DNA from: Bryobacterales bacterium
GTDB lineage: Bacteria > Acidobacteriota > Terriglobia > Bryobacterales > UBA6623
Direction: 5' to 3'
Assembly (NCBI GenBank): GCA_026713545.1
Contig: JAPOOG010000111.1
Span: forward strand, 1 to 53,932
DNA length: 53,932 nt
Position numbers and translations under genes: made by a program
In this document: positions 1 through 53,932 of the stretch, piece after piece
How the letters are laid out: every line of letters starts with the position of its first letter
How positions within the stretch are numbered: position 1 is the stretch's first letter
The notes under the pieces: model-generated
Told to the model about the DNA's origin: nothing
The model's input: the letters and a program-made list of their open reading frames with translations, nothing else
Database searches by the model: none

Positions 1-102
1 CACCATCCGCTCCGATTGCTACCGGCTGGAGCGACAGTTGCCGGGCGGGATTCGCACCCGCTGAGGATTGGCGCCTTCTCACGGCGCACGTTGAAATACA
101 CG

Positions 103-540
103 CTAGGGGCTCGGCTTGAGCCCCCGGGCACTCATGAAGCTGTAGAGGGTCGTACGGGAGACGCCGGTGAGGCGGTGAGCTTGGCCATGGCGGGTTTTGG
201 AACGCCCCGCTCGAGGAAGCGCCGGATGTCGTCCTCCTTGCCGTTGAGCCGTGAGACGCCCAACGAGCCTTTCGGGCGCCCGAGCTTTCTGCCCGAGGCC
301 CTCGCGGGTGCGCTGGGAGATCAGGTCGCGCTCGACCTCGGCGAACAACGCGAAGAGGGTGGTCATGACTTTGGTCTGGATATCGCGCTTGCCCTCGACG
401 CGGATGTTCTCCTTTATCGCCACGAAGGCGACGCCTGTCTTGGCGAGGGCTCCGAGGATGGCGACGATCTGACCCAGCGACCGACCGAGCCGGGAGAGTT
501 CGCTGACGACCAAACGGTCGCCGCGCTGTCGGAGTCCGGA
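103..540 (-). pseudogene. Serine recombinase (resolvase/invertase) remnant
   Basis: A decayed member of the resolvase/invertase family, which cuts and rejoins DNA through a serine nucleophile. The readable part carries the family signature RLVVSELSRLGRS, then the IKENIRVEG and FAEVERDLISQRTREGL segments (catalytic-domain end and E-helix). An in-frame TAA lies just upstream at about 540-545, so the N-terminal part with the catalytic serine is missing. Two frameshifts follow. Near 290-296 the frame leaves the expected GRKLGRPKG linker, which is readable in the next frame through to PKPAMAKL. Near 165-182 the frame returns to give LTGVSRTTLYSFM, the helix-turn-helix end. Both shifts are visible directly. 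The gene cannot make an active enzyme and marks an old mobile-element edge. Confidence 0.85.
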
Positions 541-579
541 TTAAAAGGAAGAAATCATCGTCCTCATTGATCATCCGTC

Positions 580-758
580 TCACCAGAACACTACCTGCGT
601 CAGGATGTGCTTCGCGAATCGCTCCCTGATCTCGCGATGACGCGGAACGGGCTGGTAAACCCCATTCTCTGGGTTCGGTACCAGTCATGTCGGGCTCCGT
701 GCCGCACCAGCACGCAGCCGCCCTCTTGGATTTTTTTGATCAGCGCGGTTCGTTTCAC
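580..758 (-). pseudogene. hicA: HicA-type mRNA interferase toxin, frameshifted
   Basis: From the GTG at 758 the reading is VKRTALIKKIQEGGCVLVRHGARHDWYR, which matches the HicA double-stranded-RNA-binding-like toxin fold, including the conserved G-x-H catalytic region (here GARH). The expected continuation NPENGVYQPVPRHREIRERFAKHIL is present but one base out of frame, so a single-base deletion lies near 676. The true end would be the TGA at 580-582. The start overlaps the stop of the upstream HicB remnant by four bases (GTGA), as in normal hicBA operons. The frameshift could be real decay or a sequence error, but the in-frame stops in HicB favour decay. Confidence 0.75.
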
Positions 759-982
759 GCGACGGCGATATCGGCCACTCTGCGGGTTCCTGGCAACTCG
801 CCGCTCGTGAGGTCCTTGTAGAGATCGCGGAGGTGGGTTTCGAGGTCTTAGAGTGTGTCTCCCTGGGTCCAATAGTCGGGAAACTACTGGAGATAGCCGA
901 GCCAGGAGCCGGCTTCTTCCCAGTAGACAATTTTCGCTGTCTGCTTGCTGCTTTCCTCCAACCACCATTGGGCGGGCAGGGC
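755..982 (-). pseudogene. hicB: HicB-family antitoxin remnant with two in-frame stops
   Basis: Reading the minus strand gives TAKIVYWEEAGSWLGYLQ-stop-FPDYWTQGDTL-stop-DLETHLRDLYKDLTSGELPGTRRVADIAVA and then TGA. This is the HicB partial RNase H-like antitoxin domain, with its usual FPDYWTQG and DLEENLRDLYKDL blocks. In-frame TAG (884-886) and TAA (848-850) codons interrupt it, and no convincing start codon remains upstream. It precedes and overlaps the hicA remnant. In intact systems HicB neutralises HicA and represses the operon. Here neither partner appears functional. Confidence 0.75.
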
Positions 983-1365
983 TCAGCTCCTGGTCTGGAA
1001 CTTCAACCGTCCCCCCCAGACCGCTTCGGGAGCCGGAACTCGTCAACGTACATCGCAGACTGTAATGGGCGGAATGGGGGGGTAATCCTCGTTGTACCGC
1101 AAGGTGTACTTCGTCTCTTTCTTCTTGATGGTTCTTCCATTCTCGCTCCCGGCACGCCTCGGAGGGACTCTGAACGGCAGTTTTTTTAAGCGGTGCTGAT
1201 CGCTGCCCCGTGTGCTCGTCCGTCCCATGGCGCCTCTGGTCAACAGTTGGTGTCACGGCGCTACATACGTCTGCGATGCGACGTTTCCAGCGCAGATACC
1301 GCTCGCACGCTGGGCATCGCGGGACCGTCGATCCCCGTTGTAGCCACCCGGCCTGGCCGCGGGAG
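983..1365. other. Intergenic remnant region without recognisable gene
   Basis: About 380 bases lie between the HicB remnant and the sialidase stop. Short open stretches exist on the minus strand (for example KKKETKYTLRYNEDYPPIPP near 1060-1130), but each ends quickly and no family is recognisable. It is probably more of the decayed segment to its left. Confidence 0.4.
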
Positions 1366-2445
1366 TTATTCGTAGAACCAGTCGATCGGAATCCGGGCCA
1401 CGTGGAGGCCGTCGCGCTGGTGAAAGCTGATGATCGCGTACCCGTCGAGGAAGAGCAGGCTGGGATAGCCGTAGTCGTCCTCGGCGCTGCCCCCGATGAT
1501 GCGTTGGTTCGACCACGTTCGTCCCTCATCCTTCGAGATCGCCGAGACGAACGGCGTGCGCCAACGATTTACGCCATCCGAACAACGCAGTAGCAGCAGG
1601 TCTCCCGTAGACGGGATGCGCTTCACGTTCAGGGCCGAGGAGTTGGGAGGGAGTGAGAGATTCTTGAGGTGCTCTCCGGGAGACCAGGACTCGCCTTGGT
1701 CGTCGGAATACGACCGTACGACGTAGCCGCTGTAGGTGCGGCAGAGCATCATCAAACGGCCGTCTTCGAGCTCGACCACGTGGGGTTCCTGGGCTTCGAC
1801 GGGAAGTACGTTCACCATGTTCCTGCTCTTCAGCCAACTGACCCCGTCGTCGTCGGAATAGAACGTGTAGCTCACGTAACCGCGGTGGTCTCCGCCCTCC
1901 TCGCGCAGTTCCATCTCGAGCGGAGCGATGATGCGTCCGGTCGAAAGCTGGATCAGCTTGTCGTTGTGTACCAGGTTGTAGCCCGGGAAGGGAGTGTAGT
2001 CGTATTGGTCGGTCCAGGTCTTGCCGTCATCCTTCGAGCGCCGGTAGTAGTTGTGGCCGTAGCGCGGCATGGCGTCCGGCCGGTAGATGTAGGCCGCCAG
2101 GAGGTCGCCGTTCCTGAGGCGAAGAAAACTCGGAGCCCCATAGGCGGCGCCTTCGTTCTCGGTGGGCTTGGCGAACAACACGAACTCGGGTCCCCAGGTC
2201 TTCCCCTGGTCCTCGGAATAGCGGGCCAGGATCGCGCCCTCGGGGTCGTAGGAGACGTACGACAGCAACAGCCGGCCGTCTTTGAGCAGCTCGATGTCGC
2301 CGGGCATGCCCCGGTAGCCGTAGCGGCGCTTGGGCTTCTTGACTACGTGAACGGTCTCGAAGCCATTTTCTGTTGTTGTCTGTGCGGCGGCGGCCGGCAG
2401 CAACGACACGCAGCAGGCGAGCAGGGCAAGTGTTCGGATCGGCAT
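1366..2445 (-). CDS. Secreted sialidase-like BNR/Asp-box glycoside hydrolase
   Basis: A 359-residue protein of the sialidase/neuraminidase superfamily, whose members hydrolyse terminal sialic acids or related sugars. The N-terminus MPIRTLALLACCVSLLPAAAAQ is a clear Sec signal peptide and sets the start at 2445 rather than further upstream. Five Asp-box repeats (S-x-D-x-G-x-x-W) are visible: YSEDQGKTWG, RSKDDGKTWT, YSDDDGVSWL, YSDDQGESWS and ISKDEGRTWS, as expected for a six-bladed propeller. An EPHVVELEDGRLMMLCRT block resembles the catalytic-glutamate region. Substrate cannot be fixed from sequence; bacterial sialidase-like exo-enzymes also act on other acidic sugars. It is divergent from the DUF3604 gene, with only 64 bases between starts. 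Confidence 0.8.
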   Translation of the reverse strand: MPIRTLALLACCVSLLPAAAAQTTTENGFETVHVVKKPKRRYGYRGMPGDIELLKDGRLLLSYVSYDPEGAILARYSEDQGKTWGPEFVLFAKPTENEGAAYGAPSFLRLRNGDLLAAYIYRPDAMPRYGHNYYRRSKDDGKTWTDQYDYTPFPGYNLVHNDKLIQLSTGRIIAPLEMELREEGGDHRGYVSYTFYSDDDGVSWLKSRNMVNVLPVEAQEPHVVELEDGRLMMLCRTYSGYVVRSYSDDQGESWSPGEHLKNLSLPPNSSALNVKRIPSTGDLLLLRCSDGVNRWRTPFVSAISKDEGRTWSNQRIIGGSAEDDYGYPSLLFLDGYAIISFHQRDGLHVARIPIDWFYE

Positions 2446-2509
2446 ATAGAGATTGTACGTCCGGAACAATGCTCGAACAAAGTGCCCTCTTGATACAATC
2501 TCCCCCGAT

Positions 2510-5362
2510 ATGAACGCACGAGGGGAATACCGTCCCAAGCCTCTGAACGTCCGGACAGTCCTGATGCCGGTGCTGGCTGTCGTACTGCTGGCCGGATTCT
2601 CGTTCCTGCCCGCACAGACGCCGAGTCCACTGGGAGACGAGTCGGTTGCCGCATTCCGGGTCCGCTTCGGGCTCACGGATTCCCAACCCCGCGCCTGGGA
2701 CGGAGAGCTGTCCGTCGACCGTGGCCAAGTGCTCAGCCTCCGCAACTGGAACCCCCACCCCGAGGAACGGATCAACGGCAAGACCGGCTGGCGGCTGGCG
2801 ACGCGCGAGGGCCTGAACTACCCCCGCCGGGTCTACCAGTGGGAGGACCCCCGCGGCACCGAGGAGTATGTGACGATTCCGGGGATCGTCGTGGAGGTAC
2901 GAACGACATCCAGCACGCGCCTCCGGTTCGAGACCGCGAACGGTGATTTCGAAGTCTGGCCGCGGGAGCTGCGGGTCGGCCGGCCCATGAAGCACCTCGA
3001 TGGAGCGGTCGAGGTGGACTTGGTCGCGCCGGCCGAGCGCCTTTCCTCTGAAACGGTCAACAGCGACTTCCCTACGCTCCTTGCCGGAGAAGACGGTGAG
3101 CTGTGGGCCGCCTGGGTCACTTACAGCGGCGGCGGCAACCGCGTGCAGGTTCGCCGCTTCGACGGTGAATCGTGGGGCTCGATCGAAACCGTCAGCGGAA
3201 GCCCCGGCGACGTGTTTCTCGTCAAGATGGGCCGCGACAGGCACGACCGGCCCTGGGTGATCTGGTCCGAACAGGTCGATGGCAACTTCGATCTCTACGC
3301 CCGCTGCCGCAACGGCGGGAAATGGTCTGCGGCGACCCGCTTGACGGACGCGCCGCAGTCCGACATGCAACACGCCCTCACGACCGACGCGAACGGCAAT
3401 CTCTGGCTCGCCTGGCAGGGCTTCCGTAACGGCAAGTCGGATATCTTCGTCCGTCGCTACGACGGCGGGACCTGGTCGCCCGAGCAGAAAGTCTCGACTT
3501 CTCCGGCCAACGACTGGAAGCCCGCCATCACGGCCGACGGTACGGGGGGCGTGTACATCGCCTGGGATACCTACGACAAGGGCGACTACGACATCGTGAT
3601 GCGCCGCTGGTCCGGCGAGAGTTGGGGCGAGACCATCCCGGTCGCGGACACGCCGAAGTTCGAAGCTCATGTCACTCTCGCCTGCGACAGCCAGGACCGC
3701 TTGTGGGCCGCTTGGAACGAGAGCGGCTTCCAGTGGGGCAAGGACTCCGGCTTCTTGATCTACAAGGAGGCGACGCGGCTCTACGAGTGGCGGGCGCTGG
3801 CCCTCGGGGTCTATTCCGGCGGTCGTTGGCGGCATCCCGCGTCTGACGTTAATACGGCCCTGCCCGCCGAGCTTCACGGCTTCAATGACCTGCCCGTCTT
3901 GCAGAGAGACGCCCGGGGACGGATGTGGCTGTTCTTTCGTCATCGTTTGCTGCGCGCCCGGGACACCCCCGATTTCACCCCGGCGCACCGTGCGGCCTGG
4001 CAGATCTATGGCACTACATACCTCGGCGACGCCTGGCTGCACCCGCAGCATCTGCCTTTCAGCCGAGGCCGGCAGGACATGCGTTGGGGCATCACCCGGG
4101 ACTCCGAAGGCGCCCTGGTCGCCGCTTGGCCGACCGACAACCGCGACTCCGATCAGTACTTGTTCGACAGGACCGACGTCTACGCCGGTAGGCTCCCGGC
4201 GCTTGCCGGGGAGGCCAAGCCGCCTGTCCTCGTGGAACGCAAGGACCGCCGCTACGACACCTATCCGGCTCACCCCAACGAAGAGGCTGACCTGAAGCGG
4301 ATCCGGGATTACTCCATCGAGTCCGGCGGCAAGACATATCGCATCTATCGCGGCGACACGCACCGCCACACCGAGTTCTCCGACGATGGTTACAGCGATG
4401 GCTCGCTGTTCGAGACCTACCGCTACGCCCTCGACGCCGCCTCGCTCGACTTCATGGGGGTCAGCGAACATAACAACGGCAGCGGCCAGGACAACGAGTA
4501 CATCAACTGGCTTCTGCCGCAAGTCGCCGACCTGTTCCATCTGCCCGGAACGTTCGCGCCGATCTATACCTACGAGCGAAGCGTCAGCTACCCCAACGGA
4601 CATCGCAACATCCTCGTCGCGACGCGCGGCATCCCGACCCTCCCGATTCCACCCGAGGAGCGGAGCGGCGAGGTCGGCGCAGCCGAACTGTATGACTATC
4701 TCAGGAAGTACGACGCGATCGCGATCTCGCATACTTCCGCAACGGGCATGGGGACCGACTGGCGTGATAACGATCCGGATTTGGAGCCCCTCGTCGAGAT
4801 CTATCAGGGCGATCGTGTCTCGGCCGAATACGAAGGCGCCCCCCGCGCCGCGACAGCAGAGAAGCCCTACAACCAGCAGGGCGGCCTTCGCCCCGCGGGT
4901 TATGTATGGAATGCCTGGGCCAAGGGCTTGAAGCTCGGCGTGCAAGCCGCCTCTGACCATATCTCGACCCACATCTCCTATGCCTGCACCATCGCCGAAG
5001 ACTTCAGCCGCGACGGGCTTCTCGACGCCATGCGCAAGCGGCACTCCTACGGCGCGACCGACAACATCGTCCTCGACTACCGCCTGCAGGCCGGCGGCAA
5101 GGAATACCTGCAGGGCGACATCGTCGAAGTCGACGGCGCGTTCCGGCTGTGGATCAACATCATCGGGACCTCGCGTATCGAGCAGATCGATATCATCAAG
5201 AACAACACCTTCATACACACTCGCCAGAACCTCGAAGAAGAGGTCCATTTCACCTTTGTCGACAACGAAGTGACGCCCGGTGAAAGCTACTACTACGTGC
5301 GGGTGCAGCAGAAGAATCAGGAAATGGCGTGGTCGTCGCCGATCTGGGTGACAACTCGCTGA
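2510..5362 (+). CDS. Secreted DUF3604 protein with N-terminal beta-propeller
   Basis: A 950-residue protein starting MNARGEYRP, with a hydrophobic stretch (LMPVLAVVLLAGFSFLPAQ, about residues 17-35) that looks like a signal peptide or anchor. Residues about 180-560 hold repeated W-x-A-W / WVIWSEQ-type motifs typical of a beta-propeller. The C-terminal third is DUF3604, a PHP-like metal-dependent domain: GDTHRHTEFSDDG near residue 615, SEHNNG near 652 and an HTSATG block near 743 supply likely metal-binding His and Asp residues. The biochemical role of DUF3604 is not established; a phosphoesterase-type hydrolase is the usual guess. The start sits in a short divergent promoter region shared with the sialidase, suggesting co-regulation. 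Confidence 0.8.
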   Translation: MNARGEYRPKPLNVRTVLMPVLAVVLLAGFSFLPAQTPSPLGDESVAAFRVRFGLTDSQPRAWDGELSVDRGQVLSLRNWNPHPEERINGKTGWRLATREGLNYPRRVYQWEDPRGTEEYVTIPGIVVEVRTTSSTRLRFETANGDFEVWPRELRVGRPMKHLDGAVEVDLVAPAERLSSETVNSDFPTLLAGEDGELWAAWVTYSGGGNRVQVRRFDGESWGSIETVSGSPGDVFLVKMGRDRHDRPWVIWSEQVDGNFDLYARCRNGGKWSAATRLTDAPQSDMQHALTTDANGNLWLAWQGFRNGKSDIFVRRYDGGTWSPEQKVSTSPANDWKPAITADGTGGVYIAWDTYDKGDYDIVMRRWSGESWGETIPVADTPKFEAHVTLACDSQDRLWAAWNESGFQWGKDSGFLIYKEATRLYEWRALALGVYSGGRWRHPASDVNTALPAELHGFNDLPVLQRDARGRMWLFFRHRLLRARDTPDFTPAHRAAWQIYGTTYLGDAWLHPQHLPFSRGRQDMRWGITRDSEGALVAAWPTDNRDSDQYLFDRTDVYAGRLPALAGEAKPPVLVERKDRRYDTYPAHPNEEADLKRIRDYSIESGGKTYRIYRGDTHRHTEFSDDGYSDGSLFETYRYALDAASLDFMGVSEHNNGSGQDNEYINWLLPQVADLFHLPGTFAPIYTYERSVSYPNGHRNILVATRGIPTLPIPPEERSGEVGAAELYDYLRKYDAIAISHTSATGMGTDWRDNDPDLEPLVEIYQGDRVSAEYEGAPRAATAEKPYNQQGGLRPAGYVWNAWAKGLKLGVQAASDHISTHISYACTIAEDFSRDGLLDAMRKRHSYGATDNIVLDYRLQAGGKEYLQGDIVEVDGAFRLWINIIGTSRIEQIDIIKNNTFIHTRQNLEEEVHFTFVDNEVTPGESYYYVRVQQKNQEMAWSSPIWVTTR

Positions 5363-5466
5363 AACTCGCGCATCCTCCGGATGGTGAGTCCTCGGCGTCG
5401 CTGCCCGCTGGGATGACAAGCTGATGCCGGCTCGACTCGCCGCGTGAACTTGACTCGAATGTGAAC

Positions 5467-5555
5467 CTGACCTGAAACATCCTCCTGATCCAGCGGTACC
5501 GACACTGATCTGGATATTTCCCGCTTGTATGATCCGCAAGCGGGCGGAGAAAAAA
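5467..5555. repeat. Palindromic intergenic repeat, family A copy 1
   Basis: This segment aligns with 13047-13135. Both start CTGACCTGAAACATCC, contain inverted arms GAAACATCC / GGAT(A/G)TTTC, continue with GCTTGTATGATCCGC, and finish with a small GC palindrome (GGGCGGAG) followed by an A run. The shared arms and flanks show a dispersed hairpin-forming element. No coding potential is seen. Confidence 0.75.
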
Positions 5556-5619
5556 CCAAAAACCAAAAACTGCCGGTATCATCCCCTCTTCTGGAGCGAA
5601 CAAGGCTCCCGCCAGTGGT

Positions 5620-6250
5620 TTTCACGAATCACGAGGCACGAATCACGGATTTTTAATACCTTTGGGTACTGAAGCCCTTCAGTCTTTTTTTTTCCGCCCC
5701 GGCCGGCATAGCATGAGGACAGCGATGCGCAAATCCTGCCCTTCGCGAAGAAAAAGCGGAGAAAACATCGAGCAGGGGAGATCACGCCCATGACTCTCCG
5801 ACGAAGGCTGCATTTCTTCCACAAGCGGCGAGGCGAAGTCCGTGCGCATCGCGAATCAGGGCTTTCCAGGCTTTCACTAGCCACTAGTTACTAGTCACAA
5901 GCCACTGCTTTTGAGGTTTTCACGAATCATGAAACACGAGACACGAATCACGGGTTTATCGAATCACAGCCTTGATTCCCTGCCCACTATTGCCCACCAT
6001 TGCCCGTTATTGCCCGGCATTGCTCGGGTAAAAATATTGCCTGCGCCAGTGTCCTCGCTCTGCCCGGACGGCCGCTCCCGCCGCCCGGTCACTGCTTCGC
6101 TGGGCGCGTTCGCGCGGCACGGCGCGGCTTCGCGCGGCGAAAAATGTTGCCCCCGCGCCACTGTCGTTGCCCCGTCAGCCGTTCGCGGTCGGTCTCACGA
6201 CGAGCGCCGCTCGCCGGTCAGTTCCCGCTGCGGCGAACGCAAAATGCACC
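5620..6250. repeat. Long non-coding dispersed repeat, family C copy 1
   Basis: This part of the 5363-6354 intergenic gap aligns in pieces, in the same order, with the reverse complement of about 47.7-48.3 kb. Shared blocks are the ACTGAAGCCCTTCAGT hairpin with T-run, TCGCGAAGAAAAAGCGGAG, ATCGAGCAGG with ATCACGCCCATG, CGAAGGCTGCATT, the CACGAATCACGAG-type run, TTGCCC-rich tandem words, and ACGACGAGCGCCGCTCG. No gene is recognisable. A short stretch (GGCGAGGCGAAGT, near 5829) also matches the family B repeats, so the element is modular. Confidence 0.65.
5668..5693 (+). terminator. Intrinsic terminator-like hairpin within repeat C
   Basis: ACTGAA and TTCAGT form a perfect six-base stem around a GCCC loop, followed directly by C and a run of nine T. 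It lies about 300 bases past the DUF3604 stop and could end that transcript. The same hairpin recurs inverted at 48266-48281, so it travels with the repeat. Confidence 0.55.
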
Positions 6251-6354
6251 CATGCTGAGAAAGGGAAATGTTCCGGCTTCCGTTGGCGCAAAACCAGATG
6301 GCGCCAGCGCCGGTATGGAGTCTATAATTACTGGGGGAACGTGTAGGCTTTGCT

Positions 6355-9300
6355 ATGACTGATCATCTTGCAGGTTCGGTTGCACGCGTCCTGGGCGTGC
6401 TGGGTTCGCTCCTTGTCGTCTGCGGCGCGGCGGCGGCCTCCGAGGATCGGGTCAGCTTCAATGCTGATATCCGTCCGATCTTTTCCGACAGATGCTATAC
6501 GTGCCACGGACCGGACTCGAACAACCGCAAGACTCCGCTGCGTTTCGACACCCAGGAAGGCGCCGTGCAAGACCTGGGAGGACGTTTCGCCATCGTCTCC
6601 GGGGATGTCCGGAAGAGTGAAATCATCAAGCGGCTGACGACCGAAGATCCGATCCGCCGTATGCCACCGGCCTACGAAGGCCACGCCAAGCTGAGCGACC
6701 GTGAGATCGACCTGGTGCGGCGCTGGATCGAGCAGGGCGCCGAGTGGCAATCTCATTGGTCGTTTACGCCGCCCGAGAGACCGGGCCTGCCGCCGGTCAC
6801 GGGTAGGGCGGTCAACGGAATCGACCATTTCGTGCTGGAGCGTCTCGAACGGGAAGGCCTCTCCGCTTCCCCCGAAGCGGACCGCGCAACGCTCATCCGC
6901 CGTGTCACGCTGGACCTGACCGGGCTGCCGCCGACACCCGAAGAACTCGACGACTTCTTGCGGGACACCTCCACCGACGCCTATGAGAAGGTCGTGGACC
7001 GGCTTCTCGTTTCGCCCCGTTACGGCGAGCGCATGGCTGTGCGTTGGCTCGATTCCGCCCGCTACGCCGATACGAACGGCTATCAGACCGATGCCGAGCG
7101 CTATATGTGGCGCTGGCGCGACTGGGTCATCAAGGCGTTCAACGACAACATGCCGTTCGATCAGTTCACGGTCGAACAGATCGCGGGCGACATGCTGCCG
7201 AGCCCGACGCTCGACCAACTGATCGCGACCGGCTTCAACCGCAATCATCGCGGCAACGGCGAGGGCGGCATCATCGAGGAAGAGTACGCCGTGGAGTACG
7301 TCGTCGATCGCGTCGAGACGACATCAACGGTCTGGCTGGGCCTGACCATGGGCTGCGCCCGGTGCCACGACCACAAGTACGACCCGCTCACGCAGAAAGA
7401 GTTCTATCGCTTCTTCGCTTACTTCAACAACGTTCCCGAGAAGGGCAAGGCCTTCAAATACGGCAACTCGCCTCCCTTCATGCCCGCTCCCACGCCGGAG
7501 CATCTCACCGAGCTGGACGGCCTCGAAGAGAAGGTCGGGAAAGCGAAGAGGAAGTTCGACGAACTGGAGCCCGAGATTCAAGCCGCCCTCGAGCAGTGGG
7601 AGGCATCATTGGTGCAGTCCGATTTCGTGGACTGGACGTTGTGGGACAATCTGATCGCTCACTATCGGCTTGACGGCGCCGTAGCCGGACAGACACCGCG
7701 CGCACCCGAGGCCCGCGCCAAGCTCGTCGCCGGACTCCCTCAATTCAAGAAGGGCAAGATTGGCCAGGCGAACTCGTTCGACGGCAAGAGTTACATCGAC
7801 GCCGGCGACGTCGCCGATTTCCGCTTCCAGGAAGACTTCACGCTCTCGGCGTGGATCTACCCCACCGCGGCCAATGGCGCGATCCTCAGCCGAACTTCCG
7901 AATCGACGACGGAAATCAAGGGCTATGGCATCTACCTGGTTGACGCTAAAGTGCAGTTCAACCTGGTGACTCGTTGGCTCGATGACTCCACTCGCGTCGA
8001 GACCGCCGAGCCTCTCGTCCTGAATCGATGGCATCACGTAAGTGCGGTCTACGACGGTTCGCGGTTGGCGAAGGGCGCCGTCGTGTATCTGAACGGTAAG
8101 CCCGCCGAGATGACGGTCGTTGTCGACACGCTCAACCAGGCCTTCGGCGTGAATGAGCCTCTGCGGATTGGAGCCGTCGCCGGCCCCGGCGCGCGCTTCC
8201 GGGGTTTGATGGATGACGTACGTGTTTACGACCGCGCGCTCAGGCCCGATGAGCTCGCCGTCGTGGCCACCGAGTCGCCCTTGAACGAGATTGCGCGCCT
8301 CAAGCCCGATAAGCGTACGGCGGCCCAAGGCGACAAGCTGCGGCTCGCCTTCCTCGACGAGTACGCGCCCGCCCATATCCGTGAGGCATGGGAGACCCTG
8401 ACCGCGATCCGCAAGCAACGCGAAGCTTTCATCAAGAGCTTCCCGACCGTCATGGTCATGAAGGAGCGCGAGGTCACGCGGCCGACTCATCTGCTGGTGC
8501 GCGGCCAATACGATCTTCCTGGCGAAAAGGTCGCACCCGGCGTTCCGGCCGCGCTGCCGCCGATTCCCGAGGGGGTTCCGAACAACCGCCTCGGCCTTGC
8601 GCGCTGGCTCGTCAGTCCTTCCAATCCGCTGACGGCGCGGGTGACCGTCAACCGTTTCTGGCAGTCCTACTTCGGAGCCGGGCTCGTCAAGACGGTCGAG
8701 GATTTCGGTTCGCAAGGTGAATGGCCGACGCATCTGGAACTGCTCGATTGGCTGGCCGCCGAGTTCGTCGAAAGCGGCTGGGACGTCAAGCAGCTCCAGA
8801 AGATGATCGTCATGAGCGCCACCTATCGGCAGTCGTCACGAGTCACTCCCGATTTGGCGTCGAAAGACCCCGGCAACCGGCTGTTGGCTCGCGGGCCGCG
8901 GGTGCGTCTTCCCGCCGAGGTGGTGCGCGATCAGGCGCTGGCGATCTCGGGTCTGTTGGTTGAAGAGATCGGGGGGCCTTCGGTAAAGCCTTATCAGCCG
9001 GCAGGCCTTTGGACGGAACTCGCCGGGGGACGCGACTACGAACAAGGCCACGGCAACGACCTGTACCGCCGCAGCATCTACACGTTCTGGAAACGCGCCG
9101 TGCCGCCGCCCCAGATGTTGAACTTCGATTCGGCGGGCCGAGAGGCCTGCACCGTTCGCGAGACTCGCACCAATACGCCGCTGCAAGCGCTCAACTTGAT
9201 GAACGACGTTACGTTCGTCGAGGCCTCCCGCAAGCTCGCCGAGCGCATGATGACCGAAGGGGGCCGCACGCCGCAAGAGCGCATCGGGTACGGGTATCGT

Positions 9301-9522
9301 CTCGCGACGGCTCATGAGCTCAAGCCGGAAAGCCATGAAATCCTGGTCGGCAGTTACCGCCATTACCTTGACAACTTCCAGACCGACCGGCGCGCTGCGC
9401 TCGATCTGGTTCGACAGGGTGAATCCGAGCGTGACCAGGCGCTGGACGTCGCTCAACTCGCCTCCTATACCACCGTCGCGAGCCTGATCTTGAATCTGGA
9501 CGAGACGATTACGAAGGAATAG
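6355..9522 (+). CDS. PSD1 / DUF1549 / LamG / DUF1553 protein (planctomycete cytochrome C type), copy 1
   Basis: A 1055-residue exported protein. A signal peptide spans about residues 8-29. The PSD1 (planctomycete cytochrome c) domain follows, with a CYTCH haem-type motif at 47-51. DUF1549 covers about 145-360, including the conserved CARCHDHKYDP motif. A LamG-like concanavalin domain lies at about 430-640 (FDGKSYIDAGDV, FTLSAWIYP). DUF1553 forms the rest (NPLTARVTVNRFWQ, LDWLAAEFVESGWDVK, RETRTNTPLQALNLMND). The family is abundant in Planctomycetota, Verrucomicrobiota and Acidobacteriota and is nearly always followed by DUF1501, as here. The function is unproven; a surface-associated role in polysaccharide use is commonly inferred. 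Confidence 0.9.
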   Translation: MTDHLAGSVARVLGVLGSLLVVCGAAAASEDRVSFNADIRPIFSDRCYTCHGPDSNNRKTPLRFDTQEGAVQDLGGRFAIVSGDVRKSEIIKRLTTEDPIRRMPPAYEGHAKLSDREIDLVRRWIEQGAEWQSHWSFTPPERPGLPPVTGRAVNGIDHFVLERLEREGLSASPEADRATLIRRVTLDLTGLPPTPEELDDFLRDTSTDAYEKVVDRLLVSPRYGERMAVRWLDSARYADTNGYQTDAERYMWRWRDWVIKAFNDNMPFDQFTVEQIAGDMLPSPTLDQLIATGFNRNHRGNGEGGIIEEEYAVEYVVDRVETTSTVWLGLTMGCARCHDHKYDPLTQKEFYRFFAYFNNVPEKGKAFKYGNSPPFMPAPTPEHLTELDGLEEKVGKAKRKFDELEPEIQAALEQWEASLVQSDFVDWTLWDNLIAHYRLDGAVAGQTPRAPEARAKLVAGLPQFKKGKIGQANSFDGKSYIDAGDVADFRFQEDFTLSAWIYPTAANGAILSRTSESTTEIKGYGIYLVDAKVQFNLVTRWLDDSTRVETAEPLVLNRWHHVSAVYDGSRLAKGAVVYLNGKPAEMTVVVDTLNQAFGVNEPLRIGAVAGPGARFRGLMDDVRVYDRALRPDELAVVATESPLNEIARLKPDKRTAAQGDKLRLAFLDEYAPAHIREAWETLTAIRKQREAFIKSFPTVMVMKEREVTRPTHLLVRGQYDLPGEKVAPGVPAALPPIPEGVPNNRLGLARWLVSPSNPLTARVTVNRFWQSYFGAGLVKTVEDFGSQGEWPTHLELLDWLAAEFVESGWDVKQLQKMIVMSATYRQSSRVTPDLASKDPGNRLLARGPRVRLPAEVVRDQALAISGLLVEEIGGPSVKPYQPAGLWTELAGGRDYEQGHGNDLYRRSIYTFWKRAVPPPQMLNFDSAGREACTVRETRTNTPLQALNLMNDVTFVEASRKLAERMMTEGGRTPQERIGYGYRLATAHELKPESHEILVGSYRHYLDNFQTDRRAALDLVRQGESERDQALDVAQLASYTTVASLILNLDETITKE

Positions 9523-9553
9523 CACTTATCGATTGAAGCCGGGAGAGATGCCC

Positions 9554-11020
9554 ATGAATCCGCTCGTTGAACGCCACCTTCAAATGACGCGACGCCACTT
9601 CTTCGGCTTGAGCAGCACCGGTATCGGAACGGCGGTTCTTTCGTCTCTGCTGAATGACGGTCTCTCGGCCGCGTCGGCGCGCATGGACGGCCCCGGCAGC
9701 AGCGGGGGCCTCCCCGGGCTGCCCCACTTCGCTCCGAAGGCGAAGCGCGTCATCTACCTCTTCCAGTCAGGTGGGCCGTCGCAGATGGACTTGTTCGACT
9801 ACAAGCCCAAGCTCGACGACATGCGCGCCACCGAGCTGCCCGACTCCATCCGCAAGGGCCAGCGGCTCACCGGCATGACTGCGACACAGACCAGCTTCCC
9901 GGTCGCGCCGTCGATCTTCGAGTTCAAGCAGCGCGGCGAATCCGGCGCCTGGATCAGCGATCTTATGCCGCACGTCGTGAAGGTCGCCGATAATCTCTCG
10001 TTCGTTAAATCGATGCACACTACGGCCATCAACCATGACCCGGCCGTGACGTTCTTCCAGACCGGGTTTCAATTGGCTGGCCGGCCGAGCATCGGAGCCT
10101 GGCTCTCCTACGGCTTGGGTACGCTCAACAAAGATCTTCCGTCGTTCGTCGTCATGGTCTCGCAGGGCGAGGGCCGTAGCGGGCAACCACTCTACGATCG
10201 GCTTTGGGGAAGCGGTTTTCTGCCGACGAGATACCAGGGCGTGAAATTCCGAGGCGTCGGCGATCCGGTTCTGTATTTGTCGAACCCGCCTGGCATCGAT
10301 CCGGGAGTTCGCCGCCGATTCCTCGACGATCTGGCGAAGATGAACGAACTGAAGCACGACGATTTCGGTGACCCGGAAATCTCGACGCGCATTGCGCAGT
10401 ATGAGATGGCCTATCGCATGCAAAGCTCCGTGCCCGAATTGACCGACCTGTCCGGTGAATCGGAAAAAACATTCGAAGCCTACGGACCCGATTCACGCAA
10501 GCGAGGGACCTACGCCGCCAACTGTCTGTTGGCGCGGAGGCTCGCCGAACGCGGGGGGCGCTTCGTGCAACTTTTCCACCGCGGCTGGGACCAGCACACC
10601 GAGCTGCCCAAAGGCATTCGGCTTCAAGCGAAGGACACGGATCAGCCCACCGCCGCGCTGATCCAGGACCTGAAAGATCGCGGCATGCTCGAAGATACGC
10701 TCGTGATTTGGGGCGGCGAGTTCGGCCGCACCGTTTATAGCCAGGGCCGCCTCACCGAAGACGACTACGGCCGCGATCACCACCCGCGCTGCTTCACCAT
10801 CTTCATGGCGGGAGGCGGCATCCAGCCCGGAATCAGCTACGGCGAGACGGATGACTACGGCTATAACATCACGAAAGATCCTGTGGACGTCCACGACCTT
10901 CACGCGACGATCCTGCACCTGCTCGGCGTCGAGCACACCAAGCTCACTTTCAAATATCAGGGCCGTCACTTCCGCCTGACGGATGTTCACGGCAATGTGG
11001 TCAAGCCGCTGTTGACCTAG
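9554..11020 (+). CDS. DUF1501 (sulfatase-fold) Tat-exported protein, copy 1
   Basis: A 488-residue DUF1501 protein, structurally related to the alkaline phosphatase/sulfatase superfamily. The twin-arginine signal TRRHFFGLSSTGIG lies near the N-terminus. Typical blocks follow: YLFQSGGPSQMDLFDYKP, INHDPAVTFFQTG, WGGEFGRTVYSQG and GRDHHPRCFTIFMAGGG. The start at 9554 (MNPLVERHL) was chosen because GGGAG at 9541-9545 is correctly spaced for it and too close to the ATG at 9548. It starts 31 bases after the PSD1 gene stop, so the two are one operon. A second pair occurs inverted at 18.6-23.2 kb. Confidence 0.9.
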   Translation: MNPLVERHLQMTRRHFFGLSSTGIGTAVLSSLLNDGLSAASARMDGPGSSGGLPGLPHFAPKAKRVIYLFQSGGPSQMDLFDYKPKLDDMRATELPDSIRKGQRLTGMTATQTSFPVAPSIFEFKQRGESGAWISDLMPHVVKVADNLSFVKSMHTTAINHDPAVTFFQTGFQLAGRPSIGAWLSYGLGTLNKDLPSFVVMVSQGEGRSGQPLYDRLWGSGFLPTRYQGVKFRGVGDPVLYLSNPPGIDPGVRRRFLDDLAKMNELKHDDFGDPEISTRIAQYEMAYRMQSSVPELTDLSGESEKTFEAYGPDSRKRGTYAANCLLARRLAERGGRFVQLFHRGWDQHTELPKGIRLQAKDTDQPTAALIQDLKDRGMLEDTLVIWGGEFGRTVYSQGRLTEDDYGRDHHPRCFTIFMAGGGIQPGISYGETDDYGYNITKDPVDVHDLHATILHLLGVEHTKLTFKYQGRHFRLTDVHGNVVKPLLT

Positions 11021-11244
11021 CCGTCGCCCGCCCGCACCAGATCAGCCTTCACCCGAGCCGAAAAGCTTTGGCGGAAATTCCGCGTGAATCATCGTAAGGA
11101 TTCTTCCATGGTGACTCGCTTCCACAGGGCCGCCGGTGTGAGGAGCTTCGTCAGGTAACTGAAGAAAGCGGTCTTGAAACGCATCGGTCGTTCATTTCGC
11201 GGGCTGCCGCCCACACCGCATCATCGCCATCGCCTCGAACATTC

Positions 11245-11622
11245 ATGGACAAAGCTGTCAGCATCTATGACCTTATTGGAGAAGAGGGCTTCCAGCGCCT
11301 CATCCGCGCCTTTTACCGGCAAGTCCCCGATGACCCCATCCTGGGACCGATGTATCCGTCCGAAGATCTCGCCGGCGCCGAACAGCGCCTGCGCGATTTT
11401 TTGATCTTCCGATTCGGCGGCCCGCCACGCTATATCGAGCAGCGCGGCCACCCGCGCCTCAGAATGCGTCACTTCCCCTTTGCCATCGATCAGAATGCGC
11501 GCAACCGATGGGTCCGACTGATGGACAACGCCCTGGAAGAAACAGCCCTGCCCGAGCCCGTGACGGAAGCCCTCAGGGAGTTCTTCCATGACACCGCCAC
11601 CTTCATGATCAATCGGCGGTGA
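11245..11622 (+). CDS. Group II truncated haemoglobin
   Basis: A 125-residue cytosolic haem protein of the truncated globin family, which binds O2 or NO. The block FGGPPRYIEQRGHPRLRMRHFPFAI is highly typical of group II (TrbO/GlbO), with the proximal histidine in the MRHFPF motif. The C-terminal helix FFHDTATFMINR is complete. The length matches the family. The gene is convergent with hflX (15 bases apart) and lies 224 bases after DUF1501; that gap contains a small palindrome GCGGAA-A-TTCCGC at 11071-11083. Confidence 0.9.
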   Translation: MDKAVSIYDLIGEEGFQRLIRAFYRQVPDDPILGPMYPSEDLAGAEQRLRDFLIFRFGGPPRYIEQRGHPRLRMRHFPFAIDQNARNRWVRLMDNALEETALPEPVTEALREFFHDTATFMINRR

Positions 11623-11637
11623 TCGCGGCGGCTTTGA

Positions 11638-12984
11638 TCAGCGAGAGTCGTGTGCTCGCTTGACCGCTTGCTCGGTCAAGCGTTGATGAACCGATGCGGC
11701 CGCTTCCGCCGTCACTTCGACGCCTTCTTCATCGTCCACTCGTTCCGTAATGCGGCCGTGGCCGTAGAGAAACGAAAGCTTGTCCGCTTCGGTGTGCGGG
11801 AAGCGGTATCTGACCGTCGAGAGGGGGTCTCCCGGCAAGGACCCGTCCATTGCAACCAGCAGTTGATCGAGTCCCTCGTTCTTCAGAGCCGAGATCGCCA
11901 CCACATCGAGGTGTTCCCCGGCTGCGATCTCGCTGGCCCGAATCCGCTCGGCTTCATCGAGAGTTATGCGGTCGCACTTGTTCAACACCAGGATCTGCGG
12001 CTTGTCCCTGGCATCCAGTTCCTCCAGCACCTTGTTGACTTCCTGGATGTGCGCGCGCCGCTGGGGACTCGATACGTCGACCACGTGGAGGCACATCACC
12101 GCCTCTGTCACTTCTTCCAAGGTCGCGCGAAAAGCGCGTACCAGGCCCGGAGGCAATCGGGATATGAAGCCGACCGTGTCGGAAACCAGCACGCGGCGAT
12201 GGGACGGAAGTTCGAAGGCGCGGATCGTCGGATCCAGCGTCGCGAACATGCGCGCGTCGGCCAGAACGTTGCCCGAAGTCAGCGCGTTGAACAACGTCGA
12301 CTTGCCCGCATTGGTGTAACCGACCAGAGCGACGGTCGTCAGCGGCACCGCGCTGCGTTTCTTGCGCTGCCGGCCGCGATGAGCGCGCACGGATTCGAGT
12401 TGCGCTTCGAGTTTCGCGATTCTCCTTCCGATGCGGCGGCGATCCGTCTCGAGTTGCGTCTCACCCGGCCCGCGAGCGCCGATGCCTCCGGCCAGCCGAG
12501 ACATCTCGACGCCGCGTCCGGTCAACCTCGGAGCCAGGTATTGCAACTGGGCCAGCTCGACCTGCAAGCTGCCTTCTCTCGTCCGCGCATGACCTGCGAA
12601 GATGTCGAGAATCAACTGCGTGCGGTCCAGCACGCCTAGATCTAGCTGTTTCTCGAGGTTGCGCAGTTGCGTCGCCGTGAGTTCGTGATCGAACAGAACG
12701 AAGTCGGCGTCAAACTCGTTGGCGGCTATCCTCAACTCATCGATCTTGCCGCGCCCGATCAGCGTAGCGGAGTCGGGCTTGTCGCGAACCTGCATTACCG
12801 CATCGACGACCTCGGCGCCCGCGCTGACGGCAAGTTCGGCGAGCTCTGCCAGAGACTCCTCGGCTTCTTCGATAGCCGCAGCTTGCCCTTTGCCGCGCAG
12901 AGCAATCCCCGCGAGCACGCATTTCTCCCGTTCGTCGCCGCTTGCCGACAACGAACGAACCGTGGCTAAGCGTTGTCTCGCCAT
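11638..12984 (-). CDS. hflX: Ribosome-associated GTPase HflX
   Basis: A 448-residue GTPase of the HflX subfamily, which binds the large ribosomal subunit and rescues or splits stalled ribosomes under stress. The N-terminal HflX domain (ATLIGRGKIDELR, LDRTQLILDIFAGHARTREG) is followed by a glycine-rich GGIGARGPGETQLETDRR linker. The G domain has G1 VGYTNAGKST at about 221-230, G3 DTVGF near 269 and G4 NKCD near 340. In many bacteria hflX directly follows hfq. Here hfq is upstream on the same strand, but two dispersed repeats fill the 427-base gap between them. Confidence 0.95.
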   Translation of the reverse strand: MARQRLATVRSLSASGDEREKCVLAGIALRGKGQAAAIEEAEESLAELAELAVSAGAEVVDAVMQVRDKPDSATLIGRGKIDELRIAANEFDADFVLFDHELTATQLRNLEKQLDLGVLDRTQLILDIFAGHARTREGSLQVELAQLQYLAPRLTGRGVEMSRLAGGIGARGPGETQLETDRRRIGRRIAKLEAQLESVRAHRGRQRKKRSAVPLTTVALVGYTNAGKSTLFNALTSGNVLADARMFATLDPTIRAFELPSHRRVLVSDTVGFISRLPPGLVRAFRATLEEVTEAVMCLHVVDVSSPQRRAHIQEVNKVLEELDARDKPQILVLNKCDRITLDEAERIRASEIAAGEHLDVVAISALKNEGLDQLLVAMDGSLPGDPLSTVRYRFPHTEADKLSFLYGHGRITERVDDEEGVEVTAEAAASVHQRLTEQAVKRAHDSR

Positions 12985-13046
12985 GGAGATCGTTGGTTTG
13001 TCCCCGTTACGTGCGGGCAGAGGTCACGCGGGCGACGGCTCGCCAT

Positions 13047-13135
13047 CTGACCTGAAACATCCTGTTTATCAAGCCGGGTTGACACCCATCCGGATGTTTC
13101 CTGCTTGTATGATCCGCCCACGGGCGGAGGAAAAA
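13047..13135. repeat. Palindromic intergenic repeat, family A copy 2
   Basis: It aligns with 5467-5555. The inverted arms GAAACATCC and GGATGTTTC are perfect here and enclose an inner GGTTGACACCC. The 3' part has CCGCCCACGGGCGG. It directly abuts the family B element that starts at 13136. Confidence 0.75.
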
Positions 13136-13340
13136 CTAGCCTGCATTTTTTACCACGTGGCGAGGTGAAGTGCGTGAGAGGGTCGCCAGGACGAGGCGCG
13201 AGCCGGGCGGAGGAAAAAGGCGCGCGCAGGCGTACTTGACAGTACGTCGAGCACGGCAAGCAAGCGTTGCGAAGGAAAAGCGAAGTCATGGCGGTCGTAT
13301 CGCGTGCTTCCCCCGTCGGGTGGTGAGACATACAGGCTAG
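13136..13340. repeat. MITE-like repeat, family B copy 1 (between hfq and hflX)
   Basis: A 205-base non-coding element bounded by CTAG on both sides. The left end is CTAGCCTGCAT and the right end ACAGGCTAG, each followed inward by a TCACCAC/GTGGTGA-type arm (the left arm here is TTACCAC). The centre holds the palindrome CGTAC-TTGACA-GTACG. The whole unit is an imperfect inverted repeat. Its ends match those of the copy split by the IS at 33.3-34.9 kb. Confidence 0.8.
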
Positions 13341-13411
13341 CCCTTGCCACAAGGCTTGCGACCGGCGTTTTCGCCGTTTCTCTCGTGATGTTTCTACGAG
13401 GCGCGACTCGA

Positions 13412-13744
13412 TCAACCAGAGCCCACCGAAGACTCGGCAACTCCAACTGGTGCCTTGGATTCGCTCGGCGCCGGTAGCGGCCGATGACTTTCCGATCCCC
13501 GCTGCGACTCGGATGAGCGATAGGAACTCCCACCGCGGTAGTGCTGTTTCGGGGTCACGACCGTAGAAATCGCGTGCTTGAAGATCAACTGTTCCTGATG
13601 GTTCGTTTCAAAAACCACACAGTACTTGTCGAATCCCCTCACACGTCCGGAAAGCTTCACGCCGCTGGTGAGATAAATCGTGACCGGAACCCTTTCTTTA
13701 CGAGCATTGTTGAGGAAACCGTCTTGCAGGTTTTGACTGGACAT
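13412..13744 (-). CDS. hfq: RNA chaperone Hfq
   Basis: A 110-residue Hfq, the hexameric Sm-like chaperone that pairs small RNAs with mRNAs. The start at 13744 gives [46 protein letters not shown], containing the Sm1 motif. Sm2 follows as [14 protein letters not shown] (family consensus YKHAIST). The last 35 residues are a Ser/Pro-rich disordered tail. A longer in-frame extension upstream has no family match and was not used. Confidence 0.95.
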
Positions 13745-14011
13745 ATCGCGCCACGCACCATCCTGGGAACACTGCTCGATGAGTTGTTCCCAAAAAGAAG
13801 AAGGGGTTAAAAAAAGCGCAATCGCCACCCCGTCAACGCCATGTCATTGTAGGGCAACAACCGCCATGTCGCAACGCAATCGTAACCCTGTTCGAGAAAC
13901 CCTTTTCTGCTGAGAAGACCTATGAGCCTGCCTTGTTCACGACTTGTAGGGAAGCCTCCTGAAGCGCCAGCCTCCGGCCCGAGGGCATGCAGGCTGACGG
14001 TACAATGAGAT

Positions 14012-14908
14012 TTGTCTTTGCCCATCATTCGCGAGATCGGAGCGGCGTTCCGCAATCTCGATCCCGAAGAAGTTCGCCGGATGTCGGAACGTCCGATCAG
14101 CATGGGTGTTCTGGCCGCTGATGACGATCTGTACTCGCTCATCCTTTCCTTTCTGATTCCGCCGGAGACCTCCGAGGCTAAGGCGCGGCAAGCGTTCGAT
14201 TGCATATTGCGCGTCGCGGAAGACAAGGACTTCGGCCGCTGTGACCTCGGCTTGGCGCAGTCGGGAATCCCTCATCCCGAGCACTTCTACGCTTTCGAAT
14301 CCCGCATGCCCTCGGCGACCGTCAAGCTCATTCTTGGCGACCACGAAGACCTCTGGGTACCCCTCGCCAAGCGCTTTCTCCCGTTCCGCGAGGCTGCGAT
14401 ACAACGCATCATCTGGAAAAGCAGCAAGGAGAACGCATACTTCACGGTGGCCACGGCGCTGCCCAATGTCGTGCCCAGTATCTTCACCCTGCCGTGGGCT
14501 ATCGGAGAGTTTGCGTCCGACACGGCTTTCCTCACCATGAACCAGGTGCGCATGGCGTTTCTGATTGCCGCCGCCAGCGATAGCGACGTCGGCTACAAGC
14601 GCCAGAAGACACAGATCGGCTCCATCGTCGCGGCGGCTTTCGGTTGGCGGGCCATCGCGAGAGAGATGGTGTCGAAGGTTCCCGCGGGCGGCGGGTTGGT
14701 GTCGAAAGGCCTCGTCTCGTTTGCCGGGACCTACGTCGTGGGCGTCGGTTTGGACCGCGTTTTGCGCTTCGGACGCCATCTCACCCGTGAGGAGAAGCGC
14801 CAACAGTACGCCTACGCTTTCGAGCGGGGCCGCGAAGCCGTCCACCAGATCGTGGAGCGTCTCACCGGACTCGGCGGTTCGACCGCCAGCGCCCGTGCGG
14901 TATCCTGA
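14012..14908 (+). CDS. Conserved hypothetical protein with DUF697-like C-terminal region
   Basis: A 298-residue protein, probably cytosolic or membrane-associated. The middle has moderately hydrophobic segments (ALPNVVPSIFTLPWAIGEF, MAFLIAAASDSDVGYK). The C-terminal IGSIVAAAFGWRAIAREMVSKVPAGGGLVSKGLVSFAGTYVVGVGLDR is reminiscent of DUF697, a domain often linked to GTPases. The start at 14012 is a TTG with no convincing alternative upstream, so it is uncertain. The next gene begins 20 bases downstream. Function unknown. Confidence 0.6.
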   Translation: MSLPIIREIGAAFRNLDPEEVRRMSERPISMGVLAADDDLYSLILSFLIPPETSEAKARQAFDCILRVAEDKDFGRCDLGLAQSGIPHPEHFYAFESRMPSATVKLILGDHEDLWVPLAKRFLPFREAAIQRIIWKSSKENAYFTVATALPNVVPSIFTLPWAIGEFASDTAFLTMNQVRMAFLIAAASDSDVGYKRQKTQIGSIVAAAFGWRAIAREMVSKVPAGGGLVSKGLVSFAGTYVVGVGLDRVLRFGRHLTREEKRQQYAYAFERGREAVHQIVERLTGLGGSTASARAVS

Positions 14909-14928
14909 TCAGTCTGTTGCACTCCGAT

Positions 14929-15348
14929 ATGGCGCGCCGCACCCTCTGGACGGTCCTGCTGCTGCTCACGGTTGTCCTTGATCTGCTCGCTGCCGGTGAC
15001 ACCATCATCCGTGGCCGGCTCGCCGACCCGCCCGGACAACATCCGCCCGCTGGTCATGCGCTTGTGTTCGTCACCGATCAGGGACAAGAACTGGCGCTGG
15101 AAGGCGACGAGTACTCGACAAGCCAACTGACCGACCCGGAACTCAAGGACCGTTACTGGGAGCTTCGCGGCCATCTCAAACCCTCCGGCGTCTTCAAGGT
15201 GCTGCGGCTGTTCACGGTGAAAGACGACAAGCTGTTTCGCGTAACCTACTTCTGCGTGATCTGCAACATCCGCAGCCATCACCACGGCCTCTGCATGTGC
15301 TGCCAGGACGAAACCGAACTGCAAGAGCTCCCCGCGGCCGAACCATGA
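14929..15348 (+). CDS. Small exported Cys/His-rich protein of unknown function
   Basis: A 139-residue protein starting MARRTLWTVLLLLTVVLDLLAAGDT, a clear signal peptide. The mature part has a beta-rich middle (ITDQGQELALEG-like region, ELRGHLKPSGVFKVLRLFTVKDDKLFRVTYF), then a compact metal-ligand-rich end, CVICNIRSHHHGLCMCCQDE, with five cysteines and three histidines. The spacing suggests binding of a metal ion or iron-sulfur cluster, but no family is recognised. Its stop overlaps the start of the epimerase-like gene (ATGA), implying translational coupling. Confidence 0.65.
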   Translation: MARRTLWTVLLLLTVVLDLLAAGDTIIRGRLADPPGQHPPAGHALVFVTDQGQELALEGDEYSTSQLTDPELKDRYWELRGHLKPSGVFKVLRLFTVKDDKLFRVTYFCVICNIRSHHHGLCMCCQDETELQELPAAEP

Positions 15349-16409
15349 CTCTGTGCACGATCGTGCGTGTGGTTCTCTTTCTTCCGCTCGCCATGTCCGC
15401 ACTCGCTCAACCCTACACGGCTCAGAAGACGACCGCTGACGGCATCCCTATCGTTCGACTCCATGACAACGAGCGGGACATTGTCGTCTCGATTGCGCCG
15501 ACCCTCGGAAACAACGCCTACGAGATGATCCTTGGCGGCAGGAACGTCTTCTGGTTTCCCTACGAATCCGTTGCCGACTTCGCTCGCGAGCCGAAGCTCT
15601 GCGGAAACCCCTTTCTCGCTCCGTGGGCAAACCGCCTGGACGAGGATGGGTTCTATTTCGAAGGCAAGCACTATCTGCTAGACAAACATCTCGGCAATCT
15701 GCTCCACGACGGCAACGGCCTTCCAATCCACGGTTTGCTTCTCTATCGGCCTGAATGGGAGGTCGTCGAGTTGGAAGCGACTGCAGAGGAAGCGTACGTC
15801 ACGAGCCGGTTCGTATTCGCGAGGCATGCGGAGTTGCTCGCTCACTTCCCGTTCGCGCATCAGATCGATATGACGTATCGGCTCCGAGCAGGTGCGCTGG
15901 CAATCGAAACGCGCATCGTGAATCAAGGCTCGCAGACCATGCCGCTCTCGGTCGGCTATCACCCTTACTTCCAGATTCACGATGCTCCCCGCGACGCCTG
16001 GACTGTCCGACTGCCGGTAGAGCACATCTGGACATTGACGGACCGGCTCGTCCCCACCGGAGGCACTCAACCGGTTCGCAACGTATTCCCCAACCCGGAG
16101 CGAATCTCGCTCGCCGGAACGTTTCTCGATCACGTCTTCGGAGGCCTTCGCCGCGCTGCCGATGGAACCGCCCGGTTTGCCGTGCAGGGCAAACAGCAAA
16201 CCATCGAGGTTCGCTACGGGGAAAAATACCGCGAGGCGGTCGTCTATGCCCCTCCCGGCAAGGAGCGCGCATTCATCTGCTTTGAACCGATGAGCAGCAT
16301 CACGAACGCTTTCAACCTGGCTCATCGAGGCCGATACGATCACCTCCAAAGCATTCCGGCGGGCGGAGAATGGATGGAGACCTACTCCATCCACCCCAGC
16401 GGATTCTAG
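15345..16409 (+). CDS. Exported aldose 1-epimerase-like protein
   Basis: A 354-residue protein of the galactose mutarotase-like superfamily. The ATG at 15345 overlaps the preceding stop and yields a signal peptide (MTLCTIVRVVLFLPLAMSALAQ), unusual for a normally cytosolic enzyme. Family features are NRLDEDGFYFEGKHY, an IHGLL histidine, the GYHPYFQI catalytic-histidine block, and FEPMSSITNAFN, where the glutamate is the likely general base. It probably interconverts anomers of free or oligomeric sugars in the periplasm. The stop codon TAG is also the left CTAG end of a family B repeat. Confidence 0.8.
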   Translation: MTLCTIVRVVLFLPLAMSALAQPYTAQKTTADGIPIVRLHDNERDIVVSIAPTLGNNAYEMILGGRNVFWFPYESVADFAREPKLCGNPFLAPWANRLDEDGFYFEGKHYLLDKHLGNLLHDGNGLPIHGLLLYRPEWEVVELEATAEEAYVTSRFVFARHAELLAHFPFAHQIDMTYRLRAGALAIETRIVNQGSQTMPLSVGYHPYFQIHDAPRDAWTVRLPVEHIWTLTDRLVPTGGTQPVRNVFPNPERISLAGTFLDHVFGGLRRAADGTARFAVQGKQQTIEVRYGEKYREAVVYAPPGKERAFICFEPMSSITNAFNLAHRGRYDHLQSIPAGGEWMETYSIHPSGF

Positions 16410-16519
16410 CCTGCCTTTCTCACCACGCGGCGAGCTGAACTGCGTGAGAGGGCCGCCAGGACGAGGCGCGCGCCGCTTGGCGCGCGCAGGCGTACTTGAC
16501 GGTACGTCGAGCACGGCCA
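16406..16519. repeat. MITE-like repeat, family B copy 2, right half missing
   Basis: It begins CTAGCCTGCCTTTCTCACCAC, continues with AAGTGCGTGAGAGG (here AACTGCGTGAGAGG) and the GGACGAGGCGCG block, and reaches the central CGTACTTGACGGTACG and GAGCACGGC. Similarity stops near 16519, so only the left half and the centre remain. The CTAG includes the stop codon of the epimerase-like gene. Confidence 0.75.
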
Positions 16520-16584
16520 CCAGCGGCCGACCATCCTTGGCGGCGCTACCCGCCCGTAAAAAAAAACGGCGCGGCGGCGCGGTA

Positions 16585-16635
16585 GGCTGTGGAAATGACG
16601 GAAATCGCTGACGCGATTCCCACATTCCCACAGCC
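16585..16635. repeat. Long imperfect hairpin upstream of kamA-like gene
   Basis: Arms GGCTGTGG-(A)AATG...GGAAATCGC and GCGATTCCC...CATTCCCACAGCC pair over about 20 positions with few mismatches around a TGAC loop. No T-run follows. The element may be a REP-like repeat or a regulatory hairpin. Confidence 0.5.
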
Positions 16636-16708
16636 ACGACGACGACGATTCTCTCTTGACGTACAAGGGAACATTTCTATTGGGCGTTGACAAGCGCCTC
16701 ACCGCTTC

Positions 16709-16737
16709 TTGACAGGTTTGCCCTGATATGTTTTACT
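16709..16737 (+). promoter_or_regulatory. Candidate sigma70-type promoter for the KamA-family gene
   Basis: A perfect TTGACA (16709-16714) is followed after 17 bases by TTTACT (16732-16737), an acceptable -10. It lies about 130 bases upstream of the TTG start at 16867, which has AAGGAGA at a good distance. A second TTGAC lies near 16656. Assigned by pattern only. Confidence 0.35.
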
Positions 16738-16866
16738 GAACCCGCCCTGATCCTTCGCGAGAAGTCATCGTGCCCTGCCACGGCACGGCGTCTTCATTCG
16801 CACTCTTTTTTTGTTGAGCCGCAAGATCCTGCTCACGAGTAGTGATGTCTTACAAGGAGACCAATT

Positions 16867-18018
16867 TTGAAAAAGCCAAAATATCTGACCCGGATCGATC
16901 AAATCACCGAGTTGAGCGATTCCGAGAAAGATAGACTTCGGCCGGTCCAAGAGAAGTTCGTTTTCCGTACCAACGACTATTACCAAAGCCTAATCAACTG
17001 GGATGATCCGAACGATCCGATTCGTCAATTGATCGTTCCTCGCGAAGACGAACTGGATGAATGGGGCCGCTTGGACGCCTCTTTCGAGGAACTCTACACT
17101 AAAGTTCCCGGTCTCGAACACAAGTACCGCGATACCGCCCTGCTCCTGGTGAATGACGTGTGCGGCGCATACTGCCGCTTCTGCTTCCGCAAGCGGCTGT
17201 TCATGAACGATAACGACGAGGTGGTCAAAGACGTTTCGAACGGCCTGGAATACATCCGCGAGCACCCCGAGATTTCGAACGTGCTGTTGACGGGCGGCGA
17301 CCCGCTGATCATGTCCACCAGCAAGTTGGAGCCCGTGATCGCCGGGCTTCGCGATATCCCGCATGTCAAGATCATCCGGATTGGCACCAAAATGCCGGCG
17401 TTCAATCCCTACCGGATTCTCAACGATCCCTCGTTGTGGAGGATGCTCGAGACCTACAGCACCACCGAGGCGCGCATCTACATCATGGCGCACTTCAATC
17501 ACCCGGTGGAACTGACCGCGGTGGCGCGGGAAGGCCTCGATGCGTTGCACAAGCACGGCGCCATCATCATCAATCAGACCCCGATGATCCGGGGCGTGAA
17601 CGATAGCGTCGAGACAATGCTGGAACTCTTCAACGAGCTTTCCTACATGGGCGTGCCGCCCTACTACGTCTTCCAGTGCCGGCCCACGGAGGGCAACAAG
17701 GCCTATTCGGTTCCTATCGAGGAGGCCTATCGGATCTTTGTCGAGGCGCAGAACCAGTGCTCGGGCCTCGCCAAGCGGGCGCGTTTCAGCATGTCTCATT
17801 TGACCGGCAAGATCGCAGTCGTTGGGCTGACCGAATCGCAAATGATCTTTCAATATCACCGCGCGGCCGACCCCAAAGACACCGGACGTGTGATGGTATT
17901 TCGGCGCAACAGTGCGGCACATTGGTTCGACGACTACGAAGAAGCTGCACCCTATCTGCCGCGCAAGGGAGTCCAAACAGCGTTGCCCGTCTTGCAAGCA
18001 GTAGCCGCCCGTTGTTGA
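16867..18018 (+). CDS. KamA-family radical SAM aminomutase
   Basis: A 383-residue cytosolic enzyme of the lysine 2,3-aminomutase family. It carries the radical SAM motif CGAYCRFC (Cys 99, 103, 106), then the GGDPLI and HFNHP blocks. These enzymes use S-adenosylmethionine, a 4Fe-4S cluster and PLP to shift an amino group from the alpha to the beta carbon of lysine or a relative. The usual PGGGGK PLP-lysine loop is replaced by SHLTGKI; the lysine is kept. The TTG start at 16867 is supported by AAGGAGA eight bases upstream. Substrate (free lysine, glutamate or other) is not resolved, and no EF-P neighbour is seen. Confidence 0.85.
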   Translation: MKKPKYLTRIDQITELSDSEKDRLRPVQEKFVFRTNDYYQSLINWDDPNDPIRQLIVPREDELDEWGRLDASFEELYTKVPGLEHKYRDTALLLVNDVCGAYCRFCFRKRLFMNDNDEVVKDVSNGLEYIREHPEISNVLLTGGDPLIMSTSKLEPVIAGLRDIPHVKIIRIGTKMPAFNPYRILNDPSLWRMLETYSTTEARIYIMAHFNHPVELTAVAREGLDALHKHGAIIINQTPMIRGVNDSVETMLELFNELSYMGVPPYYVFQCRPTEGNKAYSVPIEEAYRIFVEAQNQCSGLAKRARFSMSHLTGKIAVVGLTESQMIFQYHRAADPKDTGRVMVFRRNSAAHWFDDYEEAAPYLPRKGVQTALPVLQAVAARC

Positions 18019-18174
18019 TCCCCGCCCGTCGCTCAGACCGCTCTCGCGGTTGATCGCATGGCTTCAGGTTGCTGCCGATACCTCGACTGCTTCAAGAAAA
18101 GCCCTGCTTCCGGCCGGCTGCATGCCTGCCGTCTCCGCGCTCTGCATCGGTGGTGCTAACTCATTGAAAGGCAA

Positions 18175-18251
18175 TGGCAGGCGCGGCAGGACTCGAACCT
18201 GCGACCCTCTGCTTAGAAGGCAGATGCTCTATCCGGCTGAGCTACGCGCCC
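18175..18251 (-). tRNA. tRNA-Arg (TCT)
   Basis: The minus strand folds as a cloverleaf. The acceptor GGGCGCG pairs with CGCGCCT (one G-U), the D arm has AGCTCAGCCGGATAGAGC, and the anticodon stem TCTGC/GCAGA encloses loop CTTCTAA with anticodon TCT. The T arm is AGGTTCGAGTCCT, and CCA is encoded at 18175-18177. Confidence 0.95.
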
Positions 18252-18636
18252 GGAACCTGAAATACCCTTGTTCTCAGCATGCCATCACTTCCCGCGAGTG
18301 ACAAGCAACGGCCGAGTATGAATGATCCAGCTTCACGGCGCGGTTGATCGCTTCGAGGGCTTTTTCGGCTCTTGCCTGGTGACCGCACGGGGATTGGCCA
18401 TAGGCAGCCTTGGCCCGCGCCGGCAGCGACTTGGCGTCCGGCTGTTCCCTTGTTGTTCGGCCAAGGCACTGGACCGAATTCGGGCAGTCTCTGGGCCTTC
18501 CGGATTTCGGCTTCACCGGCAACAGAGCTGAATGCCCCTTGAACTACATAAAGATTCTGAGCCTGAGAAGTGGAAACCCAGGATCGCCAAATTTCTCCGC
18601 CTTCGGAAACAAACCTGACGAAAGCTGACTCACACG
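18252..18636. other. Intergenic region with no supported gene
   Basis: About 385 bases lie between the tRNA and the DUF1501 stop. A short minus-strand stretch reads AEKALEAINRAVKLDHSYSA, which resembles one TPR helix pair, but there is no intact gene around it. Nothing else is seen. Confidence 0.4.
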
Positions 18637-20070
18637 CTAAGCAACCAACTCGCGAATGACCTCGCCGCCGACATCGGTAAGACGAAACTGCCTCCCTTGA
18701 TAGGGATACGTCAGCTGGGCGTGATCGATGCCAAGCTGGTGCAAAAGTGTGGCATGCAGATCGTTAACGTGTGCTGGTTTGTCAATGGGGTTGTATGAGA
18801 ATTCGTCGGTCTCGCCGTAGATCACTCCGGGCTTGAGGCCCCCTCCGGCAAGCCAAATCGTGAAACAGCTCGGATGGTGGTCGCGGCCGTAGCTGTCGTT
18901 GGTCATCTTGCCCTGGCAGTACACCGTGCGCCCGAATTCCCCGCCCCAGACCACCAGGGTTTCATCGAGCAGACCGCGCCGGTCGAGATCATCAACCAAC
19001 GCCGCCGAAGCCTGATCAGTATCGGCGCACTGTTGAGCAATTTGATCTGGCAACGACCGGTGCTGGTCCCATCCGCGATGAAAGAGCTGGATGTACCGAA
19101 CCCCGCGCTCCACCAAACGTCTTGCGACCAGACAGTGGCGGGCGAATGTTCCCGGGATTCGTGCTGACTCGCCGTACTGGGCGAACGTGGATTCCGGCTC
19201 GCTTGACAGATCCATCAGTTCCGGGACCGACGCCTGCATGCGGTACGCCATTTCGTATTGGGCAATGCGCGTCTCGGTCTCCGGGTCCGCGGACTCTTCG
19301 CGTTGGATCTGATTCAGCGCCGCCAAGTCATCGAGGAACATGCGGCGACGATTTCGACTCACTCCCTCCGGGTCCGAGAGATAAAGGACGGGGTCGCCCT
19401 GTGAACGGAACTTGACGCCTTGATAGCGGCTCGGCAAGAAGCCACTGCCCCACAGCCGCGTGTAGAGCGCTTGGCCAACGCGGGCCTTGCCGCGAGAAAT
19501 CATGACGATGAATGCCGGAAGGTCTTCATTCTCCGTGCCAAGGCCGTAGGAGAGCCACGCCCCAATGCTGGGACGACCGGCAAGCTGGGACCCGGTCTGA
19601 AGGAACGTCACGGCCGGATCGTGATTGATCGCTTCGGTGTGCATCGTCCGGATGAACGAGAGCTTGTCGGCAATCTTGGCCGTATGCGGCAGCAATTCAC
19701 TGACCCAGGCGCCGGATTCGCCGTGCCGCTTGAACTCGAACAAAGTCTTCTGGACCGGAAACGTTTTTTGCGATGCCGTCATGCCGGTCAGTCGCTGACC
19801 CTTTCGTACCGAATCGGGCAGTTCCGTACCGTGAAGCTGCTCAAGCTTGGGCTTGTAATCGAACAGATCGAGCTGCGAAGGCCCACCGCTCTGGAACAGA
19901 TAGATGACATGCTTGGCCTTGGGCGCCATGTGCGGCAAACCCGGTAATCCACCCTTTCCCGCAGCGTCCTTTCCCATTAAATGAGCCAACGCTGCGATGC
20001 CCAGGCCGCTTGCGCTGCGACCGAAGAAATGACGCCTGGTCAGAAGGGTTGCCCAGTCAGTCGGTTTCAT
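18637..20070 (-). CDS. DUF1501 (sulfatase-fold) Tat-exported protein, copy 2
   Basis: A 477-residue paralogue of the DUF1501 gene at 9.5-11.0 kb, with the same landmarks: the Tat motif TRRHFFGRSASGLG, YLFQSGGPSQLDLFDYKP, INHDPAVTFLQTG, WGGEFGRTVYCQG and GRDHHPSCFTIWLAGGG. Its ATG at 20070 overlaps the stop of the upstream PSD1 gene (ATGA), so the two are translationally coupled, tighter than in copy 1. It is exported by the Tat path, which implies folding or cofactor loading before export. Confidence 0.9.
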   Translation of the reverse strand: MKPTDWATLLTRRHFFGRSASGLGIAALAHLMGKDAAGKGGLPGLPHMAPKAKHVIYLFQSGGPSQLDLFDYKPKLEQLHGTELPDSVRKGQRLTGMTASQKTFPVQKTLFEFKRHGESGAWVSELLPHTAKIADKLSFIRTMHTEAINHDPAVTFLQTGSQLAGRPSIGAWLSYGLGTENEDLPAFIVMISRGKARVGQALYTRLWGSGFLPSRYQGVKFRSQGDPVLYLSDPEGVSRNRRRMFLDDLAALNQIQREESADPETETRIAQYEMAYRMQASVPELMDLSSEPESTFAQYGESARIPGTFARHCLVARRLVERGVRYIQLFHRGWDQHRSLPDQIAQQCADTDQASAALVDDLDRRGLLDETLVVWGGEFGRTVYCQGKMTNDSYGRDHHPSCFTIWLAGGGLKPGVIYGETDEFSYNPIDKPAHVNDLHATLLHQLGIDHAQLTYPYQGRQFRLTDVGGEVIRELVA

Positions 20071-23000
20071 TGCTTCGTCACCGTCTCATCCAGATTCAGG
20101 ATCAAACCTGCGGTCATGGCATATGCCGCAAGCTCGGTTCGTTTCACGCGAGTGTGTACCGGACTTTCTCCTTGGGCCAATAGTCGCGCCGCCGCTTTCG
20201 GATCTTCCCGGAAGCTCTCCAGTTGTTTGGCGAATGCCCTCTCGAGGATGTCGGACTCCTGACCACTGGGAGGCCGCGAGGTCGCCATTTCGAATCCGTA
20301 TGCCAGTCGGTCCCTGGGGGTCTCGCCACCTTCCAAGTACATTCGCTCTGCGAACTTTCGCGACGCCTCTACAAACGTCACATCGTTCATCAGATTCAGC
20401 GCCTGCAAGGGTGTGTTGGTTCGCTCCGTCCTCACCGTGCACGTCTCTCGCGTGGACGAATCGAAATTGAGCATCGAAGGAGGGCCAATGGTTCGACGCC
20501 AGTAGGTATAAAGGCTCCTGCGATAAAGATCATCGCCGTCGTCGGAGATGTAGCCTCCGCCGGAGGCGATGTCGATCCATAGTCCTTCCGGCTGATAGGG
20601 CTTTACGGACGGCCCACCCGATTGTTCGTGCAGCAACCCTGCCAGAAGCAAAGCCTGGTCACGTACAGCTTCCGCCGGTAGTCGAAACCGCGGTCCCCGA
20701 GCAAACAGCTTGTTTTCAGGGTCCCTGCTCGCGGCATCATCGATCCCCTTCGAGTCTTGCCGGTATGTTGCGCTCATCACGATCGTCTTCAGAAGCGATT
20801 TAACGTCCCAGCCGCCTTCAACAAACTCGACAGCCAACCAATCCAGGAGTTCCGGGTGCGTCGGCCGCTCGCCCTGTGTCCCCAGGTTCTCCGGCGTCCG
20901 GACGAGACCCTCGCCGAACAGCATCTGCCAGAATCGGTTCACCGTGACACGCGCCGTTAAAGGATTGGCAGGATCGACCAGCCAGCGCGCCAAAGCAAGG
21001 CGATCGTTGGCCGCCGACTCCGGCAGGGACGGCAGGACGCTCAGAACGCCGGGAAGAACTTTCTCGCCAGGTTTATCGTATGCCCCACGCTCGAGTACGA
21101 AGGTGTCTCGGGGCGGGTCCTTCTCGGCCATGATCATTACGCTGGAGACTCGGCTCTCCAGGTCATCTCTGACCCGCTTCAACCGGCTCAGCGTCGCCCA
21201 CGAAGCCCGTACTTCCCGAGGCCCGTATTTATCGACGAAAGCCCACTCGAGCTTGTTTCTTTGATCCTCAGTCCGTTCTCCGCTCCGGATCTGTGCGATC
21301 TCGCTGAGGTTCTTGGCGACAGCCAACGTCAAGGCCTCTTCGCTCTTCAACTCCCGGTCATAGACAACGATTTCATCTATGCTGCCAACGAACCCACTGT
21401 CCGCGTCTGCGCCTGTGCCGATTCGAAAAGGCGCTTTCGTCTTCATATCGGTATTGGAATAGTCCAACTCGGCGACCGTATCGACTTCTCGGCCGTCAAT
21501 GTAGAGCTTGGCGCCTGCAGCGATAAGCGATCCGTCGTACGTCGCGGTCACGTGCATCCAGCGGAGCAGCGGTAGGGAAGCGCGTGAACTGACGATGATC
21601 CAGTCGTCTATCCGGCTGATTAGCTTGAGCTTCAACTTCCCTTTCTCGAGGGCTAGCGTGATGCCCCTGCCGGCGTTCTCTTCATGAGTGTCGAACTTCT
21701 CCGAGCGACTCAGAATCACGCCGTCGGCTGACTCCGGCTTGATCCATGCGGCGACGCTGAACGCGTCGTTGTAGTCGTATTTCAGCAGCTCCGGCTCTTC
21801 GATATGGCCGTGGCCCTGCAGTGAAATCGCCCGGCCGACGTGGCCGTCAGACTGTACGACTTGGCCGGAAACCGATGCCCCTCTCAGATCGCTTTCGAAA
21901 TCGAAGCTCGCCACCAGACCATCGCGAGGAAGCCATTGCAACGGCTTCTTCGAGCGGGCAATTCTACTCTCCCACTTCTCGAAAGCATGGGAGGCGGAAT
22001 CGAACGTCTCAAGGAATTGCTTTTCGGAGAGAGAGATTTCATCCGAGAGATCCTTCAGCCGTCGAACTTGCTCCCTCGTCGGTGCTGGAATCATCGGGGG
22101 AGAGTTGAAGGGTCGCACTACCCTGCCTCGCTCGGGAACGTTATTGAAGTATGCGTAAAGCTGATAAAACTCCTTCTGCGAAATAGGGTCGTACTTATGA
22201 TCGTGGCATCGCGCACAACCAACCGTCAGACCCAGAAAAACCGTCGACATGGTCTCCACGCGATCCACCACATACTCGACGCGGTACTCCTCATCCACGA
22301 TTCCCAACTCACTGTTTGTGCGATGGTTGCGGTTGAAGCCCGTGGCGATCAACTGCTCAAGAGTGGGGTCGGGAAGCATGTCACCGGCGATCTGCTCGAC
22401 CGTAAACTCGTCAAAAGGTTTGTTCGAGTTGAACGCGTCGATCACCCAATCTCGCCAACGCCACATCTCGACGGGAGCGTCGTTTTGATATCCCTGTGTG
22501 TCTGCATAGCGCGCAGCATCCAGCCAGCGGCCCGCCATCCGTTCTCCAAAACGCTGAGAGTCGAGGAGCCGATCGACCACTCGTTCGTAGGCGTTCGGGG
22601 ACGTGTCGTCGACAAAAGAGCGTACTTCCTTTATTTCAGGCGGCAGACCTGTCAAATCCAGGCTCAACCTGCGGATGAGCGACCTGCGATCCGCCTCTTC
22701 GGCCGCTGACATCCCCTCTTTCTCGAGACGTTCGAATACGAAGCGATCGATCGGGTTGCGCACAAGGTGTTCCCATCGCACCGCTGGCTGGCTGGGACGC
22801 GTAGGCGCTACGAAAGCCCAATGAGCACTCCATGGCGCACCGGCTTCGACCCAGGCGCGCAGGATCTCGATCTCCCCGTCAGCGAGCTTGTCATGTCCCA
22901 AGTAGGCCGGCGGCATGCGCTGCGAAACATCGTCGCTGACGACACGCCGCAAAGCCTCGCGCGCCATGTTGCGCGCCTGATCTTCGACATCAAGCCGCAG

Positions 23001-23153
23001 GTTCGCTTGCCGCTTTGCCGCGTCAGGACCGTGGCATGCGTAGCAGTTGTCTGAAAGGACAGGGCGGACGATTCGATCGAAATCGACCGCGACCGCAGGA
23101 ACAGCGGCTATCAGTAGCAGTAAAAAAACAGTGAGCTTCAGCAATCTGCACAC
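20067..23153 (-). CDS. PSD1 / DUF1549 / LamG / DUF1553 protein, copy 2
   Basis: A 1028-residue paralogue of the 6.4-9.5 kb gene. It has signal peptide LLKLTVFLLLLIAAVPAVAV, PSD1 haem-type motif CYACH at 37-41, DUF1549 with CARCHDHKYDP, a LamG-like domain (FSVAAWIKPESADG, MHVTATYDGS), and DUF1553 with NPLTARVTVNRFWQ and RTERTNTPLQALNLMND. The start is a GTG at 23153. It points toward copy 1 from the other side of the housekeeping block. Sequence divergence from copy 1 indicates an old duplication or separate acquisition rather than a recent copy. Confidence 0.9.
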   Translation of the reverse strand: MCRLLKLTVFLLLLIAAVPAVAVDFDRIVRPVLSDNCYACHGPDAAKRQANLRLDVEDQARNMAREALRRVVSDDVSQRMPPAYLGHDKLADGEIEILRAWVEAGAPWSAHWAFVAPTRPSQPAVRWEHLVRNPIDRFVFERLEKEGMSAAEEADRRSLIRRLSLDLTGLPPEIKEVRSFVDDTSPNAYERVVDRLLDSQRFGERMAGRWLDAARYADTQGYQNDAPVEMWRWRDWVIDAFNSNKPFDEFTVEQIAGDMLPDPTLEQLIATGFNRNHRTNSELGIVDEEYRVEYVVDRVETMSTVFLGLTVGCARCHDHKYDPISQKEFYQLYAYFNNVPERGRVVRPFNSPPMIPAPTREQVRRLKDLSDEISLSEKQFLETFDSASHAFEKWESRIARSKKPLQWLPRDGLVASFDFESDLRGASVSGQVVQSDGHVGRAISLQGHGHIEEPELLKYDYNDAFSVAAWIKPESADGVILSRSEKFDTHEENAGRGITLALEKGKLKLKLISRIDDWIIVSSRASLPLLRWMHVTATYDGSLIAAGAKLYIDGREVDTVAELDYSNTDMKTKAPFRIGTGADADSGFVGSIDEIVVYDRELKSEEALTLAVAKNLSEIAQIRSGERTEDQRNKLEWAFVDKYGPREVRASWATLSRLKRVRDDLESRVSSVMIMAEKDPPRDTFVLERGAYDKPGEKVLPGVLSVLPSLPESAANDRLALARWLVDPANPLTARVTVNRFWQMLFGEGLVRTPENLGTQGERPTHPELLDWLAVEFVEGGWDVKSLLKTIVMSATYRQDSKGIDDAASRDPENKLFARGPRFRLPAEAVRDQALLLAGLLHEQSGGPSVKPYQPEGLWIDIASGGGYISDDGDDLYRRSLYTYWRRTIGPPSMLNFDSSTRETCTVRTERTNTPLQALNLMNDVTFVEASRKFAERMYLEGGETPRDRLAYGFEMATSRPPSGQESDILERAFAKQLESFREDPKAAARLLAQGESPVHTRVKRTELAAYAMTAGLILNLDETVTKQ

Positions 23154-23346
23154 AGTATATGAGGCGTATATGGGAAAGTCACACCTTGGAAAACTGCTTC
23201 TCGAAGCACAGTCGCCTCACACGGGCGCTTCATCGCTTCCAGGGCATGTTTGTCTCTTCCCGTGTGAGCGCAGACGTGTCGTCATGCCGGTTGTATTCAA
23301 TCCGGTCTGGGAGGCGGTATTACCTCTTGTGTCATCCGTAGCCGCA

Positions 23347-25563
23347 TTAGAACTCTAGCGGCCGATACGGTCGCATCTTGTACTCCTCGCCGTTTTCAGT
23401 CACGACGATGAATTGATTGACGTCGACATCTCTGAACACCTGCGTTCGGTCTGAAGTTGGCCAATGGATCTCTAGAGACTGAATCGACTCGGCACGGCCC
23501 AGGCCCAAGTGCTGCCGCAGTGGGTTGGCTCCGAAACTTCCTCCGCTGTTCACCCACCTGTAGATGGAGCGCATATTGCCGTCCTCGATGATGTCCGCGC
23601 GAATCCGAGCGCCGATACCGGACCTGTTGGAGGTTACGCCGACAAGCTTGACAACCAACCAATGGTTGCCAAAGCCCGGATTCTCGAACAGGGCATTGCC
23701 GAAAACGTCTCCGGCATAGGCGCCACCCAACTCGGTGAAGATGTCCTGATCACCGTCGTGATCGAAGTCGGCAAAGGCCACGCCGTGTCCCTTCTGCAAA
23801 TGACCTAGGCCTGCCGCCGTGGTGACATCGATAAAGCGGCTCCCGCCGGCATTCCGGAACAGCAGGTTGGGCATCAGACCTTCGTATTCCGGATAGCCGG
23901 TTCCCAAATAGAAGTCGAGGTAACCATCGTTGTCGAGATCACCGAAGTTCGATCCCATGGGCTGCGTGATGCGATCCAGGTTGACGTCGTAACTGACTTC
24001 CTGAAAAGAGCCCTTCCCGTCTCCCTGGTAAAGGCTATCGAGCTCGGTTTCAATCGCCGGAAGGCCGAAGTAGTGAGCCGCCACATCCTCCACCCGCCGC
24101 TCATATCCGGACACGAACAGATCAAGGCTGCCGTCATTGTTGAAGTCCCAAAACCACGCCGGGAAGCTCTTGAACGGGTAGGTAACGTCAGCGTCCTGGG
24201 CGACATCTGTGAACGTGCCGTCACCATTGTTGTGATACAGGCGATTGGGTCCGCCGAAATTCGACACATAGAGATCGGGGTAGCGGTCACTATCGTAGTC
24301 GCCCCAGACGACGGCCTTGGCAACGTCATCGTTCGTCACACCGGCGAACTCGGCGACATCAGTGAAGGAGCCATCACCGTTATTGCGAAAAAGACGGCAA
24401 GCAAAGACCTCATTGCCAACGTAGAGGTCAAGGTCACCGTCATTGTCGTAGTCAGCCCACCCGGCAGTCTGCGTTGGGTAATGCGCCACCCCCAGTCCGG
24501 CATCAAAAGTGACATCGCGAAAATGCGCTTTGCCGTCGTTCTGCAGAAGCGAGTCGGGATACCGCCCGGCCTTTCCGAGCCAAGCGCCACGAAGGACATA
24601 GATATCAAGATCTCCATCGTTGTCGTAGTCGGCTTGGATCAGGTTCAGCCCACCGAACAGCCCTCGAAATCCGGCCTCGGCGGTACGATCGGTGAAGGAG
24701 CCGTTTCCATTGTTGCGGAAGTAGCGAAGCTGCCCGCGGGGGCTCCAATCCGAGACCACGATGTCGAGCCAACCGTCGTCGTCAAAGTCGTCGGCGATAG
24801 TGCCGCCGCTCAGGCTGACCGTATTCAGACCCAGGTTCGGAGCAATGTCTCGGAACCGAGGGAACTCCTGCTCAGATTCGAAGCGGTCGGGAGGTACGAG
24901 AAAATCCGGTGGAACTTTCCAGGGATATTCTCCCACCGTCATGTAAGCGAGGTTCAAGAGCCAACGCGCGGCGATGTGTTGAGGACGGCGATCGAGAACC
25001 TCCATCAGGTATTGGATGGCCGTTCGAGCACCGGACTGTTCCCAATGAACCCCGCCGCCCCGAATCGGCAGAATGCAACTTTCGGCATTACGATGTGCGA
25101 GACAGTTTTGGATTTCTCCCAGACGCAGGTAGGCGACAGCGAGTTGGAAAGCCGGCTGAATAAGGTTCTTATCCGACAATTCATAAGCCTTCAAAAGATG
25201 TGCAACAGCCTGTTCGTTTCTGCCCAAACGCAACTCATCCTTCCCCACAATCAGGTGCAGGCGTGCTCGATGTGCGGCCGGGGCGTTCGCCGGAAGAACC
25301 TTGAGCTGCCCGCGTTCACGGGCATGCAACGCGTCCCCCGTATACTCGTTTTCTCGGGAACTCAGAACGCGAATGTCATCGAGCAACGCCAGCATGCGCT
25401 GATGACTATCGCCCGAAGATCTGTCCTCGTCAGCCGAGATCGTGGATAGAGCATCGCCGCTGCTGTCAGCAGGTTGCGCGAGCAAGCAGAGGGCGCCGAT
25501 CACGGATCCCCACAGAATCACTCTGGTCAGCTTGTTCAGGAAGGCCGTCATTGAGCGGCGCAT
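23347..25563 (-). CDS. CRTAC1-type protein with FG-GAP/VCBS repeats and ASPIC/UnbV domain
   Basis: A 738-residue exported protein. After a hydrophobic N-terminal signal (VILWGSVIGALCLLAQPA) residues about 60-220 are helical and TPR-like. At least six FG-GAP/VCBS calcium-binding repeats follow (DYDNDGDLDIYV, DYDNDGDLDLYVGN, DFNNDGSLDLFVSG, DLDNDGYLDFYLG, DFDHDGDQDIFTE). The C-terminal ASPIC/UnbV domain includes NSGGSFGANPLRQHLGLG and IEWP-like IHWPTSDRTQ. The family is common in Acidobacteriota and Planctomycetota, probably as a surface adhesin-like propeller; its biochemical role is unknown. Confidence 0.85.
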   Translation of the reverse strand: MRRSMTAFLNKLTRVILWGSVIGALCLLAQPADSSGDALSTISADEDRSSGDSHQRMLALLDDIRVLSSRENEYTGDALHARERGQLKVLPANAPAAHRARLHLIVGKDELRLGRNEQAVAHLLKAYELSDKNLIQPAFQLAVAYLRLGEIQNCLAHRNAESCILPIRGGGVHWEQSGARTAIQYLMEVLDRRPQHIAARWLLNLAYMTVGEYPWKVPPDFLVPPDRFESEQEFPRFRDIAPNLGLNTVSLSGGTIADDFDDDGWLDIVVSDWSPRGQLRYFRNNGNGSFTDRTAEAGFRGLFGGLNLIQADYDNDGDLDIYVLRGAWLGKAGRYPDSLLQNDGKAHFRDVTFDAGLGVAHYPTQTAGWADYDNDGDLDLYVGNEVFACRLFRNNGDGSFTDVAEFAGVTNDDVAKAVVWGDYDSDRYPDLYVSNFGGPNRLYHNNGDGTFTDVAQDADVTYPFKSFPAWFWDFNNDGSLDLFVSGYERRVEDVAAHYFGLPAIETELDSLYQGDGKGSFQEVSYDVNLDRITQPMGSNFGDLDNDGYLDFYLGTGYPEYEGLMPNLLFRNAGGSRFIDVTTAAGLGHLQKGHGVAFADFDHDGDQDIFTELGGAYAGDVFGNALFENPGFGNHWLVVKLVGVTSNRSGIGARIRADIIEDGNMRSIYRWVNSGGSFGANPLRQHLGLGRAESIQSLEIHWPTSDRTQVFRDVDVNQFIVVTENGEEYKMRPYRPLEF

Positions 25564-25721
25564 CGGAGAGCCGTTGATCCTCGACTATTCTACATCGCGG
25601 CCTGTCGACGGCCCCTCGAACTCCCAGTGAATGCAGATGTTCCGAGTCGTGGGCCGTCAAACACCGTGCCGACAGCCCTCGTGATCAACTTATTCTCGGA
25701 AACGGAGACGTGGAAAACCAG

Positions 25722-26225
25722 TCAGGAGCCTGACGGCCGGGCTCGTGACAGACGTTCGCGCGGTCCGGCCGGTCCCTGCTCCGCCGGCGTGTTGTGTTGC
25801 ATGATGACCTTCCACTTCCCATCTTCTTTCGTGTAAGTCATCGTGTAACGCCCGCGGTGGTGTGCGTTCCTGCCATCCCTGGTTTTTACATTTACTTCGT
25901 ACTCTCCCCACGCTATGCCGGTGTTTCCAATCACACGGTATTGCATGTTCTGTGGCTCGAACTTGGCCGCATGAGTCTTGCCGAAGAAGCGTTCCCAGTC
26001 CAACTGGCATGCCGCCTTGCCTTCCTTGCCCGAAGTCGGGCCGCAGGAATAAAACGAAAGCGCCTTTTCGTGAACATCTGCCAGGAAGCCGTCGATGTCT
26101 CCGGCGTTGAGCGCCGCCACAGAAGACTCGAAACTCATTCTAATCTGAGCCGCCTCGTGATCCTCGCCAAGCGCCGGCGAAATCAGCAGCAGAACTGCGG
26201 ACAGCAACGTTCCCCATCGTCTCAT
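25722..26225 (-). CDS. Exported SnoaL/NTF2-like (DUF4440-type) protein
   Basis: A 167-residue protein with signal peptide MRRWGTLLSAVLLLISPALG and an NTF2-like cone fold (MSFESSVAALNAGDIDGFLADVHEKALSFYS, YTMTYTKEDGKWKVIMQH). The start at 26225 was chosen because AGGAGG at 26232-26237 is ideally spaced for it, whereas the ATG at 26243 would place that site inside the gene. Such proteins are often isomerase-like or ligand-binding; no specific function can be given. Confidence 0.7.
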   Translation of the reverse strand: MRRWGTLLSAVLLLISPALGEDHEAAQIRMSFESSVAALNAGDIDGFLADVHEKALSFYSCGPTSGKEGKAACQLDWERFFGKTHAAKFEPQNMQYRVIGNTGIAWGEYEVNVKTRDGRNAHHRGRYTMTYTKEDGKWKVIMQHNTPAEQGPAGPRERLSRARPSGS

Positions 26226-26763
26226 TCGAAGCCTCCTTGCCATTCTGACTCCAGCTTACTTCGGAATGGCCCCGAATACGACTCCGATAGTACCGCCACC
26301 AGGAAAAATCCAGTTGTGCAGGTAGCCCGGCAGGCAAACCTGTTTAACGGAAGAGCGCGGAAGAAAAGGCCAAGACCGACTCTGGCGCGATCCCCGTTGT
26401 GGGACAACTCGCCTCCAAACTTGGACTGACAATGAGCGTATCCACGATTGACACACTTCGTGCTTTAGTCATGCTCGGGCGCTGGCGAGAGTCTGACTTT
26501 GATCAGAGAAATTGTTTGATCACACCCAAGTCCAAACCACGGCCTGCGCCCGCGCCAGTTCACATGTGACACCGTCAGGGTAACCTGGGCCCATATCTAT
26601 GTCCGCATCGACAGCTGCCTGAGGAAGCGGAGTGGCCGCATCGGCACGACGCGCGGGGCTTGATCCCTACTCAGAATCGGCTGCCGGAAACCGATAGGTA
26701 TCGCCCGCCGTCAAGAGCAGCGCATCAACTCCTCTGTAACAACAGATGATCGAAGACATTCCG
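26226..26763. other. Intergenic region without recognised features
   Basis: About 540 bases lie between the NTF2-like start and the msrA stop. No intact reading frame with family similarity, repeat copy or clear terminator is seen. Confidence 0.4.
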
Positions 26764-27264
26764 CTAGAACCGGCAGTGAGCCAAGCCGCGTTTCTCAAGA
26801 TATCGCTGATGATACTCTTCGGCGCGGTAGAAGGTTGACGCGGGTGTAATTTCCGTCACGATCGAGCGCCCGAAGCGTCGGGAAAGATCGAGCGCTTCCT
26901 TGGACTTTCGAGCTGCGCTTTCCTGCTCGGGAGTATGAAAAAAAATCACGGAGCGATACTGTGTTCCCACATCGGGCCCCTGTCGATTCAACGTCGTCGG
27001 GTCATGAGACTGCCAGAAAACGTCGAGCAGTTGCTCGTAGCTGATTTCGGAGGGCTTGTACTCCACCTCGACGACTTCCGCATGTCCGGTCAGACCGGTG
27101 CACACATCCGGATAGGACGGATTCGCAAATTCACCGCCGCAGTAGCCAACGGCGGTCGCAGTCACGCCGTTCAACTCACGAAATGTTGCCTCGACGCCCC
27201 AGAAGCAACCGGCGCCAAAAGTAGCTTTTTCGCGTGATGGAATCCCGTTTCTTTCAGATGGCAT
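26764..27264 (-). CDS. msrA: Peptide methionine sulfoxide reductase A
   Basis: A 166-residue enzyme that reduces the S-epimer of methionine sulfoxide in proteins. The catalytic GCFWG motif is at 19-23 (Cys20). [30 protein letters not shown] and the C-terminal [13 protein letters not shown] blocks are complete. No fused MsrB domain is present. The length is a little under the E. coli enzyme but normal for many bacteria. It is divergent from the sulfatase at 27.5 kb with 208 bases between. Confidence 0.95.
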
Positions 27265-27472
27265 GATGGCGCTCCTGGGCAGTTGTGCCTCGCGTCAATG
27301 ATAGCGGCTGGCGGGACGAAGATACGGCAGGTCCGAAACACCGCAAAGGCCCAAGTTTCCCGGAAAACGTAAGGGTGACATGGCTTCCGTCTCCATGAGA
27401 ACTGCGTATTTCAACAAACTCCCTACCGATGCTCTGTCATACCGATTGACCGCTTCGGAGTAGAATTGGACC

Positions 27473-28942
27473 ATGCTTACTCGACGAAGCTTTGCCGCTG
27501 CTCTGGTTGGGGCGGCTGCGGCAAGGGGGGCTGGGGAGCGGCCCAATGTTCTTTCGATCTCGGTAGACGATATGAACGACTGGGTGGGATGCCTGGGGGG
27601 CTATCCGGGTGTTCAGACTCCCAACATCGATGCGCTGGCCCGCCGCGGAGTTCTGTTCCGCGACGCCCATTGCTCGTCGCCCGTCTGTAACCCCTCGCGG
27701 ACAGCACTGATGACCGGCAAGCGGCCCTCGACAACGGGAGTGTATCGAAATAGTCAATACTGGCGGCCGGCGCATCCTGATATCAAGACGTTACCCGTGT
27801 TCTTCCGCGAGAACGGTTACCATGTCGCCGGCGCGGGGAAGATCTTTCACCATGTGGCGGGCTTCAATCCGCCGGATCAGTGGGACGATTTCCAGATCCA
27901 GGAGTTCGACGACCCCTGGTACCGGCGTCTCTCCTACTATCCCTGGATCAAGAAGATCCCCAATCCACCGGGACATCCCTTCAACGGAATGGCGGGCGAC
28001 AATTTCGCCGGCGAATTCGACTGGGGTGTTCTGCCGAACCGACCTGAACGCACGTACGGTGACATGGCGGCGGTCCGGTACGGCCAGGAGTTCTTGAAGA
28101 GGGATCACGACAAGCCTTTCTTCCTGGCAGTGGGACTTTGGCATCCGCACATCCCGCTGTTCGCGCCTCAAAATTACTTCGACCTGTATCCGAAAGAGGA
28201 GGTACGCCTGCCTGAAGTACCGGGCAACGATCTCGACGACATCCCTCCGATCGCACATAAGTGGGCCGCCGTGCGCCGCGCCGAACATGAACGCATTTTG
28301 CGAGAGGGCAAGTGGACGGACGGCGTGCAAGCCTATCTGGCCTGCATAAGCTTCGCGGATGCAATGGTCGGATATGTGCTCCGAGCGCTCGAGGAAAGCC
28401 GCTATGCGGAGAACACGATTGTCGTTTTCTGGAGCGATCACGGCTGGCACCTCGGCGAAAAACGCCATTGGCACAAGAGCACGCTGTGGCAGCGCTCGAC
28501 TCATGTCCCGATGATTTGGGCCGGTCCGGGCGTACATCACGCTGGCTTGGACCGCAAGCAACCCGTCGAACTGCTCGACATCTACCCGACGCTTGCGGAC
28601 CTGTGCGGGCTCCACAAGCCTCATGACCTCGAGGGAGCAAGCCTGACTCCGCAGCTCCGCGACGCCGGGGCCAAGCGCCGCCCTGCCGTGACGACGTATC
28701 TGCCAGATAATCACGCCGTCGTTACCGAGAAATGGCGTTACATCCGTTACGCCGATGGGACGGATGAATTGTACGATCGAGTCAACGATCCGAACGAGTG
28801 GGACAACCTCACCGGAGAGCCGCACTACGCATCTTTGAAGCAGCGGCTGGTCTACTGGATGCCGGAGACCAGCGTGCCGGAAGTGCCCGGCCGGGATGCC
28901 TACGACTTTGATTTCGACTCCTATACCTGGACGAAAAAGTAG
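27473..28942 (+). CDS. Exported sulfatase, iduronate-2-sulfatase-like
   Basis: A 489-residue type I sulfatase. A Tat-like signal (TRRSFAAALVGAAAARGAG) precedes the metal-binding SVDDMNDW block. The formylglycine site is CNPSRTALMTGKRP (Cys72), the cysteine type needing an FGE-like maturase. WSDHGWHLGEKRHWHKSTLWQRSTHVPMIW is characteristic of iduronate-2-sulfatase-like (S1_7-type) enzymes. It likely removes sulfate esters from extracellular glycans. It ends close to the convergent sulfate exporter and cysteine synthase genes. Confidence 0.9.
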   Translation: MLTRRSFAAALVGAAAARGAGERPNVLSISVDDMNDWVGCLGGYPGVQTPNIDALARRGVLFRDAHCSSPVCNPSRTALMTGKRPSTTGVYRNSQYWRPAHPDIKTLPVFFRENGYHVAGAGKIFHHVAGFNPPDQWDDFQIQEFDDPWYRRLSYYPWIKKIPNPPGHPFNGMAGDNFAGEFDWGVLPNRPERTYGDMAAVRYGQEFLKRDHDKPFFLAVGLWHPHIPLFAPQNYFDLYPKEEVRLPEVPGNDLDDIPPIAHKWAAVRRAEHERILREGKWTDGVQAYLACISFADAMVGYVLRALEESRYAENTIVVFWSDHGWHLGEKRHWHKSTLWQRSTHVPMIWAGPGVHHAGLDRKQPVELLDIYPTLADLCGLHKPHDLEGASLTPQLRDAGAKRRPAVTTYLPDNHAVVTEKWRYIRYADGTDELYDRVNDPNEWDNLTGEPHYASLKQRLVYWMPETSVPEVPGRDAYDFDFDSYTWTKK

Positions 28943-29009
28943 GAGTCCACAGCAACCGTGAGAGCGGATACCGCCCGACATCAATGAGCCGAGACCGGGT
29001 GATTCAGCT

Positions 29010-30149
29010 TCAACGCCAGAAAGCGTAACCCAGGCCTAGCAGCGCGATCATCACGGTAGCCAGCAGACAAAGCGCCAACGGTCGCAAGCCGCCGGTTCTC
29101 AGGGCTCGGAACTCCGTGATTAGCCCGATGCCGGCGATCGCTGCCGTGATGACCCATTTGCCGGCCTGGCCAAGCACCGCAGCGAGATCCAGTGTCCGGT
29201 CGCCCGCCCCTAAGACAAACCGATCAGCCATGTGCAGCGTGACTTCCGGGAAGAATCCCATTGTCCTCAGCATTGCCATACCAACGAAAAACAGCAAGAA
29301 CGCCGGCATCAGTTGGCGGTAGTTGACAGTCGGTGCGATAAAAACAGCATTCTGGCGTCGATAGCGGGCGTACAGCACTCCGATGACGAATATCAACGGA
29401 CCGAGTAGCGAGATACGTGTCAGCTTGACGATGGTGGCGATTTTCCCAGCGGTCTCTCCGTCAAGCTGATGAGCAAACCCGGCAGCGATCACTTGAGGCG
29501 TGGCATGGATGGCCAATCCACACCATTCTCCGTAGACCTCAGGCGACAACGACAGTAGAGCCCCTGCGAAAGGGAAAACAAACATGGCCAGCACCCCTAG
29601 CAAGTTGATCGATGCAATGGAGATGGCAATGTCCTTCTCTTTCGAATCGACAACCGGAGCCAGCGCGACGATGGCTGACGTGCCGCAAATTGCTGTTCCC
29701 ACGCCAATCAACAATCCTTGACCCGTTTCCACGCGGAGTAAGCGAGAAAGAAGCCGCGTGAGGAAAATGATGCCCACGATTAATACGATGGCCCCCAACA
29801 ACACTCGGAAACCCACGCGGATCAGGTCATAGAAATCAAGACCCGCGCCAAGCAGCACGATGCCTATCGGCAACAGCTTTTTGATGACGAGGTCAACACC
29901 CGGCTTCAAACCGGTTCCCGAAGGAAGCATTCTGCGAATCAACAGCCCGAGTAGCAATGCCAACAAGACGGCACTCAGCGGATGGGCGCCGTTCAGAGTG
30001 AAAGGCGCGAACGGCAGGGTCTGCAGATAGAACGCAAGCCACGTGAGCACTGCGCAGGCGGCGATGCCCCGCCACGCCGGCGCCGCCGGCGCCGCCAGCT
30101 TCTTGCGGAAGTGGTCTTCGAATTTCTTTTCTCTCGTGCTGAGATGCAA
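29010..30149 (-). CDS. YeiH-family putative sulfate exporter (UPF0324)
   Basis: A 379-residue inner-membrane protein with about ten predicted membrane spans and family blocks LLALLLGLLIRR, LLPIGIVLLGAGL, GVGTAICGTSAIVALAPVV, and HATPQVIAAGFAH. The family (Cons_hypoth698) is annotated as a putative sulfate or sulfonate-related exporter. It starts with TTG at 30149, with AAGGA about nine bases upstream. It lies 18 bases after cysteine synthase on the same strand, so the two form an operon linking sulfur handling and amino-acid synthesis. Confidence 0.8.
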   Translation of the reverse strand: MHLSTREKKFEDHFRKKLAAPAAPAWRGIAACAVLTWLAFYLQTLPFAPFTLNGAHPLSAVLLALLLGLLIRRMLPSGTGLKPGVDLVIKKLLPIGIVLLGAGLDFYDLIRVGFRVLLGAIVLIVGIIFLTRLLSRLLRVETGQGLLIGVGTAICGTSAIVALAPVVDSKEKDIAISIASINLLGVLAMFVFPFAGALLSLSPEVYGEWCGLAIHATPQVIAAGFAHQLDGETAGKIATIVKLTRISLLGPLIFVIGVLYARYRRQNAVFIAPTVNYRQLMPAFLLFFVGMAMLRTMGFFPEVTLHMADRFVLGAGDRTLDLAAVLGQAGKWVITAAIAGIGLITEFRALRTGGLRPLALCLLATVMIALLGLGYAFWR

Positions 30150-30167
30150 ATTTCAGTTTCCTTCAAG

Positions 30168-31127
30168 CTAAAGCAGACTGCCGGCGGGCTCGGCGTCATT
30201 CCGGCGGAAGTACTCTTCCACGCTGAAATAGCGGGTGCCCGTGTCACAAAGGATAGTGACAACCCTATCGCCCGGTGAGAGTTGTTGAGCGACCCGGCGG
30301 GCGGCCAGGACATTTGCCCCCGACGAGATGCCGACGAGCAGCGATTCCTTGCTGGCCAGAAGTTCCGTCATTGCAAACGCGTCGCGGTCTTCGACCGTCA
30401 TGACATCGTCAATCACATCGCGGTTGAGAATGCTTGGTATGAATCCCGCGCCGATTCCTTCAATGGCGTGGGGCGAAGGTTGCTTGCCGCTCAACACAGC
30501 GGAGACGGCAGGTTCGACGGCAATGACCTTAACAGCGGGTATAGCCGCTTTCAGCACCTCGCCGGCGCCGGTGATCGTCCCTCCTGTACCGACTCCGGCC
30601 ACAAAGGCCGTGATGTCGCCGCCAGTCGCCTCGAGAATCTCCGGCCCGGTGGTCTTGCGATGCATCTCGGGGTTGGCCGGATTCTCAAACTGCTTGAGTT
30701 GGATGCAGCCCGGATTCTGCTCGACGATCTCAGAAGCCTTGCTCACAGCGCCGGCCATGTCGTTGTCCCCAGGCGTCAGCACTACGCGCGCCCCGTATCG
30801 CTTGACAAGTGAGCGGCGCTCGAAACTCATCGTCTCAGGCATCGTAAGGATGAGGTCGTAGTCAAACTTGGCGCACAACATCGCAAGGCCGATGCCCGTA
30901 TTGCCGCTCGTCGCCTCTACGATCGTCATACCGGGTCTGAGGAGTCCTGTTGACTCTGCGTCACGGATCATGCTGAGCGCCGGCCGATCCTTCACGCTGC
31001 CGCTGGGGTTCAGATATTCGAGCTTCCCAAGGATCGTTGCTCCTCCCGGAGGTGACAAAGCATCCAAACGCACCATGGGAGTGCGCCCGATGAGATCAGC
31101 TACCTGGTTGTGGACCCGCTTCGGCAT
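30168..31127 (-). CDS. cysK: Cysteine synthase A (O-acetylserine sulfhydrylase)
   Basis: A 319-residue PLP enzyme that makes cysteine from O-acetylserine and sulfide. LEYLNPSGSVKDR holds the PLP lysine, TSGNTGIG the substrate loop, and GVGTGGTITG the phosphate-binding loop; GISSGAN near the end is complete. The start at 31127 (MPKRVHNQVADLIGRTP) fits the family better than the ATG eight codons upstream. It is the first gene of a pair with the YeiH-type exporter and divergent from the esterase gene. Confidence 0.88.
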   Translation of the reverse strand: MPKRVHNQVADLIGRTPMVRLDALSPPGGATILGKLEYLNPSGSVKDRPALSMIRDAESTGLLRPGMTIVEATSGNTGIGLAMLCAKFDYDLILTMPETMSFERRSLVKRYGARVVLTPGDNDMAGAVSKASEIVEQNPGCIQLKQFENPANPEMHRKTTGPEILEATGGDITAFVAGVGTGGTITGAGEVLKAAIPAVKVIAVEPAVSAVLSGKQPSPHAIEGIGAGFIPSILNRDVIDDVMTVEDRDAFAMTELLASKESLLVGISSGANVLAARRVAQQLSPGDRVVTILCDTGTRYFSVEEYFRRNDAEPAGSLL

Positions 31128-31191
31128 GTACGTCCGAACAGCATCGCACATGGCGCTTGCGGTGCGTGGGCATGCGCTACAATCTCTCGCG

Positions 31192-33219
31192 ATGAAACGT
31201 TCCGTGGCTCCACTCGCAGCCTACCTCGTGCTCGTCCCTGTGCTCGGCGTCGGCGGTGAAATCCCTGATGTCGATCAGCGCAAGGCGGTGATCCGACACA
31301 CCGACATGAAATATTCCATGCCCCGGTATGACTCGCTCGATGAATGGAAAGAGCGCGCAACCTTCTTGCGGAAGCAGGTGAAGTTTGCTTCTGGGCTGTT
31401 GCCCATGCCGAACAAAACCCCGCTCAACTCGCAGGTCTTCGGCCGGATCGAATACGACGGCTACTCCATCGAGAAGGTGCTGTTGGAGACTTGGCCGGGA
31501 TTCTTTCTCGGCGGGAACCTCTATCGTCCGCTTGGGAAGAGCGGCCCTTTCCCGGGAGTCGTTTCTCCCCACGGCCACTGGCGCTACGGCCGCTTCGAAA
31601 ACTCGGAGAGAGGCTCAGTGCCGGCTCGTGGCGTCAGCCTCGCTAAGCAGGGTTACGTTGTCTTCACCTACGACATGATCGGCTACAACGACACCGCACA
31701 GCTTCCCCATGGCTTCGAAGGTCCCCGCGAGCAACTGTGGGGTCTCGGGATGTTCGGCTTGCAGACTTGGAACAGCGTACGAGCCGTCGATTTTCTCGAG
31801 TCGTTGAGGGACGTCGACCCACAACGAATCGGAGCCACCGGTGCATCCGGTGGTGGGACGCAGACGTTCTTCCTCACAGCAGTTGATGATCGTATCCGAT
31901 ATTCAGCGCCGGTGAATATGATCTCGGCCATTATGCAAGGCGGATCAGTCTGCGAAAACACACCGAACCTGCGCATCGACACTCACAACGTCGAGATTGC
32001 GGCTCTTATGGCGCCCCGGCCGATGCTGATGGTCTCGGCCACAGGAGATTGGACGCGCAACACCCCCACAGATGAGTATCCTGGCGTGCGGAGCGTCTAC
32101 AAGTTGTACAACGCGGAACTGCAACTCGAACAAGTCCAGATCGACGCGCCGCACAACTACAATCGGCAGAGCCGCGAAGAGGTATACAAGTTCTTCGCGA
32201 AGAAGGCCCTCCCTGTGCCGCCGGACGACCTGACGGACCATGGGATTTCTATGCGTGGGCTACAAAGCCTCGTAAGCCTTTGGAACAAAGAGCTGCCGCC
32301 GCACGCCCTCGATCAAGCCGGCTTGATCCGTTCGTGGATCGGCGAAGCCCAAAAGCAGACCATGCAGCTCAAGCCCTCCGACGCCGCCTCGCTCGAGAAA
32401 GCGCAGAAAGCCTTTCGCGAAAGGCTCGGTCTTGCATTGATGGCGAGCATGCCAAAAGCGGACGCATTGATCGTCGAAGAGACGGAGCCGCTGACTAATG
32501 GAAAGATGCTGCTTGTGGGCCGGAAGGGAAAAGGCGATCGGGTGCCGGGAGTGATCTTGCAACCTCGCAGAGCCAATCCGGCTGTACAACCGACTCTCAT
32601 TGTTCATCCCGAAGGTCTCGCCTGGGTGCTGAGTTCTTCCGAGAGTCGTGACGGGCTCGTGCAGGGGTTGCTGTCGCGTGGAGGCGTCGTGATGGGCATC
32701 GACGCCTTCCAGTCGGGGCGGTCGAAAACAACTGTTGAAGCCTCCGAGGATAGCGGGCGCGAGATGCGCTACTTCACCACTTTCAACCGCACCGACGACG
32801 CCAACCGCGTGCAGGACGTTCTTACCGCGATCGCCGGGCTGCGCAAACTGACGGAGCGAGAATCCCTCAACCTGGTTGGGATAGGGCAAGCGGGCGTCTG
32901 GACGGTATTCGCCCGAGCGCTGGCCGATTCCAACGTCGTGCTGCTGGCGGACCTGGCCCGCTTTGACGCCGCGTCCGATGACGAGTATGTGAATCACTTC
33001 TTTGTTCCCGGTATACGCAGAGCTGGAGACTTCCGAGGCGCCGCAACACTGCTGACGAGCGGAAAGGCAGTTTTGCACAACATCTCGAACGCCTTTCCCA
33101 CCGAGTGGCTCGAGAAGAGTTTCGATGCAGCGGGCACCCCGGATCAATTGGCTATACAGCATCCGCCGGTGACCGAGGCTGAAATCTTGGCAACCATCGC
33201 GCCGACGGGCCGACGTTAG
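31192..33219 (+). CDS. Exported alpha/beta-hydrolase, acetylxylan-esterase-like, tandem domains
   Basis: A 675-residue protein with a weak signal (MKRSVAPLAAYLVLVPVLGVGG). The first half is an acetyl-xylan-esterase-like alpha/beta hydrolase with PGVVSPHGHWRYG, the nucleophile elbow GATGASGGGTQTF and an APHNYNRQSRE histidine block. The second half (about 420-675) looks like a decayed or divergent second hydrolase domain (VPGVILQPRRANP, LNLVGIGQAGVWTVF), with GIGQAG where a nucleophile elbow would be, lacking serine. The start at 31192 agrees with the signal; longer upstream frames overlap cysK. It may deacetylate plant or algal glycans. Confidence 0.72.
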   Translation: MKRSVAPLAAYLVLVPVLGVGGEIPDVDQRKAVIRHTDMKYSMPRYDSLDEWKERATFLRKQVKFASGLLPMPNKTPLNSQVFGRIEYDGYSIEKVLLETWPGFFLGGNLYRPLGKSGPFPGVVSPHGHWRYGRFENSERGSVPARGVSLAKQGYVVFTYDMIGYNDTAQLPHGFEGPREQLWGLGMFGLQTWNSVRAVDFLESLRDVDPQRIGATGASGGGTQTFFLTAVDDRIRYSAPVNMISAIMQGGSVCENTPNLRIDTHNVEIAALMAPRPMLMVSATGDWTRNTPTDEYPGVRSVYKLYNAELQLEQVQIDAPHNYNRQSREEVYKFFAKKALPVPPDDLTDHGISMRGLQSLVSLWNKELPPHALDQAGLIRSWIGEAQKQTMQLKPSDAASLEKAQKAFRERLGLALMASMPKADALIVEETEPLTNGKMLLVGRKGKGDRVPGVILQPRRANPAVQPTLIVHPEGLAWVLSSSESRDGLVQGLLSRGGVVMGIDAFQSGRSKTTVEASEDSGREMRYFTTFNRTDDANRVQDVLTAIAGLRKLTERESLNLVGIGQAGVWTVFARALADSNVVLLADLARFDAASDDEYVNHFFVPGIRRAGDFRGAATLLTSGKAVLHNISNAFPTEWLEKSFDAAGTPDQLAIQHPPVTEAEILATIAPTGRR

Positions 33220-33311
33220 GTTTCTCACTAAGCTGCTGTCCGCGAAGGCAGCAACTGTCTACATCGGATCTTCGTCGTGGATAAGCGAGCGGCGTTATGG
33301 GCCTGATGCGG

Positions 33312-33403
33312 CTAGCCTGCATTTCTCACCACGCGGCGAGGCGAAGTGCGTGAGAGGGCCGTCAAGACGAGGCGCGAGCCGCTTGTCGTGCGCAGGCGTA
33401 CTT
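33312..33403. repeat. MITE-like repeat, family B copy 3, left half
   Basis: It begins at CTAG (33312) with a TIR that is a perfect inverted match to the right half at 34921-34941. It contains AAGTGCGTGAGAGGGCCGTC and ends GCAGGCGTACTT, exactly half of the central palindrome, where the IS begins. Confidence 0.85.
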
Positions 33404-33505
33404 ATGGGATGGTTCGCTCCCACCCCAGCTGCGTCGTGCATTTCGGCCATGCTGGTTACAGCGGTCTTCCGCGACCGCCGTTACTGAACCGGAAAGGAAC
33501 CAACC

Positions 33506-34520
33506 ATGGCATCGATCCAACCAACACTCCGCAACAGCGCACTGCAACAGGTCGCCACGATCGGCCTGGATCTTGCAAAGTACAGCGTCGACTTCGTCGG
33601 CCTGGACGCCGCCGGCCGGGTACTCACTCGCCGCCAATACTCGAAGGGCAAGCTGCTGGAGGTAACCGCCAGGATGCAGCCCTGCCGGATCGGCATGGAG
33701 GCCTGCTGCGGCGCCCATCACCTGGGCCGCCAACTGCTGGCCCAGGGGCACGACGTGAAGCTGATGCCGCCCAAATATGTGAAGCCCTTCGTCAAGCGCG
33801 ACAAGAACGACTCGCAGGACGCCGAGGCCTGTGCGGAGGCCTGTCTGCGGCCGACCATGCGCTTCGTGGCGGTCAAGAGCGAGGAACAACTGTCGATGCA
33901 GTCGCTGCACCGCTAATCGTTCGCGGCTGGTGGGCAACTCCACGCAACTGATCAACCAGGCGCGCGCCTTTCTTCTGCAACGCGGCATCGCCCTGCCGCA
34001 GGGCAAGCAGTGCTTCGCCGACCGGCTGCCGGAGATCCTCGAGGACGCCGACAACGGCCTGCCCGACGAAATGCGGGCGCTGCTGGCCGGCATGCTGGCC
34101 GAATGGGAGGTGCTGGAAGAGAAGATTCAGCAAGTCAACCGCTACCTGCTGAGGAAAGCGAAGGCCAGCGAGGCCTGCCGGCGGCTGAGAGAGATCCCCG
34201 GCATCGGCGTGCAGACGGCGACCGCCTTGGTGGCGACGATCGGCCACGGAGAGGCTTTCGAGAAGGGGCGTGATGTCGCCGCCTGGCTGGGGCTGGTGCC
34301 GAGGGAGTACTCCACTGGGGGCAAGCAGCGTCTGGGAGGCATCAGCAAGCGCGGCAACCGCTACGTCCGGACGCTGCTGGTGCACTGCGCTCGCTCGGGC
34401 CTCGAGGTCCTCTCCCAGCGTAGCGACCAACTAGGCCAGTGGCTGCGGCGCATGCTCGTCCACAAAGACCGGCGAGTCGTGATCGTCGCGCTGGCGGCGC
34501 GGCTGGCACGTATTGCCTAG
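33506..34520 (+). pseudogene. IS110/IS1111 transposase, frameshifted
   Basis: The N-terminal DEDD RuvC-like domain reads IGLDLAKYSVDFVGLD, IGMEACCGAHHLG and KRDKNDSQDAEA (likely Asp, Glu, Asp, Asp ligands). After LHR at 33913 an in-frame TAA stops translation. The reading continues one base over as NRSRLVGNSTQLINQARAFLLQRG to the end at 34520. The C-terminal Transposase_20 domain follows: LREIPGIGVQTATALVATIG, WLGLVPREYSTGGKQRLGGISKRGN, with the conserved serine region. The ATG has GGAAAGGA upstream. One inserted base would explain the break; programmed frameshifting is not typical of this family. A joined product would be about 337 residues, the usual length. Confidence 0.85.
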
Positions 34521-34649
34521 GCCTTGCTGAGCAGCGGCCAGCGTTTCGGTCGACAGCGGCAGCACGCCCCGGCGGCTTGACACAAACCCAACCCGCTACC
34601 GAGGAAAGGAGGAATCTCACCGTTCGTCTGCTCATTCCCGATTGATGGA

Positions 34650-34800
34650 CAAAACGGTCGTACCGGCGTCACCGAATCCTGTTACTGTTCATGGCCCCGA
34701 GAGGTCGACGTACTTACGAGGACCGGGACGTGCGGACCCCATCATGGCCCGGAACCCGCGCGGTTCCATCGAGAGGTCGGATATATTGGCGCAGACCACC
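34650..34800 (+). ncRNA. Candidate bridge RNA (seekRNA) of the IS1111-type element
   Basis: The 3' non-coding end of the IS holds two similar modules, each with ATGGCCC, then CGAGAGGTCG, then a loop closed by GGTC...GACC. In module 1, TACTGTTC (34683-34690) is the complement of the right target flank GAACAGTA, and CGTACTT (34709-34715) equals the left target flank plus TT. In module 2, ATATATT (34781-34787) equals the right IS end plus TT, and CCCAT (34738-34742) complements the first five bases of the left IS end. This matches the target- and donor-binding loops of known bridge RNAs. The ends of the RNA are approximate and transcription is inferred. Confidence 0.55.
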
Positions 34801-34846
34801 GTTCAGCAAGAGGGAAGCGATAGACATCCCGGGAGCGAACCATATA

Positions 34847-34941
34847 TTGAACAGTACGTTGAGCACGGCAAGCAAGCGTTGCGAAGTCATGGCGGTCGTA
34901 TCGCGTGCTTCGGCCGTCGGGTGGTGAGAAATGCAGGCTAG
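34847..34941. repeat. MITE-like repeat, family B copy 3, right half
   Basis: It resumes the repeat as TTGAACAGTACG, GAGCACGGCAAGCAAGCG, GCGAAGTCATGGCGGTCG, TATCGCGTGCTTC, and ends GTGGTGAGAAATGCAGGCTAG at 34941. The last 21 bases are the exact reverse complement of the left end at 33312-33332. Confidence 0.85.
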
Positions 34942-35007
34942 GGCCGAGTTCTTCTTTCCTGCTTGGCGCAGCCCCCGTAATCACAACTTGCGACAGCTCG
35001 AATGGAC

Positions 35008-36048
35008 TCAGGATTCACCTCGAGCACCGGATTTGGCCTCCAGATCAGCAATCCTCTTGTCGAGCGACGATACGGTCTTATCCAATTCGGGTAGCCGATT
35101 GTAGACAGCCGTACATCGCAGCCATCGGAGATTGTCGATCGAGGGTGCTCCGGAAACCTTCCGGCCGTCAGGAATGTCCTTCCCGACACCGGTCTTGGCG
35201 GTCATCAGCACGTTGTTTCCGATCCTGAGGTGACCGGTCACTCCGACTTGACCGGCCAGCATGCAATTGTCCCCAAAAGTGGTGCTTCCGGCGATCCCGG
35301 ATTGCGAGCAGATGATGCCGTTTTTGCCAATCGTGACTGCATGGCCAATCTGCACCAGGTTGTCGATCTTTGTCCCCTTGCGGATACGAGTCTCTCCGAC
35401 TGCCGCCCGGTCGATGCAACTGCCGGCCTGGATTTCGACATCATCTTCGATCACGACCTTGCCGGCTTGGACGATCTTTTGATGGGTTCCGTCCGCTCGC
35501 GGCGCAAAGCCGTAGCCGTCAGGGCCGATGATCGCCCCGTTCTGTAGTACGACACGATCGCCGATTTCACAGAACTCGCGAACGACCGCGTTCGAGTGAG
35601 CCACGAAATCGTCGCCGACGCGTGCGCCGCGGTAAATCGTGACATGGGGATGAATCACGGCGTTGTCACCGATGACCACGTCTTCACCGATCACCACGTA
35701 CGGTCCGATGCTTGCGTTGGAGCCGATCACTGCGGAATCAACGATCACCGCCGACGGGTGGATGCCGGTTTCCGGCACGGGAGGCTGATAGAAGAGTTCC
35801 AGGGCACGCGCGAAATCGAGATACGGGTTTTTGGAAATCAGGTAAGTCGAGCCTCCATCGGCTGGCTCGTCTCTTACGATCACTGCGGCCGCGAGAGTCG
35901 TCTTGAGCAACCGTTTGTAGCGAGGGTTCGAAAGGAAAGTCAACTCCTCGGGACCGGCTTCATCGAGCCCGGCAACGCCTTTGATTTCGACTTCGGCGTC
36001 GCCCGCGATATGGCAGCCGAGTCGTTCCGCAATCTCTTGTAGTTTCAT
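35008..36048 (-). CDS. lpxD: UDP-3-O-acylglucosamine N-acyltransferase
   Basis: A 346-residue LpxD, which adds the second acyl chain to UDP-3-O-acylglucosamine in lipid A synthesis. The N-terminal uridine-binding domain ([30 protein letters not shown]) leads into a left-handed parallel beta-helix of hexapeptide repeats ([32 protein letters not shown]). The catalytic-histidine region [17 protein letters not shown] is intact. A C-terminal helix ends the protein. It stands apart from other lpx genes here. It shows the host has a lipopolysaccharide outer membrane. Confidence 0.95.
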
Positions 36049-36143
36049 GGGAAGCGAGGAGCGGCTCTAGTGGATCAGGCCAACCAGAAGGCCCCGCTCT
36101 ATTGACACAGGGTCTGTACTTCCGCCGATCCAAGCCGCTCAGG

Positions 36144-36983
36144 TCAGGAGAAATCCTGGAAGTACCAGCTCAGAATATCATCGCCCCACAACGCGACCAC
36201 GATCGCTGTTGCTCCCAGATACGCCCCGAAGGGCAAGGCATGGTCCCAACCCTTGCGGGCCAGCAGAACCATCGCGATCCCCACGACCGATCCGAGCAAC
36301 GAGCCGAGTATCAACGTGAGTAACGTGTCGCCGAAACCCCAGAAGGCTCCTATCATCGCAACCATCTTCACGTCGCCGAAGCCGAGACCCTCGACATGGC
36401 GCAGGCGGTAGTACGCCTCGCCCATCAGGAAAAAAAAGCCCGCTATCAGTAGCGAGGCGGCGAACGACTCCAGCACCGAGACGAGCCCGGGGGAATACTG
36501 CTTTTCGAGAATGATCAGAAAGAGCTGCGAGGCTTCGCCGTCGAGATAGACAAATGGGCTGATTGCCCAACCGACGATCAGTCCTCCGATCGTAAGTTCG
36601 TCCGGAAGGATGTATTCCCTCCAGTCCGTCACGACAAGCACTAGCATCATCGAAACGAACAAAGCCAGCTTCCAGGCCATGGGGTCAACACCGTAACACC
36701 AATAGATGAATGCGTAGAAAAGGCCGTTGAGCAACTCGACGACAGGGTAGTGTGGCGCGATCGCCGCCTGACAATGCCGGCAACACCCCTTCAACAGCAG
36801 ATAACTGAGAACCGGGACGTTGTCGTACCACGGAATCGTCTTCTCGCAAGCGGGGCAGCGGGACCGCGGCCGCACCACCGACTCTCCGCGCGGCCAGCGA
36901 TGGATACAAACGTTGAGAAAGCTCCCAACCAGCAGGCCGCAGAGAAAAGCAAGCGCCAAGCCGGAGATCAGCGGAAGGATCAC
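36144..36983 (-). CDS. pilD: Type IV prepilin peptidase / N-methyltransferase
   Basis: A 279-residue membrane aspartic protease that cleaves and N-methylates prepilins and pseudopilins. The N-terminal methyltransferase-type domain has zinc cysteine pairs CPAC (43-46) and CRHC (68-71). The protease part has the two catalytic-aspartate regions, TDWREYILPDELT near 120 and GFGDVKMVAMIG near 200, within about seven to eight membrane spans. It starts with GTG at 36983, overlapping the stop of the glycosyltransferase by four bases (GTGA). Confidence 0.9.
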   Translation of the reverse strand: MILPLISGLALAFLCGLLVGSFLNVCIHRWPRGESVVRPRSRCPACEKTIPWYDNVPVLSYLLLKGCCRHCQAAIAPHYPVVELLNGLFYAFIYWCYGVDPMAWKLALFVSMMLVLVVTDWREYILPDELTIGGLIVGWAISPFVYLDGEASQLFLIILEKQYSPGLVSVLESFAASLLIAGFFFLMGEAYYRLRHVEGLGFGDVKMVAMIGAFWGFGDTLLTLILGSLLGSVVGIAMVLLARKGWDHALPFGAYLGATAIVVALWGDDILSWYFQDFS

Positions 36984-37906
36984 ACGATTGGTAGGGGACG
37001 GCGCATCACAGATTGATAAGCCTCTTCCGTGCGCCGCACCATTATATCATCGGTAAATCGGTCCAAAATCTGCTGAAAGGCCCTGTCCACGCACCCCGCA
37101 GCCAGTTCAGCGTCTTGGCTGATGCGCCTGATCGCGGCCGTGACAGATTCCACGTCGTTGTCTACCAGCAGTCCCGTCAGTTCATCGATCACAATCTCGG
37201 GAAGGCCGCCGACACGGCTGGCTATGACCGGCTTTCTGTGAGCCATCGCCAGCAAGACCGCAGATCCCAACCCCTCGCTTTCCGACAGATAGGCGAACAG
37301 ATCGGCATGATCCATATCGCGTTTCAAGTCCGCCGACAGAATCACCTCAGCTCCGAGTTTCTTGCAGGCTTGCTGCACGATGTCCGATCTCTTCAGGGGG
37401 TCGTCGATTTGCGGTGTGAGGACACGCAACGGTTCGCCCGCAGTGCGCGATGCTACAGACGCTTTGTCCGATACCAGTTCGCGCCGCTCAACGCTGTCAT
37501 AAACCACCGATATCTTCCTCTCGGGGATGCCTGACTGCAGCAACATCTCCAGAACATGCCGGGACACAGCGAGGTACTTCTGCGCTCGCAGGTACTTGAT
37601 CTTCGAAAAGATGCCCTTCTTGATGGGAAAGGCAACACGCCGTGATACCACGAGAGGCTTACTCCAGCAGAATTGGGCCGCGAGCGCGTGTCCTCGGCCG
37701 TCGTGGGCGTGCACGACATCGACAGTGCGTGAGAGCTTCCAGAGAGACCCTTTCATCACGGCCGCGCCCGGCCAAGCTTGTAACGTCTCACCTCGCGCCA
37801 AAAGAGTCTGCTCGTGCCCGCGCGCCTCTAGGCCCTGTAACAGCATCAAGAGTTGACGCTGCCCGCCCCGCAGGTCGGGGCCCGTATCAATGTGCAGGAT
37901 TCTCAT
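36980..37906 (-). CDS. Glycosyltransferase family 4 protein
   Basis: A 308-residue GT-B fold glycosyltransferase. The start at 37906 gives MRILHIDTGPDLRGGQRQLLMLLQGLEARGHE, the family N-terminus with its nucleotide-sugar side glycine motif. VVHAHDGRGHALAA and the C-terminal YLSESEGLGSAVLLAMAHRKPVIASRVGGLPEIV carry the E-x7-E donor-binding region. The donor-side domain looks shortened (only about 40 residues between LRVLTPQ and the SEGLG motif), so the protein is smaller than usual for GT4. It overlaps its neighbours on both sides, indicating an operon with the GT2 and prepilin peptidase genes. Confidence 0.85.
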   Translation of the reverse strand: MRILHIDTGPDLRGGQRQLLMLLQGLEARGHEQTLLARGETLQAWPGAAVMKGSLWKLSRTVDVVHAHDGRGHALAAQFCWSKPLVVSRRVAFPIKKGIFSKIKYLRAQKYLAVSRHVLEMLLQSGIPERKISVVYDSVERRELVSDKASVASRTAGEPLRVLTPQIDDPLKRSDIVQQACKKLGAEVILSADLKRDMDHADLFAYLSESEGLGSAVLLAMAHRKPVIASRVGGLPEIVIDELTGLLVDNDVESVTAAIRRISQDAELAAGCVDRAFQQILDRFTDDIMVRRTEEAYQSVMRRPLPIV

Positions 37907-38649
37907 CTGCCTGAGTTCAGAGCGCGCGCCTTGGCGTACTTCAAATAGACGTACCGCGATGCGGTGTAGGCGATTGCGAGTCCGTGAATTCCGTCCAGAA
38001 AACCGAACTGCAGAAAGAATGTCTTGATGAATGTCCAGGGAGGGTCGATGAGCAGGCGGCTGTAGCCGACCTTCTGTCTCCACTCGGCGATCTCACGAGC
38101 CGCCAAGTCCGTATAACGATCCAGCGACTTCAGGTGGCTCGCAAAGCTGTCACAGGTGTAGTGCAGCAGGTCGCCGTGCAGTTCCCCAATCGGTTCGTGC
38201 GTTACGACGGACTCATGAATGAAGTCGCCCACCCACTTTGCCTTCCGGCGGTCGTAGAGCCGAATCTTGCGATCCGGATACCAGCCTGAATGATTGATCC
38301 ACTTCCCCAGGTAGTGGGCCCGCCGCGGAAAGCGAAAAGCAGTGACCTCAGGAGAACTGCTCCTAACCCGTAGAATTTCTTCTCGCAAGCCCTTGCTCAA
38401 AACTTCGTCCGCGTCCAGCGAGAGGATCCAATCGTGCGAGGCTGCTTCCGCAGCGTAATTCTTCTGATCGGCATACCCCGTCCAGTCCCGATGCAACACT
38501 CTGGCTCCAGCATGCTTGGCGATCTCGACGGTCCGGTCCCTCGAGCCGGAGTCGACGACCACAACTTCGTCGCACCATGCGAGCGATTCCATACTGCGCG
38601 GCAAATTCTTCTCTTCGTTGAGGGTGATGATGGTGCCGGTAATTTTCAC
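37903..38649 (-). CDS. Glycosyltransferase family 2, WaaE/KdtX-like
   Basis: A 248-residue GT-A fold enzyme. MKITGTIITLNEEKNLPRSMESLAWCDEVVVVDSGSRD is the family N-terminus, and LSLDADE holds the DxD-type metal site. The block KIRLYDRRKAKWVGDFIHESV and a C-terminal amphipathic FIKTFFLQFGFLDGIHGL region are typical of LPS core glucosyltransferases of the WaaE/KdtX type. The start is GTG at 38649. It leads a three-gene overlapping set with GT4 and the prepilin peptidase. Confidence 0.88.
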   Translation of the reverse strand: MKITGTIITLNEEKNLPRSMESLAWCDEVVVVDSGSRDRTVEIAKHAGARVLHRDWTGYADQKNYAAEAASHDWILSLDADEVLSKGLREEILRVRSSSPEVTAFRFPRRAHYLGKWINHSGWYPDRKIRLYDRRKAKWVGDFIHESVVTHEPIGELHGDLLHYTCDSFASHLKSLDRYTDLAAREIAEWRQKVGYSRLLIDPPWTFIKTFFLQFGFLDGIHGLAIAYTASRYVYLKYAKARALNSGR

Positions 38650-38683
38650 GAACAGCGAGGTAAATGACGCCCTGATCCTCGCT

Positions 38684-39793
38684 CTAGCTTAAGGGGTGCC
38701 GCCGCTCGGTCTGCGGGATCGGGACTCGCTGTCCGTCGTTGAAGTGAGATGCATACACTCCTTGAACCATCTCCATGATGAACAGGGCGTTCTCTCCGCT
38801 TGCGATGGGCTCTCGATCTTCCTCGATTGCCTTGATGAGTTGATGAACGAGATAGTGGTTGCCGCGGGCAATCCAGTCGCTCATGTCGCGTGGCTTGTGC
38901 TCGGGAGTGAAATGCCACCTTTCGATCCATGTTTTCTGCCAGGACAGATCGGGGACCTCGGGCAGAACGACGGATGCCGGGTAGACGTACACATCACCCA
39001 AGCGGCGGACATGCAGCAAAGCCTTTTCACACTCGATCTGCAAGCCGTACAGCAATCGACCGGGACGATCCATATTGGCTGTGGAATGGAAAAAACCGTG
39101 AACGCCGTTCGAGAATCCGAACGTTGCTGCAATCGAATCGCCCGCGATCGGTCCAACCGGCTCATTCCCCTCATGTCGGTCTCGCTCCGTGGCGTCCCGA
39201 TGCCCGACAGCGATGTGTCCGCTCACCCATCGAGGCCTTCCAGCGAATGCGATCATCATGTCAAACAAGTGTGTCCCGTGAACGGTCAGTTCTTCACCGC
39301 CTCCGCGGTGATCGTCCTTGGGACGAGCATACATGCGCAGCAGCTTCCCGTACTTCCCGGCGCGCACATCCCGAATCGCCCTCTGTACCGGCGGCATCCC
39401 CCGGAACTGATGGGCCAGTGCGATCTTCACGCCCGCCTTGCGGCATGCGGCCATCATGGCGTCGGCGTCGATCAGATCCGGCGCGAAGGGCTTCTCGCAA
39501 AAAATATGGCATCCGGCGACGGCGGCCGCCTCGACCATGGCGACGCGGTGCGTGACCCAGCGGGGTCCGATGGAAACGATGTCGGGTTTCTCAGTCTCGA
39601 TCATCCGCCGGTAGTCTGCGTAGAGTCGATCCACGCCGAGGCGTTGCCCGGTTTTCGCCCTGCCCTGCGGATCGTCGTCGGCAACGGCTACCATCTGGAC
39701 ATTCGCTGCTCGCCGGAACGCCGTATCGAGTCCGTGCCCGTAGTTACCCTTACCGGTTGACCCGATCACCCCGACGCGATACGTCTTAAGCAC
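38684..39793 (-). CDS. Gfo/Idh/MocA-family oxidoreductase
   Basis: A 369-residue NAD(P)-dependent oxidoreductase that acts on sugars or cyclitols. The N-terminal Rossmann part reads YRVGVIGSTGKGNYGHGLD (glycine-rich loop) and VAVADDDPQGRAKTGQRLGV. The catalytic EKPFAPD motif and a C-terminal beta-sheet domain are complete. It starts with GTG at 39793 after GAGGGGA. Its promoter region and first about 55 codons are duplicated, in decayed form, at 41.6-41.8 kb. It is divergent from the sulfatase lipoprotein, suggesting shared control of a sugar-catabolic function. Confidence 0.85.
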   Translation of the reverse strand: MLKTYRVGVIGSTGKGNYGHGLDTAFRRAANVQMVAVADDDPQGRAKTGQRLGVDRLYADYRRMIETEKPDIVSIGPRWVTHRVAMVEAAAVAGCHIFCEKPFAPDLIDADAMMAACRKAGVKIALAHQFRGMPPVQRAIRDVRAGKYGKLLRMYARPKDDHRGGGEELTVHGTHLFDMMIAFAGRPRWVSGHIAVGHRDATERDRHEGNEPVGPIAGDSIAATFGFSNGVHGFFHSTANMDRPGRLLYGLQIECEKALLHVRRLGDVYVYPASVVLPEVPDLSWQKTWIERWHFTPEHKPRDMSDWIARGNHYLVHQLIKAIEEDREPIASGENALFIMEMVQGVYASHFNDGQRVPIPQTERRHPLS

Positions 39794-40035
39794 AAGTTCC
39801 CCTCATCAGCCCTACACACTCGAAAATGTGACCACAGGCTCACATTCTGTTACGTACCTCTGCTGTGTGCAAGTCCCAGGGAATCGCTGTCTGACAATGC
39901 AGTCACTTTGGGCTTCAGTTGATCTTTCTCCTACGGAAGTGTGAGGGTGTAGTGTCCTCGTTGCCGTTCACCCGGCAACCGGAACTCAGGAGGATCCCGT
40001 GAAATCCACGTCTGAACGAATGTACCGGCGTGGCC
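39630..40035. repeat. Segmental duplication, copy 1 (oxidoreductase 5' end, promoter, sulfatase 5' end)
   Basis: It aligns along its length with 41588-41993. Shared words include TGCGGATCGTCGTCGGC, GTGCCCGTAGTTACCCT, CCGGTTGACCCGAT, AGGCTCACATTC, CACCCGGCAACCGG, ACTCAGGAGGA and TGAAATCCACGTCTGA, the last covering the first codons of the downstream gene in both copies. Confidence 0.85.
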
Positions 40036-41513
40036 CTTACGGTTATCGAATCGATTCTCTTCTGACGCGCTCTCTCCTATCCGCACTGTTGTTGATGACA
40101 CTGACAGGGTGTTCAGACTCGGATGAGAAACTGCCGAACTTCATCGTCATCCTCTGCGACAACCTTGGGTACGGCGACTCGGAGCCGTTCGGTTCGACAC
40201 TACACAGGACGCCGCACCTGAACCGAATGGCGAGGCAAGGCCGGAAGCTGACCCATTTCTATGCCAGCGCTGGTGTCTGCACGCCATCGAGAGCCAGCCT
40301 CATGACAGGCTGCTACGCCCAGCGTGTCGGGCTGCACGCAAACCCGCGGGACGGGCAAGTGTTGCGGCCCGTTTCCCCATACGGGATCAATCGCGACGAA
40401 ACCACCATCGCAGAACTTCTGAACGACGGGGGCTACGCGACCGCAATCATCGGCAAGTGGCATTTGGGGGATCAGCCCGAGTTCCTCCCCACACGCCACG
40501 GATTCGACTCATATTTCGGGATTCCGTATAGCGACGACATGACGCACGACCGGGGCCGAAAACTGACGCGGTTCGAGGGGGACAGTTGGCCACCCCTGCC
40601 GCTGATGGAAAACGAGGAAGTGATCGAGGCGCCAGTCGATCGCAATTTGCTGACGAAGCGATACACGGAACGTGCCCTGGAATTCATCGAGGCCCACCAG
40701 GACCGGCCCTTCTTTCTTATCCTGTCGCAAGCGATGCCCGGAAGCGAGAGAGTGCCGTTCGCCAGTGAGGCGTTTCGCGGCCAGAGCCGCAACGGGGCCT
40801 GGGGCGACGCGGTCGAAGAAATCGACTGGTCGACCGGACAAATCCTCGACAAGCTCGCCGATGGCGGCCTGGACGGGCGCACGCTCGTGCTCTGGACATC
40901 GGATAACGGCGCCCCGCTGGCCAGCGACTCCAGCAGCTTGGCCAGAGGAAGCAATCTTCCACTGCACGGACGTGGCTACACAACCGCAGAGGGGGCGTTC
41001 CGCGTTCCGGCAATTGCGTGGTGGCCGGGTACGATTCCAGGAGGCACGGTGTCCGACGAGCTGATGAGCATGATGGACCTGCTTCCAACGTTTGCGGCCA
41101 TGGCTGGACAGCCGCTGCCGACGGATCTCGTGATCGACGGAATGAACGTCGGCGACGCGCTCCTCGGCTCCGGTTCGGCCCGCTCGCCGCGCCGGGAACT
41201 CTACTACTACCAGCAAGATGAACTGCAGGCGGTCCGTGTCGGCCCCTGGAAGCTGTTCGTGCCGCTGGAAGAGCCCAATCGCCGCCACCCGCATTTCGGC
41301 GCAAACGACTCCGGCCGACCGATGCTCTTCAATGTTGTCGACGATCCCGCGAGCCAGGTAGACCTAGCAAACGCCAGGCCAGATATAGTCGCCCGGCTGT
41401 TGCAGGTAGCGGATCGGGCAAGATCGGAACTCGGAGATCGCGCCCGCTCCGGCAGTGGCCAGCGTCCTTCGGGGAGAGTGGAGGCTCCACGGCCCGTGAC
41501 CTTGCGGCGTTGA
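39999..41513 (+). CDS. Sulfatase lipoprotein, arylsulfatase-like
   Basis: A 504-residue type I sulfatase. A lipobox LTGC puts the lipid-anchored cysteine at residue 38. The metal site is ILCDNLGYGD and the formylglycine site CTPSRASLMTG (Cys94), then GKWHLGD and the WTSDNGAP metal ligands, as in arylsulfatase A-like enzymes. Such enzymes strip sulfate esters from glycans at the cell surface. The start is GTG at 39999 with AGGAGG upstream. The first about 12 codons (MKSTSERMYRRG) are nearly the same as those of the RidA protein two kilobases on, because both derive from one duplicated segment. Confidence 0.88.
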   Translation: MKSTSERMYRRGPYGYRIDSLLTRSLLSALLLMTLTGCSDSDEKLPNFIVILCDNLGYGDSEPFGSTLHRTPHLNRMARQGRKLTHFYASAGVCTPSRASLMTGCYAQRVGLHANPRDGQVLRPVSPYGINRDETTIAELLNDGGYATAIIGKWHLGDQPEFLPTRHGFDSYFGIPYSDDMTHDRGRKLTRFEGDSWPPLPLMENEEVIEAPVDRNLLTKRYTERALEFIEAHQDRPFFLILSQAMPGSERVPFASEAFRGQSRNGAWGDAVEEIDWSTGQILDKLADGGLDGRTLVLWTSDNGAPLASDSSSLARGSNLPLHGRGYTTAEGAFRVPAIAWWPGTIPGGTVSDELMSMMDLLPTFAAMAGQPLPTDLVIDGMNVGDALLGSGSARSPRRELYYYQQDELQAVRVGPWKLFVPLEEPNRRHPHFGANDSGRPMLFNVVDDPASQVDLANARPDIVARLLQVADRARSELGDRARSGSGQRPSGRVEAPRPVTLRR

Positions 41514-41551
41514 TCCTGCGAGTGACGGATCTCAGCGCGTGTCCAGCCGCC

Positions 41552-41745
41552 GACAGGCCGGCCGGCCCGAGGCCGTCGGGGAGGCAATCCGCTCCGAGGT
41601 GTTGCCGGACTCTCTCCTTTCCCTGCGGATCGTCGTCGGCGACAGCTACCGCCTCGGTGTCCTCTGCTCGCCGAAACACCCTATCGAATCCGTGCCCGTA
41701 GTTACCCTCGCCGGTTGACCCGATTACGCCGAAGAGCTACGTCTT
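41552..41745 (-). pseudogene. Truncated copy of the Gfo/Idh/MocA oxidoreductase 5' end
   Basis: The minus strand reads FRRAEDTEAVAVADDDPQGKERVRQHLGADC, matching residues of the intact oxidoreductase (FRRAANVQMVAVADDDPQGRAKTGQRLGVD). Upstream the YGHGFD and GSTGEGNYG-like words are visible with a frame break before them. Nothing of the enzyme remains beyond about residue 55. It is the by-product of the segmental duplication. Confidence 0.75.
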
Positions 41746-41993
41746 ACGTACAAGTCTCCTCCATCAACCCGACACGCTCAAAAACGAGCCGACAGGCTCA
41801 CATTCCGTTACGAACCGCTGCTTTGCGCAAGTCCCAAGGAATCCCTTCCTGGTGATGCGGTGTCTTGAGCTTCAGTTGAACTTCTTCCTGCGAAAGTGCG
41901 AGGGTGTAGTGTCCCTGTTGCATTCACCCGGCAACCGGGACTCAGGAGGAAATTTCATGAAATCCACGTCTGATCGAAAGACCCGGCGCGGCC
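41588..41993. repeat. Segmental duplication, copy 2 (oxidoreductase remnant, promoter, ridA 5' end)
   Basis: It is the counterpart of 39630-40035, in the same orientation. It supplies ridA with the promoter, the CTCAGGAGGA ribosome site and the first codons, while the reverse-facing gene has decayed. Confidence 0.85.
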
Positions 41994-42454
41994 TTTTGCG
42001 CCTCGGGATGGGCTCCGCCGTAGCAGTGGGGGTTGCTCAGGCCCATTCCGAAAAGACCTGGACACCGAAGAAACAGATCATCGGACTCAAACCCGGCGAG
42101 GTACGGCGCGGTGCTCTGCTCTCCGGTACCGTCCGCTCGGGAAACTTGTTGTTCCTCTCGGGTACTGGCGGCTGGTATCCCAACCGCCGTAAGGAGCCAG
42201 GCGATGCGAAGGTACAGATCCGCAGTGTTCTCGACCGCATGAAGGAGAAGCTGGAAGCGGCGGGGTCATCGCTGGACAACGTCCTTCAGGTCACCATCTG
42301 TCTTGCTGACATGAAGAACAACTACGACCCCATGAACGAAGCCTACAAGGAGTACTTCCCGACGAATCCGCCTGCCCGCTCATGCTTCCCTGCCGGGCCG
42401 TTTCGCCGCGAAGGATCGCTTCTGCAAGTCGATGCTGTTGCTTACGTGGATTGA
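41957..42454 (+). CDS. Exported RidA-family (YjgF/YER057c/UK114) protein
   Basis: A 165-residue protein with a Tat-like leader (KTRRGLLRLGMGSAVAVGVAQA) in front of a RidA domain. RidA enzymes hydrolyse reactive enamine/imine intermediates. Family features include GNLLFLSGTGG, VRSVLDRMKEKLEAAGSSLDNVLQVTICLAD-like and YKEYFPTNPPARSCFPAG, the last with the conserved active-site arginine. Export is unusual, since RidA normally acts in the cytosol. The leader start is shared with the sulfatase by duplication. A 2-hydroxyacid dehydrogenase follows 33 bases later. Confidence 0.85.
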   Translation: MKSTSDRKTRRGLLRLGMGSAVAVGVAQAHSEKTWTPKKQIIGLKPGEVRRGALLSGTVRSGNLLFLSGTGGWYPNRRKEPGDAKVQIRSVLDRMKEKLEAAGSSLDNVLQVTICLADMKNNYDPMNEAYKEYFPTNPPARSCFPAGPFRREGSLLQVDAVAYVD

Positions 42455-42487
42455 TCAATAGGGACCTCGGAGCGGCTTCCGGGAGAT

Positions 42488-43459
42488 ATGAAACCAGTCG
42501 TTTTCCTGCCCGAACTCATTGCACCCGCCGGCTTGGATCTGCTGCGCGAGCATTGCGAACTTCGCATGCCTTGGAAGACGGGCGAACCAATACGGCCCGA
42601 GGACTATCGCCGCCATCTGTACGAAACCGAGGGCGTGATCGTGAGGCTTTGCAAAGTGACCGCCGAAGATATGGAAAAAACGTCCCGGCTCAAGGTCATC
42701 GGCAAACACGGAGTGGGAGTCGACAACATCGACATCGCAGCGGCTACCGCCAAGGGCGTCATTGTGGTTCACACGCCGACAGCGCCATCCATAGCGGTGA
42801 TCGAATTCACGATCGGCGCGATGTTGGCTCTGGGAAGAAAACTGGGGCCGGCCGACGCCGCCATCCGCGACGACCGCTACCGTGATCGTCTCAAGTTCAT
42901 GGGCATCGAGTTTCACGGCAAAACGTTGGGAGTGGTTGGCCTGGGCGGGATCGGCGGGGGGGTTGCTCGAGCTGCGTCAGCCGGTCTTGGGATGAAAGTG
43001 CTCGGCTACGACCCGTTCATCGACAAGGAGAAGTACGCCGGCCCGGCCATTATCGAGGACTCACTTGAAGAGATGCTGCCCAAGGTCGATGTACTCACCC
43101 TACACGTACCGTTGACGTCGGGCACGCATCATCTGATGAACCGCGAGCGCCTTGGGCTACTCAAAGCGGATTGCCTGCTGATCAACGCCGCGCGTGGGTC
43201 GGTGGTCGAGCAGGATGCCGTTGTCGAGGCACTGCAAAAAAATCGTATCGGCGGCGCGGTGCTCGACGTCTTCGAGCAGGAACCCTTGACGGCTGATAGC
43301 CCGCTGTGCAAGCTGGACAACGTGATCCTCACTCCCCATATCGGCTCGGCGACGCCTGACTCCTTGGATCGTATGGCAGTCGGCGCGGCCCAAGGCGTGC
43401 TCGATGCACTCCAAGGCCGTCGGCCCCAGTGGATTTACAACCGCGAAGTGTTTGCCTGA
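42488..43459 (+). CDS. D-2-hydroxyacid dehydrogenase, SerA-like
   Basis: A 323-residue cytosolic NAD-dependent dehydrogenase. It contains the dinucleotide loop VGLGGIGGGVAR, the substrate-arginine NAARGSVVEQDAVV, the DVFEQEPL glutamate and the TPHIGSATP histidine, all in order. It resembles phosphoglycerate dehydrogenases but lacks the ACT domain, so the substrate may be another 2-hydroxy acid. It lies 33 bases after ridA on the same strand and is convergent with phoD. Confidence 0.88.
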   Translation: MKPVVFLPELIAPAGLDLLREHCELRMPWKTGEPIRPEDYRRHLYETEGVIVRLCKVTAEDMEKTSRLKVIGKHGVGVDNIDIAAATAKGVIVVHTPTAPSIAVIEFTIGAMLALGRKLGPADAAIRDDRYRDRLKFMGIEFHGKTLGVVGLGGIGGGVARAASAGLGMKVLGYDPFIDKEKYAGPAIIEDSLEEMLPKVDVLTLHVPLTSGTHHLMNRERLGLLKADCLLINAARGSVVEQDAVVEALQKNRIGGAVLDVFEQEPLTADSPLCKLDNVILTPHIGSATPDSLDRMAVGAAQGVLDALQGRRPQWIYNREVFA

Positions 43460-43482
43460 ACCCGAGACGCACTGCTCGGAGA

Positions 43483-45348
43483 CTACCAAGCCACGACCGA
43501 CTCTGCGTAAAGCAACTCCCCGGTAAGCCCATCGTGGTACTGGAACACCACTTGCGGATTCGGGAACGCCACCCAGCGGTCCTTCCCTTCCTCATTCGGA
43601 TTGTTGAAGACAGCGTTCACCTGCACCACGCAGAAAATCGGTTTTCTGCGCAGCTTTTGCGGCGTGTCGTTGAGGATGTAGGTCGACCACCTGATTTCCA
43701 CAGGAAGACCCCGCGAATCGTACACTCCGGTCGGCGGTCGATTCCCTTCGCTGCCGGCCGGATGGTTGGCCGAGTTGTGCGGACCCGAGGCGAACTCCCA
43801 CACGCGGTCGGTGATTTTGATGGCAAAGCTGTTGTGAAGATCGCCGGTAAGGACGAATACCGGTTTGTCCAGTCCGTCCCAGAAGTCGATCAGCTCCTGC
43901 CGCTCAGCCAGGAAGACCGTCCAGGCGTCGTCCTTGTTTTCGGTAGGGATGGGCGCGCCGGTGCCGCCGACGTGAGGAATCGTAAAGTTCACCGACGAGA
44001 CAACAAAGAAAAAGTCGGCGTCACTAGCGGCCATTTCGTCCTTGAGCCACTTCTTTTGACGAGAGCCGAGCATCGAACGGCCCGGCTCAGTCGCCTTCGT
44101 CACGTCGTGCATATCGCGAAATGTGCGTGTGTCCAGGAAAAAAAGGGCGGCATTGCTCACGCTCATCTTGAAATGCGACATCTGGCCGATAGAGTACGAA
44201 GCCTCACCATCGGCAACCGCTGACGGACGCACCCTGAGCCGGTTGGCGTCCAGCACCTCGACGATCTCATAAACGGCTGAATTAGGATCGCCGCCCTCCG
44301 TGTCGGAAGGACCCTGCATCACTCCTGCGTCCGGCGTGCCCCAATGAACGTGCAGCGTCGCCGCCTCATCGAGGTTCAGCTTCGTGAAGTCGGCGCTCGC
44401 ATCCGTCAGGACGTCGCTATCCGCCTTGAACTGCGCCTTGCCGAAATGGATACGCTGCTCATGCGGAATCGGATTGCTCCAGCCCAGATAGTCGTACCAG
44501 GCCTGCACGCCGATGTCGCGGAACACGGGACGGCGATTGCGGCGTCCCACCTCGGCTGCTCCGTACACGTCGTTCACGATTTCGTGGTCATCGAACGTAA
44601 AGAACGACGGGATGGAGCCATGCCACTCGGCGAGATTCGGAGCTTCGTTGAAATAGTGCTTGTAGTTCTCCCACACGCCGACGATCGTCGGCGCGATATC
44701 AACGATGCGCGGCTTCCGGCCGGCTTCGATGTTCACTTGGTGCAGCCATTCGTCCGGCGGGTAATCTCGCTTCTCTTCGTACAGCCAATCTCCGTTGAGA
44801 ATGGCGAAATCGATGCGGCTGTGTTCTTCGTCGCGCTTGAGGTCACGAAGCATCGTCGTGTAGGTCGGCAGGGCGCTGCCGAAATTGCTACCGCCTCCCG
44901 TACGCTGATTGTTCCCGCACGCAAACTCGAAGCGGAAATTGAACAGTCCTTTGGGGTTGTGCTCCGGGTTGGCTACATCGTTGCTGGACGGAAGCGTGTG
45001 AAACGAGCCGACCGGACCGGCTGTCCCCGAATCCGCCATAGCCAACTCATAGAAGTACTTCGTGTTCGATTTCAATTCTGTCAGATGCACCCAAGCCGTA
45101 TTGTCGTGATCGACAGTCGTTTCGACGGTGTCCGAGGTGGAGGTGAGCTGATCCCTGGCGGCGCCATAACGCACCAGAAATTCCGACGGACGGGCCGTTC
45201 GGGCCCAGACACCGACGCCGTCGGATGAAAGGCGACCGAGTATCGGTCCGTGAGTAAAACCGGAGGGCGGTGACTCACCGCGTTCCTGTAAAGCGTCGCA
45301 GGCGAACGACACGAGCAAGGCAACAACGACCATGACGACTTTTCTCAT
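43483..45348 (-). CDS. phoD: PhoD-like alkaline phosphatase (metallophosphoesterase)
   Basis: A 621-residue exported phosphoesterase. A signal peptide (VVMVVVALLVSFACDA) precedes an N-terminal fibronectin-like PhoD_N domain (GPILGRLSSDGVGVWARTARPSEF). The metallophosphatase part has FRFEFACGNNQ, AILNGDWLYEE, FTFDDHEIVNDVYG and VLTGDLHNSF as metal-ligand blocks. An internal insertion of about 90 residues (FTKLNLDEAATLHVHWGTPDAGVMQ) interrupts the domain compared with classic PhoD. It probably frees phosphate from phosphodiesters outside the cell. No Pho box was identified. Confidence 0.85.
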   Translation of the reverse strand: MRKVVMVVVALLVSFACDALQERGESPPSGFTHGPILGRLSSDGVGVWARTARPSEFLVRYGAARDQLTSTSDTVETTVDHDNTAWVHLTELKSNTKYFYELAMADSGTAGPVGSFHTLPSSNDVANPEHNPKGLFNFRFEFACGNNQRTGGGSNFGSALPTYTTMLRDLKRDEEHSRIDFAILNGDWLYEEKRDYPPDEWLHQVNIEAGRKPRIVDIAPTIVGVWENYKHYFNEAPNLAEWHGSIPSFFTFDDHEIVNDVYGAAEVGRRNRRPVFRDIGVQAWYDYLGWSNPIPHEQRIHFGKAQFKADSDVLTDASADFTKLNLDEAATLHVHWGTPDAGVMQGPSDTEGGDPNSAVYEIVEVLDANRLRVRPSAVADGEASYSIGQMSHFKMSVSNAALFFLDTRTFRDMHDVTKATEPGRSMLGSRQKKWLKDEMAASDADFFFVVSSVNFTIPHVGGTGAPIPTENKDDAWTVFLAERQELIDFWDGLDKPVFVLTGDLHNSFAIKITDRVWEFASGPHNSANHPAGSEGNRPPTGVYDSRGLPVEIRWSTYILNDTPQKLRRKPIFCVVQVNAVFNNPNEEGKDRWVAFPNPQVVFQYHDGLTGELLYAESVVAW

Positions 45349-45504
45349 GTTCGAATCCGTTCCGTTTCAGGGAGTGGGCAGGGAAGACGCAACCATGCTA
45401 CACGACAAGCTGTGAATCTGACGCATGAACGACATGCAACTTCCTCATCGTTCGAACATCATAGCTTGCCGATTCCCCGAATCAGGATGGTCTAGACTTG
45501 AGCC

Positions 45505-45828
45505 ATGGCCTTCTACGAACTCAGACGATACAAGATTCTTCCCGGCAAGATGGAAGATTGGCTTCAACTGATGGAGCAAGAGATCATTCCGTTTCAGGTT
45601 TCGAAAGGCATGGTCATCACGGCAAGTTTCCGAGGCGAGGACGACGATAGCTGTTACGTCTGGATGCGGCGATTCGTAAGCGAAGAGGAGCGCGAGCTCC
45701 TGTATGAAGCCGTCTACGAAAGTGACCACTGGCAGAACGTGATCGGCCCGCGAATTTCAGAGGTCATGGACCGGTCGGCGATCCAGGTGACGCGCCTCAC
45801 TCCCACCTTGAAGTCTCCAACACAGTAG
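45505..45828 (+). CDS. NIPSNAP-family protein
   Basis: A 107-residue protein with the ferredoxin-like dimeric alpha/beta barrel fold: MAFYELRRYKILPGKMEDWLQLMEQEIIPFQVSKGMVITASFRGEDDDSCYVWMRRF is a typical NIPSNAP sequence. The family's biochemical role in bacteria is unknown. It stands alone between phoD and dnaB. Confidence 0.85.
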   Translation: MAFYELRRYKILPGKMEDWLQLMEQEIIPFQVSKGMVITASFRGEDDDSCYVWMRRFVSEEERELLYEAVYESDHWQNVIGPRISEVMDRSAIQVTRLTPTLKSPTQ

Positions 45829-45872
45829 ATCACCCGTTGCCGAGACCCGCTTGCACAGGCGAACGCCCAGCC

Positions 45873-47300
45873 TTAGAACGGCGGCGTTGACTCTTCGCCT
45901 CCCACCTCCTCATCGAGGTCCCCGATGTCATCGGCCAAGTTCTCGAACTTGACGTATTTGTTGAGGAACGCAAGCTTGATCCTCCCTGTCGGCCCGTTGC
46001 GCTGCTTGGCGACGAGCAGCTCGGCGACACCACGCAGGTCTTCTCGATCCGGCTTGTAGACCTCTTCCCGGAAGATGAAGCCGACCACATCGGCGTCCTG
46101 CTCGATCGAGCCGCTGTCTCGCAGGTCGCTCAACTGCGGACGGTGGTCCCCGGGACGAGTCTCCGGCGCGCGGCTCAACTGCGAAAGGGCTATGACCGGC
46201 ACTTTCAGGGAGTTCGCGAGCAGCTTGAGTCCTCGCGACAGAGCCGAGATTTCCTGGGTCCGGTTGTCAAAGCGTCTTTTTTCTCCGCTCTCCGGCGCCA
46301 TCAACTGAAGATAGTCGACGACGATCAGTCCCAGTCGTCGGTGCTCGGCCCGCAAGCGGCGGCACTTGGCGCTGATATTCATCAGATTCGTGTCCGCCGA
46401 GTCGTCGATGAAAAGCTTCGAAGCGACAAGCCGGTCGAGAGCCAGTCTCAGCCTGCTGCGCTCGTCCTGGCCGAGATAACCGCCCCGGAAGCGATGACTG
46501 TCAACCTTGGCGATTGCGCACAGCAGGCGTGTCAGCAGCGACTCCTTCGACATCTCGAGCGAGAAGACCGCCACCGGCTCTCCGGGCTTGTCGGGCAGGT
46601 CGTCGGCCACGTGCCAGGCGATGTTCAGCGCCAGGGCCGTCTTGCCCATTGACGGACGCGCGGCGATCACGATCAACTCGCCTTCCCGCAATCCCGTCGT
46701 CATCTCGTCGAACTTGACAAACGGCGTCGACAAGCCCGCGACGCGTTTGCCAGGATCCAGGAACTCCTCGACACCCCCGGCGAAGCCTTCGACGATCTGG
46801 CGCGGGCTTGCCAACTCCGAGCGCAGTTGGGCGTCGCCCACCTTCAGAATTGCCGACTCGGCCTCGTTCAGCACCTCGTCGATCTGCTGGCCGCCCTCGA
46901 TCGACCGCGTGACGATGTTGTCGGCGGTGTGGATCAACTGCCGCAACAGGGCCTTGTCCTTGACGATCTTGACGTAGTCGTCGATCGACGACAGCCGCGG
47001 CATGCCCTCGCTCAGCGAGGCGATGTAGGCCACGCCGTCGCACGATGCGAGTTGGTCGAGTCGGGACAGCTCTTCGACGAGAGTGAGATCCTCGATGGCC
47101 ACGCCCCGCCGATGCAGATCTTCCATGCGCAGGAAGATGCGGCGGTGCTTCTCGATTGCGAAGTCGACGGGCTGGAGCCTCCCGGCCACTTGCGGGAACA
47201 GGCTGTCGTCAAGCAGAATCGAGCCGAGCACGCAGCGCTCCGCCTCGATACTGGTAGGGAGATTTCTTTCGATGGCGACCGGAATCGGGTTGGCTGGCAT
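45873..47300 (-). CDS. dnaB: Replicative DNA helicase DnaB
   Basis: A 475-residue hexameric helicase of the replisome. The start at 47300 gives MPANPIPVAIERNLPTSIEAERCVLGSILLD, the normal N-terminal domain. The RecA-like C-terminal domain has Walker A ARPSMGKT at about 214-221, Walker B LIVVDYLQLM, the ALSQLSRAPE motif and DLRDSGSIEQDADVVGFI. No intein is present. The acidic C-terminal tail is typical. It is transcribed away from a 1.3 kb non-coding region rich in repeats. Confidence 0.95.
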   Translation of the reverse strand: MPANPIPVAIERNLPTSIEAERCVLGSILLDDSLFPQVAGRLQPVDFAIEKHRRIFLRMEDLHRRGVAIEDLTLVEELSRLDQLASCDGVAYIASLSEGMPRLSSIDDYVKIVKDKALLRQLIHTADNIVTRSIEGGQQIDEVLNEAESAILKVGDAQLRSELASPRQIVEGFAGGVEEFLDPGKRVAGLSTPFVKFDEMTTGLREGELIVIAARPSMGKTALALNIAWHVADDLPDKPGEPVAVFSLEMSKESLLTRLLCAIAKVDSHRFRGGYLGQDERSRLRLALDRLVASKLFIDDSADTNLMNISAKCRRLRAEHRRLGLIVVDYLQLMAPESGEKRRFDNRTQEISALSRGLKLLANSLKVPVIALSQLSRAPETRPGDHRPQLSDLRDSGSIEQDADVVGFIFREEVYKPDREDLRGVAELLVAKQRNGPTGRIKLAFLNKYVKFENLADDIGDLDEEVGGEESTPPF

Positions 47301-47699
47301 CAGCGTCGGGGACCGAACAACATCATGAAGGAGAGCATGGGTCTTCGCCAAAGCAATTATTCAGTCCCACGTAAATCCCACGGAAACAACGATTTTCATT
47401 GTGGTTGCTTTGTGGACAGGCTTTGGCGGGAGCTTCAGGCGAATCGCGACGTTCAATTCCCTGTAAACAAAGGACTTCGAGAACTGTGGAAAACCTGTGG
47501 ATATCACAGGGACGGACTCTGAATGACAAGTACATTGTTTTCAGCAACTTGCAGATGTGTCACCAGGCGGTTGCGAACATTCCCACACGGATTGCTTCGT
47601 CGAGCCTACCAAAAAGGCGAACAAAAAGCAAACACAGAGAGCGATGACGTCAGCGCAATATAGAACGTTCCCCTTTATCAGCATGACTTCACTGCGCTT

Positions 47700-48300
47700 T
47701 CGCCACGGCCCAAGAAGTCCGGAGGGCGACTGGAGCTGCCGCGAGCGGCGCTCGTCGCGAGGCCGACCCGAAACGGCGGACGGTGCACGGACACTTGTTC
47801 AAGGGCATATTTTTTTGCCGGGAAATAGTGGGTAATACCGGGAAATGGTGGGAGAACCGTGACATGGCAGCGGGTACGGCGGTGCGGTCGGCGCTTTTCG
47901 GTGGAACGACACTTGCGCACCCACGGCTACCTGAACGGCAATAAAGTCCGTGTTTCATGTCTCGTGATTCGTGATCGGTGAAAACCACAAAATACGTGTT
48001 GCCGGCGCGGGCGGCTCGCGCCTCGTTCCGACGGTTCTCTCACGCACTTCCCCTCCCCAAATGGGGAGGAATGCAGCCTTCGCCGCAGAAGCATGGGCGT
48101 GATATCACCTGCTCGATTCATTCCTCCGCTTTTTTCTTCGCGAGGGCCAGAATGCCCGCGGGAGGCGGCAGCCGCCAGAAGCGAGCGCCGCTCCGACAGC
48201 AAGCCGACCTCCAGGATTCCCGCCTCGCTTTCTTCATGCTAAGCAGGCCGGGACTGAAAAAAAAGACTGAAGGGCTTCAGTACCACGAGGCATCGAGGCA
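47700..48300. repeat. Long non-coding dispersed repeat, family C copy 2 (inverted)
   Basis: The reverse complement follows the same order of blocks as 5620-6250, ending with GACGAGCGCCGCTCG at the 47.7 kb side. It also contains a family B module (AAGTGCGTGAGAGAACCGTC, GAACGAGGCGCGAGCCGC in reverse complement, about 48.00-48.06 kb). Confidence 0.65.
48259..48281 (-). terminator. Terminator-like hairpin within repeat C copy 2
   Basis: On the minus strand ACTGAA-GCCC-TTCAGT is followed by C and a T-run, the same hairpin as at 5668-5693. No gene reads into it from the right, so it is more likely a part of the repeat than an active terminator here. Confidence 0.35.
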
Positions 48301-48592
48301 ACACGAGGCAAAAGGGATCGTTCTTCTGTGCCCACCAAGGGAACTTCTCACATTGCGACGACATCATCGCGTGAGTCGGACGACGCGGATGAAGCCTGAA
48401 GCGGCCTGCCGGAGTCCGCCCAAAAAACCACCCTGAAAAAACCCTTCCAAATTTGACATCGACTGAGCGGCACCGCAGGCACCGAGAGAAGGGGCCGCCT
48501 CCAAATTCAAGGACGGAGACTGCGATTGGATAGTCCCAAAGGGCTTCGGGTGCGCCTTGCCGTTACAATGGGGACCGATTCAGGAACGTTCC

Positions 48593-49744
48593 ATGCACAA
48601 TGCTTGCCGGCTGCTATCGCTATTCGTCCTGACCGCCGCGTTTGTCTGGCCGCAGAACGACACCCTCGACCCCGTCGAACGGCTTCTCAAGGAACTCACT
48701 GAAGCACACGGTCCGAGCGGGTACGAAGGCCCCGTCCGCCGGATCATGCGCCGCGAGTTCACTCCGCTCGCCGACGACATCCAGACCGACGGCCTCGGTT
48801 CGCTCATCGCGCGGCTCGACGGAAGCTCGGGCATCCGGGTCATGATGGCCGCGCACATGGACGAGGTCGGCATGTTGGTCCGCCGCATCCGACCCGACGG
48901 CTACCTGACCTTCCAGACCGTCGGCGGCTGGCTGGGTCAGGCACTCATCAACCAGCGCTACATCATCATGACGCGCAACGGGCCTGTTCGCGGCATCACC
49001 GGTCTCAAAACGCCCCATGTCACGCCGCAAAGCGAACGGCCCCATCTTCACGACCGCGACCGCATCTTCATCGATGTAGGCGCCCGCGATCAACGCGACG
49101 CCGAAGAGCGCCTCGGCATCCGTCCGGGCGACCCGATCGCACCGGACAGCCCGTTCATGAAGCTCAACGACCCGAAACTCTATGCCGGCAAGGCCTGGGA
49201 TGACCGGATCGGCCTCGCGGTCGAGATCGAGGTGCTCAAGCGCCTGAGGCGCCTTCCGCCTCCGAACACTGTTTTCGCCGTTGCCACCGTACAGGAAGAG
49301 GTCGGGCTGCGCGGCGCGCAAACGAGCAGCAACATCGTCAAACCCGACATCGGCATCAGCATCGAGGTCGGTGTCGCCGCCGACTACCCTTTCATTACCC
49401 AGGACCAGGCTCAGGAGCGCCTCGGAGGCGGGCCCGGCATCTTCCTGCACGACAGCTCGATGATCCCCAACGTCAAGTTTCGCGATTTCGTGGCCGACCT
49501 TGCGGACAGCGAGGACATCCCGCTGCAGTTTGAAGTCCTTTCAGGTTACGGAGAAGACGGCGCCATGATGCAGCGAGCCCACGGCGGCGCACCATCGATC
49601 AACATCACCGTGCCGACGCGCTATCTTCACAACCACAACGGCGTCCTGCACCGTGATGACTTCGACCGGGCGGTCGACCTCGTCGAGCACATCATCCGGC
49701 GCCTCGATCCCGCGACCGTCGAACGGCTGAAACGCTTTGACTGA
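48593..49744 (+). CDS. M42-family metallopeptidase with signal peptide
   Basis: A 383-residue di-zinc aminopeptidase of family M42. A leader MHNACRLLSLFVLTAAFVWPQ suggests export, which is unusual because the family is mostly cytosolic. Zinc ligands are visible in order: AAHMDEVGM (His88), KAWDDRIG, QEEVGLRGAQ (catalytic Glu plus zinc Glu), the SIEVGVAAD acidic residue and the final histidine in PTRYLHNHNGV. It probably trims peptides from the N-terminus. Confidence 0.88.
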   Translation: MHNACRLLSLFVLTAAFVWPQNDTLDPVERLLKELTEAHGPSGYEGPVRRIMRREFTPLADDIQTDGLGSLIARLDGSSGIRVMMAAHMDEVGMLVRRIRPDGYLTFQTVGGWLGQALINQRYIIMTRNGPVRGITGLKTPHVTPQSERPHLHDRDRIFIDVGARDQRDAEERLGIRPGDPIAPDSPFMKLNDPKLYAGKAWDDRIGLAVEIEVLKRLRRLPPPNTVFAVATVQEEVGLRGAQTSSNIVKPDIGISIEVGVAADYPFITQDQAQERLGGGPGIFLHDSSMIPNVKFRDFVADLADSEDIPLQFEVLSGYGEDGAMMQRAHGGAPSINITVPTRYLHNHNGVLHRDDFDRAVDLVEHIIRRLDPATVERLKRFD

Positions 49745-49865
49745 ATATCCGACCCGCTGTGTTGCGACGAGGGGCCGCAGTTTCCACCGCGCCGACCGAT
49801 CCGCAATGCCGTTGCGGGACAGTGCGCGTTCCGGCCACAGCCGCAGCGGCCGCCTCTGCTGACCC

Positions 49866-50573
49866 ATGCTTGACCCCGAGATCATGGCGCTGGCGCCGAT
49901 CTGGTACGTCGTCTTTCTGCTCTCGCTGACTTGCCACGAGGCCGCACACGCCCTTGCCGCCTACTGGGGCGGGGACCCGACCGCCGCGCTCGGCGGCCAG
50001 GTGACCCTGAACCCCTTGCCGCACGTTCGGCGAGAACCCTTCGGCACGATTCTGGTGCCCATCCTTTCACTGGTTCTGGGCGGCTGGATGATCGGCTGGG
50101 CAAGCGCCCCTTTTGACCCTTACTGGCAACAGCGGTATCCCCGGCGAGCGGCTTGGATGGCATTGGCCGGGCCGGCGGCGAATCTCGTGCTGGTTATCAT
50201 CGCGGCCCTCGCCATCCACATCGGCATGGCATTGGGTTACTTCAGCCCCCCCATGTCCGCGGGCTTCACGCACATCGTCGATGCCGAGCCGGGCGGAGTG
50301 GCCGAGGCCCTCGCTCCGTTTCTGAGCCTGCTCTTCTCACAGAACCTTCTGCTGATGTCATTCAATCTGATTCCGGTCGCGCCACTCGACGGCGCCACGG
50401 TGATCGGCCTGTTCGTCAGTGAGAGAACCGCGCTGAAGATCTACGACTTCATGCGACAACCCGGCATGTCGCTGCTCGGACTCGTCATCGCCTGGAAACT
50501 ATTCGGCGAGATCTTCTCCCCTCTTTTCTGGTTTGCGATGAACGTGCTCTACAGCGGTGTTACTTATGGCTGA
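49866..50573 (+). CDS. Site-2 protease family (M50) membrane metalloprotease
   Basis: A 235-residue multi-span membrane protein. The zinc motif HEAAH (24-28) lies in the first membrane segment and the third ligand in the FNLIPVAPLDG motif (Asp175). It is the short form with no PDZ domain, commonly found in Acidobacteriota and Firmicutes, of unknown substrate. It lies 121 bases after the M42 peptidase in the same direction. Confidence 0.88.
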   Translation: MLDPEIMALAPIWYVVFLLSLTCHEAAHALAAYWGGDPTAALGGQVTLNPLPHVRREPFGTILVPILSLVLGGWMIGWASAPFDPYWQQRYPRRAAWMALAGPAANLVLVIIAALAIHIGMALGYFSPPMSAGFTHIVDAEPGGVAEALAPFLSLLFSQNLLLMSFNLIPVAPLDGATVIGLFVSERTALKIYDFMRQPGMSLLGLVIAWKLFGEIFSPLFWFAMNVLYSGVTYG

Positions 50574-50658
50574 GGACGGCGCGCTACGATGCTCTCTACT
50601 TCGCAGCATGATCGTAGACTCAAGGCGGTTTTCACGCGGCTCACGGCGTCACTCCAAC

Positions 50659-50830
50659 CAAGCCTGGCCTGCGTGCAGCATCACCTGGTGAAGCGAAGTG
50701 CTTGAAGAGGGCCGTCAGGAAGAGGCGCAGGACACTTGGGGCGAGGAAGTGTACTTGACCCTGCTGCATTGAGCATGGCAACAAAGCGCAAGGAAGTCAT
50801 GACGGACGGGCCTATTCGCGCCGCAACCCC
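50659..50830. repeat. Diverged family B repeat, copy 4
   Basis: Weak but ordered similarity to family B: AGCCTGG, GAAGCGAAGTGCTTGAAGAG, GGGCCGTCAGGAAGAGGCGC, GTACTTGAC, GAGCATGGCAACAA and GGAAGTCATGACGG. The terminal repeats are decayed. It fills most of the gap between the site-2 protease and the methyltransferase. Confidence 0.55.
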
Positions 50831-51012
50831 GAATGCTATATCTGGAACTTCGGGAACTACGACTCCAAGCTGCCGAGTAACGCCACTTTCAACAGGTTTC
50901 GGCAGGGTCAATGGACATTTCCCAACACAAGAGCAAGGCCGGGGACTCGATAACCTGATATCAGCACCGGCCGTGAAACTGACCGTCATGGCAGACTGAG
51001 AAGAAGCAAGAG

Positions 51013-51843
51013 ATGACCGACAACGAGACCCCGGATATTCCCACTCCCGCCTACACGATGGGCTACAGCGACGAGTTCCAGAAGATGCTGGAGCGCCGGA
51101 ACGCGATGATCTGCGCCGCTCATCTTCTGCCGCACCTCGAGCCCGGGCTCCGCGTGCTCGACCTCGGATGCGGTCCGGGAACGATCTCGGCAGGGCTGGC
51201 AGAAGCAGTGAAACCAGCAGAACTGCACGGCATCGACATGGAGGGGCCGCAGGTCGAGATGGCCCGCGCCGCCGCCGCGGGCGGTGGGCACAGCAATGCG
51301 TTTTTCCGGACAGGCGAAGTGACGGATCTTCCCTTCGCGGACGAGTCCTTCGACGTCGTCCACAGCCACGCCCTGCTCATGCACGTTCCGGATATAGGGA
51401 CCGTCCTGAACGAGGCGAAACGGGTGCTGAAGCCCGGGGGGCTCATCTCCGGTCGCGATCTGATCGGCTCCTCGTGTTTCGCCGAACCTGAACTCGGCGG
51501 CCTTGGCGACGTATGGACGACATTCCTGAACCTTCTCGAGGCCAACGGCGCCCACCCCCAGATGGGGAAGGAACTGAAGCGAAGGTTTCTCGAGGCCGGA
51601 TTTTCGAGCATCCAGGCGAGCGCGTCCTTCGAGTACTACAGCACGCCTGAGGATGTCACCTTCTTTCGCGCTTTCGCAGGGGGCTGGTTCTTCTCTTCCG
51701 ATACCAGGGAGACGGCCGCGAAACATGGGCTGGCGACTCGTGAGCAGTTCGAAGATTGGCGCCGCATGATGGACGAATGGAAAGACACTCCCGGCGCATT
51801 CGCAGCCGTGGCCTGGGGAGAGGCGATCGGACGCAAGACGTAG
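51013..51843 (+). CDS. Class I SAM-dependent methyltransferase
   Basis: A 276-residue cytosolic methyltransferase of the UbiE/Methyltransf_11 type. Motif I is VLDLGCGPG, the acidic motif II residue is in LHGIDMEGPQ, and motif III/IV is DESFDVVHSHALLMHVPD followed by AKRVLKPGG. The C-terminal part (YYSTPEDVTFFRAFAGGWFF) is not family-specific and probably binds the substrate, which cannot be named. Confidence 0.85.
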   Translation: MTDNETPDIPTPAYTMGYSDEFQKMLERRNAMICAAHLLPHLEPGLRVLDLGCGPGTISAGLAEAVKPAELHGIDMEGPQVEMARAAAAGGGHSNAFFRTGEVTDLPFADESFDVVHSHALLMHVPDIGTVLNEAKRVLKPGGLISGRDLIGSSCFAEPELGGLGDVWTTFLNLLEANGAHPQMGKELKRRFLEAGFSSIQASASFEYYSTPEDVTFFRAFAGGWFFSSDTRETAAKHGLATREQFEDWRRMMDEWKDTPGAFAAVAWGEAIGRKT

Positions 51844-52127
51844 CCTGCTCGACACGTTGCAACAGTGCGCCGTTCAGCCACGGAGTCGCCGGCACTCCGA
51901 ACGAAGCGAAGTAAGCGGTCTTCGACTTGAAAGACCTCCCGATTTTATTTTCGGGACAACCAGCTCAGGACTTCACTGGCGCTCATGGCGATTCCCCAGA
52001 CGCGCCGAAACATGAGCATGGCTGCCGGGGCCGATCGCCGTGCCGGCGTCGTCGAGCGGCCGGAGCGCAGCTCATGCCGCCGCCCTCGAACACCCTCAGT
52101 CCGTAGCCCGGCCGCTCAGGCCCCCCT

Positions 52128-52814
52128 CTATTCCTGATCCGTCCCCGCTGCCAGCGGGACCACCGGCAGGGCCGTGAAGACGCGTGTGACGGGGTTCATT
52201 TCCAGGGCCACGGCGCTGAACGATCCCCCGGCCGTTGCCGTGCAGCGCAACGACCCCTTGAAGTCGGACGTATCGGTCGAGGGGAACGCCTGGTCAATGA
52301 GCCAGGAGGTCTGCCCGCGGGCCGCCAGAGGAATGCTCACCGAGTCGAGCGGCACGCCCTCTCGCAGCAATTCGCAACGCACCAGCCCGGCACTCGATTC
52401 CAGGTTGTGGATCGCCACCCCGGCGGTGATTCCTCCCTCCTGCCGCCGCACCGGGAAGAGGGCGTCGCTGACAGGTGAACCGGCCCCCACCACAGCCACG
52501 CCGATGTGGGGAAGGTCGAACCGCAGCATCCCGCCGAGGGGACCCTCCGCGACCACCCGCACCGATCCGCTCACCTGCGGCCCGCGCCCGTGGGTCGAGA
52601 TCGTGAGCACTTCCAGCGGCTCCATATCCGCCCGGACCGTCAGCCCGCCGTCTTCGGTGACCGCATGAAAGGGGGTGGGCGCGGGACCGCTGGGACGGGT
52701 ATTCAGATTCACGAACACCAGACCGGAGGCGGCGCCGTCCCCGTTGGCGAAATGCGCAAAGCCCTCCGGCTCCGGCCGCTCGCAGCCCATGCCTCGGTCT
52801 GCAGCAACAGCCAT
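52128..52814 (-). CDS. Beta-rich protein corresponding to a C-terminal domain of large exported proteins
   Basis: A 228-residue protein of beta-strand-rich composition: FAHFANGDGAASGLVFVNLN, TISTHGRGPQVSGSVRVVAEGPLGGMLRFDLPHIGVAVVG, VRRQEGGITAGVAIHNLES and FTALPVVPLA. From memory, very similar blocks occur at the C-terminus of much larger secreted proteins in marine environmental genomes. Here it has no signal peptide and only about 22 residues before the domain, so it may be a detached or truncated domain. An AT-rich promoter-like stretch (52820-52900) lies just upstream. Function unknown. Confidence 0.55.
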   Translation of the reverse strand: MAVAADRGMGCERPEPEGFAHFANGDGAASGLVFVNLNTRPSGPAPTPFHAVTEDGGLTVRADMEPLEVLTISTHGRGPQVSGSVRVVAEGPLGGMLRFDLPHIGVAVVGAGSPVSDALFPVRRQEGGITAGVAIHNLESSAGLVRCELLREGVPLDSVSIPLAARGQTSWLIDQAFPSTDTSDFKGSLRCTATAGGSFSAVALEMNPVTRVFTALPVVPLAAGTDQE

Positions 52815-52978
52815 TCCTGTAATAATAGGACTTTATATTGATTTACTGTGTAGAATAGAGCCAATAAAATGTCGAATTCATAAAGTTTGCGCTATGAAGG
52901 GAATCTACACCTGAAACGGCGCTTCGCCGGCCCCCGCAACGCGCCCAGGTCCATGCCGGATCGGCGAAGGAGGACACC

Positions 52979-53932
52979 ATGACTGATTCCGACGAGGTGA
53001 GGAGCGAGAACGCGGCGCTGCGCGAGCGCAGCTCGACCCTCAACGCGGCCATCCTGCGGATCAACGCCAGTCTCGACCTCGACACCGTGCTCGGCGAGGC
53101 CGTGGCCAGCGCCCGCGGGCTGACCGGCGCGCGCTACGGCATCATCACCACCATCGACGAGACGGGCGCGCACAGCGGCCCGGTGTACTCGGGCTTCACG
53201 GCGGAGGAACATCGGGAAATGCTGGCCCTGCCCGACAAGGCCCGCCTGTTCAAGCACCTGCGCGACCTGCCCGGTCCGATGCGGGTGGCGGACCTGTCGG
53301 GCCTGATCCGCTCGCTCGGCCTCGAACCCACCCCGATGTTCTCGCGGGCCTTCCAGGGCGCGCCGCTGCGCCACCGCGGGGTGCACCTGGGCCACTTCTT
53401 TCTCGCCGAGAAGGCGGGCGGGGAGGCCTTCAGCGCCGAGGACGAGGAGGTGCTGGTGCTGTTCGCCTCGCAGGCCGCGGCGGCGGTCGCCAATGCCCGC
53501 GCGCATCGCAGCGAGCGGCAAGCGAGAGCCCGGCTGGAGGCCCTGGTCGAGACCGCGCCGGTCGGCGTCGTGGTGTTCGATGCGGGCAACGGCCGGCCGG
53601 TGACGTTCAACCGCGCGGCGCGGCGGATCGCGGAGAGCCTGCACCGACCGGGCTGCGCGCCCGAGCAGTTGCTGGAGGTGATCTCGTGCCGGCGCGCCGA
53701 CGGCCGGGAGATCCCCCTGGGCGAGTTCCCGACCGCGCACCGGCTCGACAGCGGCGAGACGGGGCGGGCCGAGGGGGTCGGGCCGGCGGGGCCCGGGGTG
53801 GGGGTCGCGTGGACCGGCGGGCGCACCCGGCGTCCGCCGGGGCCCGCCAGCTCGATCTCCTCGGCCCGCCCCGTCTCGCCGCTGGCGAGCCGGTGCGCGG
53901 TCGGGAACTCGCCCAGGGGGATCTCCCGGCCG
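52979..53932 (+). CDS. GAF-PAS sensor protein, 3' part missing
   Basis: It starts at ATG 52979 with AAGGAGG upstream. A short coiled-coil start (SDEVRSENAALRERSSTLNAAILRINASLDLDTVLGEA) leads into a GAF domain at about 20-180 (ARGLTGARYGIITTIDE, HLGHFFLAEKAGG, FSAEDEEVLVLFASQAAAAVANARAH), then the beginning of a PAS-type domain (LEALVETAPVGVVVFD, REIPLGEFPTAHRL). It is likely the N-terminus of a sensor histidine kinase. Sequence is reliable only to about 53774; beyond that the window folds back into an inverted copy of the same gene, so the last 50 or so codons are not real protein. Confidence 0.75.
   Translation, partial: MTDSDEVRSENAALRERSSTLNAAILRINASLDLDTVLGEAVASARGLTGARYGIITTIDETGAHSGPVYSGFTAEEHREMLALPDKARLFKHLRDLPGPMRVADLSGLIRSLGLEPTPMFSRAFQGAPLRHRGVHLGHFFLAEKAGGEAFSAEDEEVLVLFASQAAAAVANARAHRSERQARARLEALVETAPVGVVVFDAGNGRPVTFNRAARRIAESLHRPGCAPEQLLEVISCRRADGREIPLGEFPTAHRLDSGETGRAEGVGPAGPGVGVAWTGGRTRRPPGPASSISSARPVSPLASRCAVGNSPRGISRP
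53701..53932. repeat. Inverted repeat at window end (probable fold-back chimera)
   Basis: The arms 53701-53774 and 53859-53932 are near-perfect reverse complements (one difference seen, in CTCGACAG versus CTCGCCAG), separated by 84 bases. Read in reverse, the right arm and the middle give GREIPLGEFPTAHRL...RAEEIELAGPGGRRVR, the natural continuation of the PAS region, so the tail is the gene turned around. Confidence 0.75.

What the first reader, a model, noticed from the sequence alone, without database searches (positions are those of the whole stretch)
33312..34941. IS110-family element inserted exactly at the apex of a palindromic MITE
Removing 33404-34846 plus one TT restores a complete family B repeat. 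The insertion point falls inside the central palindrome CGTAC-TTGA(A)CA-GTACG, the tip of the long hairpin the repeat could form. IS1111 relatives are known to choose structured repeats such as REP sequences and attC sites. This suggests a new target class: the apex of a MITE, which would give the IS many safe landing sites.
Basis: partly seen in the sequence, partly recalled or inferred. Interest (0 to 1): 0.78.

Follow-up and report, generated by a model that had tools for sequence, protein, structure and literature searches.

The report
RNA-guided jumping gene inside a repeat
A bacterial jumping gene of the IS1111 type sits at the tip of a high-copy hairpin repeat, and its own guide RNA spells out that repeat's centre, so the landing site was probably chosen by RNA pairing; a very similar case is already known in Coxiella.

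Summary
A 1.44-kb IS110/IS1111-family element (33404-34846, TT on both sides) interrupts a B repeat at its central palindrome. A sister species (G001) has the same B copy, uninterrupted, between the same two genes. The element meets the IS1111-group definition: 13-bp subterminal inverted repeats with 7-bp and 3-bp extensions, and a long non-coding region downstream of tnp. That region folds into a two-loop bridge/seek RNA. Its two target guides spell CGTACTT and (T)GAACAGTA, the 15-nt centre of this B subfamily. The 15-mer occurs 13 more times in the genome, always inside an empty B copy (expected about 0.004-0.01). In relatives the guides also match their own flanks (permutation p about 0.001). 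Those relatives' targets are unstructured and lie in genomes without B, so the family does not require hairpins; RNA guidance explains the site. The 'new target class' claim fails: Coxiella IS1111 inserts into the MITE QMITE2, and other members use REPs, attC sites and Tn21 ends. This transposase is frameshifted, and only one insertion exists. That B is a MITE is plausible but unproven. Verdict: new member of a known kind, whose guide was probably retargeted to a genus-restricted repeat.

The parts
33312..33403 (+). left half of the B repeat copy (ends with core TT)
   Evidence: BLAST and alignment with other B copies; orthologous empty copy in G001
34847..34941 (+). right half of the same B repeat copy (starts with core TT; TTGAACAGTACG)
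33404..34846 (+). IS110/IS1111-family insertion sequence (33402-34846 by the IS1111 convention, TT counted in the left extension)
   Evidence: ends shared with relatives' copies in G008, G011, G013, G014
33402..33408 (+). 7-bp left extension TTATGGG
   Evidence: sequence
33409..33421 (+). left subterminal inverted repeat ATGGTTCGCTCCC (13 bp)
   Evidence: perfect inverted match to 34831-34843
34831..34843 (-). right subterminal inverted repeat (GGGAGCGAACCAT on the + strand, 13 bp)
34844..34846 (+). 3-bp right extension ATA
33506..33916 (+). transposase, N-terminal part (DEDD_Tnp_IS110, PF01548); reading frame ends early
   Evidence: Pfam E 3.9e-11; intact 362-364 aa relatives in G013 and G014
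33831..34520 (+). transposase, C-terminal part in another frame (Transposase_20, PF02371; GL-P----STG motif)
   Evidence: Pfam E 2e-25; frameshift and stop near 33908-33917
34668..34729 (+). predicted target-binding hairpin of the bridge/seek RNA
   Evidence: consensus fold of 9 copies
34683..34691 (+). guide for the right target side: TACTGTTCA, complementary to TGAACAGTA of the B top strand
34709..34715 (+). guide for the left target side: CGTACTT, identical to the B top strand left of and including the core
34730..34792 (+). predicted donor-binding hairpin; CCCAT (34738-34742) matches the left end (ATGGG), ATATATT (34781-34787) matches the right end plus core
   Evidence: fold; sequence matches
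13136..13340 (+). uninterrupted B repeat copy used as comparison
16406..16517 (+). further B copy (aligned part)

Best explanation
A member of the IS1111 group of the IS110 family inserted once into this B repeat because the target-binding loop of its bridge/seek RNA matches the centre of a B subfamily. Shown by sequence: the anatomy and the matches (target-binding loop 34668-34729 with guide TACTGTTCA facing CGTACTT; donor-binding loop 34730-34792 matching the IS ends). Inferred from work on IS621 and ISEc11: a circular form of the IS, with its DEDD recombinase and this RNA, paired with both strands of the B centre and recombined at the TT core, leaving TT on each side. The event happened in this species after its split from G001, since G001 still has the empty site (shown). 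The guide was probably altered to fit B somewhere in this genus, because B is not found in the genera where the related IS copies live (inferred). The copy now looks immobile because its transposase gene is frameshifted.
For: Ends and core TT shared with relatives' copies. sTIR 13 bp and 7/3-bp extensions as defined for IS1111. Two hypervariable segments in an otherwise conserved downstream RNA face each other across an internal loop in the consensus fold. They match their own flanks better than other copies' flanks (right p 0.0015, left p 0.0004, joint the best of 720 pairings), e.g. G008 CACTTGTCAA / TTGACAAGTG and G013 TCGCCACAGTT / TCGCCACAGTT. The window's guides give 15 contiguous target bases, CGTACTTGAACAGTA, found 13 more times in the genome, 13 of 13 in B copies, against 0.004-0.01 expected. 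Order of guides (top-strand match 5' of bottom-strand match) is that reported for IS1111. Empty orthologous B with TTGAAC centre in G001. B absent from genus g6.
Against: Only one insertion in one genome. The right guide sits one base out of register with the relatives' right guides, so the first core T is not paired on that side. For three of the relatives' copies (G011 C310, G008 5042, G008 5426) the guide-flank match is weak. Covariation in the predicted RNA is slight (2 of 33 pairs), and the single window sequence does not fold better than shuffles (z +1.7). The RNA was not observed.
Confidence: 0.88

Rival explanations
1. The recombinase recognises the hairpin (cruciform or single-stranded tip) formed by B, as once proposed for REP- and attC-targeting IS elements; sequence matching is secondary.
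For: B folds into one long hairpin (z -8.9) and the insertion lies in its tip (z -4.8 for the 58-nt junction). Several known targets are palindromic.
Against: Five other targets of the same IS group show no special hairpin, yet guides match several of them. Guide pairing alone singles out B in the genome. Bridge RNA work shows linear, reprogrammable double-stranded targets.
Confidence: 0.05
2. The guide-B match is a coincidence helped by the palindrome (GTAC occurs in both halves), and the insertion in B was unguided chance.
For: The two guides share TAC because the target is nearly palindromic; only one event is known.
Against: A 15-nt contiguous match in the two predicted guide positions; no other copy's right guide matches the B flank by more than 3 in a row, against 8 for its own; 13 of 13 genomic matches lie in B.
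Confidence: 0.03
3. The junction is an assembly artefact: B is a high-copy repeat and the genome is a draft of 170 contigs.
For: About 200 B centres in the genome; draft assembly.
Against: Unique genes on both sides are in the same order around an empty B in G001, the local B variant (TTGAAC centre) is shared with G001, and the guides match this site.
Confidence: 0.03

Closest known systems
IS1111 of Coxiella burnetii in QMITE2 (PMC5896051)
   Same: IS1111-group element inserted in copies of a palindromic MITE-like repeat; empty copies at orthologous places in another strain
   Different: There 20 of 21 IS copies sit in QMITE2; here one IS copy in one B copy. QMITE2 and B were not shown to be related.
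ISPa11 (P. aeruginosa REP) and ISEc11/ISXne4 seekRNA systems (PMC11187229)
   Same: sTIRs, downstream non-coding region, two target-matching segments with the top-strand match 5' of the bottom-strand match; natural redirection between close relatives
   Different: Different target; here a ~190-bp repeat restricted to one genus; no experiment on this element.
IS621 bridge RNA (PMC11208160)
   Same: RNA with target- and donor-binding loops; recombination at a core dinucleotide; target in a high-copy palindromic repeat (REP)
   Different: IS621 is of the IS110 group: RNA in the left end, core CT, opposite guide order.
IS4321/IS5075 targeting Tn21-family terminal repeats (Partridge and Hall 2003, as cited)
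   Same: IS1111 member that targets a part of another mobile element
   Different: Target is a transposon end, not the centre of a repeat.

Membership tests
IS110 family (DEDD recombinases) | N-terminal DEDD domain PF01548 and C-terminal PF02371 | tested here: met
   E 3.9e-11 and 2e-25, in two frames of one broken gene; intact 362-364 aa relatives
IS1111 group | subterminal inverted repeats of 11-13 bp with 7-bp left and 3-bp right extensions | tested here: met
   ATGGTTCGCTCCC/GGGAGCGAACCAT, TTATGGG, ATA; definition from PMC11187229
IS1111 group | longer non-coding region downstream of tnp | tested here: met
   tnp ends about 34520; 326 bp to the right end against about 100 bp on the left
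IS1111 group | GL-P----S(T)G motif in the C-terminal domain | tested here: met
   LGLVPREYSTGG in the window frame, LGLTPxExSTGG in relatives
bridge/seek RNA | two short segments matching opposite strands of the target, facing each other in a loop | tested here: met
bridge/seek RNA | donor-binding segments matching the IS ends | tested here: met
   ATATATT and CCCAT in the second loop; short matches, no statistics done
bridge/seek RNA | RNA made, bound by the recombinase and needed for insertion | not testable with these tools
   needs experiment
MITE (the B repeat) | terminal inverted repeats, short, many copies | tested here: met
   ends TAGCCTGCATTTCTCACCA / TGGTGAGAAATGCAGGCTA, 183-205 bp, about 200 copies
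MITE (the B repeat) | target site duplication | tested here: inconclusive
   no duplication beyond a possible TA at the ends in 55 copies
MITE (the B repeat) | a parent transposase with the same ends, or evidence of recent mobility | tested here: inconclusive
   no parent was looked for genome-wide; two-species comparison gave no clean empty site for B itself

The most novel reading that the evidence does not exclude
The bridge RNA guides of this IS lineage were rewritten inside this genus to fit the centre of a genus-restricted, high-copy repeat, so that the window and its relatives capture natural retargeting of an RNA-guided recombinase to a host repeat, with the 15-nt guide specificity, 13 unused perfect sites and the empty orthologous site all available.
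Probability: 0.5. Interest if true: 0.55.

Novelty: new member of a known kind. Interest (0 to 1): 0.42.

Why it matters
How IS110/IS1111 elements acquire new guides is an open question. Here the guide points to a repeat found only in the host genus, while sister IS copies in another genus carry other guides for other sites, which makes a natural series for studying retargeting. It also supports the view that preference for structured repeats follows from guide sequence and repeat abundance rather than from recognition of hairpins.

Tried and rejected
Rfam scan of the window: only a tRNA, no known family for the bridge RNA or for B. Single-sequence RNA fold of the window's bridge RNA is no better than shuffles; the alignment fold was used instead. 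The IS is single copy in this genome. The other LE-like match in this genome (G000 C3:65938) is coding-like sequence conserved in G001 and G002, not an IS end. The IS110-type transposases of G001 and G002 are unrelated at DNA level and not near a B copy. Target duplications of B: none found. B presence/absence between G000 and G001: differences are complex, no clean empty site. Plasmid collection: only 64-71% matches to the transposase region, no full-length relative.

Full report
Observation. The window holds an IS element between the two halves of a B repeat. Joining 33312-33403 with the right half after removing one TT gives a sequence that aligns with another B copy (13136-13340) over its whole length. 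In relatives of the same family (handles G008, G011, G013, G014) copies 73-78% identical begin and end at the same bases, with TT outside each end. By the IS1111 convention the element is 33402-34846 with a 7-bp left extension TTATGGG, 13-bp subterminal inverted repeats and a 3-bp right extension ATA (convention from PMC11187229).

Empty site. In the sister species G001 the same two genes flank a complete, uninterrupted B copy whose centre reads CGTACTTGAACTGTAC. The TTGAAC centre at this place is therefore older than the insertion, and the insertion is younger than the split of the two species.

Transposase. PF01548 and PF02371 domains are present but in different frames, with a frameshift and stop near 33908-33917. 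G013 and G014 hold intact 362-364 aa relatives. Unless this is a sequencing error, the copy is no longer autonomous.

Guide RNA. Aligning the region downstream of tnp from nine copies shows a conserved RNA with two hypervariable segments. In the consensus fold these face each other across an internal loop, followed by a second hairpin whose loop matches the IS ends. In the window the segments are TACTGTTCA (complement of TGAACAGTA in the right flank) and CGTACTT (equal to the left flank with core). In relatives they match their own flanks: G008 CACTTGTCAA against right flank TTGACAAGTG, G013 TCGCCACAGTT against left flank TCGCCACAGTT, G014 AGAGACAA against right flank TTGTCTCT. Permuting flanks among copies gives p 0.0015 (right), 0.0004 (left) and 1/720 for both together, the smallest value possible. 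The order of the two segments is that reported for IS1111 and opposite to IS110. Three relatives' copies match weakly; two of these are internally deleted derivatives that may have been moved in trans (inference).

Specificity for B. The guide-specified 15-mer CGTACTTGAACAGTA occurs 13 more times in the genome, each time in a B copy and each time uninterrupted; 0.004-0.01 would be expected by chance. Net of the control pattern, B has about 200 centres in G000 and about 300 in G001, few diverged copies in G002, and none in the other genera of the family searched. The IS copies of genus g6 lie at other places.

Hairpin or guide? B folds as one long hairpin, but five other target sites of the same IS group are not structured (z +0.1 to -1.5). 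Guide pairing therefore suffices and the hairpin is a property of B.

Mechanism. Shown here: ends, core, guides, fold by alignment, empty site, genome-wide specificity of the guide. Inferred from experiments on IS621 and ISEc11 (PMC11208160, PMC11187229): circular intermediate, RNA-bound DEDD recombinase, pairing with both target strands, exchange at the core. Not shown: transcription of the RNA, activity, and how the guide came to match B.

Known cases. IS1111 of C. burnetii inserts in QMITE2, described as a MITE with a GTAG REP (PMC5896051); REP, attC and other targets are known for other members. The claimed new target class is therefore not new.

Limits. One insertion; the RNA is predicted, not observed; the window's right guide is one base out of register with the relatives' guides; B as a MITE rests on inverted ends and copy number only (no target duplication).

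Noticed in passing
L139 (G008:C1:5042001-5042328): A ~330-bp derivative of this IS with both ends and the bridge RNA but no transposase: a possible non-autonomous form. A ~630-bp derivative lies at G008:C1:5425837-5426466 (L151).
   Followed up: partly
G014 loci L136, L140, L143, L146, L149, L152, L154: In G014 the IS copies share the right flank TT(T)GCCTG at otherwise different places, i.e. one guide used repeatedly; contig breaks hide the guide itself.
   Followed up: partly
G000:C3:65938-65955 (L100): An 18-of-18 match to the IS left end lies in coding-like sequence (LCYREMGWFAPDEHT) conserved in G001 and G002; apparently a coincidence.
   Followed up: partly
window 13047-13136 and 5467-5556: Another repeat (80% identical copies) ends exactly where the B copy at 13136 begins.
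   Followed up: no
window 53701-53932: Inverted repeat with 96-nt arms, 94% complementary, at the very end of the contig; may be a further repeat family at which the assembly broke.
   Followed up: no
window 6964-10251 and 19406-22607: Three long inverted pairs at 71-72% identity: seemingly duplicated gene groups in opposite orientation.
   Followed up: no
window 5617-5650, 5915-5948, 47943-47974; L210/L211 near the B copy opposite window 26468: A second small repeat (CACGAATCACGAGACACGAA-like) recurs, and in G001 lies inside a B copy.
   Followed up: no

Follow-up and report, generated by a model that had tools for sequence, protein, structure and literature searches.

The window, by which we mean the whole stretch of 53,932 nucleotides that was analysed, contains an insertion sequence that sits in the tip (loop) of a palindromic repeat of ~185 bp. 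Its transposase gene is distributed over two reading frames, and the region 3′ of this gene holds two similar sequence modules, in which short matches to the flanks and to the ends of the element can be read. The positions of all features are collected in Table 1.

Table 1. Features of the element and of its surroundings, in window positions.
Feature	Position	Strand	Remarks
Target, left half of the ~185-bp hairpin repeat	33311..33403	.	
IS1111-group insertion sequence	33404..34848	+	Inverted repeats, 73-77% identical copies elsewhere, orthologous empty site
Left subterminal inverted repeat ATGGTTCGCTCCC	33409..33421	+	13/13 match to right one
Transposase gene, 5′ part (DEDD / RuvC-like domain)	33506..33916	+	PF01548 E=3.9e-11, NF033542
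Transposase gene, 3′ part (Transposase_20 domain), other frame	33918..34520	+	PF02371 E=1.5e-25, NF033542 E=9e-55
3′ non-coding region / right end	34521..34848	+	
Predicted bridge RNA / seekRNA core, two modules inside outer GGTC/GACC helix	~34656..34797	+	Model R1, covariation
Right target guide TACTGTTC	34683..34690	+	5′ strand of module 1 internal loop; right-flank complement
Apical stem-loop of module 1	34692..34707	+	TGGCC 34692-34696 / GGTCG 34703-34707
Left target guide CGTAC + core TT	34709..34715	+	3′ strand of module 1 internal loop
Donor guide CCCAT	34738..34742	+	5′ strand of module 2 loop; complements left end ATGGG
Apical stem of module 2	34745..34779	+	TGGCCC 34745-34750, inner hairpin GGAACC/GGTTCC 34751-34767, GGTCG 34775-34779
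Donor guide ATATA + core TT	34781..34787	+	Identical to IS right end
Predicted outward sigma70-like promoter TAGACA-16-TATATT	34821..34848	+	10/12 consensus, 0.1 expected
Right subterminal inverted repeat GGGAGCGAACCAT	34831..34843	-	13/13 match to left one
Target, right half of the same hairpin repeat	34849..34941	.	

Element, transposase gene and target repeat

The element is 1445 bp long when one copy of its TT core (34847-34848) is counted in; the other copy is found at 33402-33403, and TT thus stands at both outer borders. The inverted repeats, ATGGGATGGTTCGCTCCC ... GGGAGCGAACCATATATT, are located five bases inside each end, and their 13 bp fall within the 7-17 bp of IS1111 subterminal repeats. 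The two pieces of the transposase gene match the profiles DEDD_Tnp_IS110, Transposase_20 and NCBI 'IS110 family RNA-guided transposase', and the 3′ part contains the GL-P----STG motif, read as GLVPREYSTG. The combination of DEDD and Transposase_20 domains with a G--P----S(T)G motif, typical of IS1111, is hence present, though the gene is split by a frameshift. The non-coding DNA is also arranged as in this group, with ~328 bp downstream of the gene versus ~102 bp upstream. The predicted promoter stops exactly at the right border, and its TAGACA and TATATT are kept in relatives. A further observation is that the C-terminal half of the transposase (33918-34517) weakly matches the NCBI TIGR-Tas endonuclease model, under the cut-off (E=0.00054), which agrees with the published relation between IS110-type transposases and this endonuclease.

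In the sister species G001, the orthologous place has the same neighbouring genes and the same repeat without the element. The empty site reads GCGTACTTGAACTGTAC (in a longer reading, GCAGGCGTACTTGAACTGTAC) and has a single TT, which means that CGTAC-TT-GAACAGTA was interrupted by the insertion, with one TT now on either side. The hairpin repeat, with the termini TAGCCTGCATTTCTCACCA / TGGTGAGAAATGCAGGCTA, occurs in ~40 nearly complete copies in the window genome that are empty of the element. The G001 site and these empty repeats display site-specific insertion with no target duplication beyond the core. Taken together with the features given above, and as judged from sequence, the membership of the element in the IS1111 group is confirmed. 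Among 20 relatives searched, the repeat is present in both other genomes of the genus and was not found in the 18 further ones; it resembles MITE or REP-like families, and no mobiliser is known for it. The exact guided 15-mer, CGTACTTGAACAGTA, has 14 further occurrences in the genome, all unoccupied, a count that leaves out the occupied copy, where the pattern is split and fails. Zero occurrences were found for its reverse reading.

The early stop that follows the frameshift terminates the 5′ part of the transposase gene, and the frameshift itself can be placed at 33900-33930. It is recognized as such because the gene is read in a single, uninterrupted frame in the relatives G014 (357 aa) and G013. 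The window genome has one copy of the element, and an intact relative of the transposase was not found in it. Since the gene is frameshifted and no such intact relative was found, the window copy is probably immobile, a stranded insertion whose RNA can still be read. There is a small but appreciable chance that it is instead still active, the frameshift being a sequencing or assembly error or being passed by ribosomal frameshifting. The RNA, the ends, the repeats and both protein halves, with the DEDD residues and the STG motif, are indeed otherwise well preserved, but the single frame of the two intact relatives speaks against this option, and so does the presence of one copy in the genome despite 14 unoccupied exact target sites.

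Fold and guides of the non-coding region

A covariance model, called R1, was built from nine close copies. The window sequence, which is one of the nine, is scored by it with 159 bits at 34656-34810. R1 matches directly downstream of the transposase in most loci with a related transposase, and matches were obtained in 45 of the 399 genomes of the class. A right-end location of bridge RNAs is supported by PMC11208160. The search of Rfam with the window RNA gave no match.

It is to be emphasized that the fold rests on covariation, because the window RNA folded alone is not better than shuffled sequence (z +1.2 and +1.7). In the nine close copies alone no covariation is visible, these being too similar, and 88 distinct sequences were needed. 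In the alignment of these, 91.5% of the cells are paired, and compensatory changes occur in 31 of the 37 predicted pairs. The score for covariation, 0.520, compares to 0.19 in shuffles and to no more than 0.086 with slid partners, and there are 586 cells with double changes versus 177 in the shuffles. The alignment was fitted to the model and somewhat favours the structure, but the compensatory changes are still far above both controls. A conserved fold across relatives, which had been set as a test beforehand, is accordingly observed, and it holds the guides in its loops.

The apical stem of module 1, TGGCC/GGTCG, is paired in 95% of the cells, with compensatory changes in all five pairs, while the outer GGTC/GACC helix is 97% paired and also covaries. 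The earlier note had suggested another arrangement, in which both modules share a loop closed by GGTC...GACC. A stem of this kind, which would close the 3′ guide, is seen in 48% of the cells for module 1 and in 60% for module 2, with no covariation above shuffles. These loops were therefore rejected: GGTCG has TGGCC as its partner, and GGTC at the 5′ end of the RNA is the partner of the last GACC.

The guides proposed in the same note were all recovered. Both modules share ATGGCCC, present at 34691 and 34744, and the scaffold CGAGAGGTCG, present at 34698 and 34770. In module 1, TACTGTTC is the reverse complement of the right flank GAACAGTA (34849-34856), and CGTACTT is identical to the left flank (33397-33403). 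In module 2, ATATATT is identical to the right end (34842-34848), and CCCAT complements the left end ATGGG (33404-33408). As to the order of the guides, in IS1111 seekRNAs the one complementary to the top strand is located 5′ of the one complementary to the bottom strand, with the opposite order in IS110 (Siddiquee et al. 2024, PMC11187229). The window guides, starting at 34683 and 34709, have the top-strand complement first, and the question of whether a right guide before a left guide fits known IS1111 RNAs is answered by this agreement.

If A34691 and a one-base slip are included, the right guide of the window matches its own flank at 9/9 positions, and the flanks of other copies at 6 or fewer; for the left guide the corresponding numbers are 7/8 and at most 5. 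The right guide (34683-34691) is out of register with that of the relatives, as it is displaced by one base towards the apical stem, and given this shift it pairs with just one T of the core. Among 4855 random window junctions, a left match of 7 bases together with a right match of 8 bases to the same non-coding region was obtained once, which gives a chance frequency of 0.0002.

Guide change among relatives

We now consider the copies in other genomes of the family that are 73-77% identical, in which the scaffold is kept and the guide slots are altered. For example, the left guide of G013, CCACAGTT, equals its own left flank, the right guide of G008a, CACTTGTC, is the complement of its own right flank GACAAGTG, and G014 has the guide AGAGAC against the flank GTCTCT. 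Over 47 distinct guide pairs, the agreement with the flank of the same copy is 6.17/10 positions for the right guide, versus 3.73 with the flanks of other copies, and 5.04/8 versus 2.96 for the left guide. None of 20,000 permutations reached the observed own-flank match on either the right or the left side. With core positions and near-duplicates left out, 23 diverse copies give 5.78/8 versus 3.10 and 3.61/6 versus 1.59, again with no permutation as high. The expectation that the guide bases covary with the flanks of each copy while the scaffold stays fixed is thus borne out.

In these tests, the element ends were located from the inverted repeats and the donor guide, with the flanks unused. 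The automatic end finding failed at ~1/3 of the loci, due to truncated contigs or diverged inverted repeats, and these were omitted, with the exception of three close copies whose ends were taken from a BLAST alignment or direct reading. Poor flank matches are seen in several relatives, such as L133 (right side) and L100 (both sides). On the donor side, the last three bases of the guide (ACA, ACG or ATA) are those of the right end in 31 of 32 distinct copies, an agreement that is not fully independent, as part of the donor guide was used in the end search. Both target and donor guides hence agree copy by copy with the sequences that they are expected to match.

That the guide matches are a chance or compositional coincidence in a non-coding tail is a practically negligible possibility. 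The shortness of the guides (5-8 bases) and the unremarkable fold of the single sequence would speak for such a reading, but the joint frequency of both target matches at random junctions, the strong covariation of the RNA, and the co-change of guides and flanks across many copies are all against it, the permutation test refuting it. Another option is that the transposase recognizes the target as a DNA hairpin, with the RNA matches as a by-product. The insertion in the loop of a long palindrome would fit this, and certain IS1111 elements prefer hairpin sites such as attC. However, close relatives occupy differing sequences that match their own guide slots, and the guides fit the copy of the palindrome, out of ~40, that is occupied, which makes recognition of the hairpin as DNA very improbable compared to recognition through the guides.

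In G008 (C1:5041700-5042700), the locus L136 contains at 302-631 a ~330-bp derivative that has the left end, the predicted bridge RNA and the right end and lacks a transposase; the agreement between its guides and its own flanks is partial (6/10 and 6/8). In a second derivative, L135, part of the transposase is deleted. An intact relative of the transposase was not found in G008. In G014, several contigs (L138, L229, L230, L231 and L232) break inside the same element, and their right flanks all start with (T)GCCTG, the junction varying by one base, as would be expected for one guide and many insertions.

In the rhizobial locus L110, the right end is present in tandem triplicate (1313-1741), with a unit of 141 bp that is bounded by the cores of the left target guide and of the right end. 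In L073, also rhizobial, it is partly duplicated (3332-3470), with the cores of the donor guide and of the right end as the borders; this duplication could instead be the result of slippage at a 7-base repeat. A scan for further duplications at guide cores gave these two cases only; L082 was ruled out, as this locus simply holds two copies of the element. We see a slim chance that recombination can also make use of the guide sequences within the bridge RNA gene as its sites. If the recombinase made the duplications, this would be a route for module duplication and guide change, and it could explain why the target and donor modules resemble two copies of one unit.

Proposed mechanism and known systems

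On the basis of these results, the sequence almost certainly encodes the bridge RNA (seekRNA) of an element of the IS1111 group, with two modules that read target and donor, and the earlier reading in these terms is supported. We infer transcription, RNA binding and catalysis from the published work on IS110 and IS1111 elements, and the following mechanism is drawn by comparison with PMC11187229, PMC11208160 and PMC11208158. The fold shown by covariation consists of two similar modules; in each, a lower stem leads to an internal loop, which is topped by the apical stem TGGCC/GGTCG. The 5′ strand of the internal loop complements the right half of the DNA site, and the 3′ strand is identical to the left half plus the TT core. 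Module 1 would read the target CGTAC-TT-GAACAGTA, and module 2 the donor, that is, the ends as they are joined in the excised circle (ATATA-TT-ATGGG). If a relative is active, the right-end promoter would transcribe the circle through the left end, the transposase and the RNA, and the transposase would then use the RNA to recombine donor and target, with strand exchange at TT.

The window RNA and element are confirmed to be a new example, ordinary in kind, of a system described in 2024. The target and donor guides can be read straight from the raw sequence, and a covariance model and an alignment are now given for a bridge RNA subfamily without an Rfam entry, which spans Acidobacteria-type and rhizobial genomes. 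The naturally retargeted copies, one of which is aimed at a genus-specific repeat, provide material on how guides change, and the intact relatives G014 and G013 are candidate programmable recombinases.

IS621 is known to insert in E. coli REP sequences, and IS1111 elements in integron attC sites. The present insertion similarly has a set position in a repetitive palindrome, which differs from REP and attC in being a ~185-bp hairpin confined to this genus among the relatives searched.

The closest resemblance is to the IS1111 seekRNAs of ISEc11, ISPa11 and ISKpn4 (PMC11187229), with which the window RNA shares its location in a non-coding region 3′ of the transposase, the subterminal inverted repeats, the short matches to both target strands in the same order, and the natural retargeting between close relatives. 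Unlike in those systems, the donor module can be clearly made out as a repetition of the module plan, the target is a genus-specific hairpin repeat, the transposase is broken, and the RNA is predicted from sequence. With the IS621/IS110 bridge RNA (Durrant et al. 2024, PMC11208160; Hiraizumi et al. 2024, PMC11208158) it has in common the target and donor loops, a left and a right guide per loop around a core dinucleotide, and a promoter at the joined ends. The differences are that the window RNA is located at the right end, whereas that of IS621/IS110 is at the left end, that the guide order in each loop is reversed, and that the element has a TT core (CT in IS621/IS110) and 13-bp inverted repeats.
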